The notes beneath the pieces are model-generated. The model worked only from the letters and a program-made list of their open reading frames with translations. It searched no databases and was not told the origin of the DNA. The position numbers and the translations under genes are program-made. A stretch of 64,000 nucleotides of DNA from Halobaculum litoreum. Its GTDB lineage: Archaea; Halobacteriota; Halobacteria; Halobacteriales; Haloferacaceae. Within the stretch, counting starts at the first letter, position 1. Each line of letters starts with the position of its first letter. Of the stretch, positions 1-64,000 are shown piece after piece. Location: NCBI RefSeq assembly GCF_030127125.1, contig NZ_CP126156.1, positions 1,550,001 through 1,614,000 of the forward strand. The letters are read 5' to 3'.

Positions 1-1008
1 GGCCTCGACGCCCGTCTCCGGGCCAGCCTCCTCGACGGCGGGCGGGACGTCCTCGCGGACCTGCACGTCCCCGTCGGAGCCGAACTCGGCGCGCTCGACC
101 TCCTCGACCTCGACGTGGCCGCCGACCGCGTCCTTCAGCGTCGACTTGAACGCCGTCACGCGCTCGGTCGGGATCCACCCCTCGGCGACGAACGCGTTGC
201 GCGTCGTCGCGTACGACAGCGGCGCCTCGGCCTTCTGGACCGCGACGGCGAGCGTCTCCTCGGCCTGCAGCAGGAAGTCGGCGGCGTCGTCCGCGACCTC
301 CGTCAGTTCGGCCTCGACGCGTTCGAGTTCGGTCGCGGTGTTACTGCGCTCGGCCTCCAGCGAACTCACGTACTCCTGGGGCGAGACGCCGTCCTCGTCG
401 ATCTCGGGCACCGACAGCGCGGCGAACTCGGCGCTCACCAGCGCGTCGGCCAGCGCGTCCCCGTCGTCGTGCTCCGTCCGGGCGAACACCGCGAGGACGT
501 CGTCGCCGAAGATCTCGTACGACGTGACCGCGGGCGCGTCGACGACCGCGCGCTCGACGGCGTCGCGGTCGCCCTCGCCGACGGCGACCTGCAGGGAGTC
601 GTACCCCTGCAGGAGGTCGAGGTCGATGCCGAGCGCGGCGAACGGCTCGACCGCCTCGATGCGCTCCTCGGTCGACCGGAGCTGCGACTGGAGATCGTTG
701 CGACGGTCCTCGAGGTCGTTGACCTGCTCGCGGAGGTCCTCGAGTTCGGTCGCGAGCTCGTCGTCGTCGACGACGACGCTCGACCGACCCGGCGTGGCGT
801 CCCCGTCGTCGACGTCGAGGATCGACTTCAGCGACCGGACCGTGACGAGCTTCTCGGCCGCGTCCTCGGCGCCCTCCTGCGGGTTCCCCTGCACGAACCC
901 CTCCCAACCGCCGCCGTACTCGGTGACGTGGAGCAGGTTCAGGCCGTGGACCGCCTCGACGACCGGCTCCAGGTACGCCTTGGAGCCCGTCACCGAGACC
1001 TTGCTCAT
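1..1008 (-). CDS. atpI: A-type ATP synthase subunit I (partial, N-terminal part)
   Basis: This gene runs off the left edge of the window; only about 336 N-terminal residues are visible. The protein begins MSKVSVTGSK. It reads as the N-terminal cytoplasmic arm of the V/A-ATPase 116-kDa-type subunit (subunit I, stator/proton-channel half). Its usual features are present: a short beta-alpha start, a charged coiled coil at about residues 84-120 and a second helical arm at about 225-270. The membrane domain lies outside the window. The start ATG lies 4 bases after the atpH stop, so the two are surely co-transcribed. In this family the arm joins the peripheral stalk (E/H subunits) to the proton channel. 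Family assignment rests on the N-terminal sequence and on the atpH neighbour. Confidence 0.9.
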   Translation of the reverse strand, partial: MSKVSVTGSKAYLEPVVEAVHGLNLLHVTEYGGGWEGFVQGNPQEGAEDAAEKLVTVRSLKSILDVDDGDATPGRSSVVVDDDELATELEDLREQVNDLEDRRNDLQSQLRSTEERIEAVEPFAALGIDLDLLQGYDSLQVAVGEGDRDAVERAVVDAPAVTSYEIFGDDVLAVFARTEHDDGDALADALVSAEFAALSVPEIDEDGVSPQEYVSSLEAERSNTATELERVEAELTEVADDAADFLLQAEETLAVAVQKAEAPLSYATTRNAFVAEGWIPTERVTAFKSTLKDAVGGHVEVEEVERAEFGSDGDVQVREDVPPAVEEAGPETGVEA

Positions 1009-1012
1009 CCGC

Positions 1013-1345
1013 TCAGGCCTGAGCATGTACCGCCTCCTCGAACCGTTCCACCGCGAACTCGACGACCTCGTCGACCCGGTCGCTCGCCTCGTCGACGAGT
1101 TCGGTCCGCTCGCGGCGGCCCTCCGCGATGATCTCCTCGCGCTTCTCCTCGATCTGTTCGCGTGCCTCCTCGAGGCGGTCGGCCTCGAGGCGCTCGGCCT
1201 CCGCCTCGGCGTCGGCGACGATCTCGTCGGCCTCCGAGCGGGCCTCCGAGATCCGCGCCTCGCGGGCGGCCTCCGCCTCGGCGATCGTCTCCTCGGCGTC
1301 GGCTTCGGCCTCCTTCACGCGTTCGAGAACTTCGGGTCTCGGCAT
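1013..1345 (-). CDS. atpH: A-type ATP synthase subunit H
   Basis: A 110-residue, almost entirely helical and highly charged protein starting MPRPEVLERV, rich in Glu/Ala/Arg heptads with no proline after the first residues. This is the typical long coiled coil of the archaeal A-ATPase peripheral stalk subunit H, which pairs with subunit E and holds the catalytic head to subunit I. It is the first gene of the operon: atpI follows after 4 bases and the other atp genes should lie to the left of the window. A TATA-like element sits about 35 bases upstream. Length matches the family (about 100-110 residues). Confidence 0.92.
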   Translation of the reverse strand: MPRPEVLERVKEAEADAEETIAEAEAAREARISEARSEADEIVADAEAEAERLEADRLEEAREQIEEKREEIIAEGRRERTELVDEASDRVDEVVEFAVERFEEAVHAQA

Positions 1346-1376
1346 GGATATTCGTCGTCTGTGACTTGTGCCACGT

Positions 1377-1386
1377 CGATATAAGG
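1377..1386 (-). promoter_or_regulatory. TATA box of the atpH-atpI operon
   Basis: On the minus strand this reads CCTTATATCG, one of the best archaeal TATA boxes in the window. Transcription would begin near 1352-1356, giving a leader of only about 10 bases before the atpH ATG at 1345. Position and sequence support the call; no transcript data are available. Confidence 0.6.
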
Positions 1387-1521
1387 TGTTTGCGGAAAGC
1401 GTCGGCGAGCGACCCGAGCCGAGTGGTGCACTGCGACGGTGTTCGCAGCGTCGAGCGAATCCGTCCCCGCCGGCTGCCGGCGGCGTCGCCCGGCGGAGCG
1501 GGACGACCGGGGGCGCCCGCC

Positions 1522-2940
1522 TCAGCGCGTCCGGACGTCCTCGGCCGCCCGCCGGACGCCCCGACGGATCGACTCGCGGGCCGACACCGCCTCCGCGACC
1601 GCCCACCCGAGCAGGACGAGCAGCCCGCCGACCGCCCCGGCGAACGCCCACGACCCCATCCAGACCGGACGGACCCACGGCGTCACGCCGGCCCACGTGT
1701 CCGCGAACTCGGTGGCCGGCCCGCGCAGCGGCGTGCCGGCGAAGGTGTTCTGCACCGCGGCGGCGAACGTCAGCGTGTCGCCGGTCCCCTCGATGAGTCC
1801 GGCCGACCCGTACAGCCGGTAGCTCCCGGTCACGCCCTGGTCGGCCATCGTCGGCCCGTTCGAGCCGTCCCCGGTGCCGATCCGTTCGGCGTCGTACGGT
1901 CCCCACGTGGCGTAGTACTCCCAGACGATCTCCCCGCGTGGCGTCACCTCGATCACGCGGTGGTTGAGGGAGTCGGTGATCAGCGTGTTCCCGTTGGGGA
2001 GTCGGTCGGCGTCGCGGGGCCACGCGAGTTGGCCGGTACCCACCTCCCAGGTCTTCGTCCACTCGCCGTCCGTGCGCTCGTACTCGACGACGCGGTCGTT
2101 CTCGGAGTCGGCGACGAGCACCGTCGGGTTCCCCTCCTCGCTGACGAGCCAGTCGGGGTTGTGCTGTTCGTCCAGGACGTCGTGGTTCCCGTCGCTGCCG
2201 AGCCGGTAGTCGATCTCCTTCGTGGACCGGTTGATCACGATCGCCTGGTCGAAGTTGCGCGGGGAGACGAGGTACTGCCCCTCGGCGATCCGGTCGACGT
2301 CGTTGACGTGGGTCCAGTCCTCGTTGAACCCGCCGTCGGTGTCGTTCGGGTAGTGGTTCCGGAACACCCACTCCCACACGACCGCGTCGGTCGTGCGGTT
2401 GTACACGAGGATCCGGTCGTTCGAGACCCCCTCGGCCTCGTCCCACTGGCGCATGTTCGCGATCACGAGGTTCCCGTTGGGGAGCATGTCCACGTCGTGA
2501 GTGTCGTGGAGGTCAAGGAACTCCGTCCAGACGGGCTCGCGGGTCTCGGGGTCCAACTCGGCGACGGTCGTGCCGTCGGCGTTGGTGCCGACCACGAGGA
2601 GGTTCCCGTTCGGGAGCGGGTCGACGTCGTAGAACCACCGCGCGTCCTGGTTCGAGCCGTCGTACACCCACTCGGTGGAGCCGTTCGGCGCGGCGCTCAC
2701 GAGCCGGGCGGGCTTCTTCTCGGCGCCCTGCCCCTGGAAGTGGAACCCCTGGATCGCGACGACGGTGGAGCCATCGGGCTCCGAGGCGATGGTGCCCTTC
2801 TCGAGGCCGACGGTGCCGGGCGTGCCCGAGTCGCCCGGCGCGATCGCCTGCGTGGCCGCGGGGGCGAACAGCCCCAGCACGACGACCGCGACGAGGGCGC
2901 GTGCCGCGGTCCGTCGGGAGACGGGGAGGGAGTCAGCCAT
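1522..2940 (-). CDS. Exported, membrane-anchored arylsulfotransferase (ASST)-like protein
   Basis: The 472-residue protein has an N-terminal hydrophobic signal (about residues 14-32). A large beta-propeller-like domain follows, with repeated strands of the type LPNGNLLVV, LPNGNLVIA and LPNGNTLIT. A C-terminal membrane helix lies at about 425-450 with a positively charged tail. The LPNGN-type repeats and the HDTHDVD and HVNDVDRI segments match the arylsulfotransferase (PF05935/PF14269) propeller fold. This predicts a cell-surface enzyme or propeller tethered by its C-terminus. Sulfotransferase activity is only inferred from the family; a purely structural or binding propeller is possible. It is a single-gene unit between atpH and the permease gene, and neither neighbour suggests a substrate. 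Confidence 0.72.
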   Translation of the reverse strand: MADSLPVSRRTAARALVAVVVLGLFAPAATQAIAPGDSGTPGTVGLEKGTIASEPDGSTVVAIQGFHFQGQGAEKKPARLVSAAPNGSTEWVYDGSNQDARWFYDVDPLPNGNLLVVGTNADGTTVAELDPETREPVWTEFLDLHDTHDVDMLPNGNLVIANMRQWDEAEGVSNDRILVYNRTTDAVVWEWVFRNHYPNDTDGGFNEDWTHVNDVDRIAEGQYLVSPRNFDQAIVINRSTKEIDYRLGSDGNHDVLDEQHNPDWLVSEEGNPTVLVADSENDRVVEYERTDGEWTKTWEVGTGQLAWPRDADRLPNGNTLITDSLNHRVIEVTPRGEIVWEYYATWGPYDAERIGTGDGSNGPTMADQGVTGSYRLYGSAGLIEGTGDTLTFAAAVQNTFAGTPLRGPATEFADTWAGVTPWVRPVWMGSWAFAGAVGGLLVLLGWAVAEAVSARESIRRGVRRAAEDVRTR

Positions 2941-3050
2941 ACCCCGAACGGCGGGGTGCGGGGTGGAAACTCTTGTGCTCCGCTACCGGGGAGCGGGAAG
3001 TCGCCGTCCGACGGAGGAGCGGGAGGCGGGGACGGTGTCGTTCGGTCCGG

Positions 3051-4472
3051 TCAGACCGCGCCGGTCAACACGCCGCCCGTCCGGACGACGAAGTAGAGGA
3101 CGAACGCGCCGGCCAGCGCCCAGTGGCCCGGGCGGATCTCTCCGCGGCGCCCGGCCGCCAGCTTCACCAGCGGGTACGAGACGATGCCCGCGGCGATGCC
3201 GTACGCGATGGAGTAGGTGAACGGCATGATCAGGATCGTCATCCCGGCGGGGATGGCGACCGTGATGTCGTCCCACGCGACCTCGACGACGTTGCGCAGC
3301 ATCACGATCCCGATGACGACCAGCGCGATGTGGCTGGCGTACAGCGGGACGGCCGCGGCGATGGGGACGAACGCGAGCGACACGAGGAACAGCAGCGCGA
3401 CCACGAGCGCGGTCATGCCGGAGCGACCGCCCTCCTCGACGCCGGCGGCGGACTCGATGTACGTCGTCACCGTCGACGTGCCGAGCATCCCGCCGACGGT
3501 GGTGCCGACCGCGTCGGCCATCAGCGGCTTCTCGATCTCGGGTAGGTCGCCGTCCTCGTCGAGGAAGCCCGCGACCTGCCCGACGCCGACGAGCGTGCCC
3601 GCGGTGTCGAAGAAGTCGACGAAGAAGAACGTGAACACGATCAGCGAGAACGCCAGCGCGTCGACGTCCTGCAGGCCCGTCACGAACGCGCCCGCGAGCG
3701 GCGAGATGTCGTAGGTCGCCTGCGCGCCGAGTTGGCCGGTGAGCGCGGCCGGAGAGCCGAGCCCGACCTGTGCGGCGACGTAGCCGATCACGGTCGTGAA
3801 CAGGATGCCGAGCACGATCGAGCCCCGGATCCCGCGGGCGTACAGCGCGAACGTGAGGAACAGCCCGACCACCGAGACGATGGCGACGGGGTCGGACGCG
3901 ACCGCGCCGAGGGTGACCAGCGTCGCCGGGTCGTCGACGACGATCCCCATCGCCTCCAGCCCGATGATCGTGAGGAACAGCCCGATACCGGTCCCGACCG
4001 CGAGCTTCACCGGCGTCGGGAAGGCGTTGATCACGTACTTGCGCGCGCCCACCGCCGTGAGGAGGATGAAGAGGAGCCCCTCGACGACGACGGCCGCCAG
4101 CGCCGTCTCCCACGGCACGCCGAGCGCGCCGACGACCGTGAACGCGAAGAACGCGTTCAGGCCGAGGCCGGGCGCCTGCCCGAACGGCCGTTTGGCGTAC
4201 AGCGCCATGATCAGCGTCGCCACGGCCGCCGCGATGAGCGTCACCACGGCGACCATCTGCACGGTCTGTGCGTAGGAGACGCCCTCGACGATGATCCCCG
4301 GCTTCACGCCGACGGGCGACCCCTCGGTGCCGCCGACGAGGATGCTCGGGTTCACGAACACGATGTAGCTCATCGTGAGGAACGTGGACAGCCCCGCGAC
4401 CACTTCGGTCCGGAGATCCGTCCCGAGTTCCTCGAACTCGAAGTACTCCGCCAACTGTTGTTGCAGCCCCAT
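3051..4472 (-). CDS. NCS2-family nucleobase permease (AzgA/PbuG-like)
   Basis: A 473-residue polytopic membrane protein with 12 or more hydrophobic segments. It shows the NCS2/AzgA signatures: FLTMSYIVFVNPSIL near residue 40, PGLGLNAFFAF near 100 and a DTAGTLVG segment near 280. This subfamily carries hypoxanthine, guanine or adenine by proton symport. I chose the ATG at 4472 (MGLQQQL) over one at 4490. A TATA-like TTCTTAAG at about 4498-4505 would place the transcript start right at 4472-4476, a leaderless start. A half-palindromic motif in this promoter also occurs before the neighbouring regulator gene gfcR, which suggests shared control. The purine/pyrimidine neighbours gfcR and pyrE fit a nucleobase salvage role. 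Confidence 0.88.
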   Translation of the reverse strand: MGLQQQLAEYFEFEELGTDLRTEVVAGLSTFLTMSYIVFVNPSILVGGTEGSPVGVKPGIIVEGVSYAQTVQMVAVVTLIAAAVATLIMALYAKRPFGQAPGLGLNAFFAFTVVGALGVPWETALAAVVVEGLLFILLTAVGARKYVINAFPTPVKLAVGTGIGLFLTIIGLEAMGIVVDDPATLVTLGAVASDPVAIVSVVGLFLTFALYARGIRGSIVLGILFTTVIGYVAAQVGLGSPAALTGQLGAQATYDISPLAGAFVTGLQDVDALAFSLIVFTFFFVDFFDTAGTLVGVGQVAGFLDEDGDLPEIEKPLMADAVGTTVGGMLGTSTVTTYIESAAGVEEGGRSGMTALVVALLFLVSLAFVPIAAAVPLYASHIALVVIGIVMLRNVVEVAWDDITVAIPAGMTILIMPFTYSIAYGIAAGIVSYPLVKLAAGRRGEIRPGHWALAGAFVLYFVVRTGGVLTGAV

Positions 4473-4484
4473 AGCGGCACACTT

Positions 4485-4507
4485 GTGCATACTTCACTTA
4501 AGAATTC
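4485..4507 (-). promoter_or_regulatory. Permease promoter with candidate GfcR operator
   Basis: On the minus strand AATTCTTAAG (4507-4498) is a plausible TATA box 26 bases before the leaderless ATG at 4472. Immediately downstream, covering the expected transcript start, is the inverted-repeat-like GTGCATACTTCAC (plus-strand 4485-4497). Its GTG...CAC ends and the CATACTT core recur in the gfcR promoter. Binding by GfcR is an inference. Confidence 0.45.
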
Positions 4508-4688
4508 GGCTTTTTGCCGACGAGATATTCACGAACTTGGGTATTTGTCGGCTCGAACGCGTCAGGAGAACGATCCGTCCCGAAATCCCTCGGTCGTGCT
4601 CGCGTGCAACGAAGTCGCGGGCGGCCGCCGCGCGTCGCAGGGGCGGCACGTGTCCCCTCGCGGATCGGGGTCCCGCTCGCGGCTCGGG

Positions 4689-5402
4689 TTACTCGAACTC
4701 GGTCAACGCCCCGACCGGCGCGTCCGTGATCTCCGCCGCGCGGTCGGTGCCCTCGGTGCCGACCGCGATGAGCGCGAACACGCCGGCCACGTTCGCGTCC
4801 GCCTGGAGGGCGATGTCGAGGAGGAGTTCCTGCGTCTCGCCCGAGCGGATCAGGTCGTCGACGACGAGCACCGACTCGCCGGCGTCGATGGCGCCCGCGG
4901 GGAGGTAGTACGTCAACTCGATCCCGCTGGCGAGGCGCTGGCGCGACTCGATGAACTCCTCGACGGCGGTCTCCTTCGACTTCTTCGCGTAGGCGACGCG
5001 GGCGTCGAAGTGGCTCGCCATCGCCGCCCCCAGCGTGATCCCGTCGGTCGCGGCCGTCAACACCACGTCCGGCGTGTCGAAGGCGAACGACTCGGCGGCG
5101 ACGGGCGCGACCAGATCGAGGAACGGCTGGTCGAACACGACGCCGGAGTTGTCGACGTACCCCTCCTCGTCGAACCCGATGCGCGCCTCCAACTCCGCCG
5201 CGAGCGTCTCGCGGCCGATGCCGCCGACGACCTCCTGGGCGCGCTCGGCGCCCGGGAGGACGTGGCCGTTGACGTAGCGGTTCAGGTCGCCCGCCGGCAG
5301 GCCGGTCACCTCGGCGAGTTCGTCGTACGTGCGCGTCTCCTTCAGCGTCCGCAACACGGCGACCGCCTGCAACTGCAGGGCGGCCTTCTCGGCCCTGTTC
5401 AT
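4689..5402 (-). CDS. gfcR: HTH/PRPP-binding transcription regulator GfcR
   Basis: A 237-residue protein with an N-terminal helix-turn-helix region (residues about 5-45, including TYDELAEVTGLPAGDLNRYV). A C-terminal type I phosphoribosyltransferase domain follows, with the PRPP-loop motif VLVVDDLIRSGET near residue 180. This fusion is the GfcR/orotate phosphoribosyltransferase-like regulator family. In Haloferax volcanii GfcR was reported to activate sugar-catabolism genes. The ATG at 5402 fits a leaderless start, since a TATA-like TTCATACTTG lies about 25 bases upstream on the minus strand. Two GTG-N9/10-CAC motifs lie in its upstream region, suggesting autoregulation. The neighbours (NCS2 permease and pyrE) tie it to nucleobase or PRPP metabolism. 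Confidence 0.88.
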   Translation of the reverse strand: MNRAEKAALQLQAVAVLRTLKETRTYDELAEVTGLPAGDLNRYVNGHVLPGAERAQEVVGGIGRETLAAELEARIGFDEEGYVDNSGVVFDQPFLDLVAPVAAESFAFDTPDVVLTAATDGITLGAAMASHFDARVAYAKKSKETAVEEFIESRQRLASGIELTYYLPAGAIDAGESVLVVDDLIRSGETQELLLDIALQADANVAGVFALIAVGTEGTDRAAEITDAPVGALTEFE

Positions 5403-5418
5403 GCACCTATGCTCGTTC

Positions 5419-5434
5419 GTGCAAGTATGAACAC
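5419..5434 (-). promoter_or_regulatory. gfcR promoter with overlapping operator-like repeat
   Basis: The plus strand reads GTGCAAGTATGAACAC, with GTG and CAC at its ends. Read on the minus strand it contains TTCATACTTG, which lies where the gfcR TATA box should be. It shares the CATACTT core with the permease promoter, so a regulator bound here would compete with TBP. Confidence 0.45.
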
Positions 5435-5468
5435 TTCGGAACGGAGAGCGCGCCCGAACCGCATCCTT

Positions 5469-5483
5469 GTGCAAGCGTGACAC
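5469..5483. promoter_or_regulatory. Second GTG-N9-CAC motif upstream of gfcR
   Basis: The plus strand reads GTGCAAGCGTGACAC and shares GTGCAAG and the terminal CAC with the motif 50 bases away at the gfcR promoter. It lies between the pyrE stop and the gfcR start. A second operator for the same regulator is the simplest reading, but this rests on pattern alone. Confidence 0.35.
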
Positions 5484-5520
5484 GCGGAGCGAGCCGGCGC
5501 CGAGCACCCGAGCGGGGCCG

Positions 5521-6063
5521 TCAGCGGTCCGCGAGCAGGCGCGAGGCCGTCAGCAGCGACTCCAACTCGACGTCGTGCTCGGCGAGCAACTCCCGGGCGC
5601 CCTCCTCGCGGTCGACGACGACGAGCACGCGGTTCACCGTCGCGCCGGCGTCGCGGAGCGCCTCGACCGCGTCGAGCGCGGACTGCCCGGTCGTGGCGAT
5701 GTCCTCCAACACGACGACCTCCTCGCCCTCGCGCAGCTCGCCCTCGATGCGGTTGCCGGTGCCGTACTCCTTGGCGGCCTTGCGGACGATGACGTACGGG
5801 GAGCCGGTCTCGACGCTCGTGGCGGCGACGAGCGGGACGGCGCCGAGCGCGACGCCCGCGAGCTTCGCGTCGCCCACGCGCTCGGCGTAGGCGTCGGCGA
5901 TGAGGCGGAGACACGTCGGGTCCGTCTCGAAGCGGTACTTGTCCACGTAGTAGTCGCTCGTCCCGCCGTGGGAGAGCTCGAACTCCCCGAACAGCACGGC
6001 GTCCGCGTCGCGCAAGGCGGCGATCAGTTCGGCGTCCGCGTCCTCGCCGTCGGTGTCGCTCAT
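5521..6063 (-). CDS. pyrE: Orotate phosphoribosyltransferase
   Basis: A 180-residue type I phosphoribosyltransferase. It joins orotate to PRPP to give OMP in de novo pyrimidine synthesis. Visible motifs are the family N-terminal region around [10 protein letters not shown] (residues about 36-46), the [10 protein letters not shown] loop (about 93-103) and the PRPP-binding [13 protein letters not shown] (about 116-128). Length is normal for archaeal PyrE2. It stands directly upstream of gfcR in the same direction with a 118-base gap. That gap carries the gfcR promoter, so the two are probably separate units. The start at 6063 ([12 protein letters not shown]) gives the expected short acidic lead. 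Confidence 0.95.
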
Positions 6064-6132
6064 ACGAGTGGGAGGCGCGGCCCGCCGCGAAAGGCTATCG
6101 GTCCGCCGCGGGGAGGTCGGCCGGCCGCCCGG

Positions 6133-6645
6133 TCAGTTCGCGGCCTCGCAGCGCTCCACGACGCTGGCGGGCACCGGCGCGTCGACCTCGTAGGCGTCGA
6201 TGGTGTGGTCGGCGGCGCGGCCCTCGAAGACGACGCGGTACGTCGCGCCCTGCGTCGGGCACGCGAGGGCGCTCCGACCGGTGATGCGCGCCTCGCCGAC
6301 GTCGGTTCGGAGGTCGGTCCACGGCACCTTCGTGCCCGCCTCGTCGACGACGACGACGCGGTCCTCCGAGGGGACGACCCCGCCGGGGTGTTGGATCACG
6401 ATCGCGGTGTCGTTCCCGGTCGCGTCGACGCCGAACGCGAACGCCTCCGGCCGGTCGATCGGCTCGCCGCCGAGCCCCGTCGCCACGACGCCGCCGATGC
6501 CGGCGACGCTCGCGGCCGCGAACAGGAGGAACGCCATGGCGATAGTCGGGAACATGACACGGATATGCTCCCGGACCGTCAGCCGCTCCTCCTCGTCCTC
6601 CTCGGCGAAAGGATCGTCCGGCTTGGCGGCGTCCGGTTCGCTCAC
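6133..6645 (-). CDS. Pilin-like/type IV pilin N-terminal domain membrane protein
   Basis: A GTG start at 6645 gives a 170-residue protein. It has a short acidic cytoplasmic head (about residues 1-28), one membrane helix (about 33-58, with VMFPTIAMAFLLFAAA) and an exposed beta-rich tail of about 110 residues. The tail resembles the C-terminal half of haloarchaeal DUF1628-type pilins (the AIVIQHPGGVVPSEDRVVV segment). There is no clear class III signal-peptide cleavage site just before the helix. It could therefore be a simple anchored protein rather than an assembled pilin. It is encoded between pyrE and carS and shows no functional link to them. Confidence 0.55.
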   Translation of the reverse strand: MSEPDAAKPDDPFAEEDEEERLTVREHIRVMFPTIAMAFLLFAAASVAGIGGVVATGLGGEPIDRPEAFAFGVDATGNDTAIVIQHPGGVVPSEDRVVVVDEAGTKVPWTDLRTDVGEARITGRSALACPTQGATYRVVFEGRAADHTIDAYEVDAPVPASVVERCEAAN

Positions 6646-6747
6646 ACCGCATCGAGCGCGGCAGGGGGACAAAACCGCGTCGGGCCGATTCTCAGGAGTG
6701 ATTCGGGACCACGGGGCGAGGAGCGCGACGGGCGAAACGAGCGCCGC

Positions 6748-7305
6748 TCACCACGGCTCGTTCTTCGCGCCGATCAGGTATGCGATCACGTTCGTGACGA
6801 CGTGGAGCACGGGCGTGGCGACGAGGACGACGAGGAGGCGTTCGGGGGTGAACGTCGCGAGCGTCCAGTCGGGCGCCAGCGCCAGCGAGACGGCGAGCGC
6901 GCCGACCACGAAGTCCAGCTGGTCGAGCCCGGGGAAGGAGGCGCCCCGCTCGCGCCCCGTTCGACGCTTGAGGAACGACGCGCCGATGTCGCCCAGCATC
7001 GCGCCCAGCGCGAGTCCCAGGGCCGCCAGCGGCGGGAACGTCGGGAGCACGCCGGCCGCGAGCCCGAGGGTGTCGGCCACCACGGGCGTCGCCGCGTTCA
7101 GCGCGAACGCGAGCGCGACGCCGGCGACGGTGCCGACGGCGGTGCCGCGCCACGTCTTCCCGTCGCCGAGGACCCGTCGCCCGCCCCACGTGCGGCCGCC
7201 GTCGATGGGCGCGCCGCCGCCCGCGAGCACCGCGGCGTTGTTCGGGACGTACGCCGGCAGCATCGCCCACAGCGCGCCCGCGACGACCCCCACGAGTCCT
7301 GCCAT
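6748..7305 (-). CDS. carS: CDP-2,3-bis-(O-geranylgeranyl)-sn-glycerol synthase
   Basis: A 185-residue membrane protein with about five hydrophobic segments. CarS activates the archaeal lipid precursor DGGGP with CTP to CDP-archaeol, the branch point to all polar ether lipids. The family signature is clear: [12 protein letters not shown] near residue 16, the [14 protein letters not shown] cytidylyl-binding loop at about 42-55, and [15 protein letters not shown] at about 100-115. Length matches the archaeal family (about 170-190 residues). Together with egsA at 53 kb and the prenyl synthase at 21 kb, the window holds three enzymes of ether-lipid assembly, though not as an operon. Confidence 0.94.
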
Positions 7306-7481
7306 CGCCGTGACCGTGTTCGCGGCGGCGTGTTAAACGCGGGGATTCGCCGTCGAGGGGCGTCGGCACGTCGCCCGGACGGTCGCGCGTTGTCGCGCCG
7401 GACCCGCCGCCGGACGTCGGCGTCCCGCCGCCGCGATCCGGTAACACTCAAGAGCGCCGCCCGGCAAGCGGTGCCAGCGAC

Positions 7482-8321
7482 ATGATCCCACCCATCGCGA
7501 GCCGGTTCGTCGCGGGGGAGACGCCGGCCGCGGCGTTCGACCACGTCCGCCGGGCGAACGAGGACGGCGTGAACGTGATCCTCAACCTCCTCGGCGAACA
7601 CTACCACGAGCGGGCGCCGGCCGACGGCGACGCCGACACCTACGTCGAGATACTGCGCGACATCGGCGCCACCGACCTCGACGCCTGCGTCTCCGTCAAG
7701 CCCTCCCAACTCGGCATCGACGTCGGCGACGACGTGTTCCGCGAGAACCTCCGGCGGGTCGTCGAGGCTGGCGACGAACACGGCGTGTTCGTCTGGTGCG
7801 ACATGGAGGACCACGAGACGACCGACGTGACGCTCGACACGTTCGAGGACCTCGCCCGGGAGTTCGAGGGCGGGGTCGGGCTGTGCGTGCAGGCGAACCT
7901 CCGGCGCACGCGCGAGGACCTCGACCGCCTCGTCGACGTGCCCGGGAAGATCCGGCTGGTGAAGGGCGCGTACGACGAGCCCGAGTCGATCGCCTACACG
8001 GACAAGGCGGACGTGAACGAGGCGTACCGCGAGGATCTCGAGTTCCTGTTCAAGGAGCGCGACGCCGGCATCGCCGTCGGGAGCCACGACCCGAAGATGA
8101 TCTCGCTGGCCGCGGAGCTGTCGGCGGAGTACGACGCCGACTACGAGGTGCAGATGCTCATGGGCGTGCGCGAGGACGAACAGCGCCGGCTCGCGGCCGA
8201 GGGGGTCGAGGTGTGGCAGTACGCGCCGTACGGCGGCAAGTGGGTCTCGTACTTCTACCGGCGGGTGCGCGAGCGCAAGGAGAACCTGCTGTTCGCGCTG
8301 CGCGCGGTCGCCGGGGTCTGA
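7482..8321 (+). CDS. Proline dehydrogenase
   Basis: A 279-residue TIM-barrel flavoenzyme of the PRODH family. It oxidises proline to pyrroline-5-carboxylate with transfer of electrons to the quinone pool or another acceptor. Motifs seen: VSVKPSQLG near residue 68 (strand with the substrate/FAD lysine), RLVKGAYDEPE near 158, GSHDPKMI near 193 and the C-terminal YFYRRVRERKEN, the family's R-R-x-x-E substrate-carboxylate clamp. The length matches short monofunctional bacterial and archaeal enzymes; no P5C dehydrogenase gene is adjacent. It is divergent from carS. The start at 7482 (MIPPIASRF) is the first ATG of the frame. Confidence 0.9.
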   Translation: MIPPIASRFVAGETPAAAFDHVRRANEDGVNVILNLLGEHYHERAPADGDADTYVEILRDIGATDLDACVSVKPSQLGIDVGDDVFRENLRRVVEAGDEHGVFVWCDMEDHETTDVTLDTFEDLAREFEGGVGLCVQANLRRTREDLDRLVDVPGKIRLVKGAYDEPESIAYTDKADVNEAYREDLEFLFKERDAGIAVGSHDPKMISLAAELSAEYDADYEVQMLMGVREDEQRRLAAEGVEVWQYAPYGGKWVSYFYRRVRERKENLLFALRAVAGV

Positions 8322-8420
8322 CGGGTCGCGGGTGGGCTCGCGCCCGGCGTCGGCCGCCGCCGACTGCTCGGTGTAGAAGGGCTGATATGCCTCCGCCACG
8401 CACGGAGTCGTGAGCACCGA

Positions 8421-9122
8421 ATGTCCACGTGGAAGCGCGACTTCGCGAGCGGCCTCGTCGTCGTCGCCCCCATTCTCGTCATCCTCTTCGTCGCGAACTG
8501 GCTGTACAGCGCGCTCGCCACCCTCCCGTTCGTCCCGCGGATCGGCCCGCCGGAGGGACAGACGCCGTCGATCCCGCCGAGTTCGCTGTTCGCCCCGGTC
8601 GCCGAGTACGTCGAGCCGCTGCTCCCGGCGCTGTACCGCTTCGCCGAGGTGTTCGTCGCGCTCGTCGTGTTCGTCCTCATCGTCTTCTCCGCGGGCTACC
8701 TGATGCGGACCACCTCCGGCCGGCTCGTCGAGGGGTTCCTCGACGACATGATCAACCGCGTGCCCGGGCTCCGGGTCATCTACAACGCCTCGAAGCTCGC
8801 CGTCGAGACCGCCCTCACAGGCACGGAGGACCTCCAGACCCCCGTGAAGCTGGAGCCGTGGGACGGGATGCGCATGACCGCGTTCAAGACCGGCCAGACC
8901 ACCTCGGACGGCCGCGAGGTCGTGTTCATGCCGACGGCGCCCAACATCACCACCGGGTTCGTGATGGAGGTCGAGCCGGCCGACCTCGACGAGACCGACG
9001 AGAAGGTCGAGGAGGCGCTCACCCGGATCCTCTCGGCCGGCTTCGGCGAGGGCGGCAACGGGGAGGCGCCCCCGGGACAGACGCCCGTCGACGAGATCGG
9101 GCGCACCCCGGGCGACGACTGA
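8421..9122 (+). CDS. DUF502 family membrane protein
   Basis: A 233-residue protein with two membrane helices (about residues 10-32 and 76-100) separated by a proline-rich loop. A conserved soluble region follows (GYLMRTTSGRLVEG, VPGLRVIYNASKLAVE), then a TAPNITTGFV-type segment near 178 that typifies DUF502. The tail is acidic and glycine-rich. Function is unknown across bacteria and archaea; in plants the related COV family affects vascular pattern and Golgi traffic, which does not transfer here. It is the second of four consecutive plus-strand genes with gaps of about 60-100 bases. Confidence 0.82.
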   Translation: MSTWKRDFASGLVVVAPILVILFVANWLYSALATLPFVPRIGPPEGQTPSIPPSSLFAPVAEYVEPLLPALYRFAEVFVALVVFVLIVFSAGYLMRTTSGRLVEGFLDDMINRVPGLRVIYNASKLAVETALTGTEDLQTPVKLEPWDGMRMTAFKTGQTTSDGREVVFMPTAPNITTGFVMEVEPADLDETDEKVEEALTRILSAGFGEGGNGEAPPGQTPVDEIGRTPGDD

Positions 9123-9183
9123 TCCGGGGGCGCCGCGACCGGGGAACCGAACCGTGAAGTGGGCCGGCGTCGCCCCCGAGCGT

Positions 9184-9639
9184 ATGAGCGACGACCCCAT
9201 CGACGCCGACCACGTCGAGCTGCTGCAGGCGTTCATCGAGAGCCACGGCTTCCTCTCGTGGCTCGACCTCACCGTCGAGGAGCTGGAGCGCGGCCGCATC
9301 GTCATGTCCGTCCCGTACCACGAGAAGCTCGTCAACCCCGGCTCGCCCGTCGGCTCCATCCACGGCGGCATCGCGGCGACGCTCGTCGACACGGCCTCGG
9401 GGTTCGCGCTCCGGTCGACGTTCGACGACCCGACGACCGGGTCGCTGGCGACGACGGACCTGAACGTCACGTACCTCCGCCCGGCGACGAACGACCTCCG
9501 CGTCGAGGCGGAGGTGCTCCGGGCGGGCGGGTCGATGGGGTACACCGACACGCTCGTCTCCAGCGTCGCCCCCGACGGCGAGGAGAAGGACGTCGCCGTC
9601 GGTCGCACCTCCTACCGGCTGTTCCACGACGCCGAGTAG
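9184..9639 (+). CDS. PaaI-type hotdog thioesterase
   Basis: A 151-residue single hotdog domain. It has the PaaI/YdiI signature NPGSPVGSIHGGIAATLVDT around residues 43-62, where HGG and the Asp/Thr of the following helix shape the acyl-CoA thioesterase site. LNVTYLRPATN near residue 97 is also typical. The likely reaction is hydrolysis of acyl- or aryl-CoA; the substrate cannot be told. I chose the ATG at 9184 (MSDDPIDADH) because the upstream extension overlaps non-conserved sequence. Confidence 0.85.
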   Translation: MSDDPIDADHVELLQAFIESHGFLSWLDLTVEELERGRIVMSVPYHEKLVNPGSPVGSIHGGIAATLVDTASGFALRSTFDDPTTGSLATTDLNVTYLRPATNDLRVEAEVLRAGGSMGYTDTLVSSVAPDGEEKDVAVGRTSYRLFHDAE

Positions 9640-9704
9640 CCGCCGGGCGCGGGCGTCGCCGAGCGAACTGTTATCCGCCGGCCGCGCGAACTCCGGCCGA
9701 ACCG

Positions 9705-10985
9705 ATGCACCGCGACGAGCCAGTCGAGTACGAGCCGGTGAGCGTCAAGGCCGTGTTGGCCGAGATGAAGGACACCGCCGAACTCCTCATCGACCTCTCC
9801 TTCTCCGCGGTGCTGCACGGCAACCCCGACCTCGCGGCCGAGGTGCTGGCGCTGGAGTCGCGGATGGACGTGCTCCAGTTGCAGGCGCGCATGAGCGTGA
9901 TGATGGCCGCCCGGTCGCCCGAGGACGTGGAGGAACTGGCGCCCGTGTTGGGGATGGTCGGCGCCGCCGAGAAGATCAGCGACGCCGCCGGCGACATCGC
10001 CAAGATCGTGTTGGAGGACGTCGGCCTCCCGGACGCGATGCGGGCGGCGCTGCCGGAGGCCGTCGAGACGCTCGTGCGCGTCCCGGTCGTCGACGACTCC
10101 GGCTACGCCGGCCGGACGCTCGGCGGGATCAACATGGAGACCGACACCGGCGTGCGCGTCATCGCCGTCCGGCGCGACCAGGCGACCGGCAAGGCGCGGT
10201 GGATCACCAACCCCGACCGGGAGACGGAACTGCGCGCGGGAGACACCCTGTTCCTCCGCGGGTTCGAGGAGGGGCTCCGGGAGGTGTACGAGGCCGCCGT
10301 CGGCGAGGCGTACGAGCCGCCCGCCGCGCCCGACCCCGCGGACGCGGACCTCGAGCGCGCCGTCGACTCGATCGTGTTGATGAAGAACATGAGCGAACTC
10401 GCGGTCGATCTGGCGTACGGCGCCGTGCTGTTCGACAGCCGCGGCGTCGCCGAGGAGGTGGCCGAGTTGGAGGCGGAGGTGGACGCCCTCAAGTCGCGCT
10501 TCGAGGCGTGGACGCTCCGCGCGGCCGCCCGCGTCGACGACCCGGTGAGCCTCCGCGGGCTGGTCCACCTCGCGTCGGCGACGGAGGTGATCAGCGACGC
10601 CGCCCTCGAGATCGGCGAGGGCGTGCTCAGGGGGCTCGACACCCACCCCGTCGTCGCCGAGGCCGTCGAGGAGTCCGACGAGGTGATCGTCAGGCTCGTC
10701 GTCGCCCCCGACGGCGACCTCGCCGGGGCGACGCTCGGCGACCGCGAGGTGAAGACGGCGACGGGGATGCGCGTCATCGCGATCCGTCGCGGCGGCGACG
10801 GGGACCGTCCTGCCGGCGGCGACGGCGACGGCGGGGACGAGGACGGCGACGGCGAGTGGGTCGTCTCGCCGCGCGCGGACACCCGGCTCCGCCCGGGCGA
10901 CGTGCTCGTCGCGAAGGGGACCCGCGCCGGCGCCGAGCGGCTCTCGGCGCTCGCCGGCGCGGCCGAACCGTTCGACCGGGAGTGA
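9705..10985 (+). CDS. Duplicated PhoU-like/RCK-C (TrkA-C) domain protein
   Basis: A 426-residue protein made of two copies of the same unit. Each is a PhoU-like helical hairpin (residues about 10-125 and 225-330) followed by a TrkA-C/RCK-C beta domain (about 130-205 and 335-415). The two RCK-C copies align well: TLGGINMETDTGVRVIAVRR in the first and TLGDREVKTATGMRVIAIRR in the second. Both are followed by a variable loop and a LRAGD/LRPGD turn. RCK-C domains bind ligands that gate K+ channels and transporters. Because there is no membrane segment, this is likely a cytoplasmic regulatory subunit of an unlinked potassium transporter. A Gly/Asp-rich insert of about 20 residues interrupts the second RCK-C domain. 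Confidence 0.82.
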   Translation: MHRDEPVEYEPVSVKAVLAEMKDTAELLIDLSFSAVLHGNPDLAAEVLALESRMDVLQLQARMSVMMAARSPEDVEELAPVLGMVGAAEKISDAAGDIAKIVLEDVGLPDAMRAALPEAVETLVRVPVVDDSGYAGRTLGGINMETDTGVRVIAVRRDQATGKARWITNPDRETELRAGDTLFLRGFEEGLREVYEAAVGEAYEPPAAPDPADADLERAVDSIVLMKNMSELAVDLAYGAVLFDSRGVAEEVAELEAEVDALKSRFEAWTLRAAARVDDPVSLRGLVHLASATEVISDAALEIGEGVLRGLDTHPVVAEAVEESDEVIVRLVVAPDGDLAGATLGDREVKTATGMRVIAIRRGGDGDRPAGGDGDGGDEDGDGEWVVSPRADTRLRPGDVLVAKGTRAGAERLSALAGAAEPFDRE

Positions 10986-11010
10986 CCGCGGCGACGGGGG
11001 CGTCCCGGCG

Positions 11011-11397
11011 TCACCCCGGCGGCTCGCGGTCGGCCGGCTCCTCGATGACGGCGCCGCAGGTGGGGCACGCCCCCGGTTGCGGCGACCGGAGCGTCGCGCA
11101 CGCGTCACACAGCACCAGCCGCCGTCGCGTCCCCGGGTCGCCCCAGTCGGCGTCCGCGCCGTCGTCGGCGACGCCGTGACGCCCCGACGACAGCGCCGCG
11201 CCGGGGTCGAAGCGCGTCCCCCCGAACCCTCCGGTCGCCCCCTCCTCGGCGGCCAGCCGCATCGTGTGCTCCACGAGGACGTCGTTGCGGAGGCTGTCGA
11301 GGAGTCTGAGGAGCCCGAGGAACGCGAGCGTCGGCACGAGGCACAACACGCCCGTCAGGATCAGTCTGACGAGCGGTTCGGCCGCGATATCGGCCAT
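11011..11397 (-). CDS. Membrane protein with C-terminal zinc ribbon
   Basis: A 128-residue protein. One hydrophobic helix (about residues 8-30) comes first, then a linker, then a C-terminal zinc ribbon with C-x2-C near residue 98 (LCDACATL) and C-x2-C near 110 (CPTCGAVI). It resembles small haloarchaeal membrane-tethered zinc-ribbon proteins of unknown role. It converges with the PhoU/RCK gene and has its own unit. Confidence 0.65.
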   Translation of the reverse strand: MADIAAEPLVRLILTGVLCLVPTLAFLGLLRLLDSLRNDVLVEHTMRLAAEEGATGGFGGTRFDPGAALSSGRHGVADDGADADWGDPGTRRRLVLCDACATLRSPQPGACPTCGAVIEEPADREPPG

Positions 11398-11498
11398 CGA
11401 TAGCGTTCACGGGCTCCACGGACTTCGAGGTTCCGCCGCCGGCCGGCCGGCGGCGGACGACCCTCGCCCGGGGTCGAGCGAGCGTCCCGCGGCGGGCC

Positions 11499-11846
11499 TC
11501 ACTCCGTCGACGCGCGCACCGCCCGGACCGCGGAGACGACGGTGAGCACCGAGGCGACCAACAGGGTCGTAGCCGACGCGAGGACGACCGCCAACAGCAG
11601 GAAGAAGCCGTCCGCGCCCAACACCGGGTACGTTCGCGTCCCGCCGACCGGGCCCAGCAGTTCCAGCGCCCTGACGAGGTACACGATCGCGGCCAGCGCG
11701 ACGCCGACCGCCACGCCGACGAGGACGTTGCGCTTCACCGAGAGGGTGTCGAGCAGGCCGGCCATCGGCGGCCGGTCGGGACGAGCCTCGGCGGGGTCCG
11801 CGGGGCCGCCGTCCCGGCCGTCGGCGTCGAGACGTTCCTCGCTCAC
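11499..11846 (-). CDS. Small two-helix membrane protein, haloarchaeal hypothetical
   Basis: A GTG start at 11846 gives 115 residues (first residues SEERLDADG after the initiator). It has an acidic, proline-rich head of about 28 residues and two membrane helices (about 43-62 and 79-103). No catalytic motif is visible. I do not recognise the family with certainty. It is divergent from the receiver-like gene at 11962. Confidence 0.55.
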   Translation of the reverse strand: MSEERLDADGRDGGPADPAEARPDRPPMAGLLDTLSVKRNVLVGVAVGVALAAIVYLVRALELLGPVGGTRTYPVLGADGFFLLLAVVLASATTLLVASVLTVVSAVRAVRASTE

Positions 11847-11961
11847 GACCCCCGGTTGGTGCCGACGAGTCAAAGCCCCGTCGCCCCGGTTCCGCCGCCG
11901 CGACGGACGTACAATGCGTCTATGTTAAATACACCCGACGCGCCCGGACGTATCGAGAGGT

Positions 11962-12396
11962 ATGTCAGCAGATACCACGGTAGAGGAGGGGGAACGGGGC
12001 GCGGCGGGCGCCGCGCCCGAACGGGTGCGGGTGCTCCACGTCGAGCGCGACGTCGGGGTGGGCGCGCTGACCGAGCAGTACGTGGAGGCGGCGTACCCGT
12101 CGGTCGAGGTGACACACGTCCGCGGCACCGGGTACGGCGGCGAGGTCGCGGCCGCGGTCGCGGAGGGCGTCGACTGCGTGGTCACGGACCACCGCCCGCC
12201 GCTCACGGACGCCGGCGTCGTGGCGGGGACCGTCGCGGCCGTCGACGAGACGGTGCCCGTGGTGGTGTTCTCCGCCGCGCCGGACGAACGGATCGAGGGG
12301 GCGGCCGCCGTGCTCCGCAAGCGGTCCGGACTCGACGGCCTCGACGCGCTCGTCGGGACGGTGGTCGGACTCGCGGCGGACGGCGACGGGGAGTGA
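11962..12396 (+). CDS. Stand-alone response-regulator receiver-like protein
   Basis: A 144-residue single domain with receiver-like beta-alpha pattern. It starts the fold with VRVLHVERD (acidic pocket at about residues 25-28). A central strand DCVVTDHRPPL follows, with its Asp near residue 75 in the phospho-acceptor place, then VVVFSAAP near 97 with the conserved Ser. The later strand carries Lys in VLRKRSG, close to but not exactly in the usual K-P context. No output domain is present, so it may act as a sink or by protein contact. A TATA-like ATGTTAAATA lies at 11922-11931. No histidine kinase gene is in the window. Confidence 0.62.
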   Translation: MSADTTVEEGERGAAGAAPERVRVLHVERDVGVGALTEQYVEAAYPSVEVTHVRGTGYGGEVAAAVAEGVDCVVTDHRPPLTDAGVVAGTVAAVDETVPVVVFSAAPDERIEGAAAVLRKRSGLDGLDALVGTVVGLAADGDGE

Positions 12397-12449
12397 GCGC
12401 GCCTGTGGTCCGCGCGCGGGCTCTCGGATAGCCCGAGCCGTGGCGCGCC

Positions 12450-13787
12450 CTACCGGGAGCCGCCCGGCGCGTACGCGGCGAACTCCCGGCCGCGCGCGGC
12501 GAAGTACGCGACCCCGACCAGCCCGACGGCCGTCGCCAGCCCGAACGCGAGCGTCGGGTCGCGGGCGTACAGCCACCCGCCCGCGAGCGCGCTCGGGACG
12601 GTGACGACGTTGCGGACGAGGTAGTACGTCCCCGTCACCCGCCCGCCGGCGTCCGCCTCGGCCGGGCCGACGATGAGTGCCTTGTGCGCGGGGAGCCCCG
12701 CGAACCGCAGCCCGGAGAACGCGAACAGCGCCGCGTACGCCGCGGGGTCCGCGGGCGCGACGATCAGGAGGACGGGGAACAGCGCGTAGACCGCGAAGCC
12801 GAGGCCGACGACGGGCTTCAGCCCGACCCGTCGCGCGAGGCGCGCGACCGGGAGCATCGTGACCAGCGCCACCGCCATCTCCACGCCGAGGAGGACGCCG
12901 AAGTACGCCGCCGGCGACAGCGCGCCGACGACCGGCAGCGTCGCGCCGACGCCGCGCTCGACCACGACGATCACGAAGAACACGTACACCATCCCGTTGG
13001 CGAACCGGACGAGCGTGTCGGCGACCAACAGCGGACGGAGCGTGTCGGGCAGCGACCGGAGGTCCGACACCGCCGTCGCGACGCCGTCGAACGACTTCCC
13101 CAGCGAGTCGTTGGCGGCGTCGTACAGGCGGTACTGCGCGACGGTGCCGACGGCGCCCGCCACCGCCGCCCCCAGGAGGATCAGCCGGAACCCCGCCGCG
13201 AACGCGTACGCCGAGAGGACGCCGGCGGCGACCAGCGGCCCGAGCAGGAACGCCGTCCGTCGGAACGTCTCCGTCGCGGCGAAGCCGGAGGCGAGCCGGT
13301 CGGGCGGGACGGACTGTTTCAAGACGGCGAACGTGGCCCCGAGGCCCAGCGACTTCCACGCCTGCGACAGGAACAGCCCGCAGAACACGAGCACGACCGC
13401 CAGGTTCGTCGGCCCGACCGCCACGTCGCGGACGGGGTCGGCGGCCCACCACACGAGGAAGCCGAGCGTCGAGGCCAGCCCGAACAGCGTGAGCGACGTG
13501 CGCGAACCGAGCCGGTCCGACAGCGCGCCCCCGGGGTACGGGAACACCGCCGAGATCAGGTTGCCGACGCTCCCGAACAGGCCGATCGCGAGGCTGGAGG
13601 CGCCGAGCACGCTGAGGTACTCCGGGAGGTAGCGGCCGGTCGCCTGGAAGCCGAGGCTGAACGCGAACATCGCCGCCGAGAGCACCAACACGTCGCCCGG
13701 GAGCGCGACGACCTGTCGGAACGCGTCGAACGGGTCCGGTTCGCCGCCCCCGGTCGGTCCTCCCTCCGTCGCGTCGGCGTCGGCCAT
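12450..13787 (-). CDS. Major facilitator superfamily transporter
   Basis: A 445-residue, 12-helix membrane protein. The MFS loop 2-3 motif is visible as GGALSDRLGSRTSL (about residues 84-98), and a weaker copy, ARLARRVGLKP, in the second half (about 305-315). The family exports or imports small solutes; no substrate can be assigned. I chose the ATG at 13787 (MADADATEGG), which gives a cytoplasmic acidic lead of about 25 residues before helix 1. The longer open frame upstream overlaps the divergent gene's promoter. Confidence 0.82.
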   Translation of the reverse strand: MADADATEGGPTGGGEPDPFDAFRQVVALPGDVLVLSAAMFAFSLGFQATGRYLPEYLSVLGASSLAIGLFGSVGNLISAVFPYPGGALSDRLGSRTSLTLFGLASTLGFLVWWAADPVRDVAVGPTNLAVVLVFCGLFLSQAWKSLGLGATFAVLKQSVPPDRLASGFAATETFRRTAFLLGPLVAAGVLSAYAFAAGFRLILLGAAVAGAVGTVAQYRLYDAANDSLGKSFDGVATAVSDLRSLPDTLRPLLVADTLVRFANGMVYVFFVIVVVERGVGATLPVVGALSPAAYFGVLLGVEMAVALVTMLPVARLARRVGLKPVVGLGFAVYALFPVLLIVAPADPAAYAALFAFSGLRFAGLPAHKALIVGPAEADAGGRVTGTYYLVRNVVTVPSALAGGWLYARDPTLAFGLATAVGLVGVAYFAARGREFAAYAPGGSR

Positions 13788-13965
13788 CGTCCGCCGGTGC
13801 GGATGGCTGCGGCAAAACGGTGTCGTCGGCCGGTTCGGGAGCGCTCCGGAGCGGTCCCGAGCCGATCGCGGAGGCGTCGGCGCCGCGTCGAGGCGACCCC
13901 GGGCGGCGGCGCGGCGGCCCGTACAAACCTGAATTACTTTACGCGGCCCCGCGGATGACCCTCCT

Positions 13966-15312
13966 ATGGGACTGTTCGACCGGCTGCGTGGGGACGACGA
14001 TCCCCGCGTCGCCTTCGTCGGCATCGACGGGGTGCCACACTCGCTGCTGGAGGACCACCCGGACCGGTTCCCGAACTTCGCCGCCCTCGCCGAGGAGGGG
14101 TCCGCCGGCGCCATCGACTCCATCGTACCGCCGGAGTCGTCCGCCTGCTGGCCCGCCCTCACGACCGGGGTCAACCCCGGCGAGACGGGCGTGTACGGGT
14201 TCCAGGACCGTGAGGTGGGGAGCTACGACACGTACGTCCCGATGGGACGGGACGTGCAGGCGACCCGCCTGTGGGACCGCGTCGCCGAGAACGGGCGCGA
14301 CGCGACGGTGCTGAACGTCCCCGTGACGTTCCCGCCGCAGCGCAACGTCCAGCGGATGGTGTCGGGGTTCCTCTCGCCGGGCGTCGACAAGGCCGCCCAG
14401 CCCGACGACCTGCGCGAGTACCTCGAGTCCATCGGCTACCGGATCGACACGAACGCCAAGCTCGGGCACAAGGACGACAAGTCGGAGTTCCTCGACGTCT
14501 GCCACGAGACCATCGACAAGCGGATGGAGGCGTTCGAACACTACATCGAACAGGACGACTGGGACCTGTTCTTCGGCGTGTTCATGACGACCGACCGCGT
14601 GAACCACTTCCTGTTCGAGGACTACGCCCGCGACGGCGAGTACTACGAGGAGTTCATGACCTTCTACGAGAAGGTCGACGACTACGTGGGCCGGATCCGC
14701 GAGATGCTCCCCGAGGACGTGACGCTCGTCGTCGCCTCCGACCACGGCTTCACCGTCCAGGACTGGGAGGTCGACATCAACCAGTGGCTGCAGGACGAGG
14801 GGTGGCTCACCTTCGAGGACGACGACCACGAGGAGCTCGCCGACATCGCCGACGACGCGCGGGCGTACTCGCTCATCCCCGGCCGTCTGTACCTCAACCT
14901 CGAGGGGCGCGAGCCCCGCGGCTCGGTGCCGCAGTCGGCGTACGAGGAGGTGCGCGACGAGCTGAAGGCGGCCATCGAGTCGCTGGAGGGGCCCGACGGC
15001 ACGCCCGTCGCCAAGCGCGTCGTCGAGAAGGAGGAGGCGTTCCGCGGCGACCACGACACCATCGCGCCCGACCTCGTGATCATCCCGACGCACGGCTACG
15101 ACCTGAAGGCGAAGTTCAAGCCGCACGACGACGGCGTGTTCTCGACGGGGCCGCGCAACGGGATGCACTCGTTCGAGAACGCGACCCTGTTCGTCGACGA
15201 CCCCGACGCGAACATCGTCGACGCCGACCTGCTCGACATCGCGCCCACCATCCTCGACCTGCTCGACCTCGAGTACGCGCGCGCCGACTTCGACGGCGGC
15301 TGTCTCGTCTGA
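13966..15312 (+). CDS. Alkaline phosphatase-superfamily phosphodiesterase/nucleotide pyrophosphatase
   Basis: A 448-residue soluble enzyme of the type I phosphodiesterase/AlkP fold. Metal and nucleophile motifs: VGIDGVPHSLLED near residue 18 (first metal Asp), a Ser/Thr-rich nucleophile region ESSACWPALTTG near 52, VASDHGF near 254 (Asp-His metal pair) and NGMHSFEN near 395 (late His). The likely reaction is two-metal hydrolysis of a phosphodiester or phosphomonoester. Relatives in haloarchaea sit in surface-glycan regions, but none is seen here. An AT-rich TGAATTACTTTACG about 30 bases upstream is a good promoter candidate. Confidence 0.85.
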   Translation: MGLFDRLRGDDDPRVAFVGIDGVPHSLLEDHPDRFPNFAALAEEGSAGAIDSIVPPESSACWPALTTGVNPGETGVYGFQDREVGSYDTYVPMGRDVQATRLWDRVAENGRDATVLNVPVTFPPQRNVQRMVSGFLSPGVDKAAQPDDLREYLESIGYRIDTNAKLGHKDDKSEFLDVCHETIDKRMEAFEHYIEQDDWDLFFGVFMTTDRVNHFLFEDYARDGEYYEEFMTFYEKVDDYVGRIREMLPEDVTLVVASDHGFTVQDWEVDINQWLQDEGWLTFEDDDHEELADIADDARAYSLIPGRLYLNLEGREPRGSVPQSAYEEVRDELKAAIESLEGPDGTPVAKRVVEKEEAFRGDHDTIAPDLVIIPTHGYDLKAKFKPHDDGVFSTGPRNGMHSFENATLFVDDPDANIVDADLLDIAPTILDLLDLEYARADFDGGCLV

Positions 15313-15346
15313 GCGCGCGGCCGGTCGCGGACGCGGTAGCGACCGC

Positions 15347-15973
15347 CTACCCGAAGTTCTCCACTTTCGCCTCGCCCCCGTAGCCGGCGGCGTCCAGCGC
15401 CGCGACCGCCGCGTCGACGAAGTCGGCGAAGCCGTACACGAACGCCTGCTCGCCGTCGGCGCCCGTGACCGCCTCCGCGACCGCCGCGTCGGCGTCGCCG
15501 TCCGTGACGACGACGCTCGCGCCGCGCTCGCGGAGCGCGTCGAGCCGTTCCGTGTGGGCCGGCTCGTCGTCGCGGTAGACGACCGCGGCCTCGTTGCCCG
15601 CGGCGAGCGCCGCCTCCGCGATGGCGACGGCGGGGCCGACGCCGGGGCCGCCCGCGAGGACGACCGCGCGGGCCTCGCCCTCGTAGTAGTCGTCGCCGAA
15701 CGGGCCGCTCATCTCGATCTCGTCGCCCGCCGTCAGGTCCGCGAGGTACTGCGAGAACTCGCCGCCGTCGAGCCCGACGGTCGTCTCGTAGCTCCCGTCG
15801 GTGTCGGGCGAGGAGACGGTGTAGAAGCGCGACTCCTCCTCGCCGCCGACCGTGGCGGTGAGGCGCACGAACTGTCCGGGCTTGGCGTCGAAGCCGTCCG
15901 GGGAGTCGAGCGTCACCGCGACCGTGTCCGGGCCGACCACCGCGACCGACCGCACCGCGACTGTTGCGTCCAT
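15347..15973 (-). CDS. FAD/NAD(P)H oxidoreductase, ferredoxin reductase-like
   Basis: A 208-residue two-domain protein. An N-terminal FAD-binding beta barrel has RFYTVSSPDTDG near residue 52 (the R-x-Y-S/T FAD motif). A C-terminal NAD(P)-binding half has VVLAGGPGVGPAVAIAEAAL near 108. No 2Fe-2S domain is present, so it resembles stand-alone flavin/ferredoxin reductases of the FNR family. It could pass electrons between NAD(P)H and ferredoxin. The korAB genes that make reduced ferredoxin start just across the divergent intergenic region, so a shared ferredoxin pool is a fair but unproved link. Confidence 0.8.
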   Translation of the reverse strand: MDATVAVRSVAVVGPDTVAVTLDSPDGFDAKPGQFVRLTATVGGEEESRFYTVSSPDTDGSYETTVGLDGGEFSQYLADLTAGDEIEMSGPFGDDYYEGEARAVVLAGGPGVGPAVAIAEAALAAGNEAAVVYRDDEPAHTERLDALRERGASVVVTDGDADAAVAEAVTGADGEQAFVYGFADFVDAAVAALDAAGYGGEAKVENFG

Positions 15974-16278
15974 GGGCGTCCGTACCCGGCCGGGGTACCC
16001 GAAGCTGTCGCTTCCGGGGCACGCGAGCGCCGACCGACGTCGCCAGTCGAAGTCGCCACGGACGCGTGGCGGACGGCGTTCGTCGCCCCCGGCGGCCGGG
16101 CGCTTCGCCGCCCGAGGATCCGCCCCAGAACCGATCGTTCGTACGGTTCGAACGCGTGTTCCGACCGTTCGGTTCACGCAGTTTCGGATCGGAGTTCGTT
16201 CGTCCGTCGATCGGCCGGAACCGCCGCATCCCCCCTTTCAGAAGGCTTTTCCACCGACCGTGGGAAGGGGTGACCAGT
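15974..16278. other. Divergent intergenic region, no gene seen
   Basis: This stretch of about 305 bases separates the flavin reductase-like gene from korA. It holds no convincing small ORF or RNA gene. A weak TATA-like CTTTTC at about 16245 precedes korA. A purine-rich GGGGTGA at 16266-16272, 6 bases before the korA ATG, is a usable ribosome binding site. The middle is rich in repeated CGTTCG/GTTCG words of unknown meaning. Confidence 0.5.
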
Positions 16279-18048
16279 ATGCCAGCGGACTTCAATTGGG
16301 CCATCGGCGGGGAGGCCGGCGATGGCATCGACTCCACCGGGAAGATCTTCGCGCAGGCGCTCTCCCGGGCGGGTCGACACGTCTTCACCTCGAAGGACTT
16401 CGCCTCCCGGATCCGCGGCGGGTACACCGCCTACAAGGTCCGGACGTCCACCGAGAAGGTCCGATCCGTCGTCGACCGCCTCGACGTCCTCGTGGCGCTC
16501 ACGCCGCGCACGATCGAGGAGAACATGGACGAACTGCACGAGGGCTCGGTCATCATCTACGACGGCGACCGCACGACCATGGCCGACGTCGAGATCCCCG
16601 ACGGGATGGTCGACCTCGACGTGCCGCTCAAGTCGCTCGCGGAGGACGCCGGCGGCGCCATCATGCGCAACGTCGTCGCGCTGGGCGCGGCGTGTGAGGC
16701 GACGAGCTTCGACATCGAGCACCTCGACTCCTCGCTGAAGAAGCGCTTCGGCGACAAGGGACAAGCGATCGTCGAGAACAACAAGCAGGCCGCCCGCCTC
16801 GGCCAGGAGTACGTTCAGGAGAACTACCCCGACGCCGACCTCGACTACGACCTGGAGACGACCGACAACGACTACGTCCTCCTCAACGGGGACGAGGCGA
16901 TCGGCATGGGCGCCATCGCCGCCGGCTGTAAGTACTACGCCGGCTACCCCATCACGCCCGCGACGGACGTGATGACGTACCTGAAGGGGCGCATCGAGCA
17001 CTTCGGCGGCCACGTCGTCCAGGCGGAGGACGAACTCGCCGCGATCAACCTCGCGCTCGGCGCCGCCCGCGCGGGCGCCCGCTCGATGACCGCCACCTCC
17101 GGCCCGGGCATCGACCTGATGGCCGAGACGTTCGGCCTCGTCGCCACGTCCGAGACCCCGCTGGTCGTCGTCGACGTGATGCGCTCGGGCCCCTCCACCG
17201 GGATGCCGACCAAGCAGGAGCAGGGCGACCTCAACATGATGCTGTACGGCGGCCACGGCGAGATCCCGCGGTTCGTGCTCGCCCCGACCACGGTCAACGA
17301 GTGCTTCTGGAAGACCGTCGAGGCGTTCAACCTCGCCGAGAAGTACCAGACGCCCGTCTACCTCGCGGCCGACCTCGCGATGGCGGTCACCGAACAGACG
17401 TTCGAGCCGGAGGCGTTCGACATGGACGCCGTCGAGATCGACCGCGGCAAGGTCGTCGACGAGGACACGATCGAGGACCACCAGACCGAGTCCGGCGGCT
17501 TCAAGCCCCACGAGATCACCGAGGACGGCGTCTCGCCGCGCGCGTTCCCCGGCACCGCCGGCGGCGCGCACATGTCCACCGGCCTCGAACACGACGAGCA
17601 GGGTCGCCGGACCGAGGACACCGAGATGCGCGTCAAACAGGTCGACAAGCGCGCCCGGAAGGTCGAGACCGCCCGCGAGCGCGAGGACTTCTCGCCGCGG
17701 GAGTTCGGCAACCCCGACGCCGACAACCTGGTCGTGACGTGGGGCTCCAACGAGGGGACGCTCGTGGAGGCGCTGGAGTACCTCGACGACGACGAGGTCG
17801 ACGTGCGCATCCTCTCGTGCCCGTACATCTTCCCGCGCGCCGACCTCACCGAGGAGTTCGAGGCGGCCGACCAGGTCGTCGTCGTCGAGTGTAACGCCAC
17901 GGGGCAGTTCGCCGACGTGGTCGAACACGACACGCTCCGGCGCGTGCAGCGGATCAACAAGTACGACGGCGTGCAGTTCAAGGCGGACGAGCTCGCGAAC
18001 GACATCAAGGAGACCCTCGCCGGCGAGGGGCAGGAGGTGGAAGCATGA
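16279..18048 (+). CDS. korA: 2-oxoglutarate(2-oxoacid):ferredoxin oxidoreductase, alpha subunit
   Basis: A 589-residue fused gamma-alpha subunit. Residues about 1-185 form the gamma domain (IGGEAGDGIDSTGK at 8-21, SRIRGGYTAYK near 43). The pyrimidine-binding alpha domain begins near 205 with the YAGYPITPATDVM motif at about 221. With KorB it oxidatively decarboxylates a 2-oxoacid to acyl-CoA, reducing ferredoxin; in haloarchaea this replaces the NAD-linked dehydrogenase of the citric acid cycle. N-terminal sequence and the short KorB fit the 2-oxoglutarate enzyme better than PorAB, whose alpha subunit is longer. The stop overlaps the korB start by 4 bases, so translation is probably coupled. 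Confidence 0.92.
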   Translation: MPADFNWAIGGEAGDGIDSTGKIFAQALSRAGRHVFTSKDFASRIRGGYTAYKVRTSTEKVRSVVDRLDVLVALTPRTIEENMDELHEGSVIIYDGDRTTMADVEIPDGMVDLDVPLKSLAEDAGGAIMRNVVALGAACEATSFDIEHLDSSLKKRFGDKGQAIVENNKQAARLGQEYVQENYPDADLDYDLETTDNDYVLLNGDEAIGMGAIAAGCKYYAGYPITPATDVMTYLKGRIEHFGGHVVQAEDELAAINLALGAARAGARSMTATSGPGIDLMAETFGLVATSETPLVVVDVMRSGPSTGMPTKQEQGDLNMMLYGGHGEIPRFVLAPTTVNECFWKTVEAFNLAEKYQTPVYLAADLAMAVTEQTFEPEAFDMDAVEIDRGKVVDEDTIEDHQTESGGFKPHEITEDGVSPRAFPGTAGGAHMSTGLEHDEQGRRTEDTEMRVKQVDKRARKVETAREREDFSPREFGNPDADNLVVTWGSNEGTLVEALEYLDDDEVDVRILSCPYIFPRADLTEEFEAADQVVVVECNATGQFADVVEHDTLRRVQRINKYDGVQFKADELANDIKETLAGEGQEVEA

Positions 18049-18911
18049 GTTCACAGGTCAGGTTCACGGACTTCAAATCCGACAAACAGCCCACGTGGTG
18101 TCCCGGCTGCGGCGACTTCGGGACGATGAACGGCATGATGAAGGCGCTCGCGGAGACGGGCAACGACCCCGACAACACGTTCGTGGTCGCCGGCATCGGC
18201 TGTTCGGGCAAGATCGGCACGTACATGCACAGCTACGCCATCCACGGCGTCCACGGCCGCGCGCTCCCGGTCGGCGCGGGCGTGAAGATGGCCAACCCCG
18301 ACCTGGAAGTGATGGTCGCGGGCGGCGACGGCGACGGCTACTCCATCGGCGCGGGCCACTTCGTCCACGCCGTCCGTCGCAACGTCGACATGAGCTACGT
18401 CGTGATGGACAACCGCATCTACGGGCTCACGAAGGGGCAGGCCTCCCCGACCTCGCGCGAGGACTTCGAGACCTCGACGACGCCCGAAGGCCCACAGCAG
18501 CCCCCCGTCAACCCGCTCGCGCTCGCGCTCGCCTCGGGCGCGACGTTCATCGCCCAGTCGTTCTCCAGCGACGCCCTGCGCCACCAGGAGATCGTCCAGC
18601 AGGCGATCGAGCACGACGGCTTCGGCTTCGTCAACGTGTTCTCGCCGTGCGTCACGTTCAACGACGTCGACACGTACGACTACTTCCGCGACTCGCTGGT
18701 CGACCTGGCGGAGACGGACTACGACCCGACCGACCGCGAGGCGGCCAAGGAGAAGGTGCTCGACTCCGGCAAGGAGTACATGGGCGTTCTCTACCGGGAC
18801 GAGGACTCCGTGCCGTACGGCGAGACCCACGGCCTCGACGCCGACATGAGCGACATCGACCACGACGGCGCCCCCGAGGGCGCGATGGATCTGGTCCGCG
18901 AGTTCTACTGA
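18045..18911 (+). CDS. korB: 2-oxoglutarate(2-oxoacid):ferredoxin oxidoreductase, beta subunit
   Basis: A 288-residue TPP-binding subunit. PTWCPGCGDFG near residue 16 gives two of the cysteines expected for the single 4Fe-4S cluster. The TPP motif runs from GGDGDGYSIGAGH (about 88-100) to VVMDNRIYGLTKGQ near 120, which also has the family TKGQ. Length and motifs match haloarchaeal KorB. The ATGA overlap with korA indicates one transcript and equal synthesis. Confidence 0.93.
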   Translation: MSSQVRFTDFKSDKQPTWCPGCGDFGTMNGMMKALAETGNDPDNTFVVAGIGCSGKIGTYMHSYAIHGVHGRALPVGAGVKMANPDLEVMVAGGDGDGYSIGAGHFVHAVRRNVDMSYVVMDNRIYGLTKGQASPTSREDFETSTTPEGPQQPPVNPLALALASGATFIAQSFSSDALRHQEIVQQAIEHDGFGFVNVFSPCVTFNDVDTYDYFRDSLVDLAETDYDPTDREAAKEKVLDSGKEYMGVLYRDEDSVPYGETHGLDADMSDIDHDGAPEGAMDLVREFY

Positions 18912-19077
18912 CGGCCCCCGCGTCGCGGTCCCCCGACCGCTTCGCTCCCGGGTCCGGTCACATTGTCGACAGCGACCCCGGGGAGCCCTGTCACCGCTGC
19001 CGCCGACGTCGTCCGGCCGGCCGTAGTCCGCCGCGCCGGCAGCCGACGGAGACGACGCTGGACGGCGACCGTCCGTG

Positions 19078-19083
19078 AAAAAA
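19078..19083 (-). terminator. Poly-T terminator after the PRC-barrel gene
   Basis: Six T in a row on the minus strand, 24 bases after the stop codon at 19107, in otherwise GC-rich DNA. Archaeal RNA polymerase stops at such T runs without a hairpin. It also separates this gene from the converging korB. Confidence 0.5.
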
Positions 19084-19106
19084 CCGACGCCGCGCAGCGG
19101 CGGCGC

Positions 19107-19352
19107 TCAGAAACTGTCCGTGAGTCGGACTTCGTCGTCGGTGATCGTGTGGATGCGGCTCTCGTCGAGGGGGTAGTCGTCCTCGTCCGCGGCGCCCCAG
19201 CCGAGTTTCGATCGGATCGAGTCGCCGATCCCGGGGTCGGCGTCCACGTACGCGGTTCCGGACTTCACTTCCGTGATCATCCCGATCTTCCGGCCGCCGG
19301 AGTCGACGACCGCTTTGCCTTCGTCCTCTTCGGTGACGTGATTTCGGTCCAT
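19107..19352 (-). CDS. Small PRC-barrel-like haloarchaeal protein
   Basis: An 81-residue protein (MDRNHVTEED start). The pattern VVDSGGRKIGMITEVKSGTA (residues about 16-35) is that of a PRC-barrel: a GxxIG turn then a strand. HTITDDEVRL forms the last strand. The centre (DPGIGDSIRSKLGW) is typical of the small haloarchaeal versions. PRC-barrels often mediate protein contacts, and archaeal CdpB-type ones act in cell division, but this one has no such context and its function is open. The ATG at 19352 fits a TATA-like GGAATAACAA about 33 bases upstream better than the longer frame. Confidence 0.6.
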   Translation of the reverse strand: MDRNHVTEEDEGKAVVDSGGRKIGMITEVKSGTAYVDADPGIGDSIRSKLGWGAADEDDYPLDESRIHTITDDEVRLTDSF

Positions 19353-19550
19353 CGCGCTCGGACGCACACGTCGTGCGGCGATTGTTATTCCCATCGTACA
19401 CGCTCGACACCGCGAACAACGGCGTGCTACGCCGGAGTCGGCCGACCGTACTCGGCCGGTAGTCGACCGGTTCGCTGCCCGGTGGTCCCGGTTGGATCCC
19501 GAGTTCGGACGCGGCCGTCGTACCCGCGACGCCGCCGGGGGCGCGCGGGG

Positions 19551-20303
19551 TCACTCGGGGGCGTCGTCCAAGCCGTCCGCCAGCGGCTCGACGTGGTCGA
19601 TGCCGACGACGGCGACGACGTCGGCTCCGTCCCCGCGGAGGTCCCGGAGCCGTGCGGCCATCGACGCCTCCCGGGCGGCGTCCTCGATCCGGGAGGCCCG
19701 GGACCGGCTCGCGGTCCGGAAGGCGTCCATGAACGAACGGCAGCGGTCCACCTGCTCGCGCTCGTGGCTCGCTTGGTCGGCGGGGGCGTCCGTCCACGAG
19801 ACGTCGTGGGGTGTGGGGGCGTCCACCTCCAGTCGAACCGAGGTGGCGGCGGCGACGCCCGCGGCGGCCAGACAGACGAGCGCGTGCGTCGTCGTCCCGG
19901 CGATCCGAGTGCCGAGCGTTCGAACCGTCTCGAACGGCGGCCGCTCCCGGAGCAGCGTCCGGCCCAACCGCCGGAAGAAGCCGCCCGTCGGTCGGTCGAC
20001 GCCGACGACGGTGGCCGCGTCGGCGGCCTGGATCGCCGCGCTCATCTCGCCGCCGAGGGCGGGCGGCGTCTCCTCGGTCGCCGCGTACTGTGCGAACAGC
20101 GGCAGCGAGATCGGCGGGAGTTCCAGCGCGAGCACCTCCGGGTCGACGGCCGCGAGGACGTGTCGAACCCGGTAGACGCTCGCCGGGTGGTCGTGGACGA
20201 CGCCGACGAGGGTCACCGTCCCGTCGTCGTCCGGGAGCTGTCGGACGAACTCACCGGTCACCCGGGGGTCCGAGTCGACGTCGATCGCCGGCGGGGCAGC
20301 CAT
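19551..20303 (-). CDS. TraB/PrgY-like domain protein
   Basis: A 250-residue protein of the TraB/PrgY/GumN fold type. The start of the domain TVTLVGVVHDHPASVYRV (residues about 29-46) has the expected G-x-x-H histidine. VLALELPP near 58 carries the conserved Glu, and VGIDHVEPL near 237 carries the late His. Full-length TraB proteins have C-terminal membrane helices; this one ends after the domain, with one weak hydrophobic stretch at about 139-150. A protease-like activity has been proposed for the family on fold grounds only. Confidence 0.6.
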   Translation of the reverse strand: MAAPPAIDVDSDPRVTGEFVRQLPDDDGTVTLVGVVHDHPASVYRVRHVLAAVDPEVLALELPPISLPLFAQYAATEETPPALGGEMSAAIQAADAATVVGVDRPTGGFFRRLGRTLLRERPPFETVRTLGTRIAGTTTHALVCLAAAGVAAATSVRLEVDAPTPHDVSWTDAPADQASHEREQVDRCRSFMDAFRTASRSRASRIEDAAREASMAARLRDLRGDGADVVAVVGIDHVEPLADGLDDAPE

Positions 20304-20531
20304 GGTAGGGCGGGGTTGCCGGGACTTAGCGCGGGGTTACTTGAACTCGTCGTTCCCGGACGATCGGGCGGTACAGCGTCGCTCGCGACGTAGTAGCTGC
20401 GTGACACCCCGGCAGCCTGGACGGCGCCGACGGCCCGTGTCGACCGGTCGACCGGCGCCGCTGCCCGCACGCGCCGGCGCCGCGGGGAGGGCTCCCGACG
20501 GCCGCGGGGCGTCCCCGGTCGCGCCGCCCGC

Positions 20532-21374
20532 CTATCGCTCCCGCACGACCACGAACTCCGCCAGGTCCCGGAGGTAGCCGCGCGCGTCCGACTCGCCGAT
20601 GCCCGCGGTCTCCAGCGCCTCCAGCGCCTGCTCCGACTGGTCGCGGGCGCGCCGGTCGGCCTCCTCCGGCGTGAGGTCCGTCACCTGGAGCAGCGAGGGG
20701 CGGTCGACCGCCTCGTCGACGCCCGTGGGCTTGCCGAGGTCGTCGGCGTCGGCGGTCGCGTCGAGCACGTCGTCGCGGATCTGGAAGGCGACGCCGACGC
20801 GCTCGGCGTACTCGCCGAACGACTCGATCGTGAAGCCGTCGGCGCCCGCGGCGACGGCGCCCAGCTCGGCGGCCGCGCGGAACAGCGCGCCCGTCTTCCG
20901 GCGCGCGAGCGTCATGTACTCCTCCTCGTTCGTCGGCTTCGCGACCAGCTCGGTCGCCTCGCCCTCGCCCAACTCGACCATCGCCTCGGCGACGATCTGC
21001 ATCGCCTGCTCGTTCGCGGAGAACAGGTGGAACGCCTCCCCGAGCATCCCGTCGGAGGCGACGATCGCGGGCCCGTAGCCGTACTGCGCCCACGCCGAGG
21101 GGGTGCCGCGGCGGACGTCCGAGCGGTCGATGATGTCGTCGATCACCAGCGAGGCGTTGTGGACGAGCTCGACACCGACCGCGAAGTCGACCGCGTCCTC
21201 GGGGTCGCCGCCGGCGGCCTCGCACGCGAGGAGCGTCACCGTCGGCCGGACGCGCTTGCCGCCCGCGAGCGCGACGTGTTCGATCTCGTCGCCGAGTTCC
21301 GGGGGTTCGACCGCCCCGGTCACCTCGACGAGGCGTTCGTCGGCCATGGCGACCCGACGCTCCAGATACTCCAT
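20532..21374 (-). CDS. Polyprenyl (geranylgeranyl-type) diphosphate synthase
   Basis: A 280-residue all-helical trans-prenyltransferase. The first Asp-rich motif is VIDDIIDRSD (about residue 82), preceded by small residues (NASLVI), and the second is QIRDDVLD (about 204). GGKRVRP near 39 binds diphosphate. Such enzymes extend DMAPP with IPP to C20 or longer. The small residues before the first motif allow a product longer than C15. In haloarchaea several paralogues exist (GGPP for lipids, longer chains for menaquinone), so the exact chain length is not settled by sequence. The ATG at 21374 (MEYLERRV) is the standard start. Confidence 0.85.
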   Translation of the reverse strand: MEYLERRVAMADERLVEVTGAVEPPELGDEIEHVALAGGKRVRPTVTLLACEAAGGDPEDAVDFAVGVELVHNASLVIDDIIDRSDVRRGTPSAWAQYGYGPAIVASDGMLGEAFHLFSANEQAMQIVAEAMVELGEGEATELVAKPTNEEEYMTLARRKTGALFRAAAELGAVAAGADGFTIESFGEYAERVGVAFQIRDDVLDATADADDLGKPTGVDEAVDRPSLLQVTDLTPEEADRRARDQSEQALEALETAGIGESDARGYLRDLAEFVVVRER

Positions 21375-21451
21375 TGACCGATAGACGGGGCCGGGCGGAA
21401 AAGAGGGTACCGGATGCGGGAGCGGGAGCCGCGACCGCAACCGGGGGCCGT

Positions 21452-22404
21452 CTACTCGAACTGCTCGATGAGCGCGGGGACCACGTCGAACAGGTCGCCG
21501 ACGATACCGTAGTCGGCGATGTCGAAGATGGGCGCGTTCGGGTCGGTGTTGATCGCGATGATCGTCTCGGCGCCCTTCATCCCGGCGACGTGCTGGACGG
21601 CGCCGGAGATGCCGATCGCGAGGTACACGTCGGGCGTCACCTGCTTCCCGGACTGGCCGACCTGCCGGTTCTTCGGGAGCCAGCCGTTGTCGACGATGGG
21701 GCGCGAGGAGGACAGCGTCGCGCCGGTCGCCTCGACGAGCCCTCGATCAGTTCGAGGTTCTCCTCCTCCTCGATGCCGCGGCCGACGGAGACGAGGAACT
21801 CCGCGTCGGCGATGTCGACGTCGCCGGCGCCGACCTCCTGGAACCCCTGCACGCGGGCGCCGGAGGTCGCCTCGTCGAACGCGTAGTCGAACGGCTCGAC
21901 CGCGACGTCGGCGGCGTCCTCGGCGGCCGCCCACTCGCCGCCGCGGACCGTGACCGCGAACGGCTCCTCGCTGACCGCGACGGTCGTCGCGACCTTCGAG
22001 CCGTACATCTCGCGGGTCGCCTCGAGGCCGCCGTCGTACGACAGCCCCACGGCGTCGGCGACCAGCGGGAGGTCGAGGCGGTTCGCCACGGCCGGCGCGT
22101 AGTCGAGTCCGTTGACCGAGTTGGGCATGAGCAGCGCGGTCGGCGCCAACTCCTCGAACAGCGCCGCGGTCGCGCCGGCGTACAGGTCGTGGTTGAACTC
22201 CGCGCCCGCGTCGACGGTGTGGATCGTGTCGACGCCCGCCAGCGAGAGTCGGTCCGCGAAGGCGTCGACGTCGCCGGCGATCACCGCGAGGTGGAGGTCG
22301 CCGCCGAGGTCGGCCGCCAGCTCGCGACCGGCGCGGACGATCTCGAAGCTCACGTCGCGCACCTCGCCGCGGCGGTGGTCGGCGACCGCGAGGACGTCGC
22401 TCAT
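21452..22404 (-). pseudogene. etfA: Electron transfer flavoprotein alpha subunit, interrupted by a one-base deletion
   Basis: Two overlapping minus-strand frames together give a complete EtfA of about 317 residues. The first (22404 to about 21740) carries the N-terminal ETF fold, ending ...EENLELIEG. The second continues LVEATGATLSSSRPI. It then carries the FAD-binding signature SSSRPIVDNGWLP, GQSGKQVTPD and AIGISGAVQH, and ends VPALIEQFE. The break lies in a run of G on the minus strand near 21739-21742; adding one G (GGG to GGGG) restores IEGLVEATG. With etfB, which overlaps its start by 4 bases, it would carry electrons from acyl-CoA or other dehydrogenases to the quinone pool. A sequencing error is more likely than true loss. 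Confidence 0.85.
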
Positions 22405-23192
22405 TCCGACACCACCCCCTTGTTCCGGAGCACGTCAGCCAGTTGCGCGGCCTGCTCCTCGGCTGGGCCGTCGAAGTACGTCGCGTCGGACTCCGTCTCC
22501 GGCTCGTACATCGCGGTGCGCTCGATCGGCGAGGCGACCGCGCCGGCGTCGAGCCCCAAGTCGCCCAGTCCGTACTCGGCGATCTCCTTGCTCTGCGCCT
22601 GCCGGATCCCGCGGAGACTCGCGTAGCGGGGCTCGTTGAGGCCCGTCTGGACCGTGAGTACGGCGGGGAAGTCGACGTCGGTCAGCTCCTCGACGCCGCC
22701 TTCGAGTTCGCGGTGGACGTGCGCCATCGAGAGGTCGTCGGCCGTCTCCAGCGTGTTGACGACGGCGGCCCAGTCGAACCCGATCTCGTCGGCCAGCGAC
22801 ACGCCGGTGGCGCCGAACCCGTCGTCGGCCGCCTGCACGCCCGTGAGGACGAGGTCCGGCTCCTCGTCGGCGACAACCGCCGCGAGGAGGCGCGTCTTCG
22901 CGGCCACGTCGAGGTCGGCCGCGGCGACGTCGTCGTCCCACACGCGGATCGCGCGGTCGACGCCCTTCGCGAGCGCCATCCGGATCGTCTCCTCGGAGCG
23001 CTCGGGACCGATGGTGACCGAGACGGTCTCCACGTCGTCGTGCGCCTCCGAGAGCTGGACGGCCGCCTCGACGGCGTAGTCGTCCCACTCGTTGAGGTCG
23101 TACTCGAGGTACTGCTCCCCGATGTCCGTCCCGTCGATCGCGAAGTCGTCGGCCGCCTCCGCGACCTCCTTGACCGTGACGAGGATCTTCAT
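22401..23192 (-). CDS. etfB: Electron transfer flavoprotein beta subunit
   Basis: A 263-residue EtfB starting MKILVTVKEV. It shows the AMP/nucleotide-binding beta-alpha fold: LNEWDDYAVEAAVQL near 34, VSVTIGPERSEE near 58 and VLTGVQAADDG near 118. The signature PRYASLRGIRQAQSKEI sits near 195. It forms the heterodimer with EtfA. Its stop overlaps the etfA start by 4 bases, so the pair is one operon with etfB first. The reading frame of the gene upstream also runs into the etfB start (ATGA), though that frame is probably shifted. Confidence 0.93.
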   Translation of the reverse strand: MKILVTVKEVAEAADDFAIDGTDIGEQYLEYDLNEWDDYAVEAAVQLSEAHDDVETVSVTIGPERSEETIRMALAKGVDRAIRVWDDDVAAADLDVAAKTRLLAAVVADEEPDLVLTGVQAADDGFGATGVSLADEIGFDWAAVVNTLETADDLSMAHVHRELEGGVEELTDVDFPAVLTVQTGLNEPRYASLRGIRQAQSKEIAEYGLGDLGLDAGAVASPIERTAMYEPETESDATYFDGPAEEQAAQLADVLRNKGVVSE

Positions 23193-24557
23193 CGCGCAAA
23201 CCTTGCCGGGGGCGGGGGTAAACGGTTTCGGAACCGCCGGCGGCGACGCCCGCCGGGCGCGCGGGAGCGGCTCAGCGGCCGGGTCCGTCCCGGGGGGTCG
23301 TCGCCGTCGTCGCCGTCCGCCTCGTCGGCCAGCGAGATCAGGTTCTCGCGGCCGAGTCGGAGCTTCTCGATGCGGCCCTCGTCGTCCATCGCCGACAGCA
23401 GCTTGTGAGACCTTCGCGTCCGACCAGCCGGTGCCGCTGACGATGTCCCCCTGGCGCATCCGGCCGCCGTTCCGTTCGAGGAGGCGTTCGACGCGTTCCT
23501 CGTCGGAGAGGAGTTCCAGGTCCTCCTCGCTGGCCCCGTCGGCTGACGCCGCCGTCGATCCGGACTCCGTCGCGGCGGCCGCGCCGCCGGCGTCCGCGCC
23601 GACCGTGGGAGTCGTCGGCCCCGGGTCGTCGGCGCCGTTCGACGGGGCGTCCCCGGCGTCGGCCGTGGCTGGGTCGGCCCCGCCGTCGGGTTCGGACGCC
23701 GGCGTCGGGAGGCCGGGCACCTCCGCCCGGAGGCCGCCGCGGCGGTAGGCGACGACGGCGACGACGACCAGGAGTACCGCGCCGCCGCCCACCACCCACG
23801 CGAGCGGGAACTCCGAACCGCCGACCGGCGAGTACGCGATCCGGACGTCGCCCTGCGAGAACGTCTGGGGGCCCTCGACGACGATCCGGCGGTCGCTGAT
23901 AGACCGCCGGAACCCGTCGGAGACGTCGCTCACCTCGTAGTTTGCCGGCGGAACGACGACCAGTTGCTGTGAGGCCGACAGCGACCCGAGCCACGTCCCG
24001 TTTCCGGGGGTCGCGAACGCGTCGCCGAGGACGAGCGTGCCGTTCTCGCCCGTCGCGAGGAAGCCGGACCAGGTGAACCGGAGCGCGAGCGTCCCGGAGC
24101 CGTTCGCCAGCGTCGCCGTCCGGTTCACCTGGCCGACCGACATCTCCCTGCCGGTGGCTTCGGAGGCCGCCTCGGCGGCGTTTCGGAACAGGACGGCCGA
24201 CGGCCCGCCGTCGGCGGTGCCGTCCTCGTACGCCCGTGCGTACTCGCGGAACGCCGATCTGTCGGTCTCCGTCTCCAGCGGGATCCGCGTCTCGACGGTC
24301 CAGCGGGCGGAGGCGTCCGACCGGAGTTCGACGGTGAAGTTCGTCGTCGGTGCGCCGACCGCGAGCGCGCCGACCTGTTCGACTTCGGGACCGGGGTCGG
24401 CGACCGACGCGGGCCCGGCCTCGGGCGGCGACAGCGCCGCGTCTGGACCGTGGGCCGTCGCCGGAGCCGACTGTGTCGCCGCTACGACAGCCACCGTCGG
24501 CCCCGTGACGGCCGAGAGGAGAACCACGAACGCGGCGAGGAGGGCGACGTGCCGCAT
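23189..24557 (-). pseudogene. Membrane-anchored protein with C-terminal winged-helix domain, frameshifted
   Basis: The intact protein would have a signal peptide (residues 1-27) and an exported beta-rich domain (about 55-290). A membrane helix with EFPLAWVVGGG and a polybasic stop follows (about 295-320). An Ala/Asp/Gly-rich linker leads to a winged-helix domain: ELLSDEERVERLLERNGGRM, then WSDAKVS, LLSAMDDEGRIEKLRLGREN. The frame breaks near 23405: one extra base on the minus strand (TCACAAG for about TCCAAG) shifts it inside the recognition helix. The rest continues in another frame. After the domain, the literal frame runs into an Arg/Pro-rich tail to 23189 that is unlike haloarchaeal protein. 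A second indel in a C run and a natural stop near 23272 are likely. It is probably a surface-sensing transcription regulator. Confidence 0.65.
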
Positions 24558-24684
24558 GCTATGTAATCGAGTCTTGGTGTTCTGGCAAAACCCTTTCCAT
24601 CGGGGGCGCCGGTGCCACGTAATCCGAGGACGCCGGTCCCCTGCTCGCACGTCGACGGAGCCTCGCACTCGACGTGTGGAGCGG

Positions 24685-24693
24685 TTTTTTATC
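24685..24693 (+). promoter_or_regulatory. Promoter of the exported-protein gene at 24717
   Basis: TTTTTTATC is the most T-rich TATA element in the window. Counting about 26 bases gives a transcript start at 24715-24718, exactly at the second ATG (24717). This argues against the ATG at 24696 as the start. Confidence 0.55.
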
Positions 24694-24716
24694 GGATGAG
24701 TCGGTATCACAGGTCG

Positions 24717-26021
24717 ATGCGAGCTATCCCCGTCCTCCTCGCGGCCCTCCTGATGTTCGCCGCAGTAGGCGTCGGAACCCCCGCGACGCACGGTCACGCC
24801 GATCGCGTGTCGGCGACCGGTGACCCCGGGGAGTCCAATGCGGCGACGAGCGAGCACAACGCGACCGGGACCCTCCGCGTGCTCGGGCTCAACGGGAGCG
24901 AGGACGTCACCGCCGAGGTCGACGTCGTCCCGATCGACGCCGGGATGGCGACCGACTTCGGAGCGAACGCCTCGGCGAGACGGATCGAGACGATCGCGCT
25001 TCGTGATCGGATCGAGGGCGCCAACACGAGCGACGAGCGGCAACGCCGGATCCTCGACGGCCTCAACGAGGTGGAGAAGGACGTGATCACGCTCCACAGC
25101 GAGCGCCGGACCGCGATCGCCGCGTACTCCGCGGGCGAAACCACTGCGCGCCAGCTGCTCGTTACTCTCGCCGAGCTCCGGGCCGAAGCGGTCGTTCTCG
25201 ACGACCGAGCCCAGCTCTTGGGCCGACTCGCCGAGGAGACACCGGACTTCACCCTCGGAGACGACCGGGTCACGCAGTTGGAGTTCGACCTCCGGACGTT
25301 CGACGGGCCGGTACGATCGCGAACGGCCGCCGCCCTCGCGGGCGAGCGGGGCGCCTCTACCCGAGTGTACGTGGCAGCCACGGAGAGCGGCGTCACGTTG
25401 GCGACGGTAACCGACGGGGAGTACGTACGCGAGACGTTCCGCGAAGACCTCCGGAATCGGGATCAGGGGGGTGTGGACGAACTGGCCGCGCAGAACGTAA
25501 CCGTCCGTAGCTATCCGGAGATCTCGGCGGCAGCCGAGGGAGGGGTCGCGACGATCGGCTCCGGCGGGACCTACATCTCGTCCCTCCAGTACGGAAACGG
25601 GAGTCTGACCGCGTTCGTCGACGGCGGAAGCGAACGCGTCTTCATGGAACACCAGCGCGTCCGGTTGGCGGGCATCGAGACCGGGCCCTCGGTGACGCGG
25701 ACGCTCGACCTCACGCTCCGCGTGAACAGGACCTTCCCCGGCGGCCCGCTCCGCGTCGAGGTCGTCGACCCGCGGACCGGGGAGCCGGTCGACGCGGTCG
25801 TGAAGATCCAACCGGACGACGGGGCGAGCACGGAGGTCGGTTCCACCGGCGCCGACGGCGTCCTCTGGACCGTCTCGCCGCAGACGGGGTTCGTCGTCAC
25901 CGTCGTCGAAGTCGGGTCGACGGACGTCTCCTTCCGCGGCGTCGACCCGGTCGAGCCCACGACCGTCGCCGACACGTTCGGGGGCGGAAACGCGTCGGCG
26001 TCGATCGCGACGGACGACTGA
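24717..26021 (+). CDS. Exported haloarchaeal protein of unknown function
   Basis: A 434-residue protein with a cleavable-looking signal peptide (MRAIPVLLAALLMFAAVGVG). A helical, coiled-coil-prone region lies at about residues 80-175 (many Glu/Arg, RDRIEGANTSDERQRRILDG). A beta-rich C-terminal half ends in an immunoglobulin- or carboxypeptidase-regulatory-like strand set (TFPGGPLRVEVVDPRTGEPV, about 338-358). N-glycosylation sequons (NAT, NGS, NVT, NAS) are numerous, as expected outside the cell. There is no C-terminal anchor. It is divergent from the membrane-anchored winged-helix gene, and the two share a region of 159 bases. They may form a surface ligand/sensor pair, but this is only an inference. 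Confidence 0.6.
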   Translation: MRAIPVLLAALLMFAAVGVGTPATHGHADRVSATGDPGESNAATSEHNATGTLRVLGLNGSEDVTAEVDVVPIDAGMATDFGANASARRIETIALRDRIEGANTSDERQRRILDGLNEVEKDVITLHSERRTAIAAYSAGETTARQLLVTLAELRAEAVVLDDRAQLLGRLAEETPDFTLGDDRVTQLEFDLRTFDGPVRSRTAAALAGERGASTRVYVAATESGVTLATVTDGEYVRETFREDLRNRDQGGVDELAAQNVTVRSYPEISAAAEGGVATIGSGGTYISSLQYGNGSLTAFVDGGSERVFMEHQRVRLAGIETGPSVTRTLDLTLRVNRTFPGGPLRVEVVDPRTGEPVDAVVKIQPDDGASTEVGSTGADGVLWTVSPQTGFVVTVVEVGSTDVSFRGVDPVEPTTVADTFGGGNASASIATDD

Positions 26022-26103
26022 CTCGGCGGGGCTCCGATAGCCTCCCCGCATCGGTGTCGGCACGAGCCTTTATCACCGGAACCGCGGCCACCGTCGGTAG
26101 CCG

Positions 26104-26587
26104 ATGCGACACACCGCCCCTACTCCCTCGTACGCGGACCGCGGCGTCTCCGGCGCCGTCGGCGTCGCGCTGCTCGCCCTCGTCGCGGTCGCGCTGGCGG
26201 CGACGGTCGGCGCCGCGACGGCGGGGCTCGCGCCGACGGCGCCCCCACGACCGCGGCGGTCGACCTCTCCGTGGACGGGGCGCGGCTGACGTTCGTCCAC
26301 GCCGGCGGCGACGCCGTCGACGTGACCGACCTCCGGCTCGTCGTCCTCGTGGACGGCGAGCGCCTGCGGTACCAGCCGGCCGTGCCGTTCTTCGCACAGC
26401 GGGGGTTCCGGAGCGGCCCGGTCGGCCCGTTCAACCGCGCGGGCGACGCGCGGTGGACCACGGGGAGTCGGCCAGCCTGACCGTCGCCGACACGAACGCG
26501 CCGCGGCTGGAGGCGGACGCGACGGTCGAGGCACGGCTGTACGTCGGCGAACACCGGCTGGCGACCGTGCGCGCGGTCGTCCGGTGA
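26104..26587 (+). pseudogene. Archaeal type IV pilin-like gene with two frameshifts
   Basis: Three frames must be joined. The first (26104 to about 26240) gives a pilin head: a short charged leader, DRGVSGAVGVALLALVAVAL and a hydrophobic stem. The second (about 26245-26460) gives VDGARLTFVHAGGDAVDVTD and the FFAQRGFRSGPVGPF stretch. The third (about 26462-26587) gives SASLTVADTNAPRLEADATV to the stop. Both joins fall in C or G runs (CCCCC near 26237 and GGGG near 26464). Adding one base at each gives one protein of about 161 residues. The hydrophobic stem and the G-x-S at the head are those of DUF1628-type pilins, which assemble into surface pili after processing by PibD. Two clean homopolymer breaks suggest base-calling error. 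Confidence 0.65.
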
Positions 26588-26621
26588 CCCGACCGGGCGG
26601 CGCCCGCCGTGGGGCGGCCGG

Positions 26622-27305
26622 TCAGTCGTCGGAGGCCGCCGGCTCCTCGGTCGCCGCCGTCGTCTCGGCGGCCGCGGTCGCGTCGGCCGCCGGCACCGTC
26701 GCGACGGTCGTGATCGCCCGCGGCGTGCCGCGGTGGCGCTGCTGGATGAAGTGGCGCATCTCCTCGAAGCCGGCGTCGCGGAACATCGCCTCGGCCTCCT
26801 CGGCGTCGTAGAACAGCATGATCGCGTCGGCGAGCTTCTGGAACGGCGTCAGCTTCGGGTAGTCCGGCCCGACGACGAGGACCGTGCCGCCGGGCTTGGT
26901 GACGCGCCGGAACTCCCGCAGCGCCGCGACCGGGTCGGGCCAGTACTCGATCGACCCGGACGACCACAGCTTGTCGAACGTGTCGTCCTTGAACGGGAGG
27001 CGCTCGGCGTCGCCCATGTGGAAGTGGACCTTCCCGTGTTTGCCGAACTTGCGGAACGCCTGCTCGAACTGGCCGCGCGACTGGTCGAGGGCGTACACCT
27101 CGTCGACGTGGTTGAGGAGCCCCTCGGTGGCGAAGCCGGTGCCCGCGCCGACGTCGAGCACGCGGTCGTCGGGGTCGGCGTCGAACCACTCCAGCGCCTG
27201 ATTGCGCATCCGGTCGTCCCAGATGTAGGGGTTGATCGTGTCGTAGACGCGCGAGAAGTACCTGTAGAACAGCCGCGCGTTGTCCTTGTCCTCGAGGATA
27301 CCCAT
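26622..27305 (-). CDS. SAM-dependent methyltransferase, VTE3/MPBQ-like
   Basis: A 227-residue class I methyltransferase. SAM-binding motif I is VLDVGAGTGFATEG (about residue 49), and the acidic end of strand 2 is VYALDQS near 70. GSIEYWPDP near 117 and MGILEDKDNARLFYRYFSRV at the N-terminus are close to plant VTE3. VTE3 methylates the ring of 2-methyl-6-phytyl/solanesyl-benzoquinol and is thought to be of archaeal-type ancestry. In a menaquinone-using haloarchaeon a role in methylating a menaquinone ring is attractive. The Ala/Thr/Glu-rich tail (last 25 residues) is disordered. The function is inferred by family only. Confidence 0.72.
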   Translation of the reverse strand: MGILEDKDNARLFYRYFSRVYDTINPYIWDDRMRNQALEWFDADPDDRVLDVGAGTGFATEGLLNHVDEVYALDQSRGQFEQAFRKFGKHGKVHFHMGDAERLPFKDDTFDKLWSSGSIEYWPDPVAALREFRRVTKPGGTVLVVGPDYPKLTPFQKLADAIMLFYDAEEAEAMFRDAGFEEMRHFIQQRHRGTPRAITTVATVPAADATAAAETTAATEEPAASDD

Positions 27306-27427
27306 TACCCGCGCGTTGGACCGCGCCGGTCATAACCCCCACGGAACCCGGGACCGGAGGCGACCGACGCGTCCCGGTTCGTCCCCGGCATAGCCGCCTA
27401 CAAGTCGTCGCGGGCACAGGCCACGGT

Positions 27428-28192
27428 ATGCACCTCTCGGACGCGACGTGGACGGAGGTCCGCGACGCCGACGTCGCCGCCGCCCTGCTCCCGGTCGGGA
27501 GCACCGAACAGCACGGCCCGCACGCGCCCCTCGGCACGGACTCGCTGACCGCGCAGGCGGTTGCCGACGCGGCCGCGGCGACGTGGGAGGCGCGGGGCGA
27601 CGGAGCGGACGACGCCGGCGCGACGGCGGGCGACCTCCTCGTCGCCCCGCCCGTCCACGTCGGCGTCGCCGAGGAACACCGGGCGTTCGACGGGACGCTG
27701 TGGGTCTCGCCGGACACCTTCCGGGCGTACGTCCGCGAGACCGTCGAGAGCCTCGCCGTCCACGGGGTCGACCGAACCGTGCTGGTCAACGGCCACGGCG
27801 GCAACGTCGAGGCGCTCGCGGAGGTCGCCCGCCGCGTCTCCCGTGACGACGCGACCGACGCCTACGCGGTGTCGTTCACGTGGTTCGACGCCGTCGGCGA
27901 GCACGCCGGCCGCATGGGCCACGGCGGCCCGCTGGAGACGGCGGCGCTGCGACACGTCGCCCCCGACCTCGTCCGCGAGGACCGCGTGGCCGAGGCCCGG
28001 GCGGGCGGCGCCGACCGCTGGGGGGAGTGGGTCCGGGGCGTGAACCTCGCGCACGACAGCGACGAGTTCAGCGAAAACGGCGTCGTCGGGGACCCGAGCG
28101 AGGGGACGGCGGCGCTCGGCGAGGAACTGGTGGAGCGGTCGAGCGCGGCGCTCGTCGACGTCGCCGCCGCGGTGGCCGCGCGGGACCGGTAG
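27428..28192 (+). CDS. Creatininase-family hydrolase (ArfB-like)
   Basis: A 254-residue creatininase/ArfB-fold amidohydrolase. Metal ligands are seen in PVGSTEQHGPHAPLGTDSL (residues about 22-40: Glu, His, Asp) and VLVNGHGGNVEAL (about 117-129: His). A late Glu in GHGGPLETAALRH sits near 166. The fold hydrolyses amides such as creatinine or the formyl group of the riboflavin/F420 precursor (ArfB). Haloarchaea make F420 and riboflavin, so the ArfB role is a good candidate but not proven. No riboflavin gene is adjacent. Confidence 0.75.
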   Translation: MHLSDATWTEVRDADVAAALLPVGSTEQHGPHAPLGTDSLTAQAVADAAAATWEARGDGADDAGATAGDLLVAPPVHVGVAEEHRAFDGTLWVSPDTFRAYVRETVESLAVHGVDRTVLVNGHGGNVEALAEVARRVSRDDATDAYAVSFTWFDAVGEHAGRMGHGGPLETAALRHVAPDLVREDRVAEARAGGADRWGEWVRGVNLAHDSDEFSENGVVGDPSEGTAALGEELVERSSAALVDVAAAVAARDR

Positions 28193-28248
28193 AGCGGGGC
28201 CCGGAACGGACCGGGACCGGGCGGGCGAGGAGGGAACGGCCCGGGAGA

Positions 28249-28698
28249 CTACGCCTCCGCCTCCTCCTCGCCGTCGGCCTCGGCGTCGGCCTCGGCGTCG
28301 ACGCCGCCGGCGTGGGCGTCCTCGAGGTCGCTCTTGAGCTGCGGGACGAGGCTGGCGAGTTCGCCCACCTGCTCGTGGGCGTCCTCCAGCGTCTCGACGA
28401 GCTCTTGGAGCGCCTCGATCTCGTCGGCGAGCTCCTCGTCGTCCTCGAACGCGCCGGCGCGCTCGCCCATCACGTACTGCTTCTTCGCCTGCCGGAGCTC
28501 CTCGACGGCGTCGCCGGTGTCGAGCGCCGACCGGAGGCCGTTGAGCGCGCCGAGCACGTTGTCCGCGTCCGTCTCCCAGACGGCGTCGGCCGTCGGGAGC
28601 GTCGCCTTCGCGCTCGCGAGGTGCTCCTCCACGTCCGCGCGCATCTCGTCGGCCGCCTCGCCGAACAGGTCGTCGTCGTCGAAGGTAGACTGCGCCAT
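28249..28698 (-). CDS. Acidic haloarchaeal protein, DUF5790-like
   Basis: A 149-residue, very acidic, mainly helical soluble protein beginning MAQSTFDDDDLFGEA, with a coiled-coil region at about residues 80-125 and an Ala/Glu/Asp tail. Proteins of this kind are widespread in Halobacteria and, as I recall, are listed as DUF5790; that number is from memory and unverified. No catalytic residues are evident. A TATA-like GTTCTTAAACGG lies on the minus strand just 10-25 bases before the ATG. Confidence 0.6.
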   Translation of the reverse strand: MAQSTFDDDDLFGEAADEMRADVEEHLASAKATLPTADAVWETDADNVLGALNGLRSALDTGDAVEELRQAKKQYVMGERAGAFEDDEELADEIEALQELVETLEDAHEQVGELASLVPQLKSDLEDAHAGGVDAEADAEADGEEEAEA

Positions 28699-28816
28699 GG
28701 TCGCGGATTCTCCGCCGACGTTCTTAAACGGTCGCCCGAAAGTGAAAGTGAAATCCGGTCGCAGTCCTCCCGTGCCGGGCGGAATCCCGGTTCGCGTCGC
28801 TCGTGTCGCCGGATCG

Positions 28817-29173
28817 TTAGGTCCCGGCGCCGGCGTCGACCACCTCGACGAGCTTCATCAGCGGGTAGCCGTCCTCCATCTCCATGCGGGTGCGGGCGGT
28901 GACGCCCTCGTAGACGATCCGCATCTGCACCTCCATCAGGTGGCCCGACAGCTCGGTGTAGCCGTTCTCGTGGCCGACGTCGGCGGCGACGGCGTCGTCG
29001 TCGATGGCGACCGTCACGGACTCGCAGAACGGCTGGTTCTCGATCGACTCGGCGATGGCGCGCTCCAGCGAGCGGGTGCTGCGCGGGGAGACGGGCGTGC
29101 CGGCGAACTGGTGGTACAGCGAGCCGAACTTGATCCCGGCCTCGAAACACGCCTGCTGGGCGTCGGTGACCAT
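28817..29173 (-). CDS. mptD: Dihydroneopterin aldolase, archaeal type
   Basis: A 118-residue protein of the archaeal MptD (DUF372) family. It cleaves 7,8-dihydroneopterin to 6-hydroxymethyl-dihydropterin in pterin-cofactor synthesis. Signature segments are CFEAGIKFGSLYHQFAGTPV at the start, SIENQPFCESVTV near 48 and GYTELSGHLMEVQMRI near 71. It is unrelated to bacterial FolB. Haloarchaea use it for tetrahydrofolate. It starts at 29173 (MVTDAQQ) and is divergent from azf. Confidence 0.85.
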   Translation of the reverse strand: MVTDAQQACFEAGIKFGSLYHQFAGTPVSPRSTRSLERAIAESIENQPFCESVTVAIDDDAVAADVGHENGYTELSGHLMEVQMRIVYEGVTARTRMEMEDGYPLMKLVEVVDAGAGT

Positions 29174-29311
29174 ACCCGCCGGTCGGGGCGGGCGGGGAAA
29201 GTCGTACCGGGCGCGCCCCCGTCGACCGACGGCTCCGGAACGTGTCACGTCGCCGACGCCGACCCCGGGAACCGCACCTTACTTACCCTCGCTCGCCGGA
29301 ACACCGACCGA

Positions 29312-30115
29312 ATGGACGATCCGGTGTTGCTCACGGGCGCGGGCGGTCGCGTCGGGCGAGCGATCCTCGCCGGCATCGGCGAGGCGTACGACTGGCGGCT
29401 GCTCGACCGCGAGCCGCTCGCCGCGGAGCGACTGCCGGCCGGCGTCACGACCGAGGACGTCGTGGTCGCGGACGTCACCGACGAGGAGGCCGTGCGCCGC
29501 GCCGTCGACGGCGTCGGCGCGGTGGTCCACCTCGCGGGCGACCCGCGGCCGAACGCGCCGTGGGACTCCGTGCTCGCGAACAACATCGACGGCACGCGGA
29601 CGGTGCTCGCGGCCGCCGTCGACGCCGGCGTCGACCGGTTCGTGTTCGCCTCCTCGAACCACGCCGTCGGCGCCTACGAGACGGAGGACCGCACCCCCGA
29701 CATGTACCGCAAGGACGACGAGTTCCGCCTGAACGGCTCGGAACTCCCGCGGCCGTCGAACCTGTACGGCGTCTCGAAGGCGACCGGGGAGACGCTCGGG
29801 CGGTACTACCACGACCACCACGACCTGTCGGTGGCGTGCGTCCGCATCGGCAACCTCACGAAGGGCCACCCGCCCCGCGAGTACGAACGCGGGCAGGCGA
29901 TGTGGCTCTCCCACCGCGACTGTGCGCACCTGTTCGACCGGTGTCTCGCGGCCGACTACGAGTACGAGATCGTGTACGGCATCTCCGACAACGACCGCAA
30001 GTACTACTCCATCGAGCGGGCCCGCGAGGCGCTCGGCTACGACCCGCAGGACAACTCCGCGGCGTACACCTTCGGCGGGGAGCCGAAGGAGGAAGCCGAA
30101 CCGGACTCCGCGTAG
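29312..30115 (+). CDS. azf: NAD-dependent glucose-6-phosphate dehydrogenase (Azf type)
   Basis: A 267-residue extended short-chain dehydrogenase. The NAD-binding motif is TGAGGRVGRAI at residue 8, and the catalytic Tyr-x3-Lys is SNLYGVSKATGE near 150. Family-specific stretches GDPRPNAPWDSVL (about 77) and IGNLTKGHPPREYERGQAMW (about 179) agree with the Haloferax volcanii Azf enzyme. Azf opens the oxidative pentose phosphate pathway and uses NAD+. Uronate dehydrogenases are close relatives, so a sugar-acid substrate cannot be fully excluded. A TATA-like ACTTACC lies about 28 bases upstream, allowing a near leaderless ATG. Confidence 0.85.
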   Translation: MDDPVLLTGAGGRVGRAILAGIGEAYDWRLLDREPLAAERLPAGVTTEDVVVADVTDEEAVRRAVDGVGAVVHLAGDPRPNAPWDSVLANNIDGTRTVLAAAVDAGVDRFVFASSNHAVGAYETEDRTPDMYRKDDEFRLNGSELPRPSNLYGVSKATGETLGRYYHDHHDLSVACVRIGNLTKGHPPREYERGQAMWLSHRDCAHLFDRCLAADYEYEIVYGISDNDRKYYSIERAREALGYDPQDNSAAYTFGGEPKEEAEPDSA

Positions 30116-30134
30116 CCCCGCCCGGCGGCGACGC

Positions 30135-30866
30135 TCAGAACAGCCCCTCCACGTCCTCTTCCTTGCGGCGCTCCCGGTCGACCAGCCCCGCGAGCCGGTC
30201 GTACACGAGCCGCCGTTCCTGCGGCGTGTCCACCCGGAGCAGGTCGAACAGCAGCGCCGCGAACCGCGACCGCCCCGCGGCCGCCTCCGCGCGGGCGAAG
30301 CGCCCCGCGTCCGCGACGACGGCCTCGTCGAGGGCGTACTCCGCCGCGAGCGCCGCGGCGGCCGTCGCGGCCGCGTCGAGCGACAGGTCGGTCGCCGCGA
30401 CCCGCTCGCCCTCGTGGGACAGCGGCGGCGCGGGCGCCCGCTCGACGCGCTCGGGGTCGGCCGCGAGGCGGGCGAGCGCGGCGCGCACGGCGGCCACGTC
30501 GACGCCGCGGTAGCCGTCGGGGAGGGGAGCGAGGTACTCCCGAGCGCTGGCCGCGAGGCCGGCGGCGCCCGACCAGTTGCGGGTGCGGGCGTGGTGGTGT
30601 GCGGCCGTGAACTGGATCAGTCCGTGGAACAGCGCCTCGTCGCGAGCGAGCGCGTCATCGTCGGCGTCGCCCTCGGCCGTGTCGGACGCGTCGGTCGCGT
30701 CGGGGACGGCGTCCTTGAGGTCGAGCCAGACCCCTTCCCACGGGTCGTGGGCCGCGTGGAACTCGCCGGCGGTGTAGAGGGCGATCCCCGCCCGGAGCGC
30801 GGCGCGGCGCGTCGCCTCGTCGGGGGCGCCGCCGTCGGTCGCGACCGGTGGTGTGGTGGGGTGCAT
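30135..30866 (-). CDS. DUF309 family protein
   Basis: A 243-residue helical protein. The DUF309 core is AGIALYTAGEFHAAHDPWEG (residues about 26-45), with the conserved H-x3-D/E-W-E, and then a second helix FHGLIQFTAAHHHA near 79. Members are thought to have a metal-binding four-helix arrangement, but no activity is known. The C-terminal 130 residues are Ala-rich and less conserved. The start at 30866 (MHPTTPPVATD) lies just before tRNA-Arg, which is on the same strand 47 bases upstream. Confidence 0.7.
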   Translation of the reverse strand: MHPTTPPVATDGGAPDEATRRAALRAGIALYTAGEFHAAHDPWEGVWLDLKDAVPDATDASDTAEGDADDDALARDEALFHGLIQFTAAHHHARTRNWSGAAGLAASAREYLAPLPDGYRGVDVAAVRAALARLAADPERVERAPAPPLSHEGERVAATDLSLDAAATAAAALAAEYALDEAVVADAGRFARAEAAAGRSRFAALLFDLLRVDTPQERRLVYDRLAGLVDRERRKEEDVEGLF

Positions 30867-30912
30867 CGACGTGTGGCCACGGACGCCGCTGTCCGTCGTG
30901 AGAGAGTGAGAA

Positions 30913-30985
30913 CGTCCGGACGGAGATTTGAACTCCGGTCCCTGGCTCCGCAAGCCAAGAGGATAGTCCACTACCCTACCCGGAC
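30913..30985 (-). tRNA. tRNA-Arg (anticodon GCG)
   Basis: Read on the minus strand, a full 73-base cloverleaf. The acceptor stem pairs GTCCGGG with TCCGGAC. The D-arm is GGGTAGTGGACTATCC. The anticodon stem TTGGC/GCCAG holds loop TTGCGGA, so the anticodon is GCG (CGC and CGU codons). The T-arm has CGGAG TTCAAAT CTCCG and the discriminator base is G. The 3' CCA is not encoded. There is no intron. Confidence 0.93.
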
Positions 30986-31009
30986 TCATATCGACGGAAG
31001 CCAGCGCCA

Positions 31010-31017
31010 CGTAAAGG
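31010..31017 (-). promoter_or_regulatory. Promoter of tRNA-Arg
   Basis: CCTTTACG on the minus strand lies about 28 bases before the first base of the tRNA at 30985, the expected spacing for an archaeal TATA box driving a tRNA gene. Confidence 0.45.
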
Positions 31018-31115
31018 GGTTCCGATCCGATCGACCCGTGGCACCGACCACCGTGACACGAACGCCCGGTTGTGCCTCCACCGCCTTTTTGCGTTCAGCC
31101 GGCGAGGCGTGAAAC

Positions 31116-31679
31116 ATGAACAGACGGCGGTTCGTCGCGGCGGTCGCTGGCGCGGGGACGTTCGTGCTCGCCGGCTGTACCGGGGGCGCGGACGGCGGGG
31201 CGGGGGGACAGAACGGGGACGGGACCCCGACCGACGAGCCCGGCGACGGCACGGACACCGACACGCCCGGGAGCGGCGACGGCGGAACCGCGCCGGCGAT
31301 CGTCGACCGGTCGTTCGAGCGGACCGGCGACGCGGCCGACGCGGGCGACCGGGCGTCGGTGACGTTCGGCGACTCGAGCGTCACCTGCACCGGCGTGATC
31401 CGGGGGCGAAACGGGTGCATGCAGGCGGCGCTGGGCGGCGCGACGTACGAGGCCGACGCGGACGAACTCCGGGTGCGCGTGACCACCGTCCGGGAGGGCG
31501 GCGACAGCTGCACCCAACAGATCGTGAATCGCGGGTACGAGGCGACCGTGACGTTCGAGGGGGGGCTCCCCGGGCGGGTCGTCGTCGTCCACGAGTCGAT
31601 GGACGGCGTGCGGACGGCGGCGGAGGCGACCCGCCGAGGGCGGAGCCTCAAGTGGGATGGCGACCCAGCCGGCGTGTGA
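31116..31679 (+). CDS. Tat-type secreted lipoprotein of unknown function
   Basis: A 187-residue protein with a twin-arginine signal (MNRRRFVAAVAGAGTF) and a lipobox LAGC at residues 18-21. It should be exported folded and lipid-anchored at Cys21. A Gly/Asp/Thr-rich linker (about 22-62) leads to a beta-rich domain. This has conserved-looking cysteines (SVTCTGVI, NGCMQAAL, DSCTQQI) that may form disulfides. Haloarchaeal lipoproteins of this size often have such Cys-containing domains; the binding partner is unknown. A TATA-like CTTTTT at 31085-31090 allows a leaderless ATG. Confidence 0.7.
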   Translation: MNRRRFVAAVAGAGTFVLAGCTGGADGGAGGQNGDGTPTDEPGDGTDTDTPGSGDGGTAPAIVDRSFERTGDAADAGDRASVTFGDSSVTCTGVIRGRNGCMQAALGGATYEADADELRVRVTTVREGGDSCTQQIVNRGYEATVTFEGGLPGRVVVVHESMDGVRTAAEATRRGRSLKWDGDPAGV

Positions 31680-31795
31680 CCCGACCAGCCCCGGACGACG
31701 ACCACGGACCGGCCGCCGAAACCGACCGACGAGGGGCCGGATCCGGACGAACGGGAACCCTTATGCGCGAGACAGACCTGAGACAGAACACGATT

Positions 31796-33208
31796 ATGGG
31801 CGCTATCGAGGACGTCTACGAGGACCTGGACGCCGACGTCCCCTTCGAGGAGTTCGAGGCCGCCGTCGAGCAGAAGGTCGAGGACATGGGCGGGCTGGCC
31901 GACGAGGAGACCGCCGCCATGCTCATCGCCCACGAACTCCGCGACGAGGAGGTCAACGGCGTCGCGGACATCGAGCCGGGGATGGACGAGGTGAAGTTCC
32001 TCGCGAAGGTGATGACCGTCGGCGAGGTACGCACGTTCGAGCGCGACGGCGAGGACGAGGACGGCCACGTGCTCAACGTCGAGGTGGCCGACGAGTCCGG
32101 CCGGATCACCGTCTCGCTGTGGGACAACGTCGCCGTCGACGCCAAAGAGCACCTCTCGCCGGGCGACGTCCTCCGGATCATGGGCCGTCCGAAGGAGGGG
32201 TACAGCGGGCTGGAGGTCGCCGTCGACAAGGTCGAGCCCGACGACGACGCCGAGGTGAACGTGGAGGCCGTCGAGCAGTACCGCGTCGAGGACCTCACGA
32301 TGGGCGCCTCCGACGTGGACCTGCTCGGGAAGGTGCTCGACGTCGACACCGTCCGCACGTTCGACCGCGACGACGGCTCCGAGGGGAAGGTGTCGAACAT
32401 GACCGTCGGCGACGAGACCGGCCGCGTCCGCGTCACCATGTGGGACGAGATGGCCGACCGCGTCGAGGAGCTCGAGGCCGGCCGGTCCGTCGAGATCGTC
32501 GACGGCTACGTCCGCGAGCGCGACGGCTCGCTCGAACTGCACGTCGGCTCCCGTGGCGCCATCGACGAGGTCGACGAGGACGTGGAGTACGTGCCGGAGA
32601 CGACCGACATCGCCGACCTCGAACTGGACGACGTCGTCGACATCGCCGGCGGCGTCATCGAGACCAGCGAGAAGCGCACCTTCGACCGCGACGACGGCTC
32701 GCAGGGGCAGGTGCGCAACGTCCGCATCAAGGACGACACCGGCGAGATCCGGGTGGCGCTGTGGGGCGACAAGGCCGACCGCGACATCGACCTCGCGGAC
32801 CGCGTCGTCTTCACCGACGTCGAGATCCAGGACGGCTGGCAAGACGACCTCGAGGCGTCCGCGGGGTGGCGCTCGTCGGTCTCCGTGCTGGAGGACGCGG
32901 CCGGCGGTGCCTCGGCCGCCGGCGACGCCGCCGACCGCGACGCCGGACAGGGCGGGCTCGACTCGTTCGACGCCGGCGGCACGGCCGCGGCCGCGACCGC
33001 CGAGGCCGACGGCGCCGACGGCGACGCCGACGAGGGCGGCGTCGTGGAGTTCACCGGGACGGTCGTGCAGGCGGGCGACCCGGTCGTGCTCGACGACGGC
33101 ACCCAGACGCGGTCGGTGAACACGTCCGCGAAGCTCCGACTGGGCGAGGAAGTGACCGTGCGGGGCGTCGAGTCCGACGGCACCATCGACGCCGACGACG
33201 TGTTCTGA
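31796..33208 (+). CDS. Single-stranded DNA-binding protein, RPA with several OB folds
   Basis: A 470-residue replication protein A of the haloarchaeal essential type (like Haloferax Rpa2). After a helical N-terminal part come three similar OB folds at about residues 65-155, 170-255 and 275-365. Each contains the repeated pattern VRTF(E/D)RD then GxVxN(V/M)xVxDExG(R)(I/V)xVxLW. The later ones read RTFDRDDGSEGKV and RTFDRDDGSQGQV. A linker and a small C-terminal OB-like domain (VVEFTGTVVQAGDP) follow. It coats single-stranded DNA in replication and repair. The known Haloferax order of rpa2, histone and histone deacetylase matches the genes downstream. A TATA-like CCTTATGC lies at 31759. Confidence 0.9.
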   Translation: MGAIEDVYEDLDADVPFEEFEAAVEQKVEDMGGLADEETAAMLIAHELRDEEVNGVADIEPGMDEVKFLAKVMTVGEVRTFERDGEDEDGHVLNVEVADESGRITVSLWDNVAVDAKEHLSPGDVLRIMGRPKEGYSGLEVAVDKVEPDDDAEVNVEAVEQYRVEDLTMGASDVDLLGKVLDVDTVRTFDRDDGSEGKVSNMTVGDETGRVRVTMWDEMADRVEELEAGRSVEIVDGYVRERDGSLELHVGSRGAIDEVDEDVEYVPETTDIADLELDDVVDIAGGVIETSEKRTFDRDDGSQGQVRNVRIKDDTGEIRVALWGDKADRDIDLADRVVFTDVEIQDGWQDDLEASAGWRSSVSVLEDAAGGASAAGDAADRDAGQGGLDSFDAGGTAAAATAEADGADGDADEGGVVEFTGTVVQAGDPVVLDDGTQTRSVNTSAKLRLGEEVTVRGVESDGTIDADDVF

Positions 33209-33329
33209 GCGGCCGGCGCCGACCGCGGCGGCCGCACCGGCGCCCGCGCGGGCGACGTGTCGGGCTCGGCGGCGCCGCGGCGCCGTGTGGCGACTCCCCG
33301 TGTGGCGAGAAACCACGACAAAGGAAACC

Positions 33330-33337
33330 GTTATACA
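33330..33337 (+). promoter_or_regulatory. Promoter of the histone-deacetylase pair
   Basis: GTTATACA is preceded by a purine-rich BRE-like AAAGGAAACC. The expected transcript start is at 33357-33361, so the ATG at 33360 would be leaderless. The in-frame ATG at 33354 would then fall upstream of the transcript. Confidence 0.55.
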
Positions 33338-33359
33338 CGCGTCAGTCCGGCGTATGTGT

Positions 33360-33794
33360 ATGACTGTCGAGTTGCCGTTCGCCCCCGTCGACGACGTCAT
33401 CCGACGGAACGCGGGTGACCTCCGGGTGAGCGCCGGCGCGGCCGAGGAGTTGGCCGGCCGCGTCCAGCGCCACGGCGCGTCGCTGGCCGCGGACGCGGCC
33501 GAACGGGCGGCCGCCGACGGCCGCAAGACGCTGATGCCGGGCGACTTCGGCGTCGAGCAGGTGGTCGACCGCTCGTCGCTGACGCTCCCCATCGCGCCCG
33601 TCGACCGGATCGCGCGGCTCGACATCGACGACTCCTACCGGGTGTCGATGGACGCTCGCGTCGCGCTCGCGGACGTCCTCGAGGACTACGCCGACAACGT
33701 CGCCCGGGCGGCCGCGCTGTTGGCGCGCCACGCCGACCGCCGGACGGTACAGGCCGACGACATCGAGACGTACTTCGCGCTGTTCGAGGGGTAG
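33360..33794 (+). CDS. hstA: Archaeal histone doublet
   Basis: A 144-residue protein with two fused histone folds. The first is about residues 5-70 (LPFAPVDDVIRRNAG, then LAADAAERAAADGRKTLMPGDF). The second is about 78-142 (LPIAPVDRIARLDID, then VARAAALLARHADRRTVQADDI). Each fold has the helix-strand-long helix-strand-helix pattern. The end-to-end fusion forms an intramolecular dimer, as in other haloarchaeal histones; there are no eukaryote-like tails. The protein is acidic, so its DNA-packing role is debated for haloarchaea and may be more regulatory. Its stop is 2 bases before the deacetylase ATG, so the two are co-transcribed. Confidence 0.92.
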   Translation: MTVELPFAPVDDVIRRNAGDLRVSAGAAEELAGRVQRHGASLAADAAERAAADGRKTLMPGDFGVEQVVDRSSLTLPIAPVDRIARLDIDDSYRVSMDARVALADVLEDYADNVARAAALLARHADRRTVQADDIETYFALFEG

Positions 33795-33796
33795 CG

Positions 33797-34810
33797 ATGC
33801 GGTTCGGCTACAGCGACACGTGTCTCGACCACGACACCGGCGACCGCCACCCGGAGAACCCCGACCGGCTCCGCGCGATCAAGGAGGGCCTCAAGCGGAA
33901 GCACGGCGTCGAGTACGTCGAGGCCGACCCGGCGTCGCGCGACGCCATCGACGCCGTCCACGACACGGGCTACGTGGACGAGGTCGTCGACTTCTGCGAG
34001 TCCGGCGGCGGCAACTGGGACCCCGACACGGTCGCCTCGCCGAACACCTGGGCGGCCGCCCGCGCCGCCGCCGGGCAGGCGCAGTGGGCCGCCGAGGAGG
34101 GGCTCGAGGGCGCGCCGGGCCGGAACACCCCGTTCGCGCTCGGCCGCCCGCCGGGGCACCACGCCGTCGAGGACGACGCCATGGGCTTCTGCTTCGTCAA
34201 CAACGCCGCCGTCGCCGCCCAGTCGGTGATCGACGACCCCGACGCCGACGCCGAGCGCGTCGCGATCTTCGACTGGGACGTCCACCACGGCAACGGTACG
34301 CAGGACATCTTCTACGACCGCTCGGACGTCCTCTACAGCTCCGTCCACGAGGAGGGGCTGTACCCGGGGACCGGCGCCGTCAGCGAGACGGGGGCCGACG
34401 GCGCCGAGGGAACGACGCTGAACGTCCCGCTGCCCGCGGGCGCGGGCGACGCCGACTTCCTGCTGGCCATCGACGAGTTGATCGCGCCGGTCACCGAGCG
34501 CTTCGGCGCGGATCTCGTGATCGTCTCGGCCGGCTTCGACGCCCACCGGCACGACCCCATCTCGCGGATGCGCGTCTCCACGGAGGGGTACGCGCTCATG
34601 ACCGACCGGATGCGGACGCTCGCCGAGGAGACGGGGGCTGGGCTGTGCTTCGTGTTGGAGGGCGGCTACGGCCTCGACACGCTCTCCGAGGGGGTGGCGA
34701 TGGTCCACGAGACGTTCGACGGGCGCCCGCCCATCGAGCCGGACAAAGAGCCGGAGTCGAAGTCCGAACCCGTCGTCGCCGACCTGCGCGAGCGGTTCGA
34801 CCTGGAGTGA
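33797..34810 (+). CDS. Histone deacetylase-family protein
   Basis: A 337-residue arginase/deacetylase-fold enzyme. Catalytic parts: GRPPGHHAVEDDAMGFCFVN (residues about 115-134) with the double His, DWDVHHGNGTQDIFY (about 157-171) with zinc-binding Asp and His, and SAGFDAHRHDP (about 247-257) with zinc-binding Asp. GGYG near 293 completes the site. All key residues are present. The family removes acetyl groups from lysines or polyamines. Its place 2 bases after a histone gene is striking, and in Haloferax a deacetylase gene of this kind is likewise near the histone. Whether the histone is the substrate is not shown by sequence. Confidence 0.92.
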   Translation: MRFGYSDTCLDHDTGDRHPENPDRLRAIKEGLKRKHGVEYVEADPASRDAIDAVHDTGYVDEVVDFCESGGGNWDPDTVASPNTWAAARAAAGQAQWAAEEGLEGAPGRNTPFALGRPPGHHAVEDDAMGFCFVNNAAVAAQSVIDDPDADAERVAIFDWDVHHGNGTQDIFYDRSDVLYSSVHEEGLYPGTGAVSETGADGAEGTTLNVPLPAGAGDADFLLAIDELIAPVTERFGADLVIVSAGFDAHRHDPISRMRVSTEGYALMTDRMRTLAEETGAGLCFVLEGGYGLDTLSEGVAMVHETFDGRPPIEPDKEPESKSEPVVADLRERFDLE

Positions 34811-34819
34811 GCCGCGCCG

Positions 34820-35143
34820 TCAGTCCCGCTCGTCGTCCCGACCCGGGAGCCGCCGAACCGCCCGGTCCCACCGTCGTTTGGCCGCCTGTCCGGGGTCGGC
34901 GACGGGGTCGTACGTGATGTCCTCGGCGGTCCCGAGGACGGCCGGGCCGTCGTCCCCCTGACCCCGCCGTAGCGCGACCGCCGTCGCGACGGCCGTCGCC
35001 GCGAACAGCGCGGCGAGGAGGAGGCCGACGGGGCCCGCCGCGCCGGCGACCACGACGACGACCGCCGCCGCGAGCGCGGCCGCCTGCGAGACGTAGAGGA
35101 GCAGTCGGAGGCGAGCGCCGGACGGCTCCAGACTCCGTTTCAC
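34820..35143 (-). CDS. Small two-helix membrane protein
   Basis: A GTG start at 35143 gives 107 residues with two membrane helices (about 13-35 and 39-58) and a soluble C-terminal tail containing AEDITYDPVADPGQAAKRRW. No motif is recognised. It overlaps no other gene, converges with the deacetylase gene, and lies 67 bases after cca on the same strand. Confidence 0.55.
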   Translation of the reverse strand: MKRSLEPSGARLRLLLYVSQAAALAAAVVVVVAGAAGPVGLLLAALFAATAVATAVALRRGQGDDGPAVLGTAEDITYDPVADPGQAAKRRWDRAVRRLPGRDDERD

Positions 35144-35210
35144 CGCCCGGCCGTTCCGCCCTCGGACCGAAAAGTGTTCGCTCGCTCGCAGTCCCGCGGC
35201 CGCGGACGCG

Positions 35211-36644
35211 TCAGACCGCGGGCTCGAAGTACTCGCGCAGGTCCGCGCCGAACTCGTCGGCGAGGGCGGCGATCTCGGGCCCCGCGAGCACGTCGTACCC
35301 CCGTTCGAGCGCCGACTCCACGCGCGCGCCGAGCGCGGCGTCGAAGATCCGGTCCGACGCCAGCACGGCGACGGCGTCGCGCTCGGCGGGCGGCCGCTCG
35401 CGCTCGACGACGTAGCGGCCGTCGGCGACGAACGGGCCGTACGCCTCGGGGTCGTCGGCGTACTTCCCGTAGAACCCCGCGGCGTGCTCGCGGACGTGGA
35501 CGGGCGGGCCCTCGTGGCGCTCGACCGCCGGGAGCGTCCGCGCGGCCAGTTCGACGAGGAGGACGGCGCGCCGGGCGTCGCCCGCCCCGTCGGCGTCGCG
35601 GTCGGCCGCGAACGTCGCCGACCGGACCACGTCGAAGCCGAGGCCCGACAGCTCCCGTTCGACGCCGGCGAGCGAGCGCCGGAGCTGCGGGTACAGCTGG
35701 TCGTCGACGAGGTCCGGCGCGTCGACGGCGACGGCGACGGGCGCGGTCCCCCGGCGCTCGACGTGCGCCCGCACCGCGTCGGCCTCCAGCGGCGGCGGGG
35801 ACTCGGGGAAGAAGAGGTCCGTCCGCGGGTCGGCGAGCAGAGCGCGCGCGTGGTGTTGGAGCCGCGCGAGGTTGTCGCCCGAGAGGACGGCCGCGACGTT
35901 GCGCTCGGGGTCGGTCGGGTCGACGACGACGAGCGGGTCGTCGAACTCCGCGGTGCCGTGGTCGGCGGGGTCGAACCGGACCGGCGGGTGCCAGTCGGCG
36001 ACCGCCGCCAGCGTCTCGCGCGCGCCGCCGTGTTCGAGCACGAGCAGTTCCGTGAGGTACCCCGAGAACCCGCGGGTCCGGAGGTCGCTCCCGTACACGC
36101 CGATCCCCTTGAGGAACGCCTTCAGCACCCGCACGTCGCCGGCGAGGTCGTCGTCGAGGCGCTCGGTCAGGTACTCGTTGTGGAACGGCGTGCGGTCGAC
36201 GGCCGACCGGATGTCGGTGGCGGCGTCGACGTCGTAACACGGGACCAGGTCCACGTCGAAGCCGTCGCGGGTGCCGACCACGTACGGGTGCTCGGCGTAC
36301 TCCTCCTCGCCGTCGGGGAGGACGGCGTGGCCGACGCGGAGGCCGTACCGTTCCAGGTCTTCGCGGGACAGGGCGGTCGGGAAGCGGACGAACAGGTCGA
36401 TGTCGCGGTCGCCGGCCAGCCACGTGCCGCGGGCGGTCGAGCCGACCGTGAGGACGTCGGCGCCGTCCGCGGGCGCCGGGAGGTCGGCGACGGCCTCGCG
36501 TGCGCGGTCGGCGAGGGCCGCGGCGGCGGCGGCGAGGCGGTCGCGTTCGGCCTCGTCGGGGGTGACCCGTTCGCGGACCGCGTCGAGGACCGCGTCGAGG
36601 TCGTCCCCGGCGTCGTCGGTGGCTGCGGCGTCCGGGTCGGGCAT
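35211..36644 (-). CDS. cca: CCA-adding enzyme (tRNA nucleotidyltransferase), archaeal class I
   Basis: A 477-residue enzyme. The nucleotidyltransferase head has GSTARGTWLAGDRDIDLFVR (about residues 66-85: GSxxRGT and the DxD pair). A third acidic residue sits in FDVDLVPCYD near 129. The tRNA substrate-binding domain of archaeal CCA enzymes follows (FLKGIGVYGSDLRTRGFSGY near 175-194). The tail-like PRTDLFFPESPPP (about 288) is also typical. It adds CCA to tRNA 3' ends without a template. The three tRNA genes nearby do not encode CCA, so they depend on it. Start at 36644 (MPDPDAAATD). Confidence 0.93.
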   Translation of the reverse strand: MPDPDAAATDDAGDDLDAVLDAVRERVTPDEAERDRLAAAAAALADRAREAVADLPAPADGADVLTVGSTARGTWLAGDRDIDLFVRFPTALSREDLERYGLRVGHAVLPDGEEEYAEHPYVVGTRDGFDVDLVPCYDVDAATDIRSAVDRTPFHNEYLTERLDDDLAGDVRVLKAFLKGIGVYGSDLRTRGFSGYLTELLVLEHGGARETLAAVADWHPPVRFDPADHGTAEFDDPLVVVDPTDPERNVAAVLSGDNLARLQHHARALLADPRTDLFFPESPPPLEADAVRAHVERRGTAPVAVAVDAPDLVDDQLYPQLRRSLAGVERELSGLGFDVVRSATFAADRDADGAGDARRAVLLVELAARTLPAVERHEGPPVHVREHAAGFYGKYADDPEAYGPFVADGRYVVERERPPAERDAVAVLASDRIFDAALGARVESALERGYDVLAGPEIAALADEFGADLREYFEPAV

Positions 36645-36749
36645 GCACGCCCGTTCCGGCGGCCGGGTAACGAGCGTGTCGGTCGGCCGCGATCGCCGGA
36701 CGGCGGAGTGTGCGAACCACCCGCTCGGGCGGGCACGAAACGAAAGCAC

Positions 36750-36759
36750 TTTCAAATTC
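36750..36759 (+). promoter_or_regulatory. Promoter of tRNA-Asn
   Basis: TTTCAAATTC is an AT-rich element about 27 bases before the tRNA-Asn 5' end at 36782, in very GC-rich surroundings. It lies in the gap divergent from cca. Confidence 0.5.
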
Positions 36760-36781
36760 ACCCTGCTACCTGCTGGTGCGA

Positions 36782-36854
36782 GCCGAAGTAGCTCAGCTGG
36801 TAGAGCGCCTCGCTGTTAACGAGGTGGTCCCAGGTTCGAGTCCTGGCTTCGGCG
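36782..36854 (+). tRNA. tRNA-Asn (anticodon GTT)
   Basis: A complete 73-base cloverleaf. The acceptor stem pairs GCCGAAG with CTTCGGC and the discriminator is G. The D-arm is CTCAGCTGGTAGAGC. The anticodon stem CTCG(C)/CGAG holds loop CTGTTAA with anticodon GTT. The T-arm is CCAGG TTCGAGT CCTGG. No intron and no encoded CCA. Confidence 0.95.
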
Positions 36855-36961
36855 CTTCTCGCCGCACCCACCGCCTCCAGCCGCGCGCTCGGCGCTCCCG
36901 CGGCCGCGACCCGGCGCGGAGAGGAAACTACTTGCCGGCGGCCCGATTACGCCGGACGCGA

Positions 36962-37065
36962 GGGCCCGTAGCTTAGTTCGGTATAGCACCCGGCTCATAC
37001 TCCGGTCGGCGCCGGCCGCCGGATGGGTCACCGGGCGGTCGAGGGTTCGAATCCCTCCGGGCCCA
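36962..37065 (+). tRNA. tRNA-Met (anticodon CAT) with a 30-base intron
   Basis: The acceptor stem pairs GGGCCCG with CGGGCCC; the discriminator is A. The D-arm is GCTTAGTTCGGTATAGC. The anticodon stem CCCGG/CCGGG brackets loop CTCATA-A once an intron at 37000-37029 is removed. The T-arm is GAGGG TTCGAAT CCCTC. Mature length is 74. The initiator normally starts AGCGGG, so this is probably the elongator. An Ile-tRNA with a modified CAT anticodon is a less likely alternative. The elongator tRNA-Met of Haloferax volcanii also carries an intron, but a longer one (about 75 bases, from memory). A TATA-like AAACTACTTG lies about 32 bases upstream. Confidence 0.88.
37000..37029 (+). other. Archaeal tRNA intron with bulge-helix-bulge splice site
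   Basis: A perfect BHB motif is visible. The four-pair helix CTCA (36994-36997)/TGGG (37024-37027) is flanked by two three-base bulges, TAC (36998-37000) and TCA (37028-37030). Outer helices are TCCGG/CCGGA in the intron and CCGG/CCGG in the exon. Cleavage after the second base of each bulge removes 30 bases between positions 37 and 38 of the tRNA, the canonical site. Confidence 0.85.
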
Positions 37066-37140
37066 GTTCCCGCGGCGGACAACCCGGACAGGAACCGGAA
37101 ACAACGCATTCCCCGTCGGCGAGCCAACCCCCGAGGGCGC

Positions 37141-37572
37141 ATGTCGAGTTCACAGGAGCGACAGCGGGAGATCGCCGAACGGATCAGCGGCGCGTTCGTC
37201 GACGCGTACACCACCGGCGCGACCGGGCTGCTCGACGACGTGGTGACCGACGACTTCGTGTGTCACCACCTCGCGTCGGGGCAGGAGCTCCACGGCGCCG
37301 AGGCGTACAAGGCACGGATCCGGGAGATGCGAGCCGCCTTCCCCGACTTCTCGATGGCGGAGGAGGCGCTGCTCGTCGACGGCGAGCGCGCCGCCGGACA
37401 CTACCGCTGGAGCGGGACCCACGAGGGGGAGTTCATGGGCGTCCCCGGCACCGGCAACCGGATCGACACCCGGAGCCTCACCATGATGCGCACGGAGGGC
37501 GACCGCGTGGCCGAGATGTGGATCTACGGCGACGGCCGCGGCCTGCTGGAGCAGCTCGGCGCGGAGCGCTAA
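37141..37572 (+). CDS. SnoaL-like/ester cyclase-family protein
   Basis: A 143-residue cone-shaped NTF2-like protein of the SnoaL/polyketide-cyclase family. It shows VTDDFVCHHLASGQELHGAE (about residues 36-55), then RAAFPDFSM and FMGVPGTGNRID near 98, all typical of the SnoaL pocket. In bacteria and archaea these are mostly stand-alone proteins of unknown substrate; a polyketide role is not implied. It is a single-gene unit after tRNA-Met. Confidence 0.75.
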   Translation: MSSSQERQREIAERISGAFVDAYTTGATGLLDDVVTDDFVCHHLASGQELHGAEAYKARIREMRAAFPDFSMAEEALLVDGERAAGHYRWSGTHEGEFMGVPGTGNRIDTRSLTMMRTEGDRVAEMWIYGDGRGLLEQLGAER

Positions 37573-37681
37573 CGCCGCCGGCCACCCCCGGCGAGTCACG
37601 TACGACACCGGATCACACGGGAGGGGCATAGCGAGGTCTTAGCAAGCGGTTTTCCGTCGTCGCCGGTAGCGTCGCCCGTCG

Positions 37682-38530
37682 ATGAACGGCGACAGCCGCG
37701 ACCCCTCCCGACGGAGCGTGTTGGCGGCCCTCGGCGCGGCCGCGGCGGGTGCGGTCGGCCGCCCCGCAGGCGGGACCGAACGCGAGCGACCGGAGGCCGG
37801 CGCGCGTCGGCCCCGCGGGAGCGTCCGCGGAGCCGAGTTCAGCCGGGTCGTCGCGGGGAGGACGTACCGACTGCGCTACCGCCGCCGCGTCGCGGGCCGG
37901 CCGCGGACGGTTCGCGTCGACGTGCCCCGCGAGCGGTACCGGGCGGCGCGGGCGGCCGACCGGAGCCTCGTGGGGACGTTCGAGGCCGCCCTCGGCAACG
38001 ACCTCGCGGCGGCGGTCGCGGGGTCGCTCGGGGCGGCGCTGACCGCCGGCGGCGTCGACGACCCCCTGGCACGGCTGCGTGCGGCCGTCGGGTTCGTCCG
38101 GCGGCTCCCGTACGAGCCCGACGCCGAGAGCGTCGGCGAGGCCGGCTACCCCCGCTACGTCGCGGAGACGCTCGTGGACCACGTCGGCGACTGCGAGGAC
38201 TACGCGGCGCTGTTGGCCGGGGTGGTGGCGGCTCCGCCGTTCGACCTCGACCCCGCGCTCGTCCTCCTCCCGGGCCACGTCGGCGTCGGCGTCGACCCGG
38301 ACGCCGTCGGGGCGGACGGACTCCCGACCCTGCGGGTCGCCGGCCGCGAGTACCTCTACCTCGACGCGACGTACCGCGTGGGTCTGGGCACGCTGCCGGC
38401 CGACCACGACGAGGGCGTCGTCGCGGTCCGCGACGGCGGGTGGCTCGTCGGCGACCCCGGCGCGTTCGCCGCCCACGTCCGCGAGGCCGCGGCGCTCCAC
38501 GCGGCCGCCCGCCGGCCCGCGTCCCGGTAG
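37682..38530 (+). CDS. Tat-exported transglutaminase-like protein
   Basis: A 282-residue protein with a twin-arginine signal (SRRSVLAALGAAAAGAVG, residues about 10-27). The transglutaminase-like catalytic triad looks intact: Cys in HVGDCEDYAALLAGV (about 176-190), His in LLPGHVGVGV (about 201) and Asp in YLYLDATYRVG (about 226). The family includes proteases and peptide-modifying enzymes outside the cell. The TATA-like GCAAGCGGTTTTCC lies about 35 bases upstream. Substrate unknown. Confidence 0.72.
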   Translation: MNGDSRDPSRRSVLAALGAAAAGAVGRPAGGTERERPEAGARRPRGSVRGAEFSRVVAGRTYRLRYRRRVAGRPRTVRVDVPRERYRAARAADRSLVGTFEAALGNDLAAAVAGSLGAALTAGGVDDPLARLRAAVGFVRRLPYEPDAESVGEAGYPRYVAETLVDHVGDCEDYAALLAGVVAAPPFDLDPALVLLPGHVGVGVDPDAVGADGLPTLRVAGREYLYLDATYRVGLGTLPADHDEGVVAVRDGGWLVGDPGAFAAHVREAAALHAAARRPASR

Positions 38531-38605
38531 CCGCCCCGTCCGTCGATCGGCCCGCCCGCTTATGTCGCCGCCCCGTGACGTTCCGTGCATGACGGAGGCT
38601 CACCG

Positions 38606-39577
38606 GTGAGCGCCGACGACAGACTCGTCGTCGTCAGCGACGACCCGAAGTACGACCCCGACCGCATCGCCGACATCGTCGGCTGTCGCGTCGAGACCGC
38701 GGACCTGTCGACGCCGGATCGACTGCGGCGACACGCGGCGAACGCCGACGCGGTCGTCGTGAACGTCGGCTCGTCGGTGCCGGCGGCCGTCCTCGCGGAC
38801 CTCGACCTCGAGGTGGTCGCCCGCGGCGCCGTCGGCCTCGACGGCGTCGACGTGGCCGCCGCCGCCGAACACGGCGTTCGGGTGGTCCACGTCCCCGACT
38901 ACTGCCTCGACGAGGTGGCCGACCACGCGGTCGCGCTCCTGACGGCGCTGGCGCGGGGCGTCCCGGCGTACGCCGAGCGCGCCGCCGCGGGCACGTGGGA
39001 CTGGGCGCCGCCGTACCCGATCGCCCGCCTCGCCGACTGCACCGTCGGCGTCGTCTCGTTCGGCCCCATCGCCCGCCGGTTCGCCGACCGGATCGCCCCG
39101 CTCGTCGACGACGTGGTGGCGGCCGACCCGTACGCCGACGACGCGGCGTTCCGCGAGTACGACGTCGAGCGTGTCGACGGGGACGAACTGTGGCGCCGCG
39201 CCGACCACGTCTCGGTCCACGCGCCGCTGACCGAGGAGACCGAGGGGATGGTCGACGGCGACGCGTTCACCAGCCTCCCGTCCCACGGGGTCGTCGTCAA
39301 CACCGGCCGCGGGGGGGTCGTCGACGAGGACGACCTGCTCGCGGCGCTCGAGGCGGGCGACGTCGCCGCCGCCGGCCTCGACGTGCTCGCCGAGGAGCCG
39401 CCGTCGACCGACCACCCGCTGTTCGGCCGCGAGGACGTGGTGGTGACGCCCCACGTGGGCTGGTACTCGGCGGAGGCGGACCGCGACCTCAACGCGTCCC
39501 TCGCCCGGGGCATCGCCGGCGTCTTCCGCGGGGAGGAGCCGCCGGGGCTCGTCGACCCCGAAGCCGACTGGCTGTAG
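38606..39577 (+). CDS. D-isomer-specific 2-hydroxyacid dehydrogenase
   Basis: A 323-residue NAD-dependent dehydrogenase of the SerA/GyaR type. It shows the substrate domain ending VARGAVGLDGVD, the catalytic Arg replaced-region context HAPLTEETEGMVD and VVNTGRGGVVDEDDLLAALE with the Arg. Glu lies in LDVLAEEPPSTDHPL and the catalytic His in VTPHVGWYSAEA near 290. The Rossmann start VGVVSFGPIARRF has GxVxFGxI, a slight change from GxGxxG. I chose the GTG at 38606 because a GGAGG at 38594-38598 sits 7 bases before it. A GTG at 38585 would give 7 more residues. The substrate is not known. Confidence 0.82.
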   Translation: MSADDRLVVVSDDPKYDPDRIADIVGCRVETADLSTPDRLRRHAANADAVVVNVGSSVPAAVLADLDLEVVARGAVGLDGVDVAAAAEHGVRVVHVPDYCLDEVADHAVALLTALARGVPAYAERAAAGTWDWAPPYPIARLADCTVGVVSFGPIARRFADRIAPLVDDVVAADPYADDAAFREYDVERVDGDELWRRADHVSVHAPLTEETEGMVDGDAFTSLPSHGVVVNTGRGGVVDEDDLLAALEAGDVAAAGLDVLAEEPPSTDHPLFGREDVVVTPHVGWYSAEADRDLNASLARGIAGVFRGEEPPGLVDPEADWL

Positions 39578-39616
39578 GCGCCTTACAGGCCCGGCCGGCG
39601 GGTCGCCCCGCCGCCC

Positions 39617-40500
39617 TCAGAAGTAGGTGTCGCGCACGGTCCGCGCGAGCACGCCGTCCGCCCGGAACGCGATGTACACGACGACGTAGCCCCCCTCCGC
39701 GGGACGCAACACGAACACCGAGCGGGGCTCCCCGTCCGCGAGGTCGTCGTTCACGCGGTCGACGAGCGGCTCCAGCGGCGTCGTCCCGGAGCGGAACTCG
39801 CCGAGCAGGTCGCGCGCGCCGGCCTCGCCGAACACGTACAGCGCGCCGTTGGGCTCGCCGTCGGTGTCGCGGGTGACGCGCGAGCCCATTCCCTCGCCGG
39901 CGGCGGCCGCCTCCTGCCACGTCTCGCGGGCCGCCTCGAACATCGGCTCGACGCCGTCGGCGAAGCGGTAGCGGCTCTCGCGCTCGACCGTCAGCGACGC
40001 CACCCGCGCGAGCGGGCTCCCTCGCTCGGGTCGGCGCCGTCGGCGGGGTCCGGCCACCGGAGCCGCGCCGTGACGACGTACCCCGGTTCGAGGGCGTCCA
40101 GCGCGTCCGCGAGGTCGGCGGAGTCGGTGCCGTCGGCGGGCGCGGCCGCGACGCGCACCGGCTCGAACCCCTCGTCGGGCGCCGGGCCGGGGCCGGGGTC
40201 GGGCGTGTCGAGGTCGACGAACACCAGCGCGTCCTCGGCGCGGTCGAGCACGCGGTAGCGGCGCGCCCCGAGGCCGGCGTCGGCCGCGTCGTCGGCGGCG
40301 GCGGCGGGAGCGCCGCCGTCCCCGTCCTCGTCGGATCGCGGGGCCCCGGCCCGTCCGTCGTCGTCGGGTCGTGCGGTCGCGGCGGCGCCGTCGGCCGACC
40401 GCTCCTCGGCCGTCGCGTCGGCGACCCAGTCGTCGTCCGCGTCGTCGGCCCACGGGTCGACCGGCGCGTCGCCCCCGTCCGCGCCGTCGCTGTCGTCCAT
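39617..40500 (-). pseudogene. Haloarchaeal DUF6663-like protein, one-base frameshift
   Basis: The two frames give one protein of about 294 residues. The first (40500 to about 40022) begins MDDSDGADGG, with an acidic disordered lead of about 85 residues then YRVLDRAEDALVFVDLDTPD and ALDALEPGYVVTARLRWPDP. The second (about 40019 to 39617) continues PLARVASLTVERESRYRF and GMGSRVTRDTDGEPNGALYV. It ends with GYVVVYIAFRADGVLA. The break is in a short G run (GAGGGAGCC on the minus strand near 40020); one more G restores EGSPLARV. From memory this resembles the family DUF6663; function unknown. Base-calling error is the likely cause. Confidence 0.65.
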
Positions 40501-40615
40501 ACCGACGGATACGGCTCGTCGGGTAAGCGCGTGTCGCTCCGCGCCCGAGCCGGACGGCGCGGCAGCCGCTGCGGGCCGCCCGTAGCGTTTTGTCGCCGCG
40601 GGCACAGGTACGGGT

Positions 40616-41155
40616 GTGCAGATCGAGGACGCCGTCGAGCCGTCCGAGCAGGGGATGAAACTGCTGGAGGTGGGGACGGCCTACTTCCTGATGGTGCTGT
40701 TCGCGATCGGGTTCCTCGATCTCCTGTTGGTGCTGTACGAACTCATCGTGAGCGGCCAGTTCACCGACCCGAACCAGGTGATCGACATCATCGACACGGT
40801 GCTGGTCCTCCTGATCATCGTCGAGATCCACCAGACGGTGGTCGCGTTCTCCCGGAACGAGCCGGTCGTCCGGATCGTCATCGCGGCGGGACTGATCGCC
40901 ATCTCCCGGAAGGTGATCTCGTTTCGCCCCGACGAGTACGCCACCATCGACGACGCCTTCGTCGCCGCGGGCGCGTTCTCGTTGCTGCTCGCGGTGTTGA
41001 TCGCCGCGTTCTTCGTCGTCAGACGGGTCGACCGCGACGCGGTGACGCCGGACTCGCTGGTCGGGGGCACGAGCGCGGAGGGACGCACGGATCCGAGTTC
41101 CGGCGGGACGGGCGCCGCCGCGGACGGGGGTCGGTCGTCGTCGAACGACGCGTGA
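40616..41155 (+). CDS. PsiE-family (phosphate-starvation-inducible E) membrane protein
   Basis: A GTG start at 40616 gives 179 residues with four membrane helices (about 17-42, 60-77, 88-102 and 117-140). The pattern LLVLYELI, TVLVLLIIVEIHQTV and ISRKVISF is that of PsiE family proteins. An Asp/Gly/Ser-rich tail of about 35 residues follows. In Escherichia coli psiE is induced by phosphate starvation but its function is unknown. No Pho-like genes are nearby. Confidence 0.75.
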   Translation: MQIEDAVEPSEQGMKLLEVGTAYFLMVLFAIGFLDLLLVLYELIVSGQFTDPNQVIDIIDTVLVLLIIVEIHQTVVAFSRNEPVVRIVIAAGLIAISRKVISFRPDEYATIDDAFVAAGAFSLLLAVLIAAFFVVRRVDRDAVTPDSLVGGTSAEGRTDPSSGGTGAAADGGRSSSNDA

Positions 41156-41164
41156 GGCGGGCGC

Positions 41165-42589
41165 CTACAGCTCCTCGCTCGCGGCCCGGAACAGTCCGTC
41201 GAGGATCTCCGGCGTCGTCGGGTGGTACGCCCGGTCGGGCACCTCGCGCACGTCGGCGCCGCGCTCGACGAGCACCTGCATCGTCTTCGCCATCACGTCG
41301 GCGTGCACGTGGAGGCCGAGGTAGCCCAGCACGGTGCCGTCGGCGCCGTCGACGACGAGGCGCGCGCGGCCCTCCGGGGCGCCCTTCACCCTGAACACGC
41401 CGTCCCGACTGGCCTCGCGCTCCACCTCGATCACGTCGTGGCCGGCCTCGCGGGCCGTGGCGGCGGTGTGGCCGACGCGAGCGTACGGGTACTCCGCCGC
41501 GCCCGCGAACAACACCTCGTGTGTGATCGGGTCGTACGACGCGAGGTCGTCGCCGGCGATGTCGGCGAGGACGTTGTCCGCGGCGAGGAAGCCCTGTTCT
41601 TTCGCGACGTGGAGCAGCGGCTCCCGCCCGTTCGCGTCGCCGACGACGTACGTCCGGCCCGCGTCGTCGTCGACCGCGCGCATCGTCGCGTCGACCCAGT
41701 CCGCGCCGGGGTCGAGTCCCGCGGCGTCGAGGCCGAGCCCGTCGAGGTTCGGCCGGCGGCCGGTGAACAGGAACAGCCGGTCCGCCTCGACGGTCGCGTG
41801 GTCGTCGTCGCGGTCGGTGTGGAGGTGGACGCCGCCGTCGGCGGTGGCCTCGACCGACTGCTCGTGAGTCTCGGTGAGCACCTCGATCCCGAACGCCTCC
41901 CGGTAGAGGTCGAGGAGGTCGTCGCCGAACGCGGGCGGCGCGTCGTCCAGCGGCCGGGCGTCGTGTTCGATCACGGTGAGGTCGACGCCGGCCTCCGCGA
42001 GGTACGCCGACAGTTCGACGCCGACGTAGCCGAACCCCATCACGACGCCCGACTCGGGGAGGGTCGTGGCGTCCAACACGGCCGCGCTGTCGAGCGGGTC
42101 GACGGCGTCGAGCCCCGGGAGGTCGGGGACCTGCGGCGCGGAGCCGGTGGCGACGACGACGTAGTCCGGGGCGAGCCGGTCGCCGCCCGACAGCGCGAGG
42201 TCGCGCGGTCCGACGAACCGGGCCCGCTCGTGGCGGAACGCGACGCCGTCGCGGTCGGCGAGCCCGTGGACGGCCGAGCGCCGGTGGCTCGCGAACGACG
42301 CGACGTGCTCGTCCTTGCGGGCGACGACGGCGTCGAGGTCGATCCCGGCGGGCTCGCCGGGCAGGCGGTCGTCGTGGCGCGCGCGGAAGCGGTGGCCCGC
42401 CGCCGAGAGGACGTCCTTCGAGGGCATACAGCCCCGGAGGATGCAGAGGCCCCCGCCGGGGTCGCCGTCGTCGAGGAGGGTGAGCCGGTCCAGCGGCGCC
42501 GCCGGGTCCGCGGGGTCGGTGTGGTCGGCGAGCCGTTCGGCGGCGGCGACGCCCGCGCTCCCGTACGCGCCGATGATCGCGACGTGCAT
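41165..42589 (-). CDS. Pyridine nucleotide-disulfide oxidoreductase (dihydrolipoyl dehydrogenase/mercuric reductase-like)
   Basis: A 474-residue class I flavoprotein disulfide reductase. The FAD motif is IIGAYGSAGVAAAE at residue 5, and the redox disulfide is LCILRGCMPSKD (C-x4-C, about 48-59). The second nucleotide fold is VVMGFGYVGVELSA (about 185), the FAD Asp is TYVVGDANG near 310, and the C-terminal catalytic His-Glu is YHPTTPEILD near 458. All catalytic parts are present. The C-x4-C spacing is normal although the GxGxxG of the first Rossmann is GAYGSAG. No 2-oxoacid dehydrogenase E2 gene is adjacent, so substrate is open (lipoamide, other disulfide or quinone). Confidence 0.82.
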   Translation of the reverse strand: MHVAIIGAYGSAGVAAAERLADHTDPADPAAPLDRLTLLDDGDPGGGLCILRGCMPSKDVLSAAGHRFRARHDDRLPGEPAGIDLDAVVARKDEHVASFASHRRSAVHGLADRDGVAFRHERARFVGPRDLALSGGDRLAPDYVVVATGSAPQVPDLPGLDAVDPLDSAAVLDATTLPESGVVMGFGYVGVELSAYLAEAGVDLTVIEHDARPLDDAPPAFGDDLLDLYREAFGIEVLTETHEQSVEATADGGVHLHTDRDDDHATVEADRLFLFTGRRPNLDGLGLDAAGLDPGADWVDATMRAVDDDAGRTYVVGDANGREPLLHVAKEQGFLAADNVLADIAGDDLASYDPITHEVLFAGAAEYPYARVGHTAATAREAGHDVIEVEREASRDGVFRVKGAPEGRARLVVDGADGTVLGYLGLHVHADVMAKTMQVLVERGADVREVPDRAYHPTTPEILDGLFRAASEEL

Positions 42590-42682
42590 TCGCGAAAGGT
42601 TCCTCGGCCCGCGACAAGTAGGTGTGCCCGGCTCGCGGCCGGTGACAACAGCGATAACTCCCCCGAGCGTGTAGCAGTCGCC

Positions 42683-43432
42683 GTGAACGCCGCGTTCCGC
42701 GACCGCGCCGTCTACCTCCGCGACGCCGACGCGCTCGTCGTCGCCGACGTCCACGTCGGCCGGGCGGAGGCGTCGGCCGTCGAGTACCCGCTCGGCGAGG
42801 CGAGCGACCTCGCCGCGCGGCTGGGGGCGCTGCTCGACCGCTTCGAGCCCGCGGCGGTCGTGTTCGCGGGCGACGTGCTCCACCGGTTCGACCGCGTGTC
42901 GCTGGCGGTCGCCGACTCGCTGAGCGCCCTCGTCGACGCCTGCCGCGACGCCGGCGCGCGGCCGGTGCTCGTCCGCGGCAACCACGACACCGTGCTCGCG
43001 GACGCGTGGGACGGCCCGATCCACGACGCCTACGACCTCGACCTCCGGGTGCGCGGCGCGCCCGCGGTCGTCCGGCACGGCCACGAGGCGCCGCCGGGCG
43101 ACGAGGACGCCGGCCTGTACGTCGTCGGCCACGACCACCCGACCATCGCCGTCGAGGGGCAGCGGCACCCGTGTGCCCTGTACGCCGAGCGCGCCTACCG
43201 CGGCGCGGACGTGTTGATGCTCCCGGCGTTCAGCCGCCTCGCCGCCGGCGTCGAGGTGAACGGGATGGCGGCCCGCGACTTCCAGTCGCCGTTCGTCACC
43301 GACGCGAACGCGCTCCGCCCCCTCGTCGCGCGCGGCGCCGCCGGCGACGACGCGGCCGGCGGGGCGGACGACGAGGGCGACGACGCCCCCTTGGAGTTCC
43401 CGCCGTTGGGCCGGTTCCGCCGCATGCTGTGA
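42683..43432 (+). CDS. Calcineurin-like metallophosphoesterase
   Basis: A GTG start at 42683 gives a 249-residue phosphoesterase. All blocks of the fold are seen: VVADVHVGR (residue about 21, D-x-H), VVFAGDVLHRF (about 60, GD), VLVRGNHDTVL (about 92, GNHD) and HGHEA/VVGHDHPTIAV (about 133 and 150, GH-x-H). It matches the archaeal ICC-like group. It starts 93 bases after the divergent oxidoreductase start. The substrate is unknown. Confidence 0.85.
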   Translation: MNAAFRDRAVYLRDADALVVADVHVGRAEASAVEYPLGEASDLAARLGALLDRFEPAAVVFAGDVLHRFDRVSLAVADSLSALVDACRDAGARPVLVRGNHDTVLADAWDGPIHDAYDLDLRVRGAPAVVRHGHEAPPGDEDAGLYVVGHDHPTIAVEGQRHPCALYAERAYRGADVLMLPAFSRLAAGVEVNGMAARDFQSPFVTDANALRPLVARGAAGDDAAGGADDEGDDAPLEFPPLGRFRRML

Positions 43433-43474
43433 GCCGGGCAACGCTTTTGCCGCCGTGCGTGTCACTCGGTACCG

Positions 43475-43693
43475 ATGGCCGCGATCAACGAGTGCCTCGG
43501 CTGCGGCGTCGACTTCGACCACTCGGACGGCGAGTGCCCCGAGTGCGGGTGGAGCGCCCGCGAGTTCGCCGGACGCGGGCGCTACGGGCTGGCGAAGGCG
43601 GGCCACGGCGAACCGGAAGCGGAGGGCGACGGCGACCGGAGCGGGTCGTCGGGCGGCCCGCCGCCGGGGCCGGACGGCCTGATCGGGTTCTGA
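43475..43693 (+). CDS. Small zinc-finger protein
   Basis: A 72-residue protein. Four cysteines form a zinc ribbon in the first 25 residues (ECLGCGVDFDH and GECPECGWSA: C-x2-C and C-x2-C). A Gly/Ser/Pro-rich, probably disordered tail follows. Many such one-finger proteins exist in haloarchaea; they may bind nucleic acid or partners. A TATA-like ACGCTTTTGCC at 43440 lets the ATG at 43475 be leaderless. Confidence 0.7.
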   Translation: MAAINECLGCGVDFDHSDGECPECGWSAREFAGRGRYGLAKAGHGEPEAEGDGDRSGSSGGPPPGPDGLIGF

Positions 43694-43717
43694 GCGGCCC
43701 CGCCCGCCGCCCCCGGA

Positions 43718-44533
43718 TCAGTCGGAGAACGTCGACAGCGGCGGCCGGTCGTCGGCGTGGCGCGCGTCGTTGAGCGCGTCACACACCGTCCCCTGCCCGC
43801 CCATGTTGACGCCGGCGAGACGGGTCCGCCGGCGCACCAACTCGAACGCCTCGCCGTCGAACGGGTCGCCCTCCGGCGTGCGGAACAGCTCGGGGTGCTC
43901 GTCGTCGAGCAGCCCCGTGGCGGCCGCCTTCTCGCGGTACCGGACGAGCGGTTCGGCGTCGACCGCGACGGCGACGGCGCCGTCGCGCAGCCACACGGGC
44001 ACCGTCCCGTCGGTCGCCTCGTCGACGCGGACCGCCTCGACGGCGAGGTCGGCGATCTGGTCGTGGGTGAGCCCCGCGTCCAGCAGCGCCCCGGTGGCGT
44101 CGTGCTGGCGGGCGATCCGCGCCTTCCGGTCCAACTCCGCGCGCACCGGCGCCACGTCGCCGTCGGCGTCCGGGAACGCCTCGCCGAACGGGAGCCCCTC
44201 GTTGATCCCGCGGTTGATCTCCCGTTCGTGCATGTGCTCGCGGAGCTCGACCGTCACCTCCGCGACCCCCGGGAGCGACGCCACCGCGTCGCGGGCGTCG
44301 CCGGCCATCATCCACGCGAAGGCGGGCGAGCACCACGCCGTCGGGAGCGTGAACGCGACGAACACCGCGTCGCCGTCGGCGTCGGCGTCCGCGGTGATGC
44401 GGATATCCTCGATGTAGTCCAGTTCGACGATGGACGTGTCGAGTTCGGGGTCGGTGACGCGGTCGAGCCGCTCGCGGACCGCCGCGGGCGTCGCCGCCGC
44501 CGTCCCCTCGGCGCGGGACCGGTCCGGCGACAT
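43718..44533 (-). CDS. DUF59/MIP18-domain protein, metal-cluster assembly type
   Basis: A 271-residue protein. Residues about 15-105 are a DUF59 (MIP18/PaaD) domain: RLDRVTDPELDTSIVELDYI with the conserved D-P-E-L, TLPTAWCSPAFAWMMAGDAR near 69 with the reactive-type Cys, and VTVELREHM near 102. The C-terminal half is a helical extension (ARIARQHDATGALLDAGLTH, GVNMGGQGTVCDALNDA) with another Cys. The same domain pair occurs beside actinobacterial propane monooxygenase genes, where it probably helps metal-centre assembly. Its ATG overlaps the amidohydrolase stop by one base (TGATG), so the two are translationally linked. Confidence 0.8.
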   Translation of the reverse strand: MSPDRSRAEGTAAATPAAVRERLDRVTDPELDTSIVELDYIEDIRITADADADGDAVFVAFTLPTAWCSPAFAWMMAGDARDAVASLPGVAEVTVELREHMHEREINRGINEGLPFGEAFPDADGDVAPVRAELDRKARIARQHDATGALLDAGLTHDQIADLAVEAVRVDEATDGTVPVWLRDGAVAVAVDAEPLVRYREKAAATGLLDDEHPELFRTPEGDPFDGEAFELVRRRTRLAGVNMGGQGTVCDALNDARHADDRPPLSTFSD

Positions 44534-45603
44534 CAGTCGTCGGCGGGGGTCGCGCTGGTCCCCCCGGCGTAGTGGTCGGCGAGGCCGAACTCCTGCGTGA
44601 GCGGGTCGCTGCGGAACTCCTCCTTCTTGGCCTCGATGTCGATATCGTACAGCTCCGCGGCGTTCTCGCCGAGGATCTTCCGCTTCGTGTCGACCCCGAA
44701 CTCGACGCCGTACTCGTCTTTCTGCTCGTCGGTCAGCTCGGCGTCCATGAACGTCTCCACCAGCCAGTCGGGGTTCCACAGCGCGTAGTCCGACCCGAAC
44801 AGCAGGCGGTCCTCGCCGAGCCAGAACAGGAGTTCGCCCATGATCTCGCCGAACTTGCGCGGGCGGTGGACCGCCAGCGGCGCCGCGACCGCGAGGCCGC
44901 CGTACACGTTCGGCTCCTGGGCGGCGATCCAGCAGAAGTCGTCGAGTCGCGGCAGGCCGACGTGCTCGACGACGAAGTTCAGCTCCGGGAACGAGGTGGC
45001 GGCGTCGTCGACGTCGGCCACGTCGAACGCGTCGCGGTTGAGCGGGCGGATCGTCGGCCCCTTGTGCGGGTGGATGTTCTCGATACCGAGTTCGGAGCAC
45101 TTCTCGAGGAACTCGAACGACTCCTGGCTGTCGAGGCGCCACCCCTTCGAGTCGCCGTTCCACTCGGCGGTGTACAGCTTCACCCCCTGGATCTCGTACT
45201 CCTCCTTCTGGCGCTCCAGCTCCCGCATCCCCGCCTCGCCGTCGCGCGGGTCGAACCGGCCGTTGAGCACGAACCGCTCGGGGTAGCGCTCGGCCAACTC
45301 GGCGTTGTCCTCGATGGTGTTGAACCCGTCCGCGTAGAAGTCGCTGAGGTACGTCGGCTGGAAGATGCCCATGTCGACCGCCGCGTTGCCGAACAGGTCC
45401 TGGGCCATCCGGTCGGCGCCGTACTTCCGGTACTCCTCCAGCGACCACTGCTTCTCCTCGGGCGTGAACCCGGTGTGGTAGTCGTAGAAGCACTGGATGA
45501 ACTGCTCACCCCCCTCGTGGGTGACGTTCTCCTCGCTCGCGTCCCACAGGTGGAGGTGCGAGTCGATCACGAACAGCTCCTCCCCCTCGTCTGTCACGTA
45601 CAT
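44533..45603 (-). CDS. Amidohydrolase-family (TIM-barrel) protein
   Basis: A 356-residue amidohydrolase_2-type TIM barrel. Metal-site residues are visible: DSHLHLWDA (residue about 14, H-x-H), a His in IENIHPHKGPT near 178, VEHVGLP near 213 and FGSDYALWNPDW near 280 (late Asp). IFQPTYLSDFY and GVKLYTAEWNGDSKGW are very like the amidohydrolase that follows prm/mim propane monooxygenase genes of actinobacteria, as remembered. The reaction is unknown; it may act as a chaperone-like helper or on a metabolite. It is the first gene of the minus unit and is divergent from the alcohol dehydrogenase gene 116 bases away. Confidence 0.82.
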   Translation of the reverse strand: MYVTDEGEELFVIDSHLHLWDASEENVTHEGGEQFIQCFYDYHTGFTPEEKQWSLEEYRKYGADRMAQDLFGNAAVDMGIFQPTYLSDFYADGFNTIEDNAELAERYPERFVLNGRFDPRDGEAGMRELERQKEEYEIQGVKLYTAEWNGDSKGWRLDSQESFEFLEKCSELGIENIHPHKGPTIRPLNRDAFDVADVDDAATSFPELNFVVEHVGLPRLDDFCWIAAQEPNVYGGLAVAAPLAVHRPRKFGEIMGELLFWLGEDRLLFGSDYALWNPDWLVETFMDAELTDEQKDEYGVEFGVDTKRKILGENAAELYDIDIEAKKEEFRSDPLTQEFGLADHYAGGTSATPADD

Positions 45604-45719
45604 CTGTGGTGCGCTAGCACGACTGTCGGACCATAAACACCATAGTCGATGATTTGATATATTTCACGAGGCGGGAACTACAGGAAATTTTATCAGTAAT
45701 GTGTGGTAGCACTACACAC
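45604..45719. promoter_or_regulatory. Divergent promoter region with inverted repeats, amidohydrolase/alcohol dehydrogenase
   Basis: This is the most AT-rich intergenic stretch seen here. For the plus gene, AATTTTATC (45686-45694) gives a transcript start near 45718. For the minus gene, GTGTTTATGG (minus strand, about 45642-45632) gives one near 45609. Between each TATA and its start is an inverted repeat: TGTGTGGTAGCACTACACACA (split here as TGTGTGGTAG and CTACACACA around CA) at 45700-45720, and GTGCGCTAGCAC at 45607-45618. Both contain TAGCAC. One regulator may bind both and control the three genes together. Confidence 0.5.
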
Positions 45720-46760
45720 ATGCGAGCCGCGAGACTCCACGAGTACACCGACGACATGGCGCACGCGTTGACGATCGACGAGGTGGACCGACCGACGGTC
45801 GAGGCGTCCGACGACGTGATCGTCGAGGTCGAGGGCGCGGGCTGGTGCCAGACGGACAACCACATCGTCGAGGGGATGTGGCGGGAGTACGTCCCGCAGG
45901 AACTCCCGCTCACGCTCGGCCACGAGAACGCCGGCACCGTCGTCGAGGTCGGGTCGGAAGTGAACACCGTGTCGGTCGGCGACAGCGTGATCTGCCACCC
46001 GGTGATGACCTGCGGCACGTGCCGCCCGTGCCGGCAGGGGGAGGACATGTACTGCGAGGACGTCCGCTTCCCGGGCCTCACACACGACGGCGGCTTCGCG
46101 GAGTTCCTCCACACGAACGAGCGCGCGGTCATCCCGCTCCCGGGCGGCGTCGACACGACCGACATCGCCCCCCACGCCGACGCGGGGATCACGGCGTACC
46201 ACGCGACGAAGAAGGCGGTCCGGGAGCTGAACCCGGGCGACACCGCGGTCGTCATCGGCGTCGGCGGCCTCGGCCACATCGGCCTGCAGTGTCTCGACGC
46301 GATGAGCGCGGCCGACATCGTCGCGCTCGACGTGAAGGAGTCCGCCCGCGACCTGGCCGAGGAGTTGGGCGCCCGCCACACGGTCGACCCCGCGACGGAG
46401 GACGTGGCGAGCGTGATCGCCGACCTCACCGACGAGGTCGGTGCCCGGCAGGTGGTCGACTTCGTGGGGCGCGACGAGACCACGGCGCTGGCGCCCGACA
46501 TCGTCGCCGCCGGCGGCGACCACCACATCGTCGGCTACGGCGGCCACATCCACGAGCCCGCACAGGCGCTCGTCGACGGCGAGTTCAGCTACAAGGGGAC
46601 GCTGGTGGGCCGCTACACCGAGTTGCAGGAGCTCGTCGCCCTCGTCGACCGCGGCATGGTCGAGCTGCGGACGAGTCGCTACGACCTCGACGAGATCAAC
46701 ACCGTCGCCGAGCGCCTCGAACACGGCGAGATCGAGGGGCGAGCGGTCCTCACGCCGTAA
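45720..46760 (+). CDS. Zinc-dependent NAD(P) alcohol dehydrogenase
   Basis: A 346-residue medium-chain dehydrogenase. Catalytic zinc ligands are Cys43 (GWCQTDNH) and His68 (GHENAG). The structural zinc is bound by Cys98, 101, 104 and 112 (TCGTCRPCRQGEDMYC). The nucleotide motif is GVGGLGHIG near 180, and LDVKES follows, with Asp favouring NAD. The ATG at 45720 is leaderless relative to TATA at 45686; an ATG at 45699 would lie upstream of the transcript start. The gene is the third partner of the DUF59/amidohydrolase pair: in actinobacterial propane oxidation clusters the same three families stand together. There the dehydrogenase oxidises a short secondary alcohol. Confidence 0.88.
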   Translation: MRAARLHEYTDDMAHALTIDEVDRPTVEASDDVIVEVEGAGWCQTDNHIVEGMWREYVPQELPLTLGHENAGTVVEVGSEVNTVSVGDSVICHPVMTCGTCRPCRQGEDMYCEDVRFPGLTHDGGFAEFLHTNERAVIPLPGGVDTTDIAPHADAGITAYHATKKAVRELNPGDTAVVIGVGGLGHIGLQCLDAMSAADIVALDVKESARDLAEELGARHTVDPATEDVASVIADLTDEVGARQVVDFVGRDETTALAPDIVAAGGDHHIVGYGGHIHEPAQALVDGEFSYKGTLVGRYTELQELVALVDRGMVELRTSRYDLDEINTVAERLEHGEIEGRAVLTP

Positions 46761-46869
46761 CCTCCCCCCACACGGCACGGCCGGTCGACCGACCGGTCGG
46801 CCGCCCGGCGGGCGACGACGCGCCGTCGATCGCCGCAACCGATTCCTCGGTGGGGGCTGATGGGCGGGT

Positions 46870-48003
46870 ATGAGCGACGCCGACGCCGGGGCGACCCCGG
46901 ACGACGACGCCGTCCCCGACCCCATGGGCGACGTGTACCGCGTGCTGGGCCCCGACGGCGAGGTGCGCGGCGAGGTGCCCGACCTCGCGGACGACGCGCT
47001 GCTGGCCGTCTACCGCGACATGGTGACCGCGCGCCGCTTCGACGAGCGCGCCGTCAGCCTCCAGCGACAGGGGCGGATCGGCACCTACGCCGCCATCGAG
47101 GGGCAGGAGGCCAGTTCCGTCGCCGCGACCCACGCCTTACGCCGCGACGACCCGGTGTTCTACCAGTACCGCGAGCACGGCGCCGTCATCGCCCGCGGGT
47201 TCCCCGCCGACTACCTCGCCTACTGGATGGGCCACGAGTCGGGCACTGCCGGCCTCGCCGACATCGACGTGTTCCCGCTCAACATCGGCATCGGCGCGCA
47301 CCTCCCGCACGCCGTCGGGGCGGCGATGGCGTTCGACTACCGGGACGAGGACCGCGTCGCCTGCGCCCACTTCGGCGACGGCGCCACGAGCGAGGGCGAC
47401 TTCCACGAGGCGCTCAACTTCGCCGGCGTGTTCGACGCGCCGAGCGTGTTCGTCTGTCACAACAACGGGTGGGCCATCTCGGTCCCCCGCGAGGAGCAGA
47501 CCGCCAGCCCCACGCTCGCCGAGAAGGCCGAGGCGTACGGCTTCGAGGGCGTCCGGGTCGACGGGATGGACCCGCTGGCGGTGTACCGCGTCGTGAACGA
47601 GGCCGCGCGGAAGGCCCGCGGCGAGACGGACGGCGACCACCGCCCGACGCTCATCGAGACGGTGGAGTACCGCTTCGGCGCGCACACGACCGCCGACGAC
47701 CCGAGCGCCTACCGCGACGACGACGCGGGCGAGGCGTGGCGCGCGTGGGACCCGATCCCGCGGCTGGAGGGGTTCCTCCGCAACGAGGGGATCGCCGACG
47801 ACGACGCGATCGAGGCGGTCCGCGAGGAGGCCGACGACCGCGTCGCCGCCGTCATCGACGAGGCGGAGGGGGTGGAGGCCGACCCGGCCGACATGTTCGC
47901 GGACGTGTACGCCGAGACGCCTGCGGAGTTGGAGCGACAGAAGGAGGGCCTGCTCGCCGCGATCGAACGCCACGGGCGCGACGCGTTCCTGCGCGAGGAG
48001 TAG
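46870..48003 (+). CDS. Thiamine-dependent 2-oxoacid dehydrogenase E1 alpha subunit, orphan
   Basis: A 377-residue E1-alpha. The TPP motif is HFGDGATSEGDFHEALNFAG (residues about 171-190) with the closing NNGWAIS near 203. IEGQEASSVAA (about 79) and YREHGAVIARG (about 100) are family hallmarks. E1-alpha needs an E1-beta partner, but none follows; the next gene is convergent and unrelated. Haloarchaeal E1/E2 genes may work on branched-chain or other 2-oxoacids, but their in vivo role is poorly known. This copy must use a distant beta subunit or act alone. Confidence 0.85.
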   Translation: MSDADAGATPDDDAVPDPMGDVYRVLGPDGEVRGEVPDLADDALLAVYRDMVTARRFDERAVSLQRQGRIGTYAAIEGQEASSVAATHALRRDDPVFYQYREHGAVIARGFPADYLAYWMGHESGTAGLADIDVFPLNIGIGAHLPHAVGAAMAFDYRDEDRVACAHFGDGATSEGDFHEALNFAGVFDAPSVFVCHNNGWAISVPREEQTASPTLAEKAEAYGFEGVRVDGMDPLAVYRVVNEAARKARGETDGDHRPTLIETVEYRFGAHTTADDPSAYRDDDAGEAWRAWDPIPRLEGFLRNEGIADDDAIEAVREEADDRVAAVIDEAEGVEADPADMFADVYAETPAELERQKEGLLAAIERHGRDAFLREE

Positions 48004-48030
48004 CCCGCCGCCGACGGTCGCGCGAGCCCG

Positions 48031-49323
48031 TTACAGGTCCGCCAGAACCGCTCGCGCGGCGGTCCGTCCGCTCTCCATGGCACCCTGGATCGACGACCAC
48101 TCCGTGTAGTCGCCCGCGAGGTACACCGTCCCATCGGGGTCGCGCGCGTCGGGGAGCGACTCGTGGACCCCCGGCGGCTGGGCGAACTGCGCGAACTCGA
48201 TGCGGTCGGTGTGGATCGCCTCCAGCGCGCCGAAGGTGCGCTCCGGGTACCACGCGCCGAGCGCCTCCCGGGTGTCGGCCGCGAGGGCGTCGGCGTCGCG
48301 AAAGCGCGCGTCGTCGCCGAGGAACGTCGCGCACAGCAACTGCTCGCCGTCGGGGGCGTACTCCGGGGCGACGTCGGTGAGCGGGACGACGACGTTCGGC
48401 GACGGGTCGTCGCTGTTGAGCAGGATCTTCTTCCCCGTCTCGACGGGCGTCGTCGCCGGGAGCCGGTAGTACTGGGTCGTCGAGGGGACGCCCTCCGTCG
48501 GGACCGCGTCGACGTCGGTCAGCTCCCGCGCCGTCTTCGGGTCGGTCGCGACGACGGCGGCGTCGGCGTCGACGGCGCGGTCGGTCGTCTCGACGGTGAC
48601 GTCGCCGCTCGCGCCGCCGACGGGGTCGACGCCCTCGACCCTCTCGCCGGTGACGACCGCCGCGCCGGCGGCCTCCGCGGACGCGCGCAACTGCTCGGGG
48701 ATCGCGCCCATGCCCTCGCTGGGCACGCCGATCCGGCCGTTCGAGAGCGCGCGGAACGTGTACGCGAACACGTGTTTCGACGTCGCCAGCGAGCGATCCA
48801 GCGTGATCCCGCCGTAAAAGGGCGCGACGAAGTTCTCGACGTACTTCTCGGAGAAGCCCCACTCGCGGAGGTACTCCCGGATGCTCGTGTCGCGCCCCGA
48901 GAAGAACCACGACTCGTCGCGGCCGGTCAGGTCCTGCCGGAGCGCGAGCGTCCGGAGTTTGTCGGCGGTCGTCACCTCGCGGTTGAACGCGGACTCGACG
49001 AGCGAGCGGGGGTCCCGCAGCGGGTCCGAGAGGACGCTCCGGGTCCCCTCGTCGGTCGAGCAGATCACCGCGCCGGGGCGGAAGCCGCGCAGGTCGAGCG
49101 CGTCGACGTCGAGTTCGCGACGCACGGCCGGGTAGCCGGTGAACAGCACCTGGAAGCCGCGGTCGAGCGTGAACCCGTCCTCGCGACGGGTGCGGACGCG
49201 GCCGCCTACCTCCGGGCGGCGTTCGTACACGGTGACGTCGGCGCCCGCGTCGGCGAGGTGGCGCGCGGCGACGAGCCCCGCGAGCCCCGCGCCGGCGACG
49301 ACGACGGTCGGCGAATCGGACAT
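48031..49323 (-). CDS. FAD-dependent amine oxidase/phytoene desaturase-like oxidoreductase
   Basis: A 430-residue flavoprotein. FAD motif VVAGAGLAGLVAARHLADAG at residue 8, then the second FAD-motif part YERRPEVGGRVRT (about 33-45). The C-terminal FAD contact is VYLAGDYTEWSSIQGAMESG near 401. It belongs to the protoporphyrinogen oxidase/amine oxidase/carotenoid desaturase superfamily. No carotenoid, heme or polyamine gene is adjacent, so the substrate is unassigned. The start at 49323 (MSDSPTVVVAG) gives the standard short lead before the Rossmann strand. Confidence 0.8.
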   Translation of the reverse strand: MSDSPTVVVAGAGLAGLVAARHLADAGADVTVYERRPEVGGRVRTRREDGFTLDRGFQVLFTGYPAVRRELDVDALDLRGFRPGAVICSTDEGTRSVLSDPLRDPRSLVESAFNREVTTADKLRTLALRQDLTGRDESWFFSGRDTSIREYLREWGFSEKYVENFVAPFYGGITLDRSLATSKHVFAYTFRALSNGRIGVPSEGMGAIPEQLRASAEAAGAAVVTGERVEGVDPVGGASGDVTVETTDRAVDADAAVVATDPKTARELTDVDAVPTEGVPSTTQYYRLPATTPVETGKKILLNSDDPSPNVVVPLTDVAPEYAPDGEQLLCATFLGDDARFRDADALAADTREALGAWYPERTFGALEAIHTDRIEFAQFAQPPGVHESLPDARDPDGTVYLAGDYTEWSSIQGAMESGRTAARAVLADL

Positions 49324-49470
49324 ACCACGGCTTCGAGGGGGCGACACTAAGGCGTGTCCGGTCGCGGCCGGCGGCGACCGGCCGACGGCGGGCTGGCGGG
49401 GCGGGCGACCGCGGCGATCGACCCGCCGAAACCAGCACATCCTTGCGCGACCGGTCCCAACGGTCGGCGA

Positions 49471-50660
49471 ATGCAGACGACGGACGCGTTCGACGGGCTG
49501 GCGTGTACCGACTGCGGGGCGTCGTTCGGCGTCGACGAACACGGCCGCTGCCCCGACTGCGGCGCGCCGCTGTCGCCGGCGTACGACCTCGACGCCGTCG
49601 ACCCGGCGGCGTTCGGCGCGCGCGACGCTCCCGGCCAGTACCGCTTCGGCGACCTGCTGCCGTTCCCGGCCGACGCGGCGATCACGGCCGGCGAGGGCGG
49701 GACGCCGCTGGTGCGGACCGACCGGCTCGCCGAGGAGCCGGCGTCGACGCCGCGTACATCAAAGACGAGGGGCGCAACCCGACGGGGACGGTCCACGACC
49801 GCGGGATGAGTCCCGCGGTGACCGCCGCGGCGGACCGCGGGCTCGAGCCGCTGGCGCTGGCGGCCGCCGGCAACGCCGGCCAGTCGGCCGCCGCCTACGC
49901 CGGGCGGACCGACCTCCGGTCGTACGCCTTCGTCCCCTCGCGAACCGCCTTCTCCAACAAGGCGATGGTGAACGTCCACGGCGGCGAGATGCGCGTCGTC
50001 GGCGGCCGCTACGGCGACGCCGCCGCCGCGGTCGACGACCAGCTCGCCGCGGAGTACCACTCGCTCCAGGAGTTCACGACGCCGTACCGCCACGACGGCG
50101 CGAAGACGCTGGCGTACGAACTGCTCGACGACCGGTTCGGCGACGGGGAGCCGGGACTCCCGGACGCGGTCGTCCTGCCGGCGAGCACGGGCGAACTCGT
50201 CGTGGGCGTCGTGCGGGGGCTCCGGGACCTCGTGGAGCTGGGCCTCGCCGAGGCGGTCCCCGACGTGTACGCGGTCCAAGCGGCCGGCTGTGCGCCGATC
50301 GCGACCGCGGTCGAGTCGGGCGCGGACGCGGTGGAGCCGTGGACCGGCCCCGACACCATCGTCGGCGAGGTCGAGATCGAGGACCCCGCCGGCGGCGACC
50401 TCGCGGTCGCGGCGCTGGACGGGGTCGACGGCGACGCGCTCACCGTCGAGGACGACGACGCGCTGGAGAGCGCCGTCACGGTCGCGCGGACGGAGGTCGT
50501 CGAGGTGGGCGGCGCCGGCGGCGTCGCCCTCGCGGGCGCCTGGCGGCTCGCGGAGGCGGACGCCGTGGCCGACGACGACACGCTCGTCGTCGTCAACCCC
50601 GACGCCGGCGTGAAGACGCCGGACGTGCTCCGCAGCCACCTGATGGGGAAGGGGATCTGA
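49471..50660 (+). pseudogene. Threonine synthase-like PLP-fold protein lacking the PLP lysine, one-base frameshift
   Basis: Two frames give one protein of about 396 residues. The first (49471 to about 49737) has the N-terminal zinc-ribbon-like C-x2-C pairs (LACTDCGASF, CPDCGAPL) and EGGTPLVRTDRLAEEP. After a missing G (GG for GGG near 49738) the second gives VDAAYIKDEGRNPTGTVHDR to the stop. The fold is threonine synthase type: AAAGNAGQSAAAYAGR near 131 and EVGGAGGVALAG near 345. However, where threonine synthases have F-K-D-R-G with the Schiff-base lysine, this reads V-H-D-R-G. An active-site lysine is therefore absent regardless of the frameshift. It is likely a non-catalytic or altered paralogue. 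Confidence 0.75.
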
Positions 50661-50717
50661 GCGCGGTCGCCGCCGATCCGAACCCCGCACTCGGGTTCGA
50701 GGCGGTGACTATTTCCG

Positions 50718-50731
50718 TTAGACCGGTCTAA
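50718..50731. promoter_or_regulatory. Perfect palindromic operator of the DtxR-family regulator
   Basis: TTAGACCGGTCTAA is a perfect 14-base palindrome between a TATA-like CTATTTCC (about 50709-50716) and the start codon at 50746. It resembles the AT-ended inverted repeats bound by DtxR/SirR-type metal regulators, so autorepression by the adjacent gene is likely. Confidence 0.6.
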
Positions 50732-50745
50732 TTCGTGTCGACCAG

Positions 50746-51462
50746 ATGTTGAGCGACGTGATGGAGGACTACCTGAAGGCCATCTACGTGCTCCAGACCG
50801 AGGACGGCCCGCCGGTGTCGACCTCGGCGATCGCCGAGCGGGTCGGGAAGACCCCGCCGACGGTGACGAGCATGCTGGAGACGCTCGAGGAGCGCGGCCT
50901 CGTCGAGCGCGAGAAGTACAAAGGCGCCGAGCTGACGGCCGAGGGGCGGACCGTCGCGCTGGAGGTCCTCCGCCACCACCGCCTGATCGAGGCGTACCTC
51001 GCGGAGCACCTCGACTACTCGTGGAGCGAGGTGCACGACGAGGCCGACGCGCTCGAACACCACATCAGCGAGGAGTTCGAGCGGCGGGTCGCGGCCGCGC
51101 TGGGCGACCCGGTGGTCGACCCGCACGGCGACCCGATCCCCGGCGCCGACCTCGAACCGCCGGCCGACGACGGCTCGCGGCCCCTCACGGAGTTCGCCGT
51201 CGGCGACCGCGTCGTCATCGCTCGCGTGAGCGACCGCGACGACGAGGAGCTGGAGTACCTCGACCGCGCCGGCATCACGCCCGGGACGACCGTCGAGGTC
51301 CGCGACGTCGCCCCGTTCGGGATGGTGACGGTCGCGGTGCCCGACGGCTCGGCGGGCGGCGACCGCGAACAGAGCCTCCCCGAGACCGTCGCCGCGGCCG
51401 TCAGGGTCCGGCCGGCCGGCGCCGACGACGCCGCGCCCGACGCGGGGGTGGGCGGTGCGTGA
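50746..51462 (+). CDS. DtxR/MntR-family metal-dependent transcription regulator
   Basis: A 238-residue regulator. Winged helix at about residues 5-65 (LSDVMEDYLKAIYVL, IAERVGKTPPTVTSMLETLE). The metal-binding dimer domain at about 70-140 carries HHRLIEAYLAEHL, E-x-H in WSEVHDEADALEHHI and DPHGDPIP. A C-terminal FeoA/SH3-like domain is at about 155-225 (VGDRVVIARVSDRDD, GITPGTTVEVRDVAPFG). All parts of full-length DtxR/SirR are present; the residues fit Mn2+ or Fe2+. Its stop overlaps the next gene (a GDT1-type Mn/Ca transporter) by 4 bases, so the metal is probably manganese. Confidence 0.88.
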   Translation: MLSDVMEDYLKAIYVLQTEDGPPVSTSAIAERVGKTPPTVTSMLETLEERGLVEREKYKGAELTAEGRTVALEVLRHHRLIEAYLAEHLDYSWSEVHDEADALEHHISEEFERRVAAALGDPVVDPHGDPIPGADLEPPADDGSRPLTEFAVGDRVVIARVSDRDDEELEYLDRAGITPGTTVEVRDVAPFGMVTVAVPDGSAGGDREQSLPETVAAAVRVRPAGADDAAPDAGVGGA

Positions 51463-52169
51463 CCTACTGGGAGATCGTCGTCGTCGCGGCCGTCTCACAG
51501 CTCGCGGTCCTCCCCGGTGAGAAGGTCCAGTTCATCATCGCCGGCCTCTCGACGCGCTACCGGCCGGCGGTCGTCGTCGCCGCCGCGGGCAGCGCCTTCG
51601 CCGGGTGGACGGCGCTGGAGATCGCCTTCGGCGCCGCGCTCCAGGAGCTGCTGTCGGGGGCGGTGCTCGACGCGATCACCGCCGCCCTGTTCCTCGCGTT
51701 CGCCGTGCTGCTGGTCCGGTCGGCGCCCGCGGCCGGCGGGGGCGCGACCGCCGACCGCGCCGTCGAGACGGACGGCGGCAGGGTGCTGCCGAGCGTCGAC
51801 GGCACGGTGACGCTGCTGGGCCACGAGTTCTCCGGGCGGCTGGGGAGCTTCCTCTCCATCTTCGCGATGATGGCCGCCGGCGAGTTCGGCGACAAGACGC
51901 AGCTGATCACCATCGGCCTCGCCGCCCAGTACGGCGCCACCTCGGCCATCTGGGTCGGCGAGATGGCGGCGATCCTCCCGGTGAGCCTGGCGAACGCCTA
52001 CCTGTTCCACCGGTTCAGCCACCGCTTCGACGTGCGGAAGGCCCACCTCGCGGGGGCGGCGCTGTTCGCGTTCTTCGGCCTCGACACGGTGCTGGCGCTG
52101 ACCACCGGATACTCCGTGTGGGAGACCGCGGTGGGAGCCGTCTCCGACGCCGTGCTCGCGGCGGTGTAG
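51459..52169 (+). CDS. GDT1/TMEM165 (UPF0016)-family cation transporter
   Basis: A GTG start at 51459 gives 236 residues with six membrane helices in two halves. The second half carries the signature GEFGDKTQLITIGLAA (about residues 138-153). The first half carries a degenerate copy, LPGEKVQFIIAGLS (about 17-30), with E-K kept but Asp lost. Family members move Mn2+ or Ca2+ in exchange for protons and protect from excess Mn. Its overlap with the DtxR-type gene (GTGA) is strong evidence for metal-controlled export or import; export is the usual role in prokaryotes. Confidence 0.83.
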   Translation: MTYWEIVVVAAVSQLAVLPGEKVQFIIAGLSTRYRPAVVVAAAGSAFAGWTALEIAFGAALQELLSGAVLDAITAALFLAFAVLLVRSAPAAGGGATADRAVETDGGRVLPSVDGTVTLLGHEFSGRLGSFLSIFAMMAAGEFGDKTQLITIGLAAQYGATSAIWVGEMAAILPVSLANAYLFHRFSHRFDVRKAHLAGAALFAFFGLDTVLALTTGYSVWETAVGAVSDAVLAAV

Positions 52170-52226
52170 GCCACGGTCGCGACGGATCGGCGCGTTATTC
52201 ACGGCCGCGGCCCCCTATCGGAGCCA

Positions 52227-52940
52227 GTGACCGTGCTCGCATCGCTCGTCGCCGGCGTCGTGTTCGGGCTCGCGCTGGCGGCGCCGCCGGGCCCGATGAA
52301 CGCCGTCATCGCCGAGGAGAGCGTCCTGCGCGGCTGGAGCGCGGGCGTCCGTGCGGGGCTCGGCGCGGCGACCGCCGACGCGGTCTTCTTCGTCCTCGCG
52401 CTGGTCGGCGCGGTCGGCTTCCTGAACCGCGCCCCGCTGGTGAAGGGCGCGATGGTCGGCGTCGGCGGCCTCCTCATGCTGTACTACGCCTACGGCGCCG
52501 CCCGCGAGGTGGGCGGCTCGTTCCTCGACGCGGACACCGACCTCGCGGCCGACGAGTCGGCGGGGTTCCGGAAGGCGCTGGCGTTGGCGCTGGCGAACCC
52601 CTACCAGGTGCTGTTCTGGCTCACCGTCGGCGTCGGCCTGCTCGAACCGGGTCGGATCGACGTGTTCGCCGCCGCCGACGTGGCGGAGTTGGCCGGCACG
52701 CTCGTCGTCGAGACGGGGAGCCCCGCGCTCGTCGTCGGCTTCTTCGGCGGCATCGGGCTGTGGGTGACCGGGTTCCCCGGGGCGCTGGTGGCGGCGCGGA
52801 GCCGGGTCGAGGCGCTCGCGCCGGCGGTCGCGGCGCTGTCGGCGCTGCTGCTCGCCGGGTTCGGCGTCGTCTTCCTCGCCGACGCCGCCGGGACGCTCGT
52901 GCCCGTGGCGGAGGCGGCGCTGGCGGGCCGGATCGGCTGA
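52227..52940 (+). CDS. LysE-family transporter
   Basis: A GTG start at 52227 gives 237 residues with about six membrane helices. The LysE/RhtB signature is LALAAPPGPMNAVIAEESVLRGWSAG (positions about 15-40), where PPGPMN is the key motif. NPYQVLFWLTVGVGLL near 130 matches the family NPK/NPY segment. Most members export amino acids; relatives of the superfamily move cations. It is 57 bases after the GDT1-type gene and could be part of the same transcript. Whether it shares the metal role is not known. Confidence 0.78.
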   Translation: MTVLASLVAGVVFGLALAAPPGPMNAVIAEESVLRGWSAGVRAGLGAATADAVFFVLALVGAVGFLNRAPLVKGAMVGVGGLLMLYYAYGAAREVGGSFLDADTDLAADESAGFRKALALALANPYQVLFWLTVGVGLLEPGRIDVFAAADVAELAGTLVVETGSPALVVGFFGGIGLWVTGFPGALVAARSRVEALAPAVAALSALLLAGFGVVFLADAAGTLVPVAEAALAGRIG

Positions 52941-53016
52941 CGGGCGCCCGGCGGCCCGCGACGGCCTCGCGCCGGACACGACAACGGATTTAGTCCCTCG
53001 TCCGAAACCTCGTGGC

Positions 53017-54063
53017 ATGTTCGCGAAGTCGACGTGGATCAAGCTCCCGCGGAACGTCCTGGTCGGCCACGGCGTCCTCGACGACGTGGGGACGGCCGTC
53101 GCGGAGCTGTCGCTGGGCGGCACGCCCCTGTTGGTCACCTCGCCGACGCCCGACGACCTCGCGGGCGACCGGCTCCGGGCGCAGTTCGACGGCGCCGAGA
53201 CGGTCACCGTCGACACGGCGAGCTTCGCGGCGGTCGGAGAGATCGTCGAGGCGGCCGAGGCGGCCGGGGCGACGTTCCTCGTCGCCCTCGGCGGCGGGAA
53301 GCCGATCGACCTCGCGAAGATGGCCGCCGACGAGTTGGGCGTCGGCTTCGTCTCCGTGCCGACGGCCGCCAGCCACGACGGCATCGTCTCGGGCCGCTCC
53401 TCCATCCCGGAGGGCGACACCCGCCACTCGGTCGCCGCCGACCCGCCGCTGGCGGTGATCGCCGACACCGAGATCATGGCGAACGCGCCGTGGGCGCTCA
53501 CCACCGCCGGCTGCGCCGACATCATCTCCAACTACACCGCGGTGAAGGACTGGCGGCTCGCCCGCCGGCTGAAGAACGTCGAGTACAGCGAGTACGCCGC
53601 GGCGCTGTCGGAGATGACCGCGGAGATGCTCGTCGACAACGCCGACTCGATCAAGCGGGGGCTCGAGGAGTCGTCGTGGGTCGTCTCCAAGGCGCTGGTC
53701 TCCTCGGGCGTCGCCATGTCGATCGCGGGGTCGTCGCGGCCCGCCTCGGGCGCCGAGCACCTGTTCTCCCACCAGCTCGACCGGATCGCCGAGTCGCCCG
53801 CGCTCCACGGCCACCAGGTCGGCGTCGGCTCGATCATGACGGAGTTCCTCCACAGCGGCGCGCAGGGACAGTGGCGCTCGATCCGGAACGCCCTCGAGGC
53901 CATCGACGCGCCGACGACGGCGGCCGACCTCGGCATCGACGACGAGACGGTGATCGAGGCGCTCACCACCGCCCACACCATCCGCGACCGCTACACCATC
54001 CTCGGCGACGGCGTCAACGAGGAGGCGGCCGTCGAGGTGGCGACGTTCACCGGCGTGATCTGA
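53017..54063 (+). CDS. egsA: sn-Glycerol-1-phosphate dehydrogenase
   Basis: A 348-residue iron/zinc-type dehydrogenase of the archaeal G1PDH family. It reduces dihydroxyacetone phosphate to sn-glycerol-1-phosphate, which sets the stereochemistry of archaeal membrane lipids. Motifs: FLVALGGGKPIDLAKMAADE near 89 (NAD-binding), VPTAASHDGIVSGRSSI near 113, metal ligands Asp and His in AGCADIISNY and GSSRPASGAEHLFSHQLD near 232-249, and LHGHQVGVGSI near 258. Length matches the family (about 350). Confidence 0.95.
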   Translation: MFAKSTWIKLPRNVLVGHGVLDDVGTAVAELSLGGTPLLVTSPTPDDLAGDRLRAQFDGAETVTVDTASFAAVGEIVEAAEAAGATFLVALGGGKPIDLAKMAADELGVGFVSVPTAASHDGIVSGRSSIPEGDTRHSVAADPPLAVIADTEIMANAPWALTTAGCADIISNYTAVKDWRLARRLKNVEYSEYAAALSEMTAEMLVDNADSIKRGLEESSWVVSKALVSSGVAMSIAGSSRPASGAEHLFSHQLDRIAESPALHGHQVGVGSIMTEFLHSGAQGQWRSIRNALEAIDAPTTAADLGIDDETVIEALTTAHTIRDRYTILGDGVNEEAAVEVATFTGVI

Positions 54064-54075
54064 GTCGCCCGGCCC

Positions 54076-54813
54076 TCAGTCGTCGCCGTGCATCGGTCGG
54101 GGAGTCGGCCCCTCGCCGGCGCTCGTCCCGTCGTTCTCCAGCCGTCGGAGCCGTTCGCCGAGCGGCGGGTGCATCGACAGCGACGCGAGCAGCCGTCGGA
54201 GCCGGCCGCCGGCGGGGGTCGCCGGGCCGACGTGGCCGCCGGCGGCGAGGCGGGCGAGCGCCTCCCGGAAGGCCGGGCCCGCGCGGCGGGCGGCGTCGGC
54301 GTCGGCGTCGTACTCGGTCCAGCGGGCGACGCGCACCGAGAGGTACGCGAGCGGCACCGCGAGGGCGGCGCCGACGAGCAGCCCCTGGCGGCCGTACAGG
54401 CTCGCGTCGACCGCCCACGCGACGGCGTACACACAGGGGATGCCGACCCGGACGGGGACGTGTCGTCGCTTGAGGTGGGCGTACTCGTGGCGGACGACCG
54501 CGGCGACGCCGGCGGCGTCGAGCTCCCGGAGGAGCCCCGTCGAGACGAACACCCGGCCGTGGCCCGCCGAGAGCCCGGCGGCGTACGCGAGGACGCGGCC
54601 GTCGCGCCGGAGGACGCCCACCCGGTCGGGCGGGACGCCGACGCGTTCGACCGCGCGGGCGACGTCGGGCGGGAGCGAACCGGGGCGTTCCGAGCGGGCG
54701 ACGACGTGGGGAGCGAGGCGGACGCCGACGAGCCCGACGGCGATGAGGGCCCACAGCTCCCACCAGTCGCTCGCCCACGAGAGCACGGTGGAGAGCCGCG
54801 AGTGGAGGGTCAC
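54076..54813 (-). CDS. M48-family membrane metalloprotease (HtpX-like)
   Basis: A GTG start at 54813 gives 245 residues. One or two N-terminal hydrophobic stretches are followed by the zinc motif VVRHEYAHLKRRH (HExxH, about 108-120) and two membrane helices at about 122-160. EYDADADAARR near 166 supplies the third zinc ligand (Glu) and the family D-A-D-A. It is shorter than typical HtpX (about 290). It is convergent with egsA with 12 bases between the stops. Confidence 0.8.
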   Translation of the reverse strand: MTLHSRLSTVLSWASDWWELWALIAVGLVGVRLAPHVVARSERPGSLPPDVARAVERVGVPPDRVGVLRRDGRVLAYAAGLSAGHGRVFVSTGLLRELDAAGVAAVVRHEYAHLKRRHVPVRVGIPCVYAVAWAVDASLYGRQGLLVGAALAVPLAYLSVRVARWTEYDADADAARRAGPAFREALARLAAGGHVGPATPAGGRLRRLLASLSMHPPLGERLRRLENDGTSAGEGPTPRPMHGDD

Positions 54814-54874
54814 ACGGTCGGGTTCGCGTGCGAGCGTGTAGGCTTTTCCCCGGGGGCGGCCGACGGCGCCCCGG

Positions 54875-55390
54875 TCACAACGGGTACTGCGCGACCGCGG
54901 GGTACAGGAGGCTGTCGGGGTGGTCGGACACCCACCGCACTTCCGCGATCTCCCCCTCGCGCGGGCGGGGCTCCCCGCCGGCGTAGTCGGCGTCGAAGGT
55001 GGCGATCAGCCGGCGGATCGGGTCGCGCTCGGGCGCGTGGACGGCGACCCGGTGGAGCATCACCAGCCCCGTGATCGTGACCGCGACGCCCGCCTCCTCG
55101 CGCGTCTCGCGGGCGGCCGTCGTCGACAGCGCCTCCCCGGGCTCCTGTTTCCCGCCGGGCTCGGACCACGTCGACTCCCCCTCGTGTCTGACGACCAGCG
55201 CGTCGCCGTCCGCGCGGCGGACCCACGCGCCGGCGCCCCCGACGGTGCCGGCGTCGAACCGCTCGCGCGTCCGGTCCCACGCCCGCGTCGACACGTCCCA
55301 CCGGTCGTCCTCGACCGGGCACTCCCCCCACCCGGACCGGAGCTGTGCGATCGCCTCGTCGACCACGTCGCCCGACTCCCCCGTGACCAT
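54875..55390 (-). CDS. Nudix hydrolase
   Basis: A 171-residue protein. The Nudix box is GGKQEPGEALSTTAARETRE followed by EAGV (about residues 85-108) and is intact (GX5EX7REUXEEXGU). About 50 residues precede the domain. The substrate (a nucleoside diphosphate derivative) cannot be named. It starts at 55390 and is divergent from the DUF420 gene. Confidence 0.83.
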   Translation of the reverse strand: MVTGESGDVVDEAIAQLRSGWGECPVEDDRWDVSTRAWDRTRERFDAGTVGGAGAWVRRADGDALVVRHEGESTWSEPGGKQEPGEALSTTAARETREEAGVAVTITGLVMLHRVAVHAPERDPIRRLIATFDADYAGGEPRPREGEIAEVRWVSDHPDSLLYPAVAQYPL

Positions 55391-55511
55391 TGGCGGCGAT
55401 GGGTCGGAGGGGGTCAAGAAGCCCGCGGTCGGGGGCCGCGCCGGGTCGGCCGGCGTCGCTGTCGACGCCCGAACCCGAAGAGGCAATACCGCCCGGCCCC
55501 ACGGGTCGACA

Positions 55512-56153
55512 ATGGCAACAGCGGACGCGAGCGGCCCGCTCGGCACGGTGAAGGAGTACCCGCGGGCGACGGTCGCGGTGGTGTCGGTCGTCGGCTACGC
55601 GCTCGTCGTCGGCACGTTCGCGGGCGTCGTCCCCGAGTCGGTGTTCCCGTCGCTCACGCAGGGCGAGGTGAACCTCCTGAGTCACGCGATCGCCGCGGTC
55701 AACACCGTCACCACGGTGCTGCTCGTGCTCGGGTGGCGCTGGATCCGGATCGGCGAGGTGCGCAAGCACGCCGCCGCGATGAGCGCCTCGTTCGGGCTGA
55801 TCATGGTGTTCCTCGTCATGTACCTCGCGAAGGTGGGCGGCGGCCCCGGCGAGAAACACATCGTCATCCGCGAGACGGCGTTCCTCGGGGCGTACGCCGG
55901 CGCCGTCGAGATCGGCTACCTCGCGATGCTGGCGGTCCACATCGTCCTCTCGATCGTGACGGTACCGGTCGTCCTGTACGCCATCGTGCTCGGCTGGACC
56001 CACACCCCCGAGGAGCTCCGGACCGAGACGCCCCACAAGCGGATCGGGCGGTGGGCCGCCGGCACGTGGATCGTCTCGCTCACCCTCGGCGTCGTCACCT
56101 ACGCCATGCTGAACTGGGTGTACGCCTACGAGTTCGTCCGCGTCGCGCGGTAA
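55512..56153 (+). CDS. DUF420 family membrane protein
   Basis: A 213-residue protein with five membrane helices (about 21-40, 54-76, 88-104, 129-155 and 180-200). LSHAIAAVNTVTTVLLVLGW, VRKHAAAMSASFGL and the HKRIGRWAAGTWIVSLTLG segment near 178 show the conserved His of DUF420. In Firmicutes the DUF420 protein CtaM is needed for assembly of heme-copper oxidases. A similar role in aerobic respiration is likely here, but no oxidase gene is in the window. Confidence 0.8.
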   Translation: MATADASGPLGTVKEYPRATVAVVSVVGYALVVGTFAGVVPESVFPSLTQGEVNLLSHAIAAVNTVTTVLLVLGWRWIRIGEVRKHAAAMSASFGLIMVFLVMYLAKVGGGPGEKHIVIRETAFLGAYAGAVEIGYLAMLAVHIVLSIVTVPVVLYAIVLGWTHTPEELRTETPHKRIGRWAAGTWIVSLTLGVVTYAMLNWVYAYEFVRVAR

Positions 56154-56277
56154 CGACGCATTCCCCGAGGCCGCGCGCGACGGCGCCGTGCCCGCGTCGC
56201 CGCGTCCGCGCCGCCGACTCCCGGCCCGCCCGGCCGCCTCCCGAAGCGCTTTACCCGGACACGCGGACCGGACGGCC

Positions 56278-57624
56278 GTGACCGACCTCTCCGAGCGGAC
56301 CGACTGGATCGGCGACACCTTCACCAGCGACGTCGGCTGGAGCCTCCTCGAGGATCTCGTCGACGTGGGCAACCGCATGGCGGGCCAACCCGGCGAGCGC
56401 GAGGGGCTGGAGCTCGTGCGCGACGCGCTCGCGGCCGCCGGCTGTCGCGACGCCCGCATCGACGAGTTCGACGTTCAGGGGTGGGTGCGCGGCACGGCCG
56501 GGATCGACGCCGACGGCCGCCCGGAACACTGCATCGCGCTGCCGCGCTCGCCCGCCGGCGAGGCGGCCGGCGAGTTCGTCGACCTCGGCTACGGGATGCC
56601 CGCCGACTTCGAGGGGACCGACGTCGAGGGGACGGTGGTGATGGTGTCCTCGGACACCCCCGACGACGTGGACCGGTTCGTCCACCGCACGGAGAAGTAC
56701 TACTACGCCGTCGAGCACGGCGCCGCCGCGTTCGTGTTCGCGAACCACGTCGAGGGACAGCTCCCGCCGACCGGCTCCGTCGGCACCGACGACGACCCCA
56801 TCGGCGACATCCCCGCCGTCGGCGTCAGCGCCGAGGTCGGCGCCCGCCTCGCCCGGCGCGCCGTCGGCGACGACGTGACAGTCGCGGTCGACTGCGAGAC
56901 GCCCGAGACGACGAGCGGGAACGCGATGGCCGAGTTGGGGCCCGACACCGACGACGAGGTGCTCGTCTCCTCGCACGTCGACGCCCACGACATCGCGGAG
57001 GGGGCGATGGACAACGGGGCCGGAACCGCGACGATCGTCGAGGTCGCCGCGGCGCTCGCGGCGCTGGAGGACGAACTGGACACGCGGGTCCGCTTCGTCG
57101 CCTACGGCGCCGAGGAGGTCGGCCTCGTCGGTTCCTCGGTGGAAGCCGAGCGCGCGGACCTCGACGCGATCGAGGCGATCGTCAACGTCGACTCGAACGT
57201 GTTCGGGCGGACGCTGTCGCTGTCGACCCACGGGTTCGACGACCTCACCGCCGCCGGCGACCGGCTCGCCGAGCGCTTCGACCACCCGGTGTCGACGAGC
57301 GAGGCGCAGGTGCCCCACAGCGACCACTGGCCGTTCGTGGTCCACGGCGTCCCCGGGTTCATGGTCGCCGGCGAGACCGAGGGCCGCGGCCGCGGCTGGG
57401 GCCACACGGAGGCCGACACGCTGGAGAAGTTGGAGCCGCGCAACCTCCGCGAGCAGGCGATCCTGGTGACCGCGCTGGTGGCCGACCTCGCCGACGCCGA
57501 CACCGAGGTGGCCCGGCGCGAGCCGAGCGAGATCGCGGCCGCGCTGGAGGCGGAGGACAAGGCGACGGGCATGAAGGTGATCGGGGACTGGCCGTACGAC
57601 GACGACGGGACCGTCGTCGAGTAG
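56278..57624 (+). CDS. M28-family metallopeptidase (aminopeptidase)
   Basis: A GTG start at 56278 gives 448 residues. Zinc ligands are all present: VSSHVDAHDIAEGAMDNGAG (about residues 230-249: His, Asp), AYGAEEVGLVGS near 278 (Glu-Glu), VNVDSNVFG near 302 (Asp) and GWGHTEADT near 373 (His). A PA-like insert occurs at about 90-215. There is no signal peptide, so it is cytoplasmic. TATA-like GCTTTACC at 56248 makes the GTG leaderless. Confidence 0.85.
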   Translation: MTDLSERTDWIGDTFTSDVGWSLLEDLVDVGNRMAGQPGEREGLELVRDALAAAGCRDARIDEFDVQGWVRGTAGIDADGRPEHCIALPRSPAGEAAGEFVDLGYGMPADFEGTDVEGTVVMVSSDTPDDVDRFVHRTEKYYYAVEHGAAAFVFANHVEGQLPPTGSVGTDDDPIGDIPAVGVSAEVGARLARRAVGDDVTVAVDCETPETTSGNAMAELGPDTDDEVLVSSHVDAHDIAEGAMDNGAGTATIVEVAAALAALEDELDTRVRFVAYGAEEVGLVGSSVEAERADLDAIEAIVNVDSNVFGRTLSLSTHGFDDLTAAGDRLAERFDHPVSTSEAQVPHSDHWPFVVHGVPGFMVAGETEGRGRGWGHTEADTLEKLEPRNLREQAILVTALVADLADADTEVARREPSEIAAALEAEDKATGMKVIGDWPYDDDGTVVE

Positions 57625-57732
57625 GCGGCCCGACCGGCCGACGGCGACCGCACGCGACCGCCGGCCGTCGGTCGCGACCCCGGACGGATCAGACCCCGCC
57701 CGTTAAGTCACCCCCAGAACTACCCCGACACC

Positions 57733-58440
57733 ATGACCGAGTTCCGCGCGGCGCTCTCCGGCGACGACGGCACCCTCCGCGAGGCGGTCGAGGCCGCCGG
57801 CGGCGCGGTCGTCGCGAGCGACGCCGACCCGGACCTCGTCGTCACCCTCGGCGAGCGGGCGCTCGTCGGGACGGCGCTGGCGGGGCCGGCCGCGCCGGTC
57901 CTCCCGGTCGCCGCGGGCGAGGGCCACCACTCCGTCCCGAAGGTCGACGCCCGCGGGGCGGTCGCGGCGGTCGCGGCCGGCGAGGAGTGGACCGTGCCGC
58001 ACGCCGTGCTGGCCGTCGAGGTGGGCGCGGACCGCCGCGAGCGGGCGCTGCTCGACGCGACGCTGATGACCGCCGAGCCCGCGCGGATCTCCGAGTACGC
58101 CGTTCACGCCGCCGGCGAGGAGGTCGACCGCTTCCGGTCGGACGGCGTCGTCGTCGCCACCCCCGCGGGGTCGAACGGCTACGCCCGCGCGGCCGGCGGG
58201 GCGGTCATCGCACCGGGCACCGGCCTCTCGGTGGTCCCGGTCTCCCCGTTCGCGACGATGACCGACACGTGGGTCGTCGACGACGAGGCGGTGCTGCGCG
58301 TCGAGCGCGACGACTGCGACGTGCGCCTGATCCTCGACGGCGAGGTCGCCGGCCTCGTCCCGCCCGAGACCGACATCCGCGTCGTCGTCGACGGCCACGT
58401 CCCGTTCCTGCGCGTCCCCGGGATCGGGCCCCCGCGGTGA
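57733..58440 (+). CDS. NAD kinase-family protein, divergent
   Basis: A 235-residue protein with the C-terminal half of an NAD/diacylglycerol-kinase-type fold: VVVATPAGSNGYARAAGGAV (about 138-157; the T-P-x-G-S motif) and VVPVSPFATMTDTWVV near 164. The N-terminal half lacks the G-G-D-G-T motif that holds ATP in most NAD kinases; the strand VVTLGERALVG stands in its place. Haloferax species also have a second NAD kinase-like gene. Activity may therefore be altered, or another phosphate donor used. Confidence 0.72.
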   Translation: MTEFRAALSGDDGTLREAVEAAGGAVVASDADPDLVVTLGERALVGTALAGPAAPVLPVAAGEGHHSVPKVDARGAVAAVAAGEEWTVPHAVLAVEVGADRRERALLDATLMTAEPARISEYAVHAAGEEVDRFRSDGVVVATPAGSNGYARAAGGAVIAPGTGLSVVPVSPFATMTDTWVVDDEAVLRVERDDCDVRLILDGEVAGLVPPETDIRVVVDGHVPFLRVPGIGPPR

Positions 58441-58510
58441 GCCGGCGGCGCCCGCGTCCCGACCCGCGCCCGACACGCGGCGCCCGCGACCCCGCCCGGG
58501 ATTGGAAAGG

Positions 58511-58518
58511 TTCTAATG
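58511..58518 (+). promoter_or_regulatory. Promoter of the membrane protein gene at 58541
   Basis: TTCTAATG is a TATA-like element 26 bases before the ATG at 58541, so the start is leaderless. The upstream in-frame GTG at 58523 falls inside the promoter and is unlikely. Confidence 0.45.
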
Positions 58519-58540
58519 AGTCGTGGACGGATTCACGGGT

Positions 58541-58993
58541 ATGTTACCGTCACCGCTGGAGTTCCTCGTCCCGCTCGGGGCGCTGGAGTCCGTGGCGGAG
58601 GTGCTGCCGTTCGTCATCCTCGCGGTCGTGTTCGTCAACCTCGGCACGCGCTTCCTGGCCCAGCGTAGCTACGTGCGCGCCGCCGAGGCGGGCGACGACG
58701 ACGAGGCGATGAGCCGCTACCTCCCCCACGAGGTCGTCAGCTTCCTCCTGATCGTCCTGTCGTTCGCGTTCATGATCGTCGAGCCGCACGGCGGGATGGT
58801 GCTGTCCGTCCTCGTGCTCGGGATGGTCGTCGCCGACTTCTTCGAGTACGAGGCCCGCCGCGTCGAGGCGCGCAACGACATGGAGATGGACCGCCCCAAC
58901 AGCGCGCTCGCCGCCTCCGCGCTCGTCGTCGCCTACGCCGGCTACCAGTCGCTGTTCTTCGTCGTCGCGCCGGTCTGGAACGCCATCGTCTGA
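58541..58993 (+). CDS. Small membrane protein, haloarchaeal hypothetical
   Basis: A 150-residue protein with four hydrophobic helices (about 16-35, 62-78, 83-100 and 122-145) linked by charged loops. RYLPHEVVSFLLIVLSFAFM and ADFFEYEARRVEARNDME are the most distinctive parts. I do not recognise a named function. It is encoded just before the tandem epimerases in the same direction. Confidence 0.6.
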   Translation: MLPSPLEFLVPLGALESVAEVLPFVILAVVFVNLGTRFLAQRSYVRAAEAGDDDEAMSRYLPHEVVSFLLIVLSFAFMIVEPHGGMVLSVLVLGMVVADFFEYEARRVEARNDMEMDRPNSALAASALVVAYAGYQSLFFVVAPVWNAIV

Positions 58994-59089
58994 GGCGTCC
59001 CCGCGACGCGACCCCCGTCCGCCGTCCGCCGACTCCCCGCCGACCGCCGGGAGGCGAACGGCTTTGCCCACCCCCGCGCACCCGTTCGT

Positions 59090-60082
59090 ATGACCCGCTC
59101 CGACACCGCGCTGTTCGTCGGCGGCACGCGCTTCATCGGCCGCCACACCGTCGAGGCGTTCCGCGACGCCGGCTACGCGGTGACGACGTTCTCGCGCGGC
59201 ACCCACGACGACCCGTTCGCCGACCGCGACGGCGTCGACAACTACACCGGCGACCGCACCGTCCGGGCGGACCTGGTGGCCGCTCGCGACGCCGGCGACC
59301 CCGACGTCGTCGTCGACTTCGTCGGCCTCCACCCCGAGGAGGTGCGCGAGGCGACCGACGTGTTCGCCGACTGCCGCTACGTGTACGTCTCCTCGGGGTC
59401 GGCGTACGTCCCCGGCGACGTGCCGATGCGCGAGGACCGTACCGCCCTCCACCCGTGCGAGCCCGCACAGGAAGACGACGACTCCGCGGAGACGTACGGC
59501 CCGCGCAAGGCCGAGTGCGACCGCGCCGTCTTCGCGGCCGCCGCCGAGGGCGTCGAGGCGATGGCCGTGCGCCCGATGCTCGTACAGGGGCCCCACGACT
59601 ACACCGAGCGGTTCGGCTACTGGGTGGACCGGGTCGCCGCCAACGACCGCGTGCTCGTCCCCGGCGACGGCGGGTCGCTCCTCCACCGGGTATACGTGAA
59701 GGACCTCGCGGACGCCCTCCTCCGCGTCGCCGAGGACGGCGAGCCGGGCGAGGCGTACAACGCCGCCGGCCGCTCGGCGTACTCGCTGCGCCGGTCGCTG
59801 GAGCTGATCGCCGACGGGCTCGACACGGAGGTCGAGGTCGTCACCGCGAGCGAACGCGAGTTGGCCGCTCACGACGTCGAGCCGGCGGCGTTCCCGCTGT
59901 ACACGCCCGACCCGATGCTCGTCGCGACGGACAAGCTCGCGGCGCTCGGGTGGGAATCGACGCCGCCCGCGGAGTCCGTCGCCGAGACGGCCCGCGCCCA
60001 CGCCGACGCCGGCGTCACCGGGCCCGACGAGGCGCTGGACCGCGAGACCGAGGCGGCCGTGATCGACGCGCTGACCGAGTAG
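59090..60082 (+). CDS. NAD-dependent epimerase/dehydratase-type SDR, copy 1
   Basis: A 330-residue extended SDR. Nucleotide motif FVGGTRFIGRHTVEAF (residue about 9), YVSSGSAYVPGD near 100 (catalytic Ser) and YGPRKAECDRAVF near 136 (Tyr-x3-Lys). RPMLVQGPHDYTERF near 160 and the end WESTPPAES are shared with the next gene. Gene and copy 2 have the same length and are clearly paralogous. The family in plants and cyanobacteria includes CSP41-type proteins and sugar epimerases; the substrate is unknown. TATA-like CGGCTTTGCC lies at 59057. Confidence 0.78.
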   Translation: MTRSDTALFVGGTRFIGRHTVEAFRDAGYAVTTFSRGTHDDPFADRDGVDNYTGDRTVRADLVAARDAGDPDVVVDFVGLHPEEVREATDVFADCRYVYVSSGSAYVPGDVPMREDRTALHPCEPAQEDDDSAETYGPRKAECDRAVFAAAAEGVEAMAVRPMLVQGPHDYTERFGYWVDRVAANDRVLVPGDGGSLLHRVYVKDLADALLRVAEDGEPGEAYNAAGRSAYSLRRSLELIADGLDTEVEVVTASERELAAHDVEPAAFPLYTPDPMLVATDKLAALGWESTPPAESVAETARAHADAGVTGPDEALDRETEAAVIDALTE

Positions 60083-60174
60083 CGGTTCCGGAGCCGACGG
60101 GGCGCCGCAGCCGCCTACCGGCAACCGAACCGCCGACCGCGTCCTTTTCCACCGCCGCGCGCGACGCCCCGCAC

Positions 60175-61167
60175 ATGGCAGACACCGCGCTCGTCGTCGG
60201 CGGCACGCGCTTCATCGGGCGCCACGTCGTCGAGGACCTGCTCGACAACGGCTACGAGGTGACGATCTTCAACCGCGGCACCCACGACAACCCGTTCGCC
60301 GACCACGACGACGTGAACCGCGTCGAGGGCGACCGGCGCGACGACACGGACCTGAAGGCCGCGGCGCTGTCGGTCCGGCCCGACATCGTGATCGACTGCG
60401 TCGCCTACTACCCCGAGGACGTCCGCGTCGCGGTGGACGTGTTCGCGGACGTGGACGGCTACGTGTACATCTCCTCGGGGTCGGCGTACGGCGTCGAGGA
60501 GATCCCCAAACGCGAGGGCGAGACGGCGCTGTGCGACTGCACCGACGATCAGGCGACCGACGACTCCCACGCCTCCTACGGCCCGCGCAAGGCCGAGGGC
60601 GACCGGATCGTGTTCGAGGCCGCCGCAGACGGCGTGAACGCGATGAGCGTCCGGCCGTGCATCGTGTACGGTCCCCACGACTACACCGAGCGCCTCGACT
60701 ACTGGATCGACCGCGTCCTGACCCACGACCGCGTGGTCGTCCCCGCCGACGGGCAGAACCTCTGGCACCGCGCGTACGTCGAGGACGTCGCGAGCGCGCT
60801 CCGCGTCGTCGCCGAGGAGGGCGAGCCGGGCGAGGCGTACAACGTCGGCGACCGCCGGCTCGTCACGATGGAGGAGATGGTCGACCTGATCGCCGACGTC
60901 GCCGACACCGACTGCGAGGTCGTCCACGCCGGCGAGCGCGAACTCGCGGCCGCGGGGCTGTCGACCGAGGACTTCATCCTCTACCGGGACTACCCGCACG
61001 TCCTCGCGACGGACAAGCTCGCGGCGCTCGGCTGGGAGTCGACGCCGCCGGCGGAGGCGATGGCGCGCAGCGTCGCCGACCACCGCGACAGCGACCGCGA
61101 CGGGAGCGAACACGACCCCGGGCGCGACGCCGAGGAGCGCGTGCTCGGCGTGCTCGACACGGTCTGA
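60175..61167 (+). CDS. NAD-dependent epimerase/dehydratase-type SDR, copy 2
   Basis: A 330-residue paralogue of the gene just upstream. It has VVGGTRFIGRHVVEDL at residue 7, YISSGSAYGVEE near 98, YGPRKAEGDRIVF near 137 (Tyr-x3-Lys), RPCIVYGPHDYTERL near 160 and the end WESTPPAEA. The last part is also nearly identical in DNA (the stretch from GACAAGCTCGCGGCG). It is 92 bases downstream with its own TATA-like CCTTTTCC at 60141. Two differing copies suggest related but separate substrates or a heterodimer. Confidence 0.78.
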   Translation: MADTALVVGGTRFIGRHVVEDLLDNGYEVTIFNRGTHDNPFADHDDVNRVEGDRRDDTDLKAAALSVRPDIVIDCVAYYPEDVRVAVDVFADVDGYVYISSGSAYGVEEIPKREGETALCDCTDDQATDDSHASYGPRKAEGDRIVFEAAADGVNAMSVRPCIVYGPHDYTERLDYWIDRVLTHDRVVVPADGQNLWHRAYVEDVASALRVVAEEGEPGEAYNVGDRRLVTMEEMVDLIADVADTDCEVVHAGERELAAAGLSTEDFILYRDYPHVLATDKLAALGWESTPPAEAMARSVADHRDSDRDGSEHDPGRDAEERVLGVLDTV

Positions 61168-61214
61168 GACGGTCGGGGAGCCGGGGCGACCGCGGCCGGG
61201 ACGGAGCGCCGGCC

Positions 61215-61913
61215 TCAGCGGCCGTCCGACTCGCCGCGGTGCCGCTCCATGCGCGACACCTCGTCCTCCAGCCACTCGCGGAACCACTGCACCCGCTTGA
61301 TGCGCTCGTGGGCGATGGACTCGGCGGTGTCGCTCTCGACGCGCGCGGCGTGCTCGCGGCCGCGTTCGAGGACGCGCTGGACCATCTCGGCGGTGTCCAT
61401 GTGGGTGCGCGCCTCGTACCCCATCCGGAGGATCATGAGCGCGGTGCCGTTGGCGCCCACCTTGTCGAGCAGGTCGGCCTCGATCAGACAGCGCGTCTCC
61501 AGCGACAGGTCCGACAGCGGCCCCTGGTAGGAGTGGTCCTCGACACACGAGCAGACCTCGGCGACGAACGACTCCGGGTAGTCGCCGTGCGTCTCGAGGT
61601 ACTGGCGGGCGACGCGGGCGCCCTCCTCGGCGTGGACGTCCTGGTCGGCCTCGAGCTTCGACACGTCGTGGAAGAGGGCGGCCACGCGCACGACGTCGGT
61701 GTCGGCGCCCTCCTTGGCGGCGATGCGCCCCGCGATGTCGACGACGTTGAGGATGTGGTTGAAGCGGTACTCCGACGAGTGCCACGGGTACCACCGCATC
61801 CGACCGCCGTCGTCCTCGCTCTCGACGGAGGCGGCCAGGTACTCGCGGACGAAGTGTTCCATGTCGGCGAACTCCTCGTCGGAGACGCGCGAGCCCTTTA
61901 TCTCGACGCCCAC
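61215..61913 (-). CDS. HD-domain phosphohydrolase-like protein
   Basis: A GTG start at 61913 gives 232 residues (VGVEIKGSRV). HD-domain metal ligands: HILNVVDIAG near residue 53 (His), ALFHDVSKL near 80 (His-Asp) and a late Asp in IEADLLDKVG near 145. CVEDHSYQGP near 120 adds another His. All HD residues are present, so a phosphohydrolase acting on nucleotides or phosphate esters is likely. A start at the ATG 61862 is possible because a TATA-like GATAAAG lies inside the longer reading; I kept the longer form because its sequence looks protein-like. Confidence 0.72.
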   Translation of the reverse strand: MGVEIKGSRVSDEEFADMEHFVREYLAASVESEDDGGRMRWYPWHSSEYRFNHILNVVDIAGRIAAKEGADTDVVRVAALFHDVSKLEADQDVHAEEGARVARQYLETHGDYPESFVAEVCSCVEDHSYQGPLSDLSLETRCLIEADLLDKVGANGTALMILRMGYEARTHMDTAEMVQRVLERGREHAARVESDTAESIAHERIKRVQWFREWLEDEVSRMERHRGESDGR

Positions 61914-62092
61914 GGCCCCCACCCCCGGCTTGAGACAGTTCGCAAAGAGACGGACGATGTTCTCATTACGGATGATTACGACGTGATTCGTCCTTAGTCG
62001 TTACGACAGGTCCGGCCCGCGCGGCGGGTCGCCGGCGGCGCCCCGGCGACGGGGAGCCAATCGCTAAGTACGCCGACCGCCCATCTCCGCCG

Positions 62093-62853
62093 ATGACCGA
62101 GCAGCTCTATCTCGCCGACAGCACGGTGAGGAGTTCGAGGCGACCGTCGAGCGGTCGCTCGACGACCGGGTCGTCCTCGACCGGACCCACTTCTACCCGA
62201 CCGGCGGCGGCCAGCCCAACGACACCGGGACGCTCCGCGTCATCGGCGGCAGCCTGTCGGCCGCCGGCGACGACGACGTCGACGGCTGGACGTTCGACGT
62301 GGTCGACGTGGAGAAGACCGACACGGTGTACCACCGACTCGACGGCGCCGCCCCGCCCGCGGGAACGCGGGTCCGCGGGCGGATCGACTGGGACCGCCGG
62401 GCCGCGCACATGCGCTACCACACCGCCCAACACCTCCTCTCGGCGGTCCTCCTCGAGGAGTTCGGCGCGCGGACCGTCGGCAACCAACTGTACGCCGACC
62501 GCGCGCGCCTCGACGCCGAGTATCCGAAGTTCTCCGACGCCGACCTCGCGCTGGTCGAAGACCGGATGAACGACCTCGTCGCCGAGGCGCTCCCGGTGAC
62601 GACCTACACGATGACCCGCGCGGACGCGGAGGCCGAACTGGACACCCAACGCACGCGGATCGACCTCCTTCCCGACTCGATCGCCGAGTTGCGGATCGTC
62701 GAGATCGGCGACCCGGACGACCCGTTCGACCGGACGGCCTGCGCGGGCACACACGTCCGGAACACGGCCGACGTCGGGGCGGTGACGGTGACGGGGCGGA
62801 CGACACAGGGCGGCGACCGAGAGCGCGTCGAGTTCGCCCTCGCGGCGCCGTGA
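62093..62853 (+). pseudogene. alaX: Alanyl-tRNA editing protein AlaX, one-base frameshift near the start
   Basis: The ATG at 62093 gives MTEQLYLADST, then the frame must shift. After adding one G near 62124 (GG to GGG) it continues GEEFEATVERSL and on to the stop, giving 253 residues. The editing site is complete: HFYPTGGGQPND (about 31-42), MRYHTAQHLLSAVLL (H-x3-H, about 104-118) and CAGTHVRN near 219. AlaX removes Ser or Gly wrongly attached to tRNA-Ala. Conserved parts are all in the second frame, so the indel breaks only the first 11 residues. Base-calling error is likely; alternatively a start inside the second frame could be used. Confidence 0.8.
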
Positions 62854-62937
62854 GTCGGGGGGCGTCCCGCCGGGAAGCGACGGGGCCGGTACCCGGGGCG
62901 CGCCGATCGGTTTCACGCCTGATATTCGGGTCAGTAG

Positions 62938-62945
62938 GTATATAC
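62938..62945 (+). promoter_or_regulatory. Promoter of the FlaD/E-like and actin-homologue genes
   Basis: GTATATAC is a strong TATA-like box. The transcript would start near 62968, giving a leader of about 33 bases before the ATG at 63001. Within the leader, GGGAG occurs twice. No other promoter is seen before the downstream gene at 63462. Confidence 0.55.
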
Positions 62946-63000
62946 GACGATCCCGGATAGGGAGCGATAGCGGCACAGGGAGTGCGGAGCGACCAAGAAC

Positions 63001-63459
63001 ATGCTCAGACCGAGCGATTACGACCCGAAGGAGTTGCGAGCGTTGACGGGAGCGGCGGCGCCGACGCACGCCGACGAGGAAGCCGACCGGTGGACGGAGC
63101 CGGGCGACTTCCTCGGTCGAGCGGACGCGCGCGTGCGGGCGGCGCAGGTGGAAGACGCCTTCCTCCTTCAGGCGGCGGCCGGCGGCGCGGGCAGACCCTA
63201 CCTTCCGGAGCTACCGGACTCGGTGGTGGGGACCCAGCTCGTGCTCGACTGGTTACGCTACCTCGTCGGCGTCGGCGGGCGCGAACGCGCCCGCGAGGCG
63301 CTCGCGCTGTATCGGGACGTCGAGTGGCTCACCGAGTCGACCGAGGAGGCCCTCGCGGCCTACCTCGAGGCCTTCGACGGCGTCGAGGGCGACCGACTCG
63401 ACTTCGGCCACCATCGGACGAGCCTCCTGTTCGTCGCCCGCCTCGCCGCGCTCCGATAA
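63001..63459 (+). CDS. FlaD/FlaE-domain-like small protein
   Basis: A 152-residue acidic, helical protein. The segment RPYLPELPDSVVGTQLVLDW (residues about 64-83), then LRYLVGVGGRERAREALALY and EALAAYLEAFDG, follows the archaellum accessory FlaD/FlaE domain pattern: Y-L-x-x-L-P, W-L-x-x-L-V, and W-x-x-x-x-x-x-x-L. FlaD/E proteins belong to the cytoplasmic archaellum/chemotaxis interface. This copy is outside any fla/arl operon and ends only 2 bases before the actin homologue, so it is probably its partner. Confidence 0.65.
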   Translation: MLRPSDYDPKELRALTGAAAPTHADEEADRWTEPGDFLGRADARVRAAQVEDAFLLQAAAGGAGRPYLPELPDSVVGTQLVLDWLRYLVGVGGRERAREALALYRDVEWLTESTEEALAAYLEAFDGVEGDRLDFGHHRTSLLFVARLAALR

Positions 63460-63461
63460 CT

Positions 63462-64000
63462 ATGGCAGCAGAATCCGATTCAGCGGACGACAGTTTCGAG
63501 TCCAGCAATCCGACCCCCATCGGCGTCAAACTCGGCTCCACCCGGACCGTCCTCCGATACCGGGAGGCCGACGCCGACGAGATGACCACCGTCCGGACGC
63601 TCACGTGTCTGGCCCTCTACGAGGACGCGATCACCGGCGACGAGAAGGCCCTGTTCGGGGAGCAGGCCGCCGCCGAGTACCCCGACCGCGTCGAGTACAT
63701 GCTCCGCTCGGGCCTGCCCGAGGACGACGACCGCGCCGAGCTCGCGAGCCGCTTCTTCCGCGAGCAGCTCTCGGCCAACGGCGTCCCGCAGGACTCCGCG
63801 GTCGTGTACGCCATCCCGACGATGGAGAACGACGCCGGCCTCGAGAACCTCACCGAGGTCATCGAGTCGTCGGACATCGGGGCCCACACCATGCGCGCGT
63901 ACCCCGAGTCGCTGTGCGGCGCCATCCCCGCGATGGGCGACGGCGTCGAGGCGGTCTCGGACGTGTTCATCTCGGTGAACATGGGCTCCACGAACCTCGA
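63462..64000 (+). CDS. Actin-like ATPase (salactin/volactin type), partial
   Basis: Only the first 179 residues are inside the window; the gene continues to the right. The start (MAAESDSADDSFES) is an acidic tail. IGVKLGSTRTVLRYREADAD (residues about 20-39) is the phosphate-1 strand pair. VVYAIPTMENDA near 115 is the connecting strand, and VFISVNMGSTNLE at the end is the phosphate-2 motif of actin-fold ATPases. Haloarchaeal actin homologues salactin (Halobacterium) and volactin (Haloferax) are dynamic cytoskeletal filaments. Identity is inferred from the fold motifs and the haloarchaeal context. ATG at 63462 is 2 bases after the previous stop. Confidence 0.72.
   Translation, partial: MAAESDSADDSFESSNPTPIGVKLGSTRTVLRYREADADEMTTVRTLTCLALYEDAITGDEKALFGEQAAAEYPDRVEYMLRSGLPEDDDRAELASRFFREQLSANGVPQDSAVVYAIPTMENDAGLENLTEVIESSDIGAHTMRAYPESLCGAIPAMGDGVEAVSDVFISVNMGSTNL

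Follow-up and report, generated by a model that had tools for sequence, protein, structure and literature searches.

The window, a stretch of 64,000 nucleotides from Halobaculum litoreum, carries together the genes for a DUF59 protein, an amidohydrolase (AH) and an alcohol dehydrogenase (ADH), here called the trio, with the ADH gene divergent across a short control region (Table 1). This arrangement, as described in the earlier note, is confirmed by the coordinates, the Pfam matches and the 116-bp gap. The TGA of AH and the ATG of DUF59 have one base in common. A motif search placed two candidate operator copies in the control region, 92 bp apart, and equal spacing was observed in genome G004 (locus L002); as the motif was taken from the control-region alignment, the shuffle statistics are post hoc. 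Close matches to the window trio are found in Halomicrococcus and Halorarius plasmids.

Table 1. Genes and candidate control elements of the trio locus (positions in the window)
Feature	Position	Strand	Description
DUF59 gene	43718-44533	(-)	271 aa; Pfam FeS_assembly_P 3.5e-14
AH (amidohydrolase) gene	44533-45603	(-)	356 aa; Pfam Amidohydro_2 (PF04909) 1.6e-50
AH/ADH divergent control region	45604-45719		116 bp
Candidate operator copy 1	45609-45620	(+)	GTGCGCTAGCAC; adjoins AH start; motif search
Candidate operator copy 2	45701-45712	(+)	GTGTGGTAGCAC; adjoins ADH start; motif search
ADH gene	45720-46760	(+)	346 aa, ATG at 45720; Pfam ADH_N 1.4e-27, ADH_zinc_N 1.5e-20

Of the 99 genomes searched in the window's order, 30 carry AH. 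Across the 31 haloarchaeal loci examined, DUF59 accompanies AH in every case and ADH in 30, the sole locus without ADH being L065; the ADH of L006, cut by the locus edge, scored 210 bits, under the threshold of 230. A 32nd haloarchaeal locus (L025, genome G063) was left out, since 94 bases separate its AH from the contig end. The co-occurrence of AH, DUF59 and ADH in haloarchaea is more than chance. A Thermomicrobium-led query gave at least 574 bacterial loci; the set used consisted of the best 80 of them and 6 plasmids and, having been selected by AH, contains no AH-free cases. At 85 of these 86 loci a long DUF59 gene is found with AH, in both gene orders, and at the single locus lacking it (L069) AH lies 156 bases from the contig end. 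Likewise, a DUF59 match adjoins AH in 17 of 17 plasmid records with an AH of at least 50% identity; the bacterial plasmid records at this level number 15, of which 6 entered the 86-locus set. No ADH was found beside 10 of the 25 hydroxylase-free AHs of the best-80-plus-6 set (one of them, L069, at a contig end), and ADH is tied to the module more loosely than DUF59.

AH is an Amidohydro_2 protein with an ACMSD-like TIM barrel, and its structural matches (Foldseek) include dihydroxybenzoate decarboxylases and the LigJ hydratase. The putative metal ligands H16, H18, H180, H214 and D272 (P0002 numbering) are kept in 30–31 of 31 haloarchaeal, 61 of 61 operon-type and 23–25 of 25 free bacterial AHs, the bacterial ones drawn from the best 80 of at least 574 loci and 6 plasmids. 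For the model alignments, 47 of 80 bacterial AH rows and 63 of 79 bacterial DUF59 rows were used. In related enzymes the five-ligand set usually binds Zn or Mn. The long, MIP18-type DUF59 protein combines an N-terminal DUF59 domain (~17–95) with a C-terminal helical domain (~100–262; model pLDDT 90.4). PF01883 is above its cut-off in the window protein (P0001) and is matched in 63 of 64 aligned members, in all 64 of which C68 is invariant. ADH belongs by sequence to the Zn-dependent medium-chain alcohol dehydrogenases. Its best solved relative is 1h2b (337 bits), and the solved relatives also include 2xaa, a 'secondary alcohol dehydrogenase, ADH-A' (188 bits).

All three families are present in annotated Aminobacter, Caballeronia and Rhodococcus plasmid operons, and the accessory genes of prm/mim operons in Gordonia TY-5 and Mycobacterium are given, in the available excerpt of PMC6849523, as an amidohydrolase, a 'protein of unknown function', an alcohol dehydrogenase and GroEL. 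The likeness to prm/mim operons drawn in the earlier note is supported for AH, DUF59 and ADH. PF02332, which covers the large and small di-iron hydroxylase subunits, was found neither in the window's own genome (3.04 Mb, 86% complete) nor in any of the 99 genomes searched of its order (own included), while the positive control gave matches in 4 of 5 bacterial plasmid records; three GroEL probes detected no GroEL-like chaperonin at any of the 31 haloarchaeal loci. On the PF02332 result, the suggestion that the monooxygenase is encoded elsewhere in the genome was rejected, and a stand-alone role, the other option put forward at the time, is the better of the two.

Neither hydroxylase nor GroEL occurs at 25 of the 86 bacterial loci (best 80 of at least 574, plus 6 plasmids), 15 of which keep ADH (one cut short); 10 of the 25 stretches are shorter than 17 kb owing to contig ends, so that a hydroxylase could lie just beyond them. 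Whole genomes were searched behind hydroxylase-free loci for 10 of the 22 chromosomal ones tried, and PF02332 was present in 3 and absent from 7, the completeness of the latter not being given. On a T. roseum plasmid a hydroxylase is present away from the trio. These occurrences elsewhere, together with the families common to prm/mim operons, would suit a trio that helps to mature a di-iron monooxygenase whose genes lie at another site, or that is the remnant of a lost prm operon. We nevertheless regard this explanation as highly improbable, given the lack of PF02332 in all 99 genomes of the order and in the 7 bacterial genomes, and the position of the free AHs in the tree described below.

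Trees were calculated from 117 AH, 115 DUF59 and 98 ADH rows that passed a minimum score and length, with 6 distant AHs added to the AH tree. In all three, the haloarchaeal rows form a single group with no bacterial row within (SH-aLRT 99, 100 and 100), and the oxygenase-linked copies are interspersed among oxygenase-free copies, as sampled in the best 80 of at least 574 bacterial loci and 6 plasmids. In the outgroup-rooted AH tree, whose root depends on long-branched relatives, the free copies take positions outside the linked copies. For DUF59 and ADH the root was set on haloarchaea by choice, so that these trees give the separateness of this group, not its depth. The distances in the AH and DUF59 trees are correlated, with r 0.88 for 84 bacteria from the same best-80-plus-6 set and r 0.60 for 29 haloarchaea, neither value being reached in any of 999 permutations; for AH and ADH the correlation is only 0.39 (69 bacteria, same set). 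The odd or split rows L007 and L030 were omitted from the distance test. The three proteins do not fall into unrelated branches, the outcome that the earlier note had named as fatal to a history shared with monooxygenase-linked versions: all are homologous to those versions, and the tree shapes agree. The transfer from actinobacteria raised there finds no support, the haloarchaeal rows being separate and the actinobacterial rows clustering with other bacteria in all three trees; actinobacteria were represented by six loci, none from Gordonia or Mycobacterium. The simplest reading is that the trio is a stand-alone module recruited by bacterial operons, and an independent module also carried by oxygenase operons is a better frame than a helper set that has lost its oxygenase.

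More distant AH relatives were also found to be paired. At 20 distant AH loci, a short DUF59 gene adjoins in 16 and an unrelated NifU-like gene in 3, a pairing that is new here; an Fe-S-assembly-type neighbour was found at 17 of 17 trio loci versus 0 of 13 control PF04909 loci, all 30 loci having been supplied by that search. A search mainly of open literature found no relevant paper that links an amidohydrolase to DUF59 or MIP18. Judged from sequence, AH may be an iron-dependent ACMSD-type enzyme that is loaded by its own Fe-S-assembly partner and acts on a carbonyl compound from ADH, although the ordinary five-ligand set retained by the trio AH would argue against iron. The tight agreement of the AH and DUF59 trees, the one-base overlap of the genes and the large extra C-terminal domain of DUF59, which could serve as a docking surface, are also what would be expected if DUF59 were a permanent subunit of AH, or delivered a metal other than iron, instead of being a loading factor that departs. 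This we consider unlikely, as distant AHs have a short DUF59 or a NifU-like protein in its place, which suits an assembly function shared by both families better than a permanent part of the enzyme. Alternatively, AH could itself hold an Fe-S cluster via C38, the column of C169 and C224. Cysteine is conserved there in 114, 109 and 116, respectively, of the 117 trio-type AHs, and the partners do belong to Fe-S assembly families. However, among the 19 distant AHs paired with DUF59 or NifU-like genes a Cys occurs once across the three columns (in the C224 column, 1 of 16 DUF59-paired), and a cluster within AH appears unlikely.

Neighbours beyond the trio were clustered for 23 haloarchaeal and 25 bacterial loci. 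The commonest haloarchaeal neighbour occurs at 9 of 23 loci, so that the context does not give the pathway, and the recurring neighbours seem to reflect lineage synteny. ADH has an E1-alpha gene next to it at 5 of 23 loci, and at 5 of 23 there is a flavoprotein disulfide reductase; since the genome carries four other E1-alpha homologues, no pathway was built on this neighbour. IclR-type regulators are annotated beside the T. roseum trio, and a regulator judged IclR-like by eye is present at 5 of the 23 haloarchaeal loci, in three cases close to the trio. At hydroxylase-free loci, a glyoxalase (L038) and DJ-1/PfpI proteins (L033, L140) are neighbours, which would fit a module whose main role is the removal of toxic alpha-oxoaldehydes, for example methylglyoxal, the product that Adh1 is proposed to form from acetol (available excerpt of PMC7176365). 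Such a role is doubtful: the two DJ-1-linked AHs have A in place of H18 and no ADH at the locus, and thus may differ in function, and no neighbour family exceeds 9 of the 23 haloarchaeal loci.

With moderate confidence, we favour a stand-alone catabolic module in which ADH makes a carbonyl compound, AH acts on it and DUF59 loads AH. We infer iron as the metal of AH, and likewise the direction, substrate and product of the pathway. ADH would oxidize a small alcohol, probably a secondary or an alpha-hydroxy one, and AH, as a TIM-barrel metalloenzyme of the ACMSD/decarboxylase/hydratase type, would act on the product by hydration, C-C hydrolysis or decarboxylation; the long DUF59 would be the partner dedicated to loading AH with iron or Fe-S. 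In bacteria, where it sits within or close to operons for soluble di-iron monooxygenases, the module would process the oxidation products of propane or acetone; in haloarchaea it may be used alone on environmental alcohols or ketones. In Mycobacterium sp. AT1 the amidohydrolase, DUF59-type and ADH genes lie apart from the monooxygenase (available excerpt of PMC6849523). In the proteome of A. chiangmaiensis growing on 2-hydroxyisobutyrate, 3.2% is Mim-cluster amidohydrolase and 6.1% is Adh1, respectively 1.6 and 1.3 times their shares on acetone (excerpt of PMC7176365); we regard these abundances as enzyme-like. The same search of mainly open literature returned no tested role for the amidohydrolase and DUF59 genes of propane/acetone operons.

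A bolder and distinctly improbable extension is that AH with DUF59 (or a NifU-like protein) constitutes a so far undescribed class of iron enzymes that have two components and are built on the amidohydrolase fold. Its trio form, with ADH, would cleave the C-C bond of small hydroxyketones in an O2-dependent or hydrolytic manner. This form would include the gene for 'acetol monooxygenase', an activity that Hartmans and de Bont reportedly described in 1986 as converting acetol to acetate and formaldehyde and that, to our knowledge, has long been known without an assigned gene.

The occurrence of the module on its own, in haloarchaea as well as in several groups of bacteria, separates the AH/DUF59 function from the oxygenase, and haloarchaea make this function testable without an interfering oxygenase. 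The amidohydrolase superfamily is usually treated as Zn or Mn enzymes; the pairing of one AH lineage with two unrelated Fe-S-assembly families predicts an iron-dependent branch.

Compared with known systems, AH has the fold of the ACMSD / dihydroxybenzoate decarboxylase / LigJ hydratase group (PF04909) and its residues H-x-H, H, H and D, which we take to be the metal-ligand pattern of this group, at 12–20% identity among the 50 structural matches listed; it differs in the conserved K181 and H178 and in its pairing with an Fe-S assembly gene. Trio DUF59 has the N-terminal domain, the D-P-E motif and the conserved Cys in common with SufT, PaaD and CIAO2 (DUF59, MIP18 family), but scores 28.5–29.2 bits versus NCBIfam cut-offs of 143–203 (29.2 versus 180 for the PaaD equivalog, and none of the 10 neighbouring ORFs scanned belongs to a paa family), and is set apart by a C-terminal domain of ~165 residues and by its linkage to an amidohydrolase. 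The solved sequence relatives of the trio ADH, 1h2b and 2xaa, are from Aeropyrum and R. ruber, respectively. With respect to prm/mim operons, the haloarchaeal trio differs in that no hydroxylase or GroEL was found with it and in the usually divergent ADH. The bacterial AHs are nonetheless 50–63% identical to the haloarchaeal AH and nearly gap-free, with 27–40% identity for the long DUF59 and 44–50% for ADH, and at the haloarchaeal loci L049 and L050 AH, DUF59 and ADH follow one another on one strand, as in R. aetherivorans.

The trio consists of a long DUF59 gene, an Amidohydro_2 gene (AH, PF04909) and a zinc alcohol dehydrogenase gene (ADH), and the families, strands and outer coordinates assigned to it in the earlier note are correct. 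Orthologues of AH were found in 30 of the 99 genomes of the window's order (E < 1e-130), and the long DUF59 gene adjoins AH in 29 of them; in the 30th, G063, AH lies at a contig end. Across 31 haloarchaeal loci (29 genomes plus plasmids of Halomicrococcus and Halorarius), DUF59 was present in all 31 and ADH in 30. The genomes are termed haloarchaeal on account of close matches to these two plasmids. AH and ADH face away from each other in 27 of the 29 ADH-bearing loci with coordinates (L019 lies outside this count), and two loci, L049 and L050, show the order AH-DUF59-ADH on one strand. The commonest neighbour from outside the trio recurs in at most 9 of 23 haloarchaeal loci, and no E1-beta gene was recognised among the scanned ORFs neighbouring the flanking E1-alpha gene. 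The AH of G036 (L030) and the ADH of G010 (L007) each match in two separate frames and may be broken or mis-sequenced.

Coordinates of the trio and its flanking genes in the window
Feature	Position	Strand	Remark
Flavoprotein disulfide reductase	41165-43606	-	flanks trio
Long DUF59 gene	43718-44533	-	
AH, Amidohydro_2 gene	44533-45603	-	1 base common to AH stop codon and DUF59 start
ADH, zinc alcohol dehydrogenase	45720-46760	+	divergent from AH, 116 bp between
Pyruvate-dehydrogenase-type E1-alpha gene	46870-48003	+	flanks trio

The near-palindrome GTGYGNTAGCAC, a pattern drawn from an alignment of control regions before being counted, has two copies in the 64-kb window, both inside the AH-ADH divergent gap (45609-45712). 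There is one copy per start codon, 92 bp apart, with identical spacing in genome G004. The Halomicrococcus locus holds it once in the equivalent gap, and the exact pattern was not found in the loci of other congeners. Further single copies lie in L111 and in L158, in the latter upstream of one of the diverged AH relatives outside the trio type (distant AHs). These outside copies, the lack of the exact pattern in the congeners and its origin in the alignment weigh against it as a candidate control element.

The earlier note left two options, a hydroxylase elsewhere in the genome or a stand-alone role. PF02332, the Pfam model for both the large and the small subunit of soluble di-iron monooxygenases, gave no match in the window's genome and none in the 99 genomes of its order, its own included; the latter is the stronger result because the window's genome is only 86% complete. 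Five plasmid records from bacteria served as a positive control: PF02332 matched four of them (Aminobacter, Caballeronia, R. aetherivorans and T. roseum, the last ~370 kb from the trio), with no match in the Peribacillus record. A hydroxylase elsewhere in the genome thus found no support, and the stand-alone role is the better of the two options.

In bacteria, full prm-like operons (propane/acetone monooxygenase operons) holding AH and DUF59 are found on annotated plasmids of Aminobacter, Caballeronia and Ponticoccus, and the R. aetherivorans plasmid carries AH and DUF59 with ADH and GroEL downstream. Only ADH stands beside AH and DUF59 on the Thermomicrobium roseum plasmid, a glyoxalase accompanies the pair in Rhizobium N324, and in Peribacillus and Jeotgalibacillus (L033, L140) a DJ-1/PfpI gene occurs with an AH in which A replaces H18, ADH being absent from the locus. 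Searching the genome collection with a nine-AH alignment gave at least 574 relatives; the best 80 of these and six plasmid loci make up a set of 86 bacterial loci. DUF59 accompanies AH in 85 of these (the exception, L069, is at a contig end) and a hydroxylase gene is present in 59; L078 and L093 are short contigs with GroEL. Neither hydroxylase nor GroEL was seen in 25 loci, 10 of them on stretches below 17 kb where contigs end; 15 of the 25 hold ADH, one incomplete. Among 13 wholly searched genomes or records behind hydroxylase-free loci, PF02332 occurs elsewhere in four: three of ten genomes (Rhizobium Q54, Acidiphilium rubrum and a Rhodospirillaceae MAG) and one of three plasmids (T. roseum). 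It is absent from the other seven genomes, of completeness not given (Thermomicrobium, Thermoflexus, Chloroflexus, Thermogemmatispora and three Bacillota), and the module therefore exists oxygenase-free outside haloarchaea too.

Quick trees were built from 117 AH rows plus six distant AHs as outgroup, 115 DUF59 rows and 98 ADH rows. Haloarchaeal rows form one group in each (SH-aLRT 99, 100 and 100 for AH, DUF59 and ADH) with no bacterial row within, the AH root depending on long branches (bacterial group SH-aLRT 90) and the DUF59 and ADH trees being rooted on haloarchaea by choice. Oxygenase-linked rows do not group together: the label changes 5, 6 and 5 times, and starred branches make 4, 3 and 5 of these changes unavoidable. 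In combination, these sequence-based groupings argue that haloarchaea inherited the module as one unit, and that the link to an oxygenase arose or was lost on more than one occasion. They argue against the suggested transfer from actinobacteria, which is unsupported in three trees sampling six actinobacterial loci. Tree distances, which include the species history common to all genes, agree closely between AH and DUF59 (r 0.88 for 84 bacteria, 0.60 for 29 haloarchaea) and more loosely between ADH and AH (r 0.39 and 0.52, respectively).

The pairing extends to the distant AHs (27-37% identity where measured), which have a short DUF59 gene directly before or after them, of 121-141 aa in Natrinema, Natronorubrum, Haloarcula and Bradyrhizobium, or, in Shinella, an overlapping NifU-family gene in its place. 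Short DUF59 stands beside AH in 16 of 20 such loci (7 supplied the HMM, leaving 9 independent) and a NifU-like protein in three, one of which supplied the query; L153 has neither, and has UbiD/UbiX neighbours. As a control, a search across 40 genomes gave 30 PF04909 matches with loci, besides others without, and in these 30 DUF59 was present in the fetched flanks (~1.5 kb per side, less at contig ends) of 17/17 trio-type and 0/13 non-trio-type loci. That one amidohydrolase lineage is paired with two unrelated Fe-S-assembly families points to iron handling for AH itself. In the Shinella/Ensifer/Pararhizobium type (L152, L188, L189) the NifU-like protein carries CxxC and has 98 aa in Shinella. 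Haloarchaeal distant pairs (L147, L150, L151, L155-L161) occur in 7 of 99 genomes and three annotated plasmids, the plasmid copies near SDR, aldehyde dehydrogenase, thiolase or acyl-CoA synthetase genes.

The AH model is a predicted ACMSD-type barrel (pLDDT 88.9). Foldseek is led by the uncharacterised 3irs, the sole significant match in a sequence-only search, and also matches dihydroxybenzoate decarboxylases and LigJ hydratase. H16, H18, H180, H214 and D272, which we take from the known superfamily pattern to be metal ligands, are kept almost without exception in trio AHs. Distant DUF59-paired AHs retain H18, H180, K181 and H214 (16/16) and D14 (15/16), whereas V stands in place of H16 and G in place of D272 in 15/16; in the three NifU-paired AHs E replaces D272.

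The long DUF59 model (pLDDT 90.4) comprises a MIP18-like N-domain and a separate helical C-domain. The latter resembles the tyrosine recombinase catalytic domain (Foldseek XerA, prob 0.98, E 0.02), and hhalign against 10 haloarchaeal integrases gave a score of 27.7 (P 3e-5, probability 46%; reversed, shuffled and unrelated controls ≤ 7.4). Pfam Phage_integrase matches just 2 of 64 long DUF59 members (best E 0.074), and the arginine that we take to be the GLR-type residue of tyrosine recombinases is replaced. Judged from model and sequence, the C-domain is probably a dead, re-used recombinase-like fold. One G014 protein (G014:C3:2410928-2411482) matches long DUF59 residues 79-259 only (47% identity), mainly this domain; the genome also carries an AH-DUF59 pair, without ADH beside it.

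Solved relatives of ADH include a secondary alcohol dehydrogenase. ADH would yield a carbonyl compound, which AH, with iron put into it by DUF59, would convert. In a proteome study of A. chiangmaiensis grown on 2-hydroxyisobutyrate, the Mim-cluster amidohydrolase makes up 3.2% of the proteome (1.6x the acetone level) and Adh1, with acetol oxidation as its proposed role, 6.1% (1.3x) (PMC7176365). Given this enzyme-like share, a catalytic role of AH fits better than one in maturation. In Mycobacterium sp. AT1 the trio genes are reported to lie apart from the monooxygenase, with which GroEL remains (PMC6849523). The families, and their grouping, are known; new are the oxygenase-free module of its own and the newly seen pairing of the amidohydrolase with an iron-factor gene.
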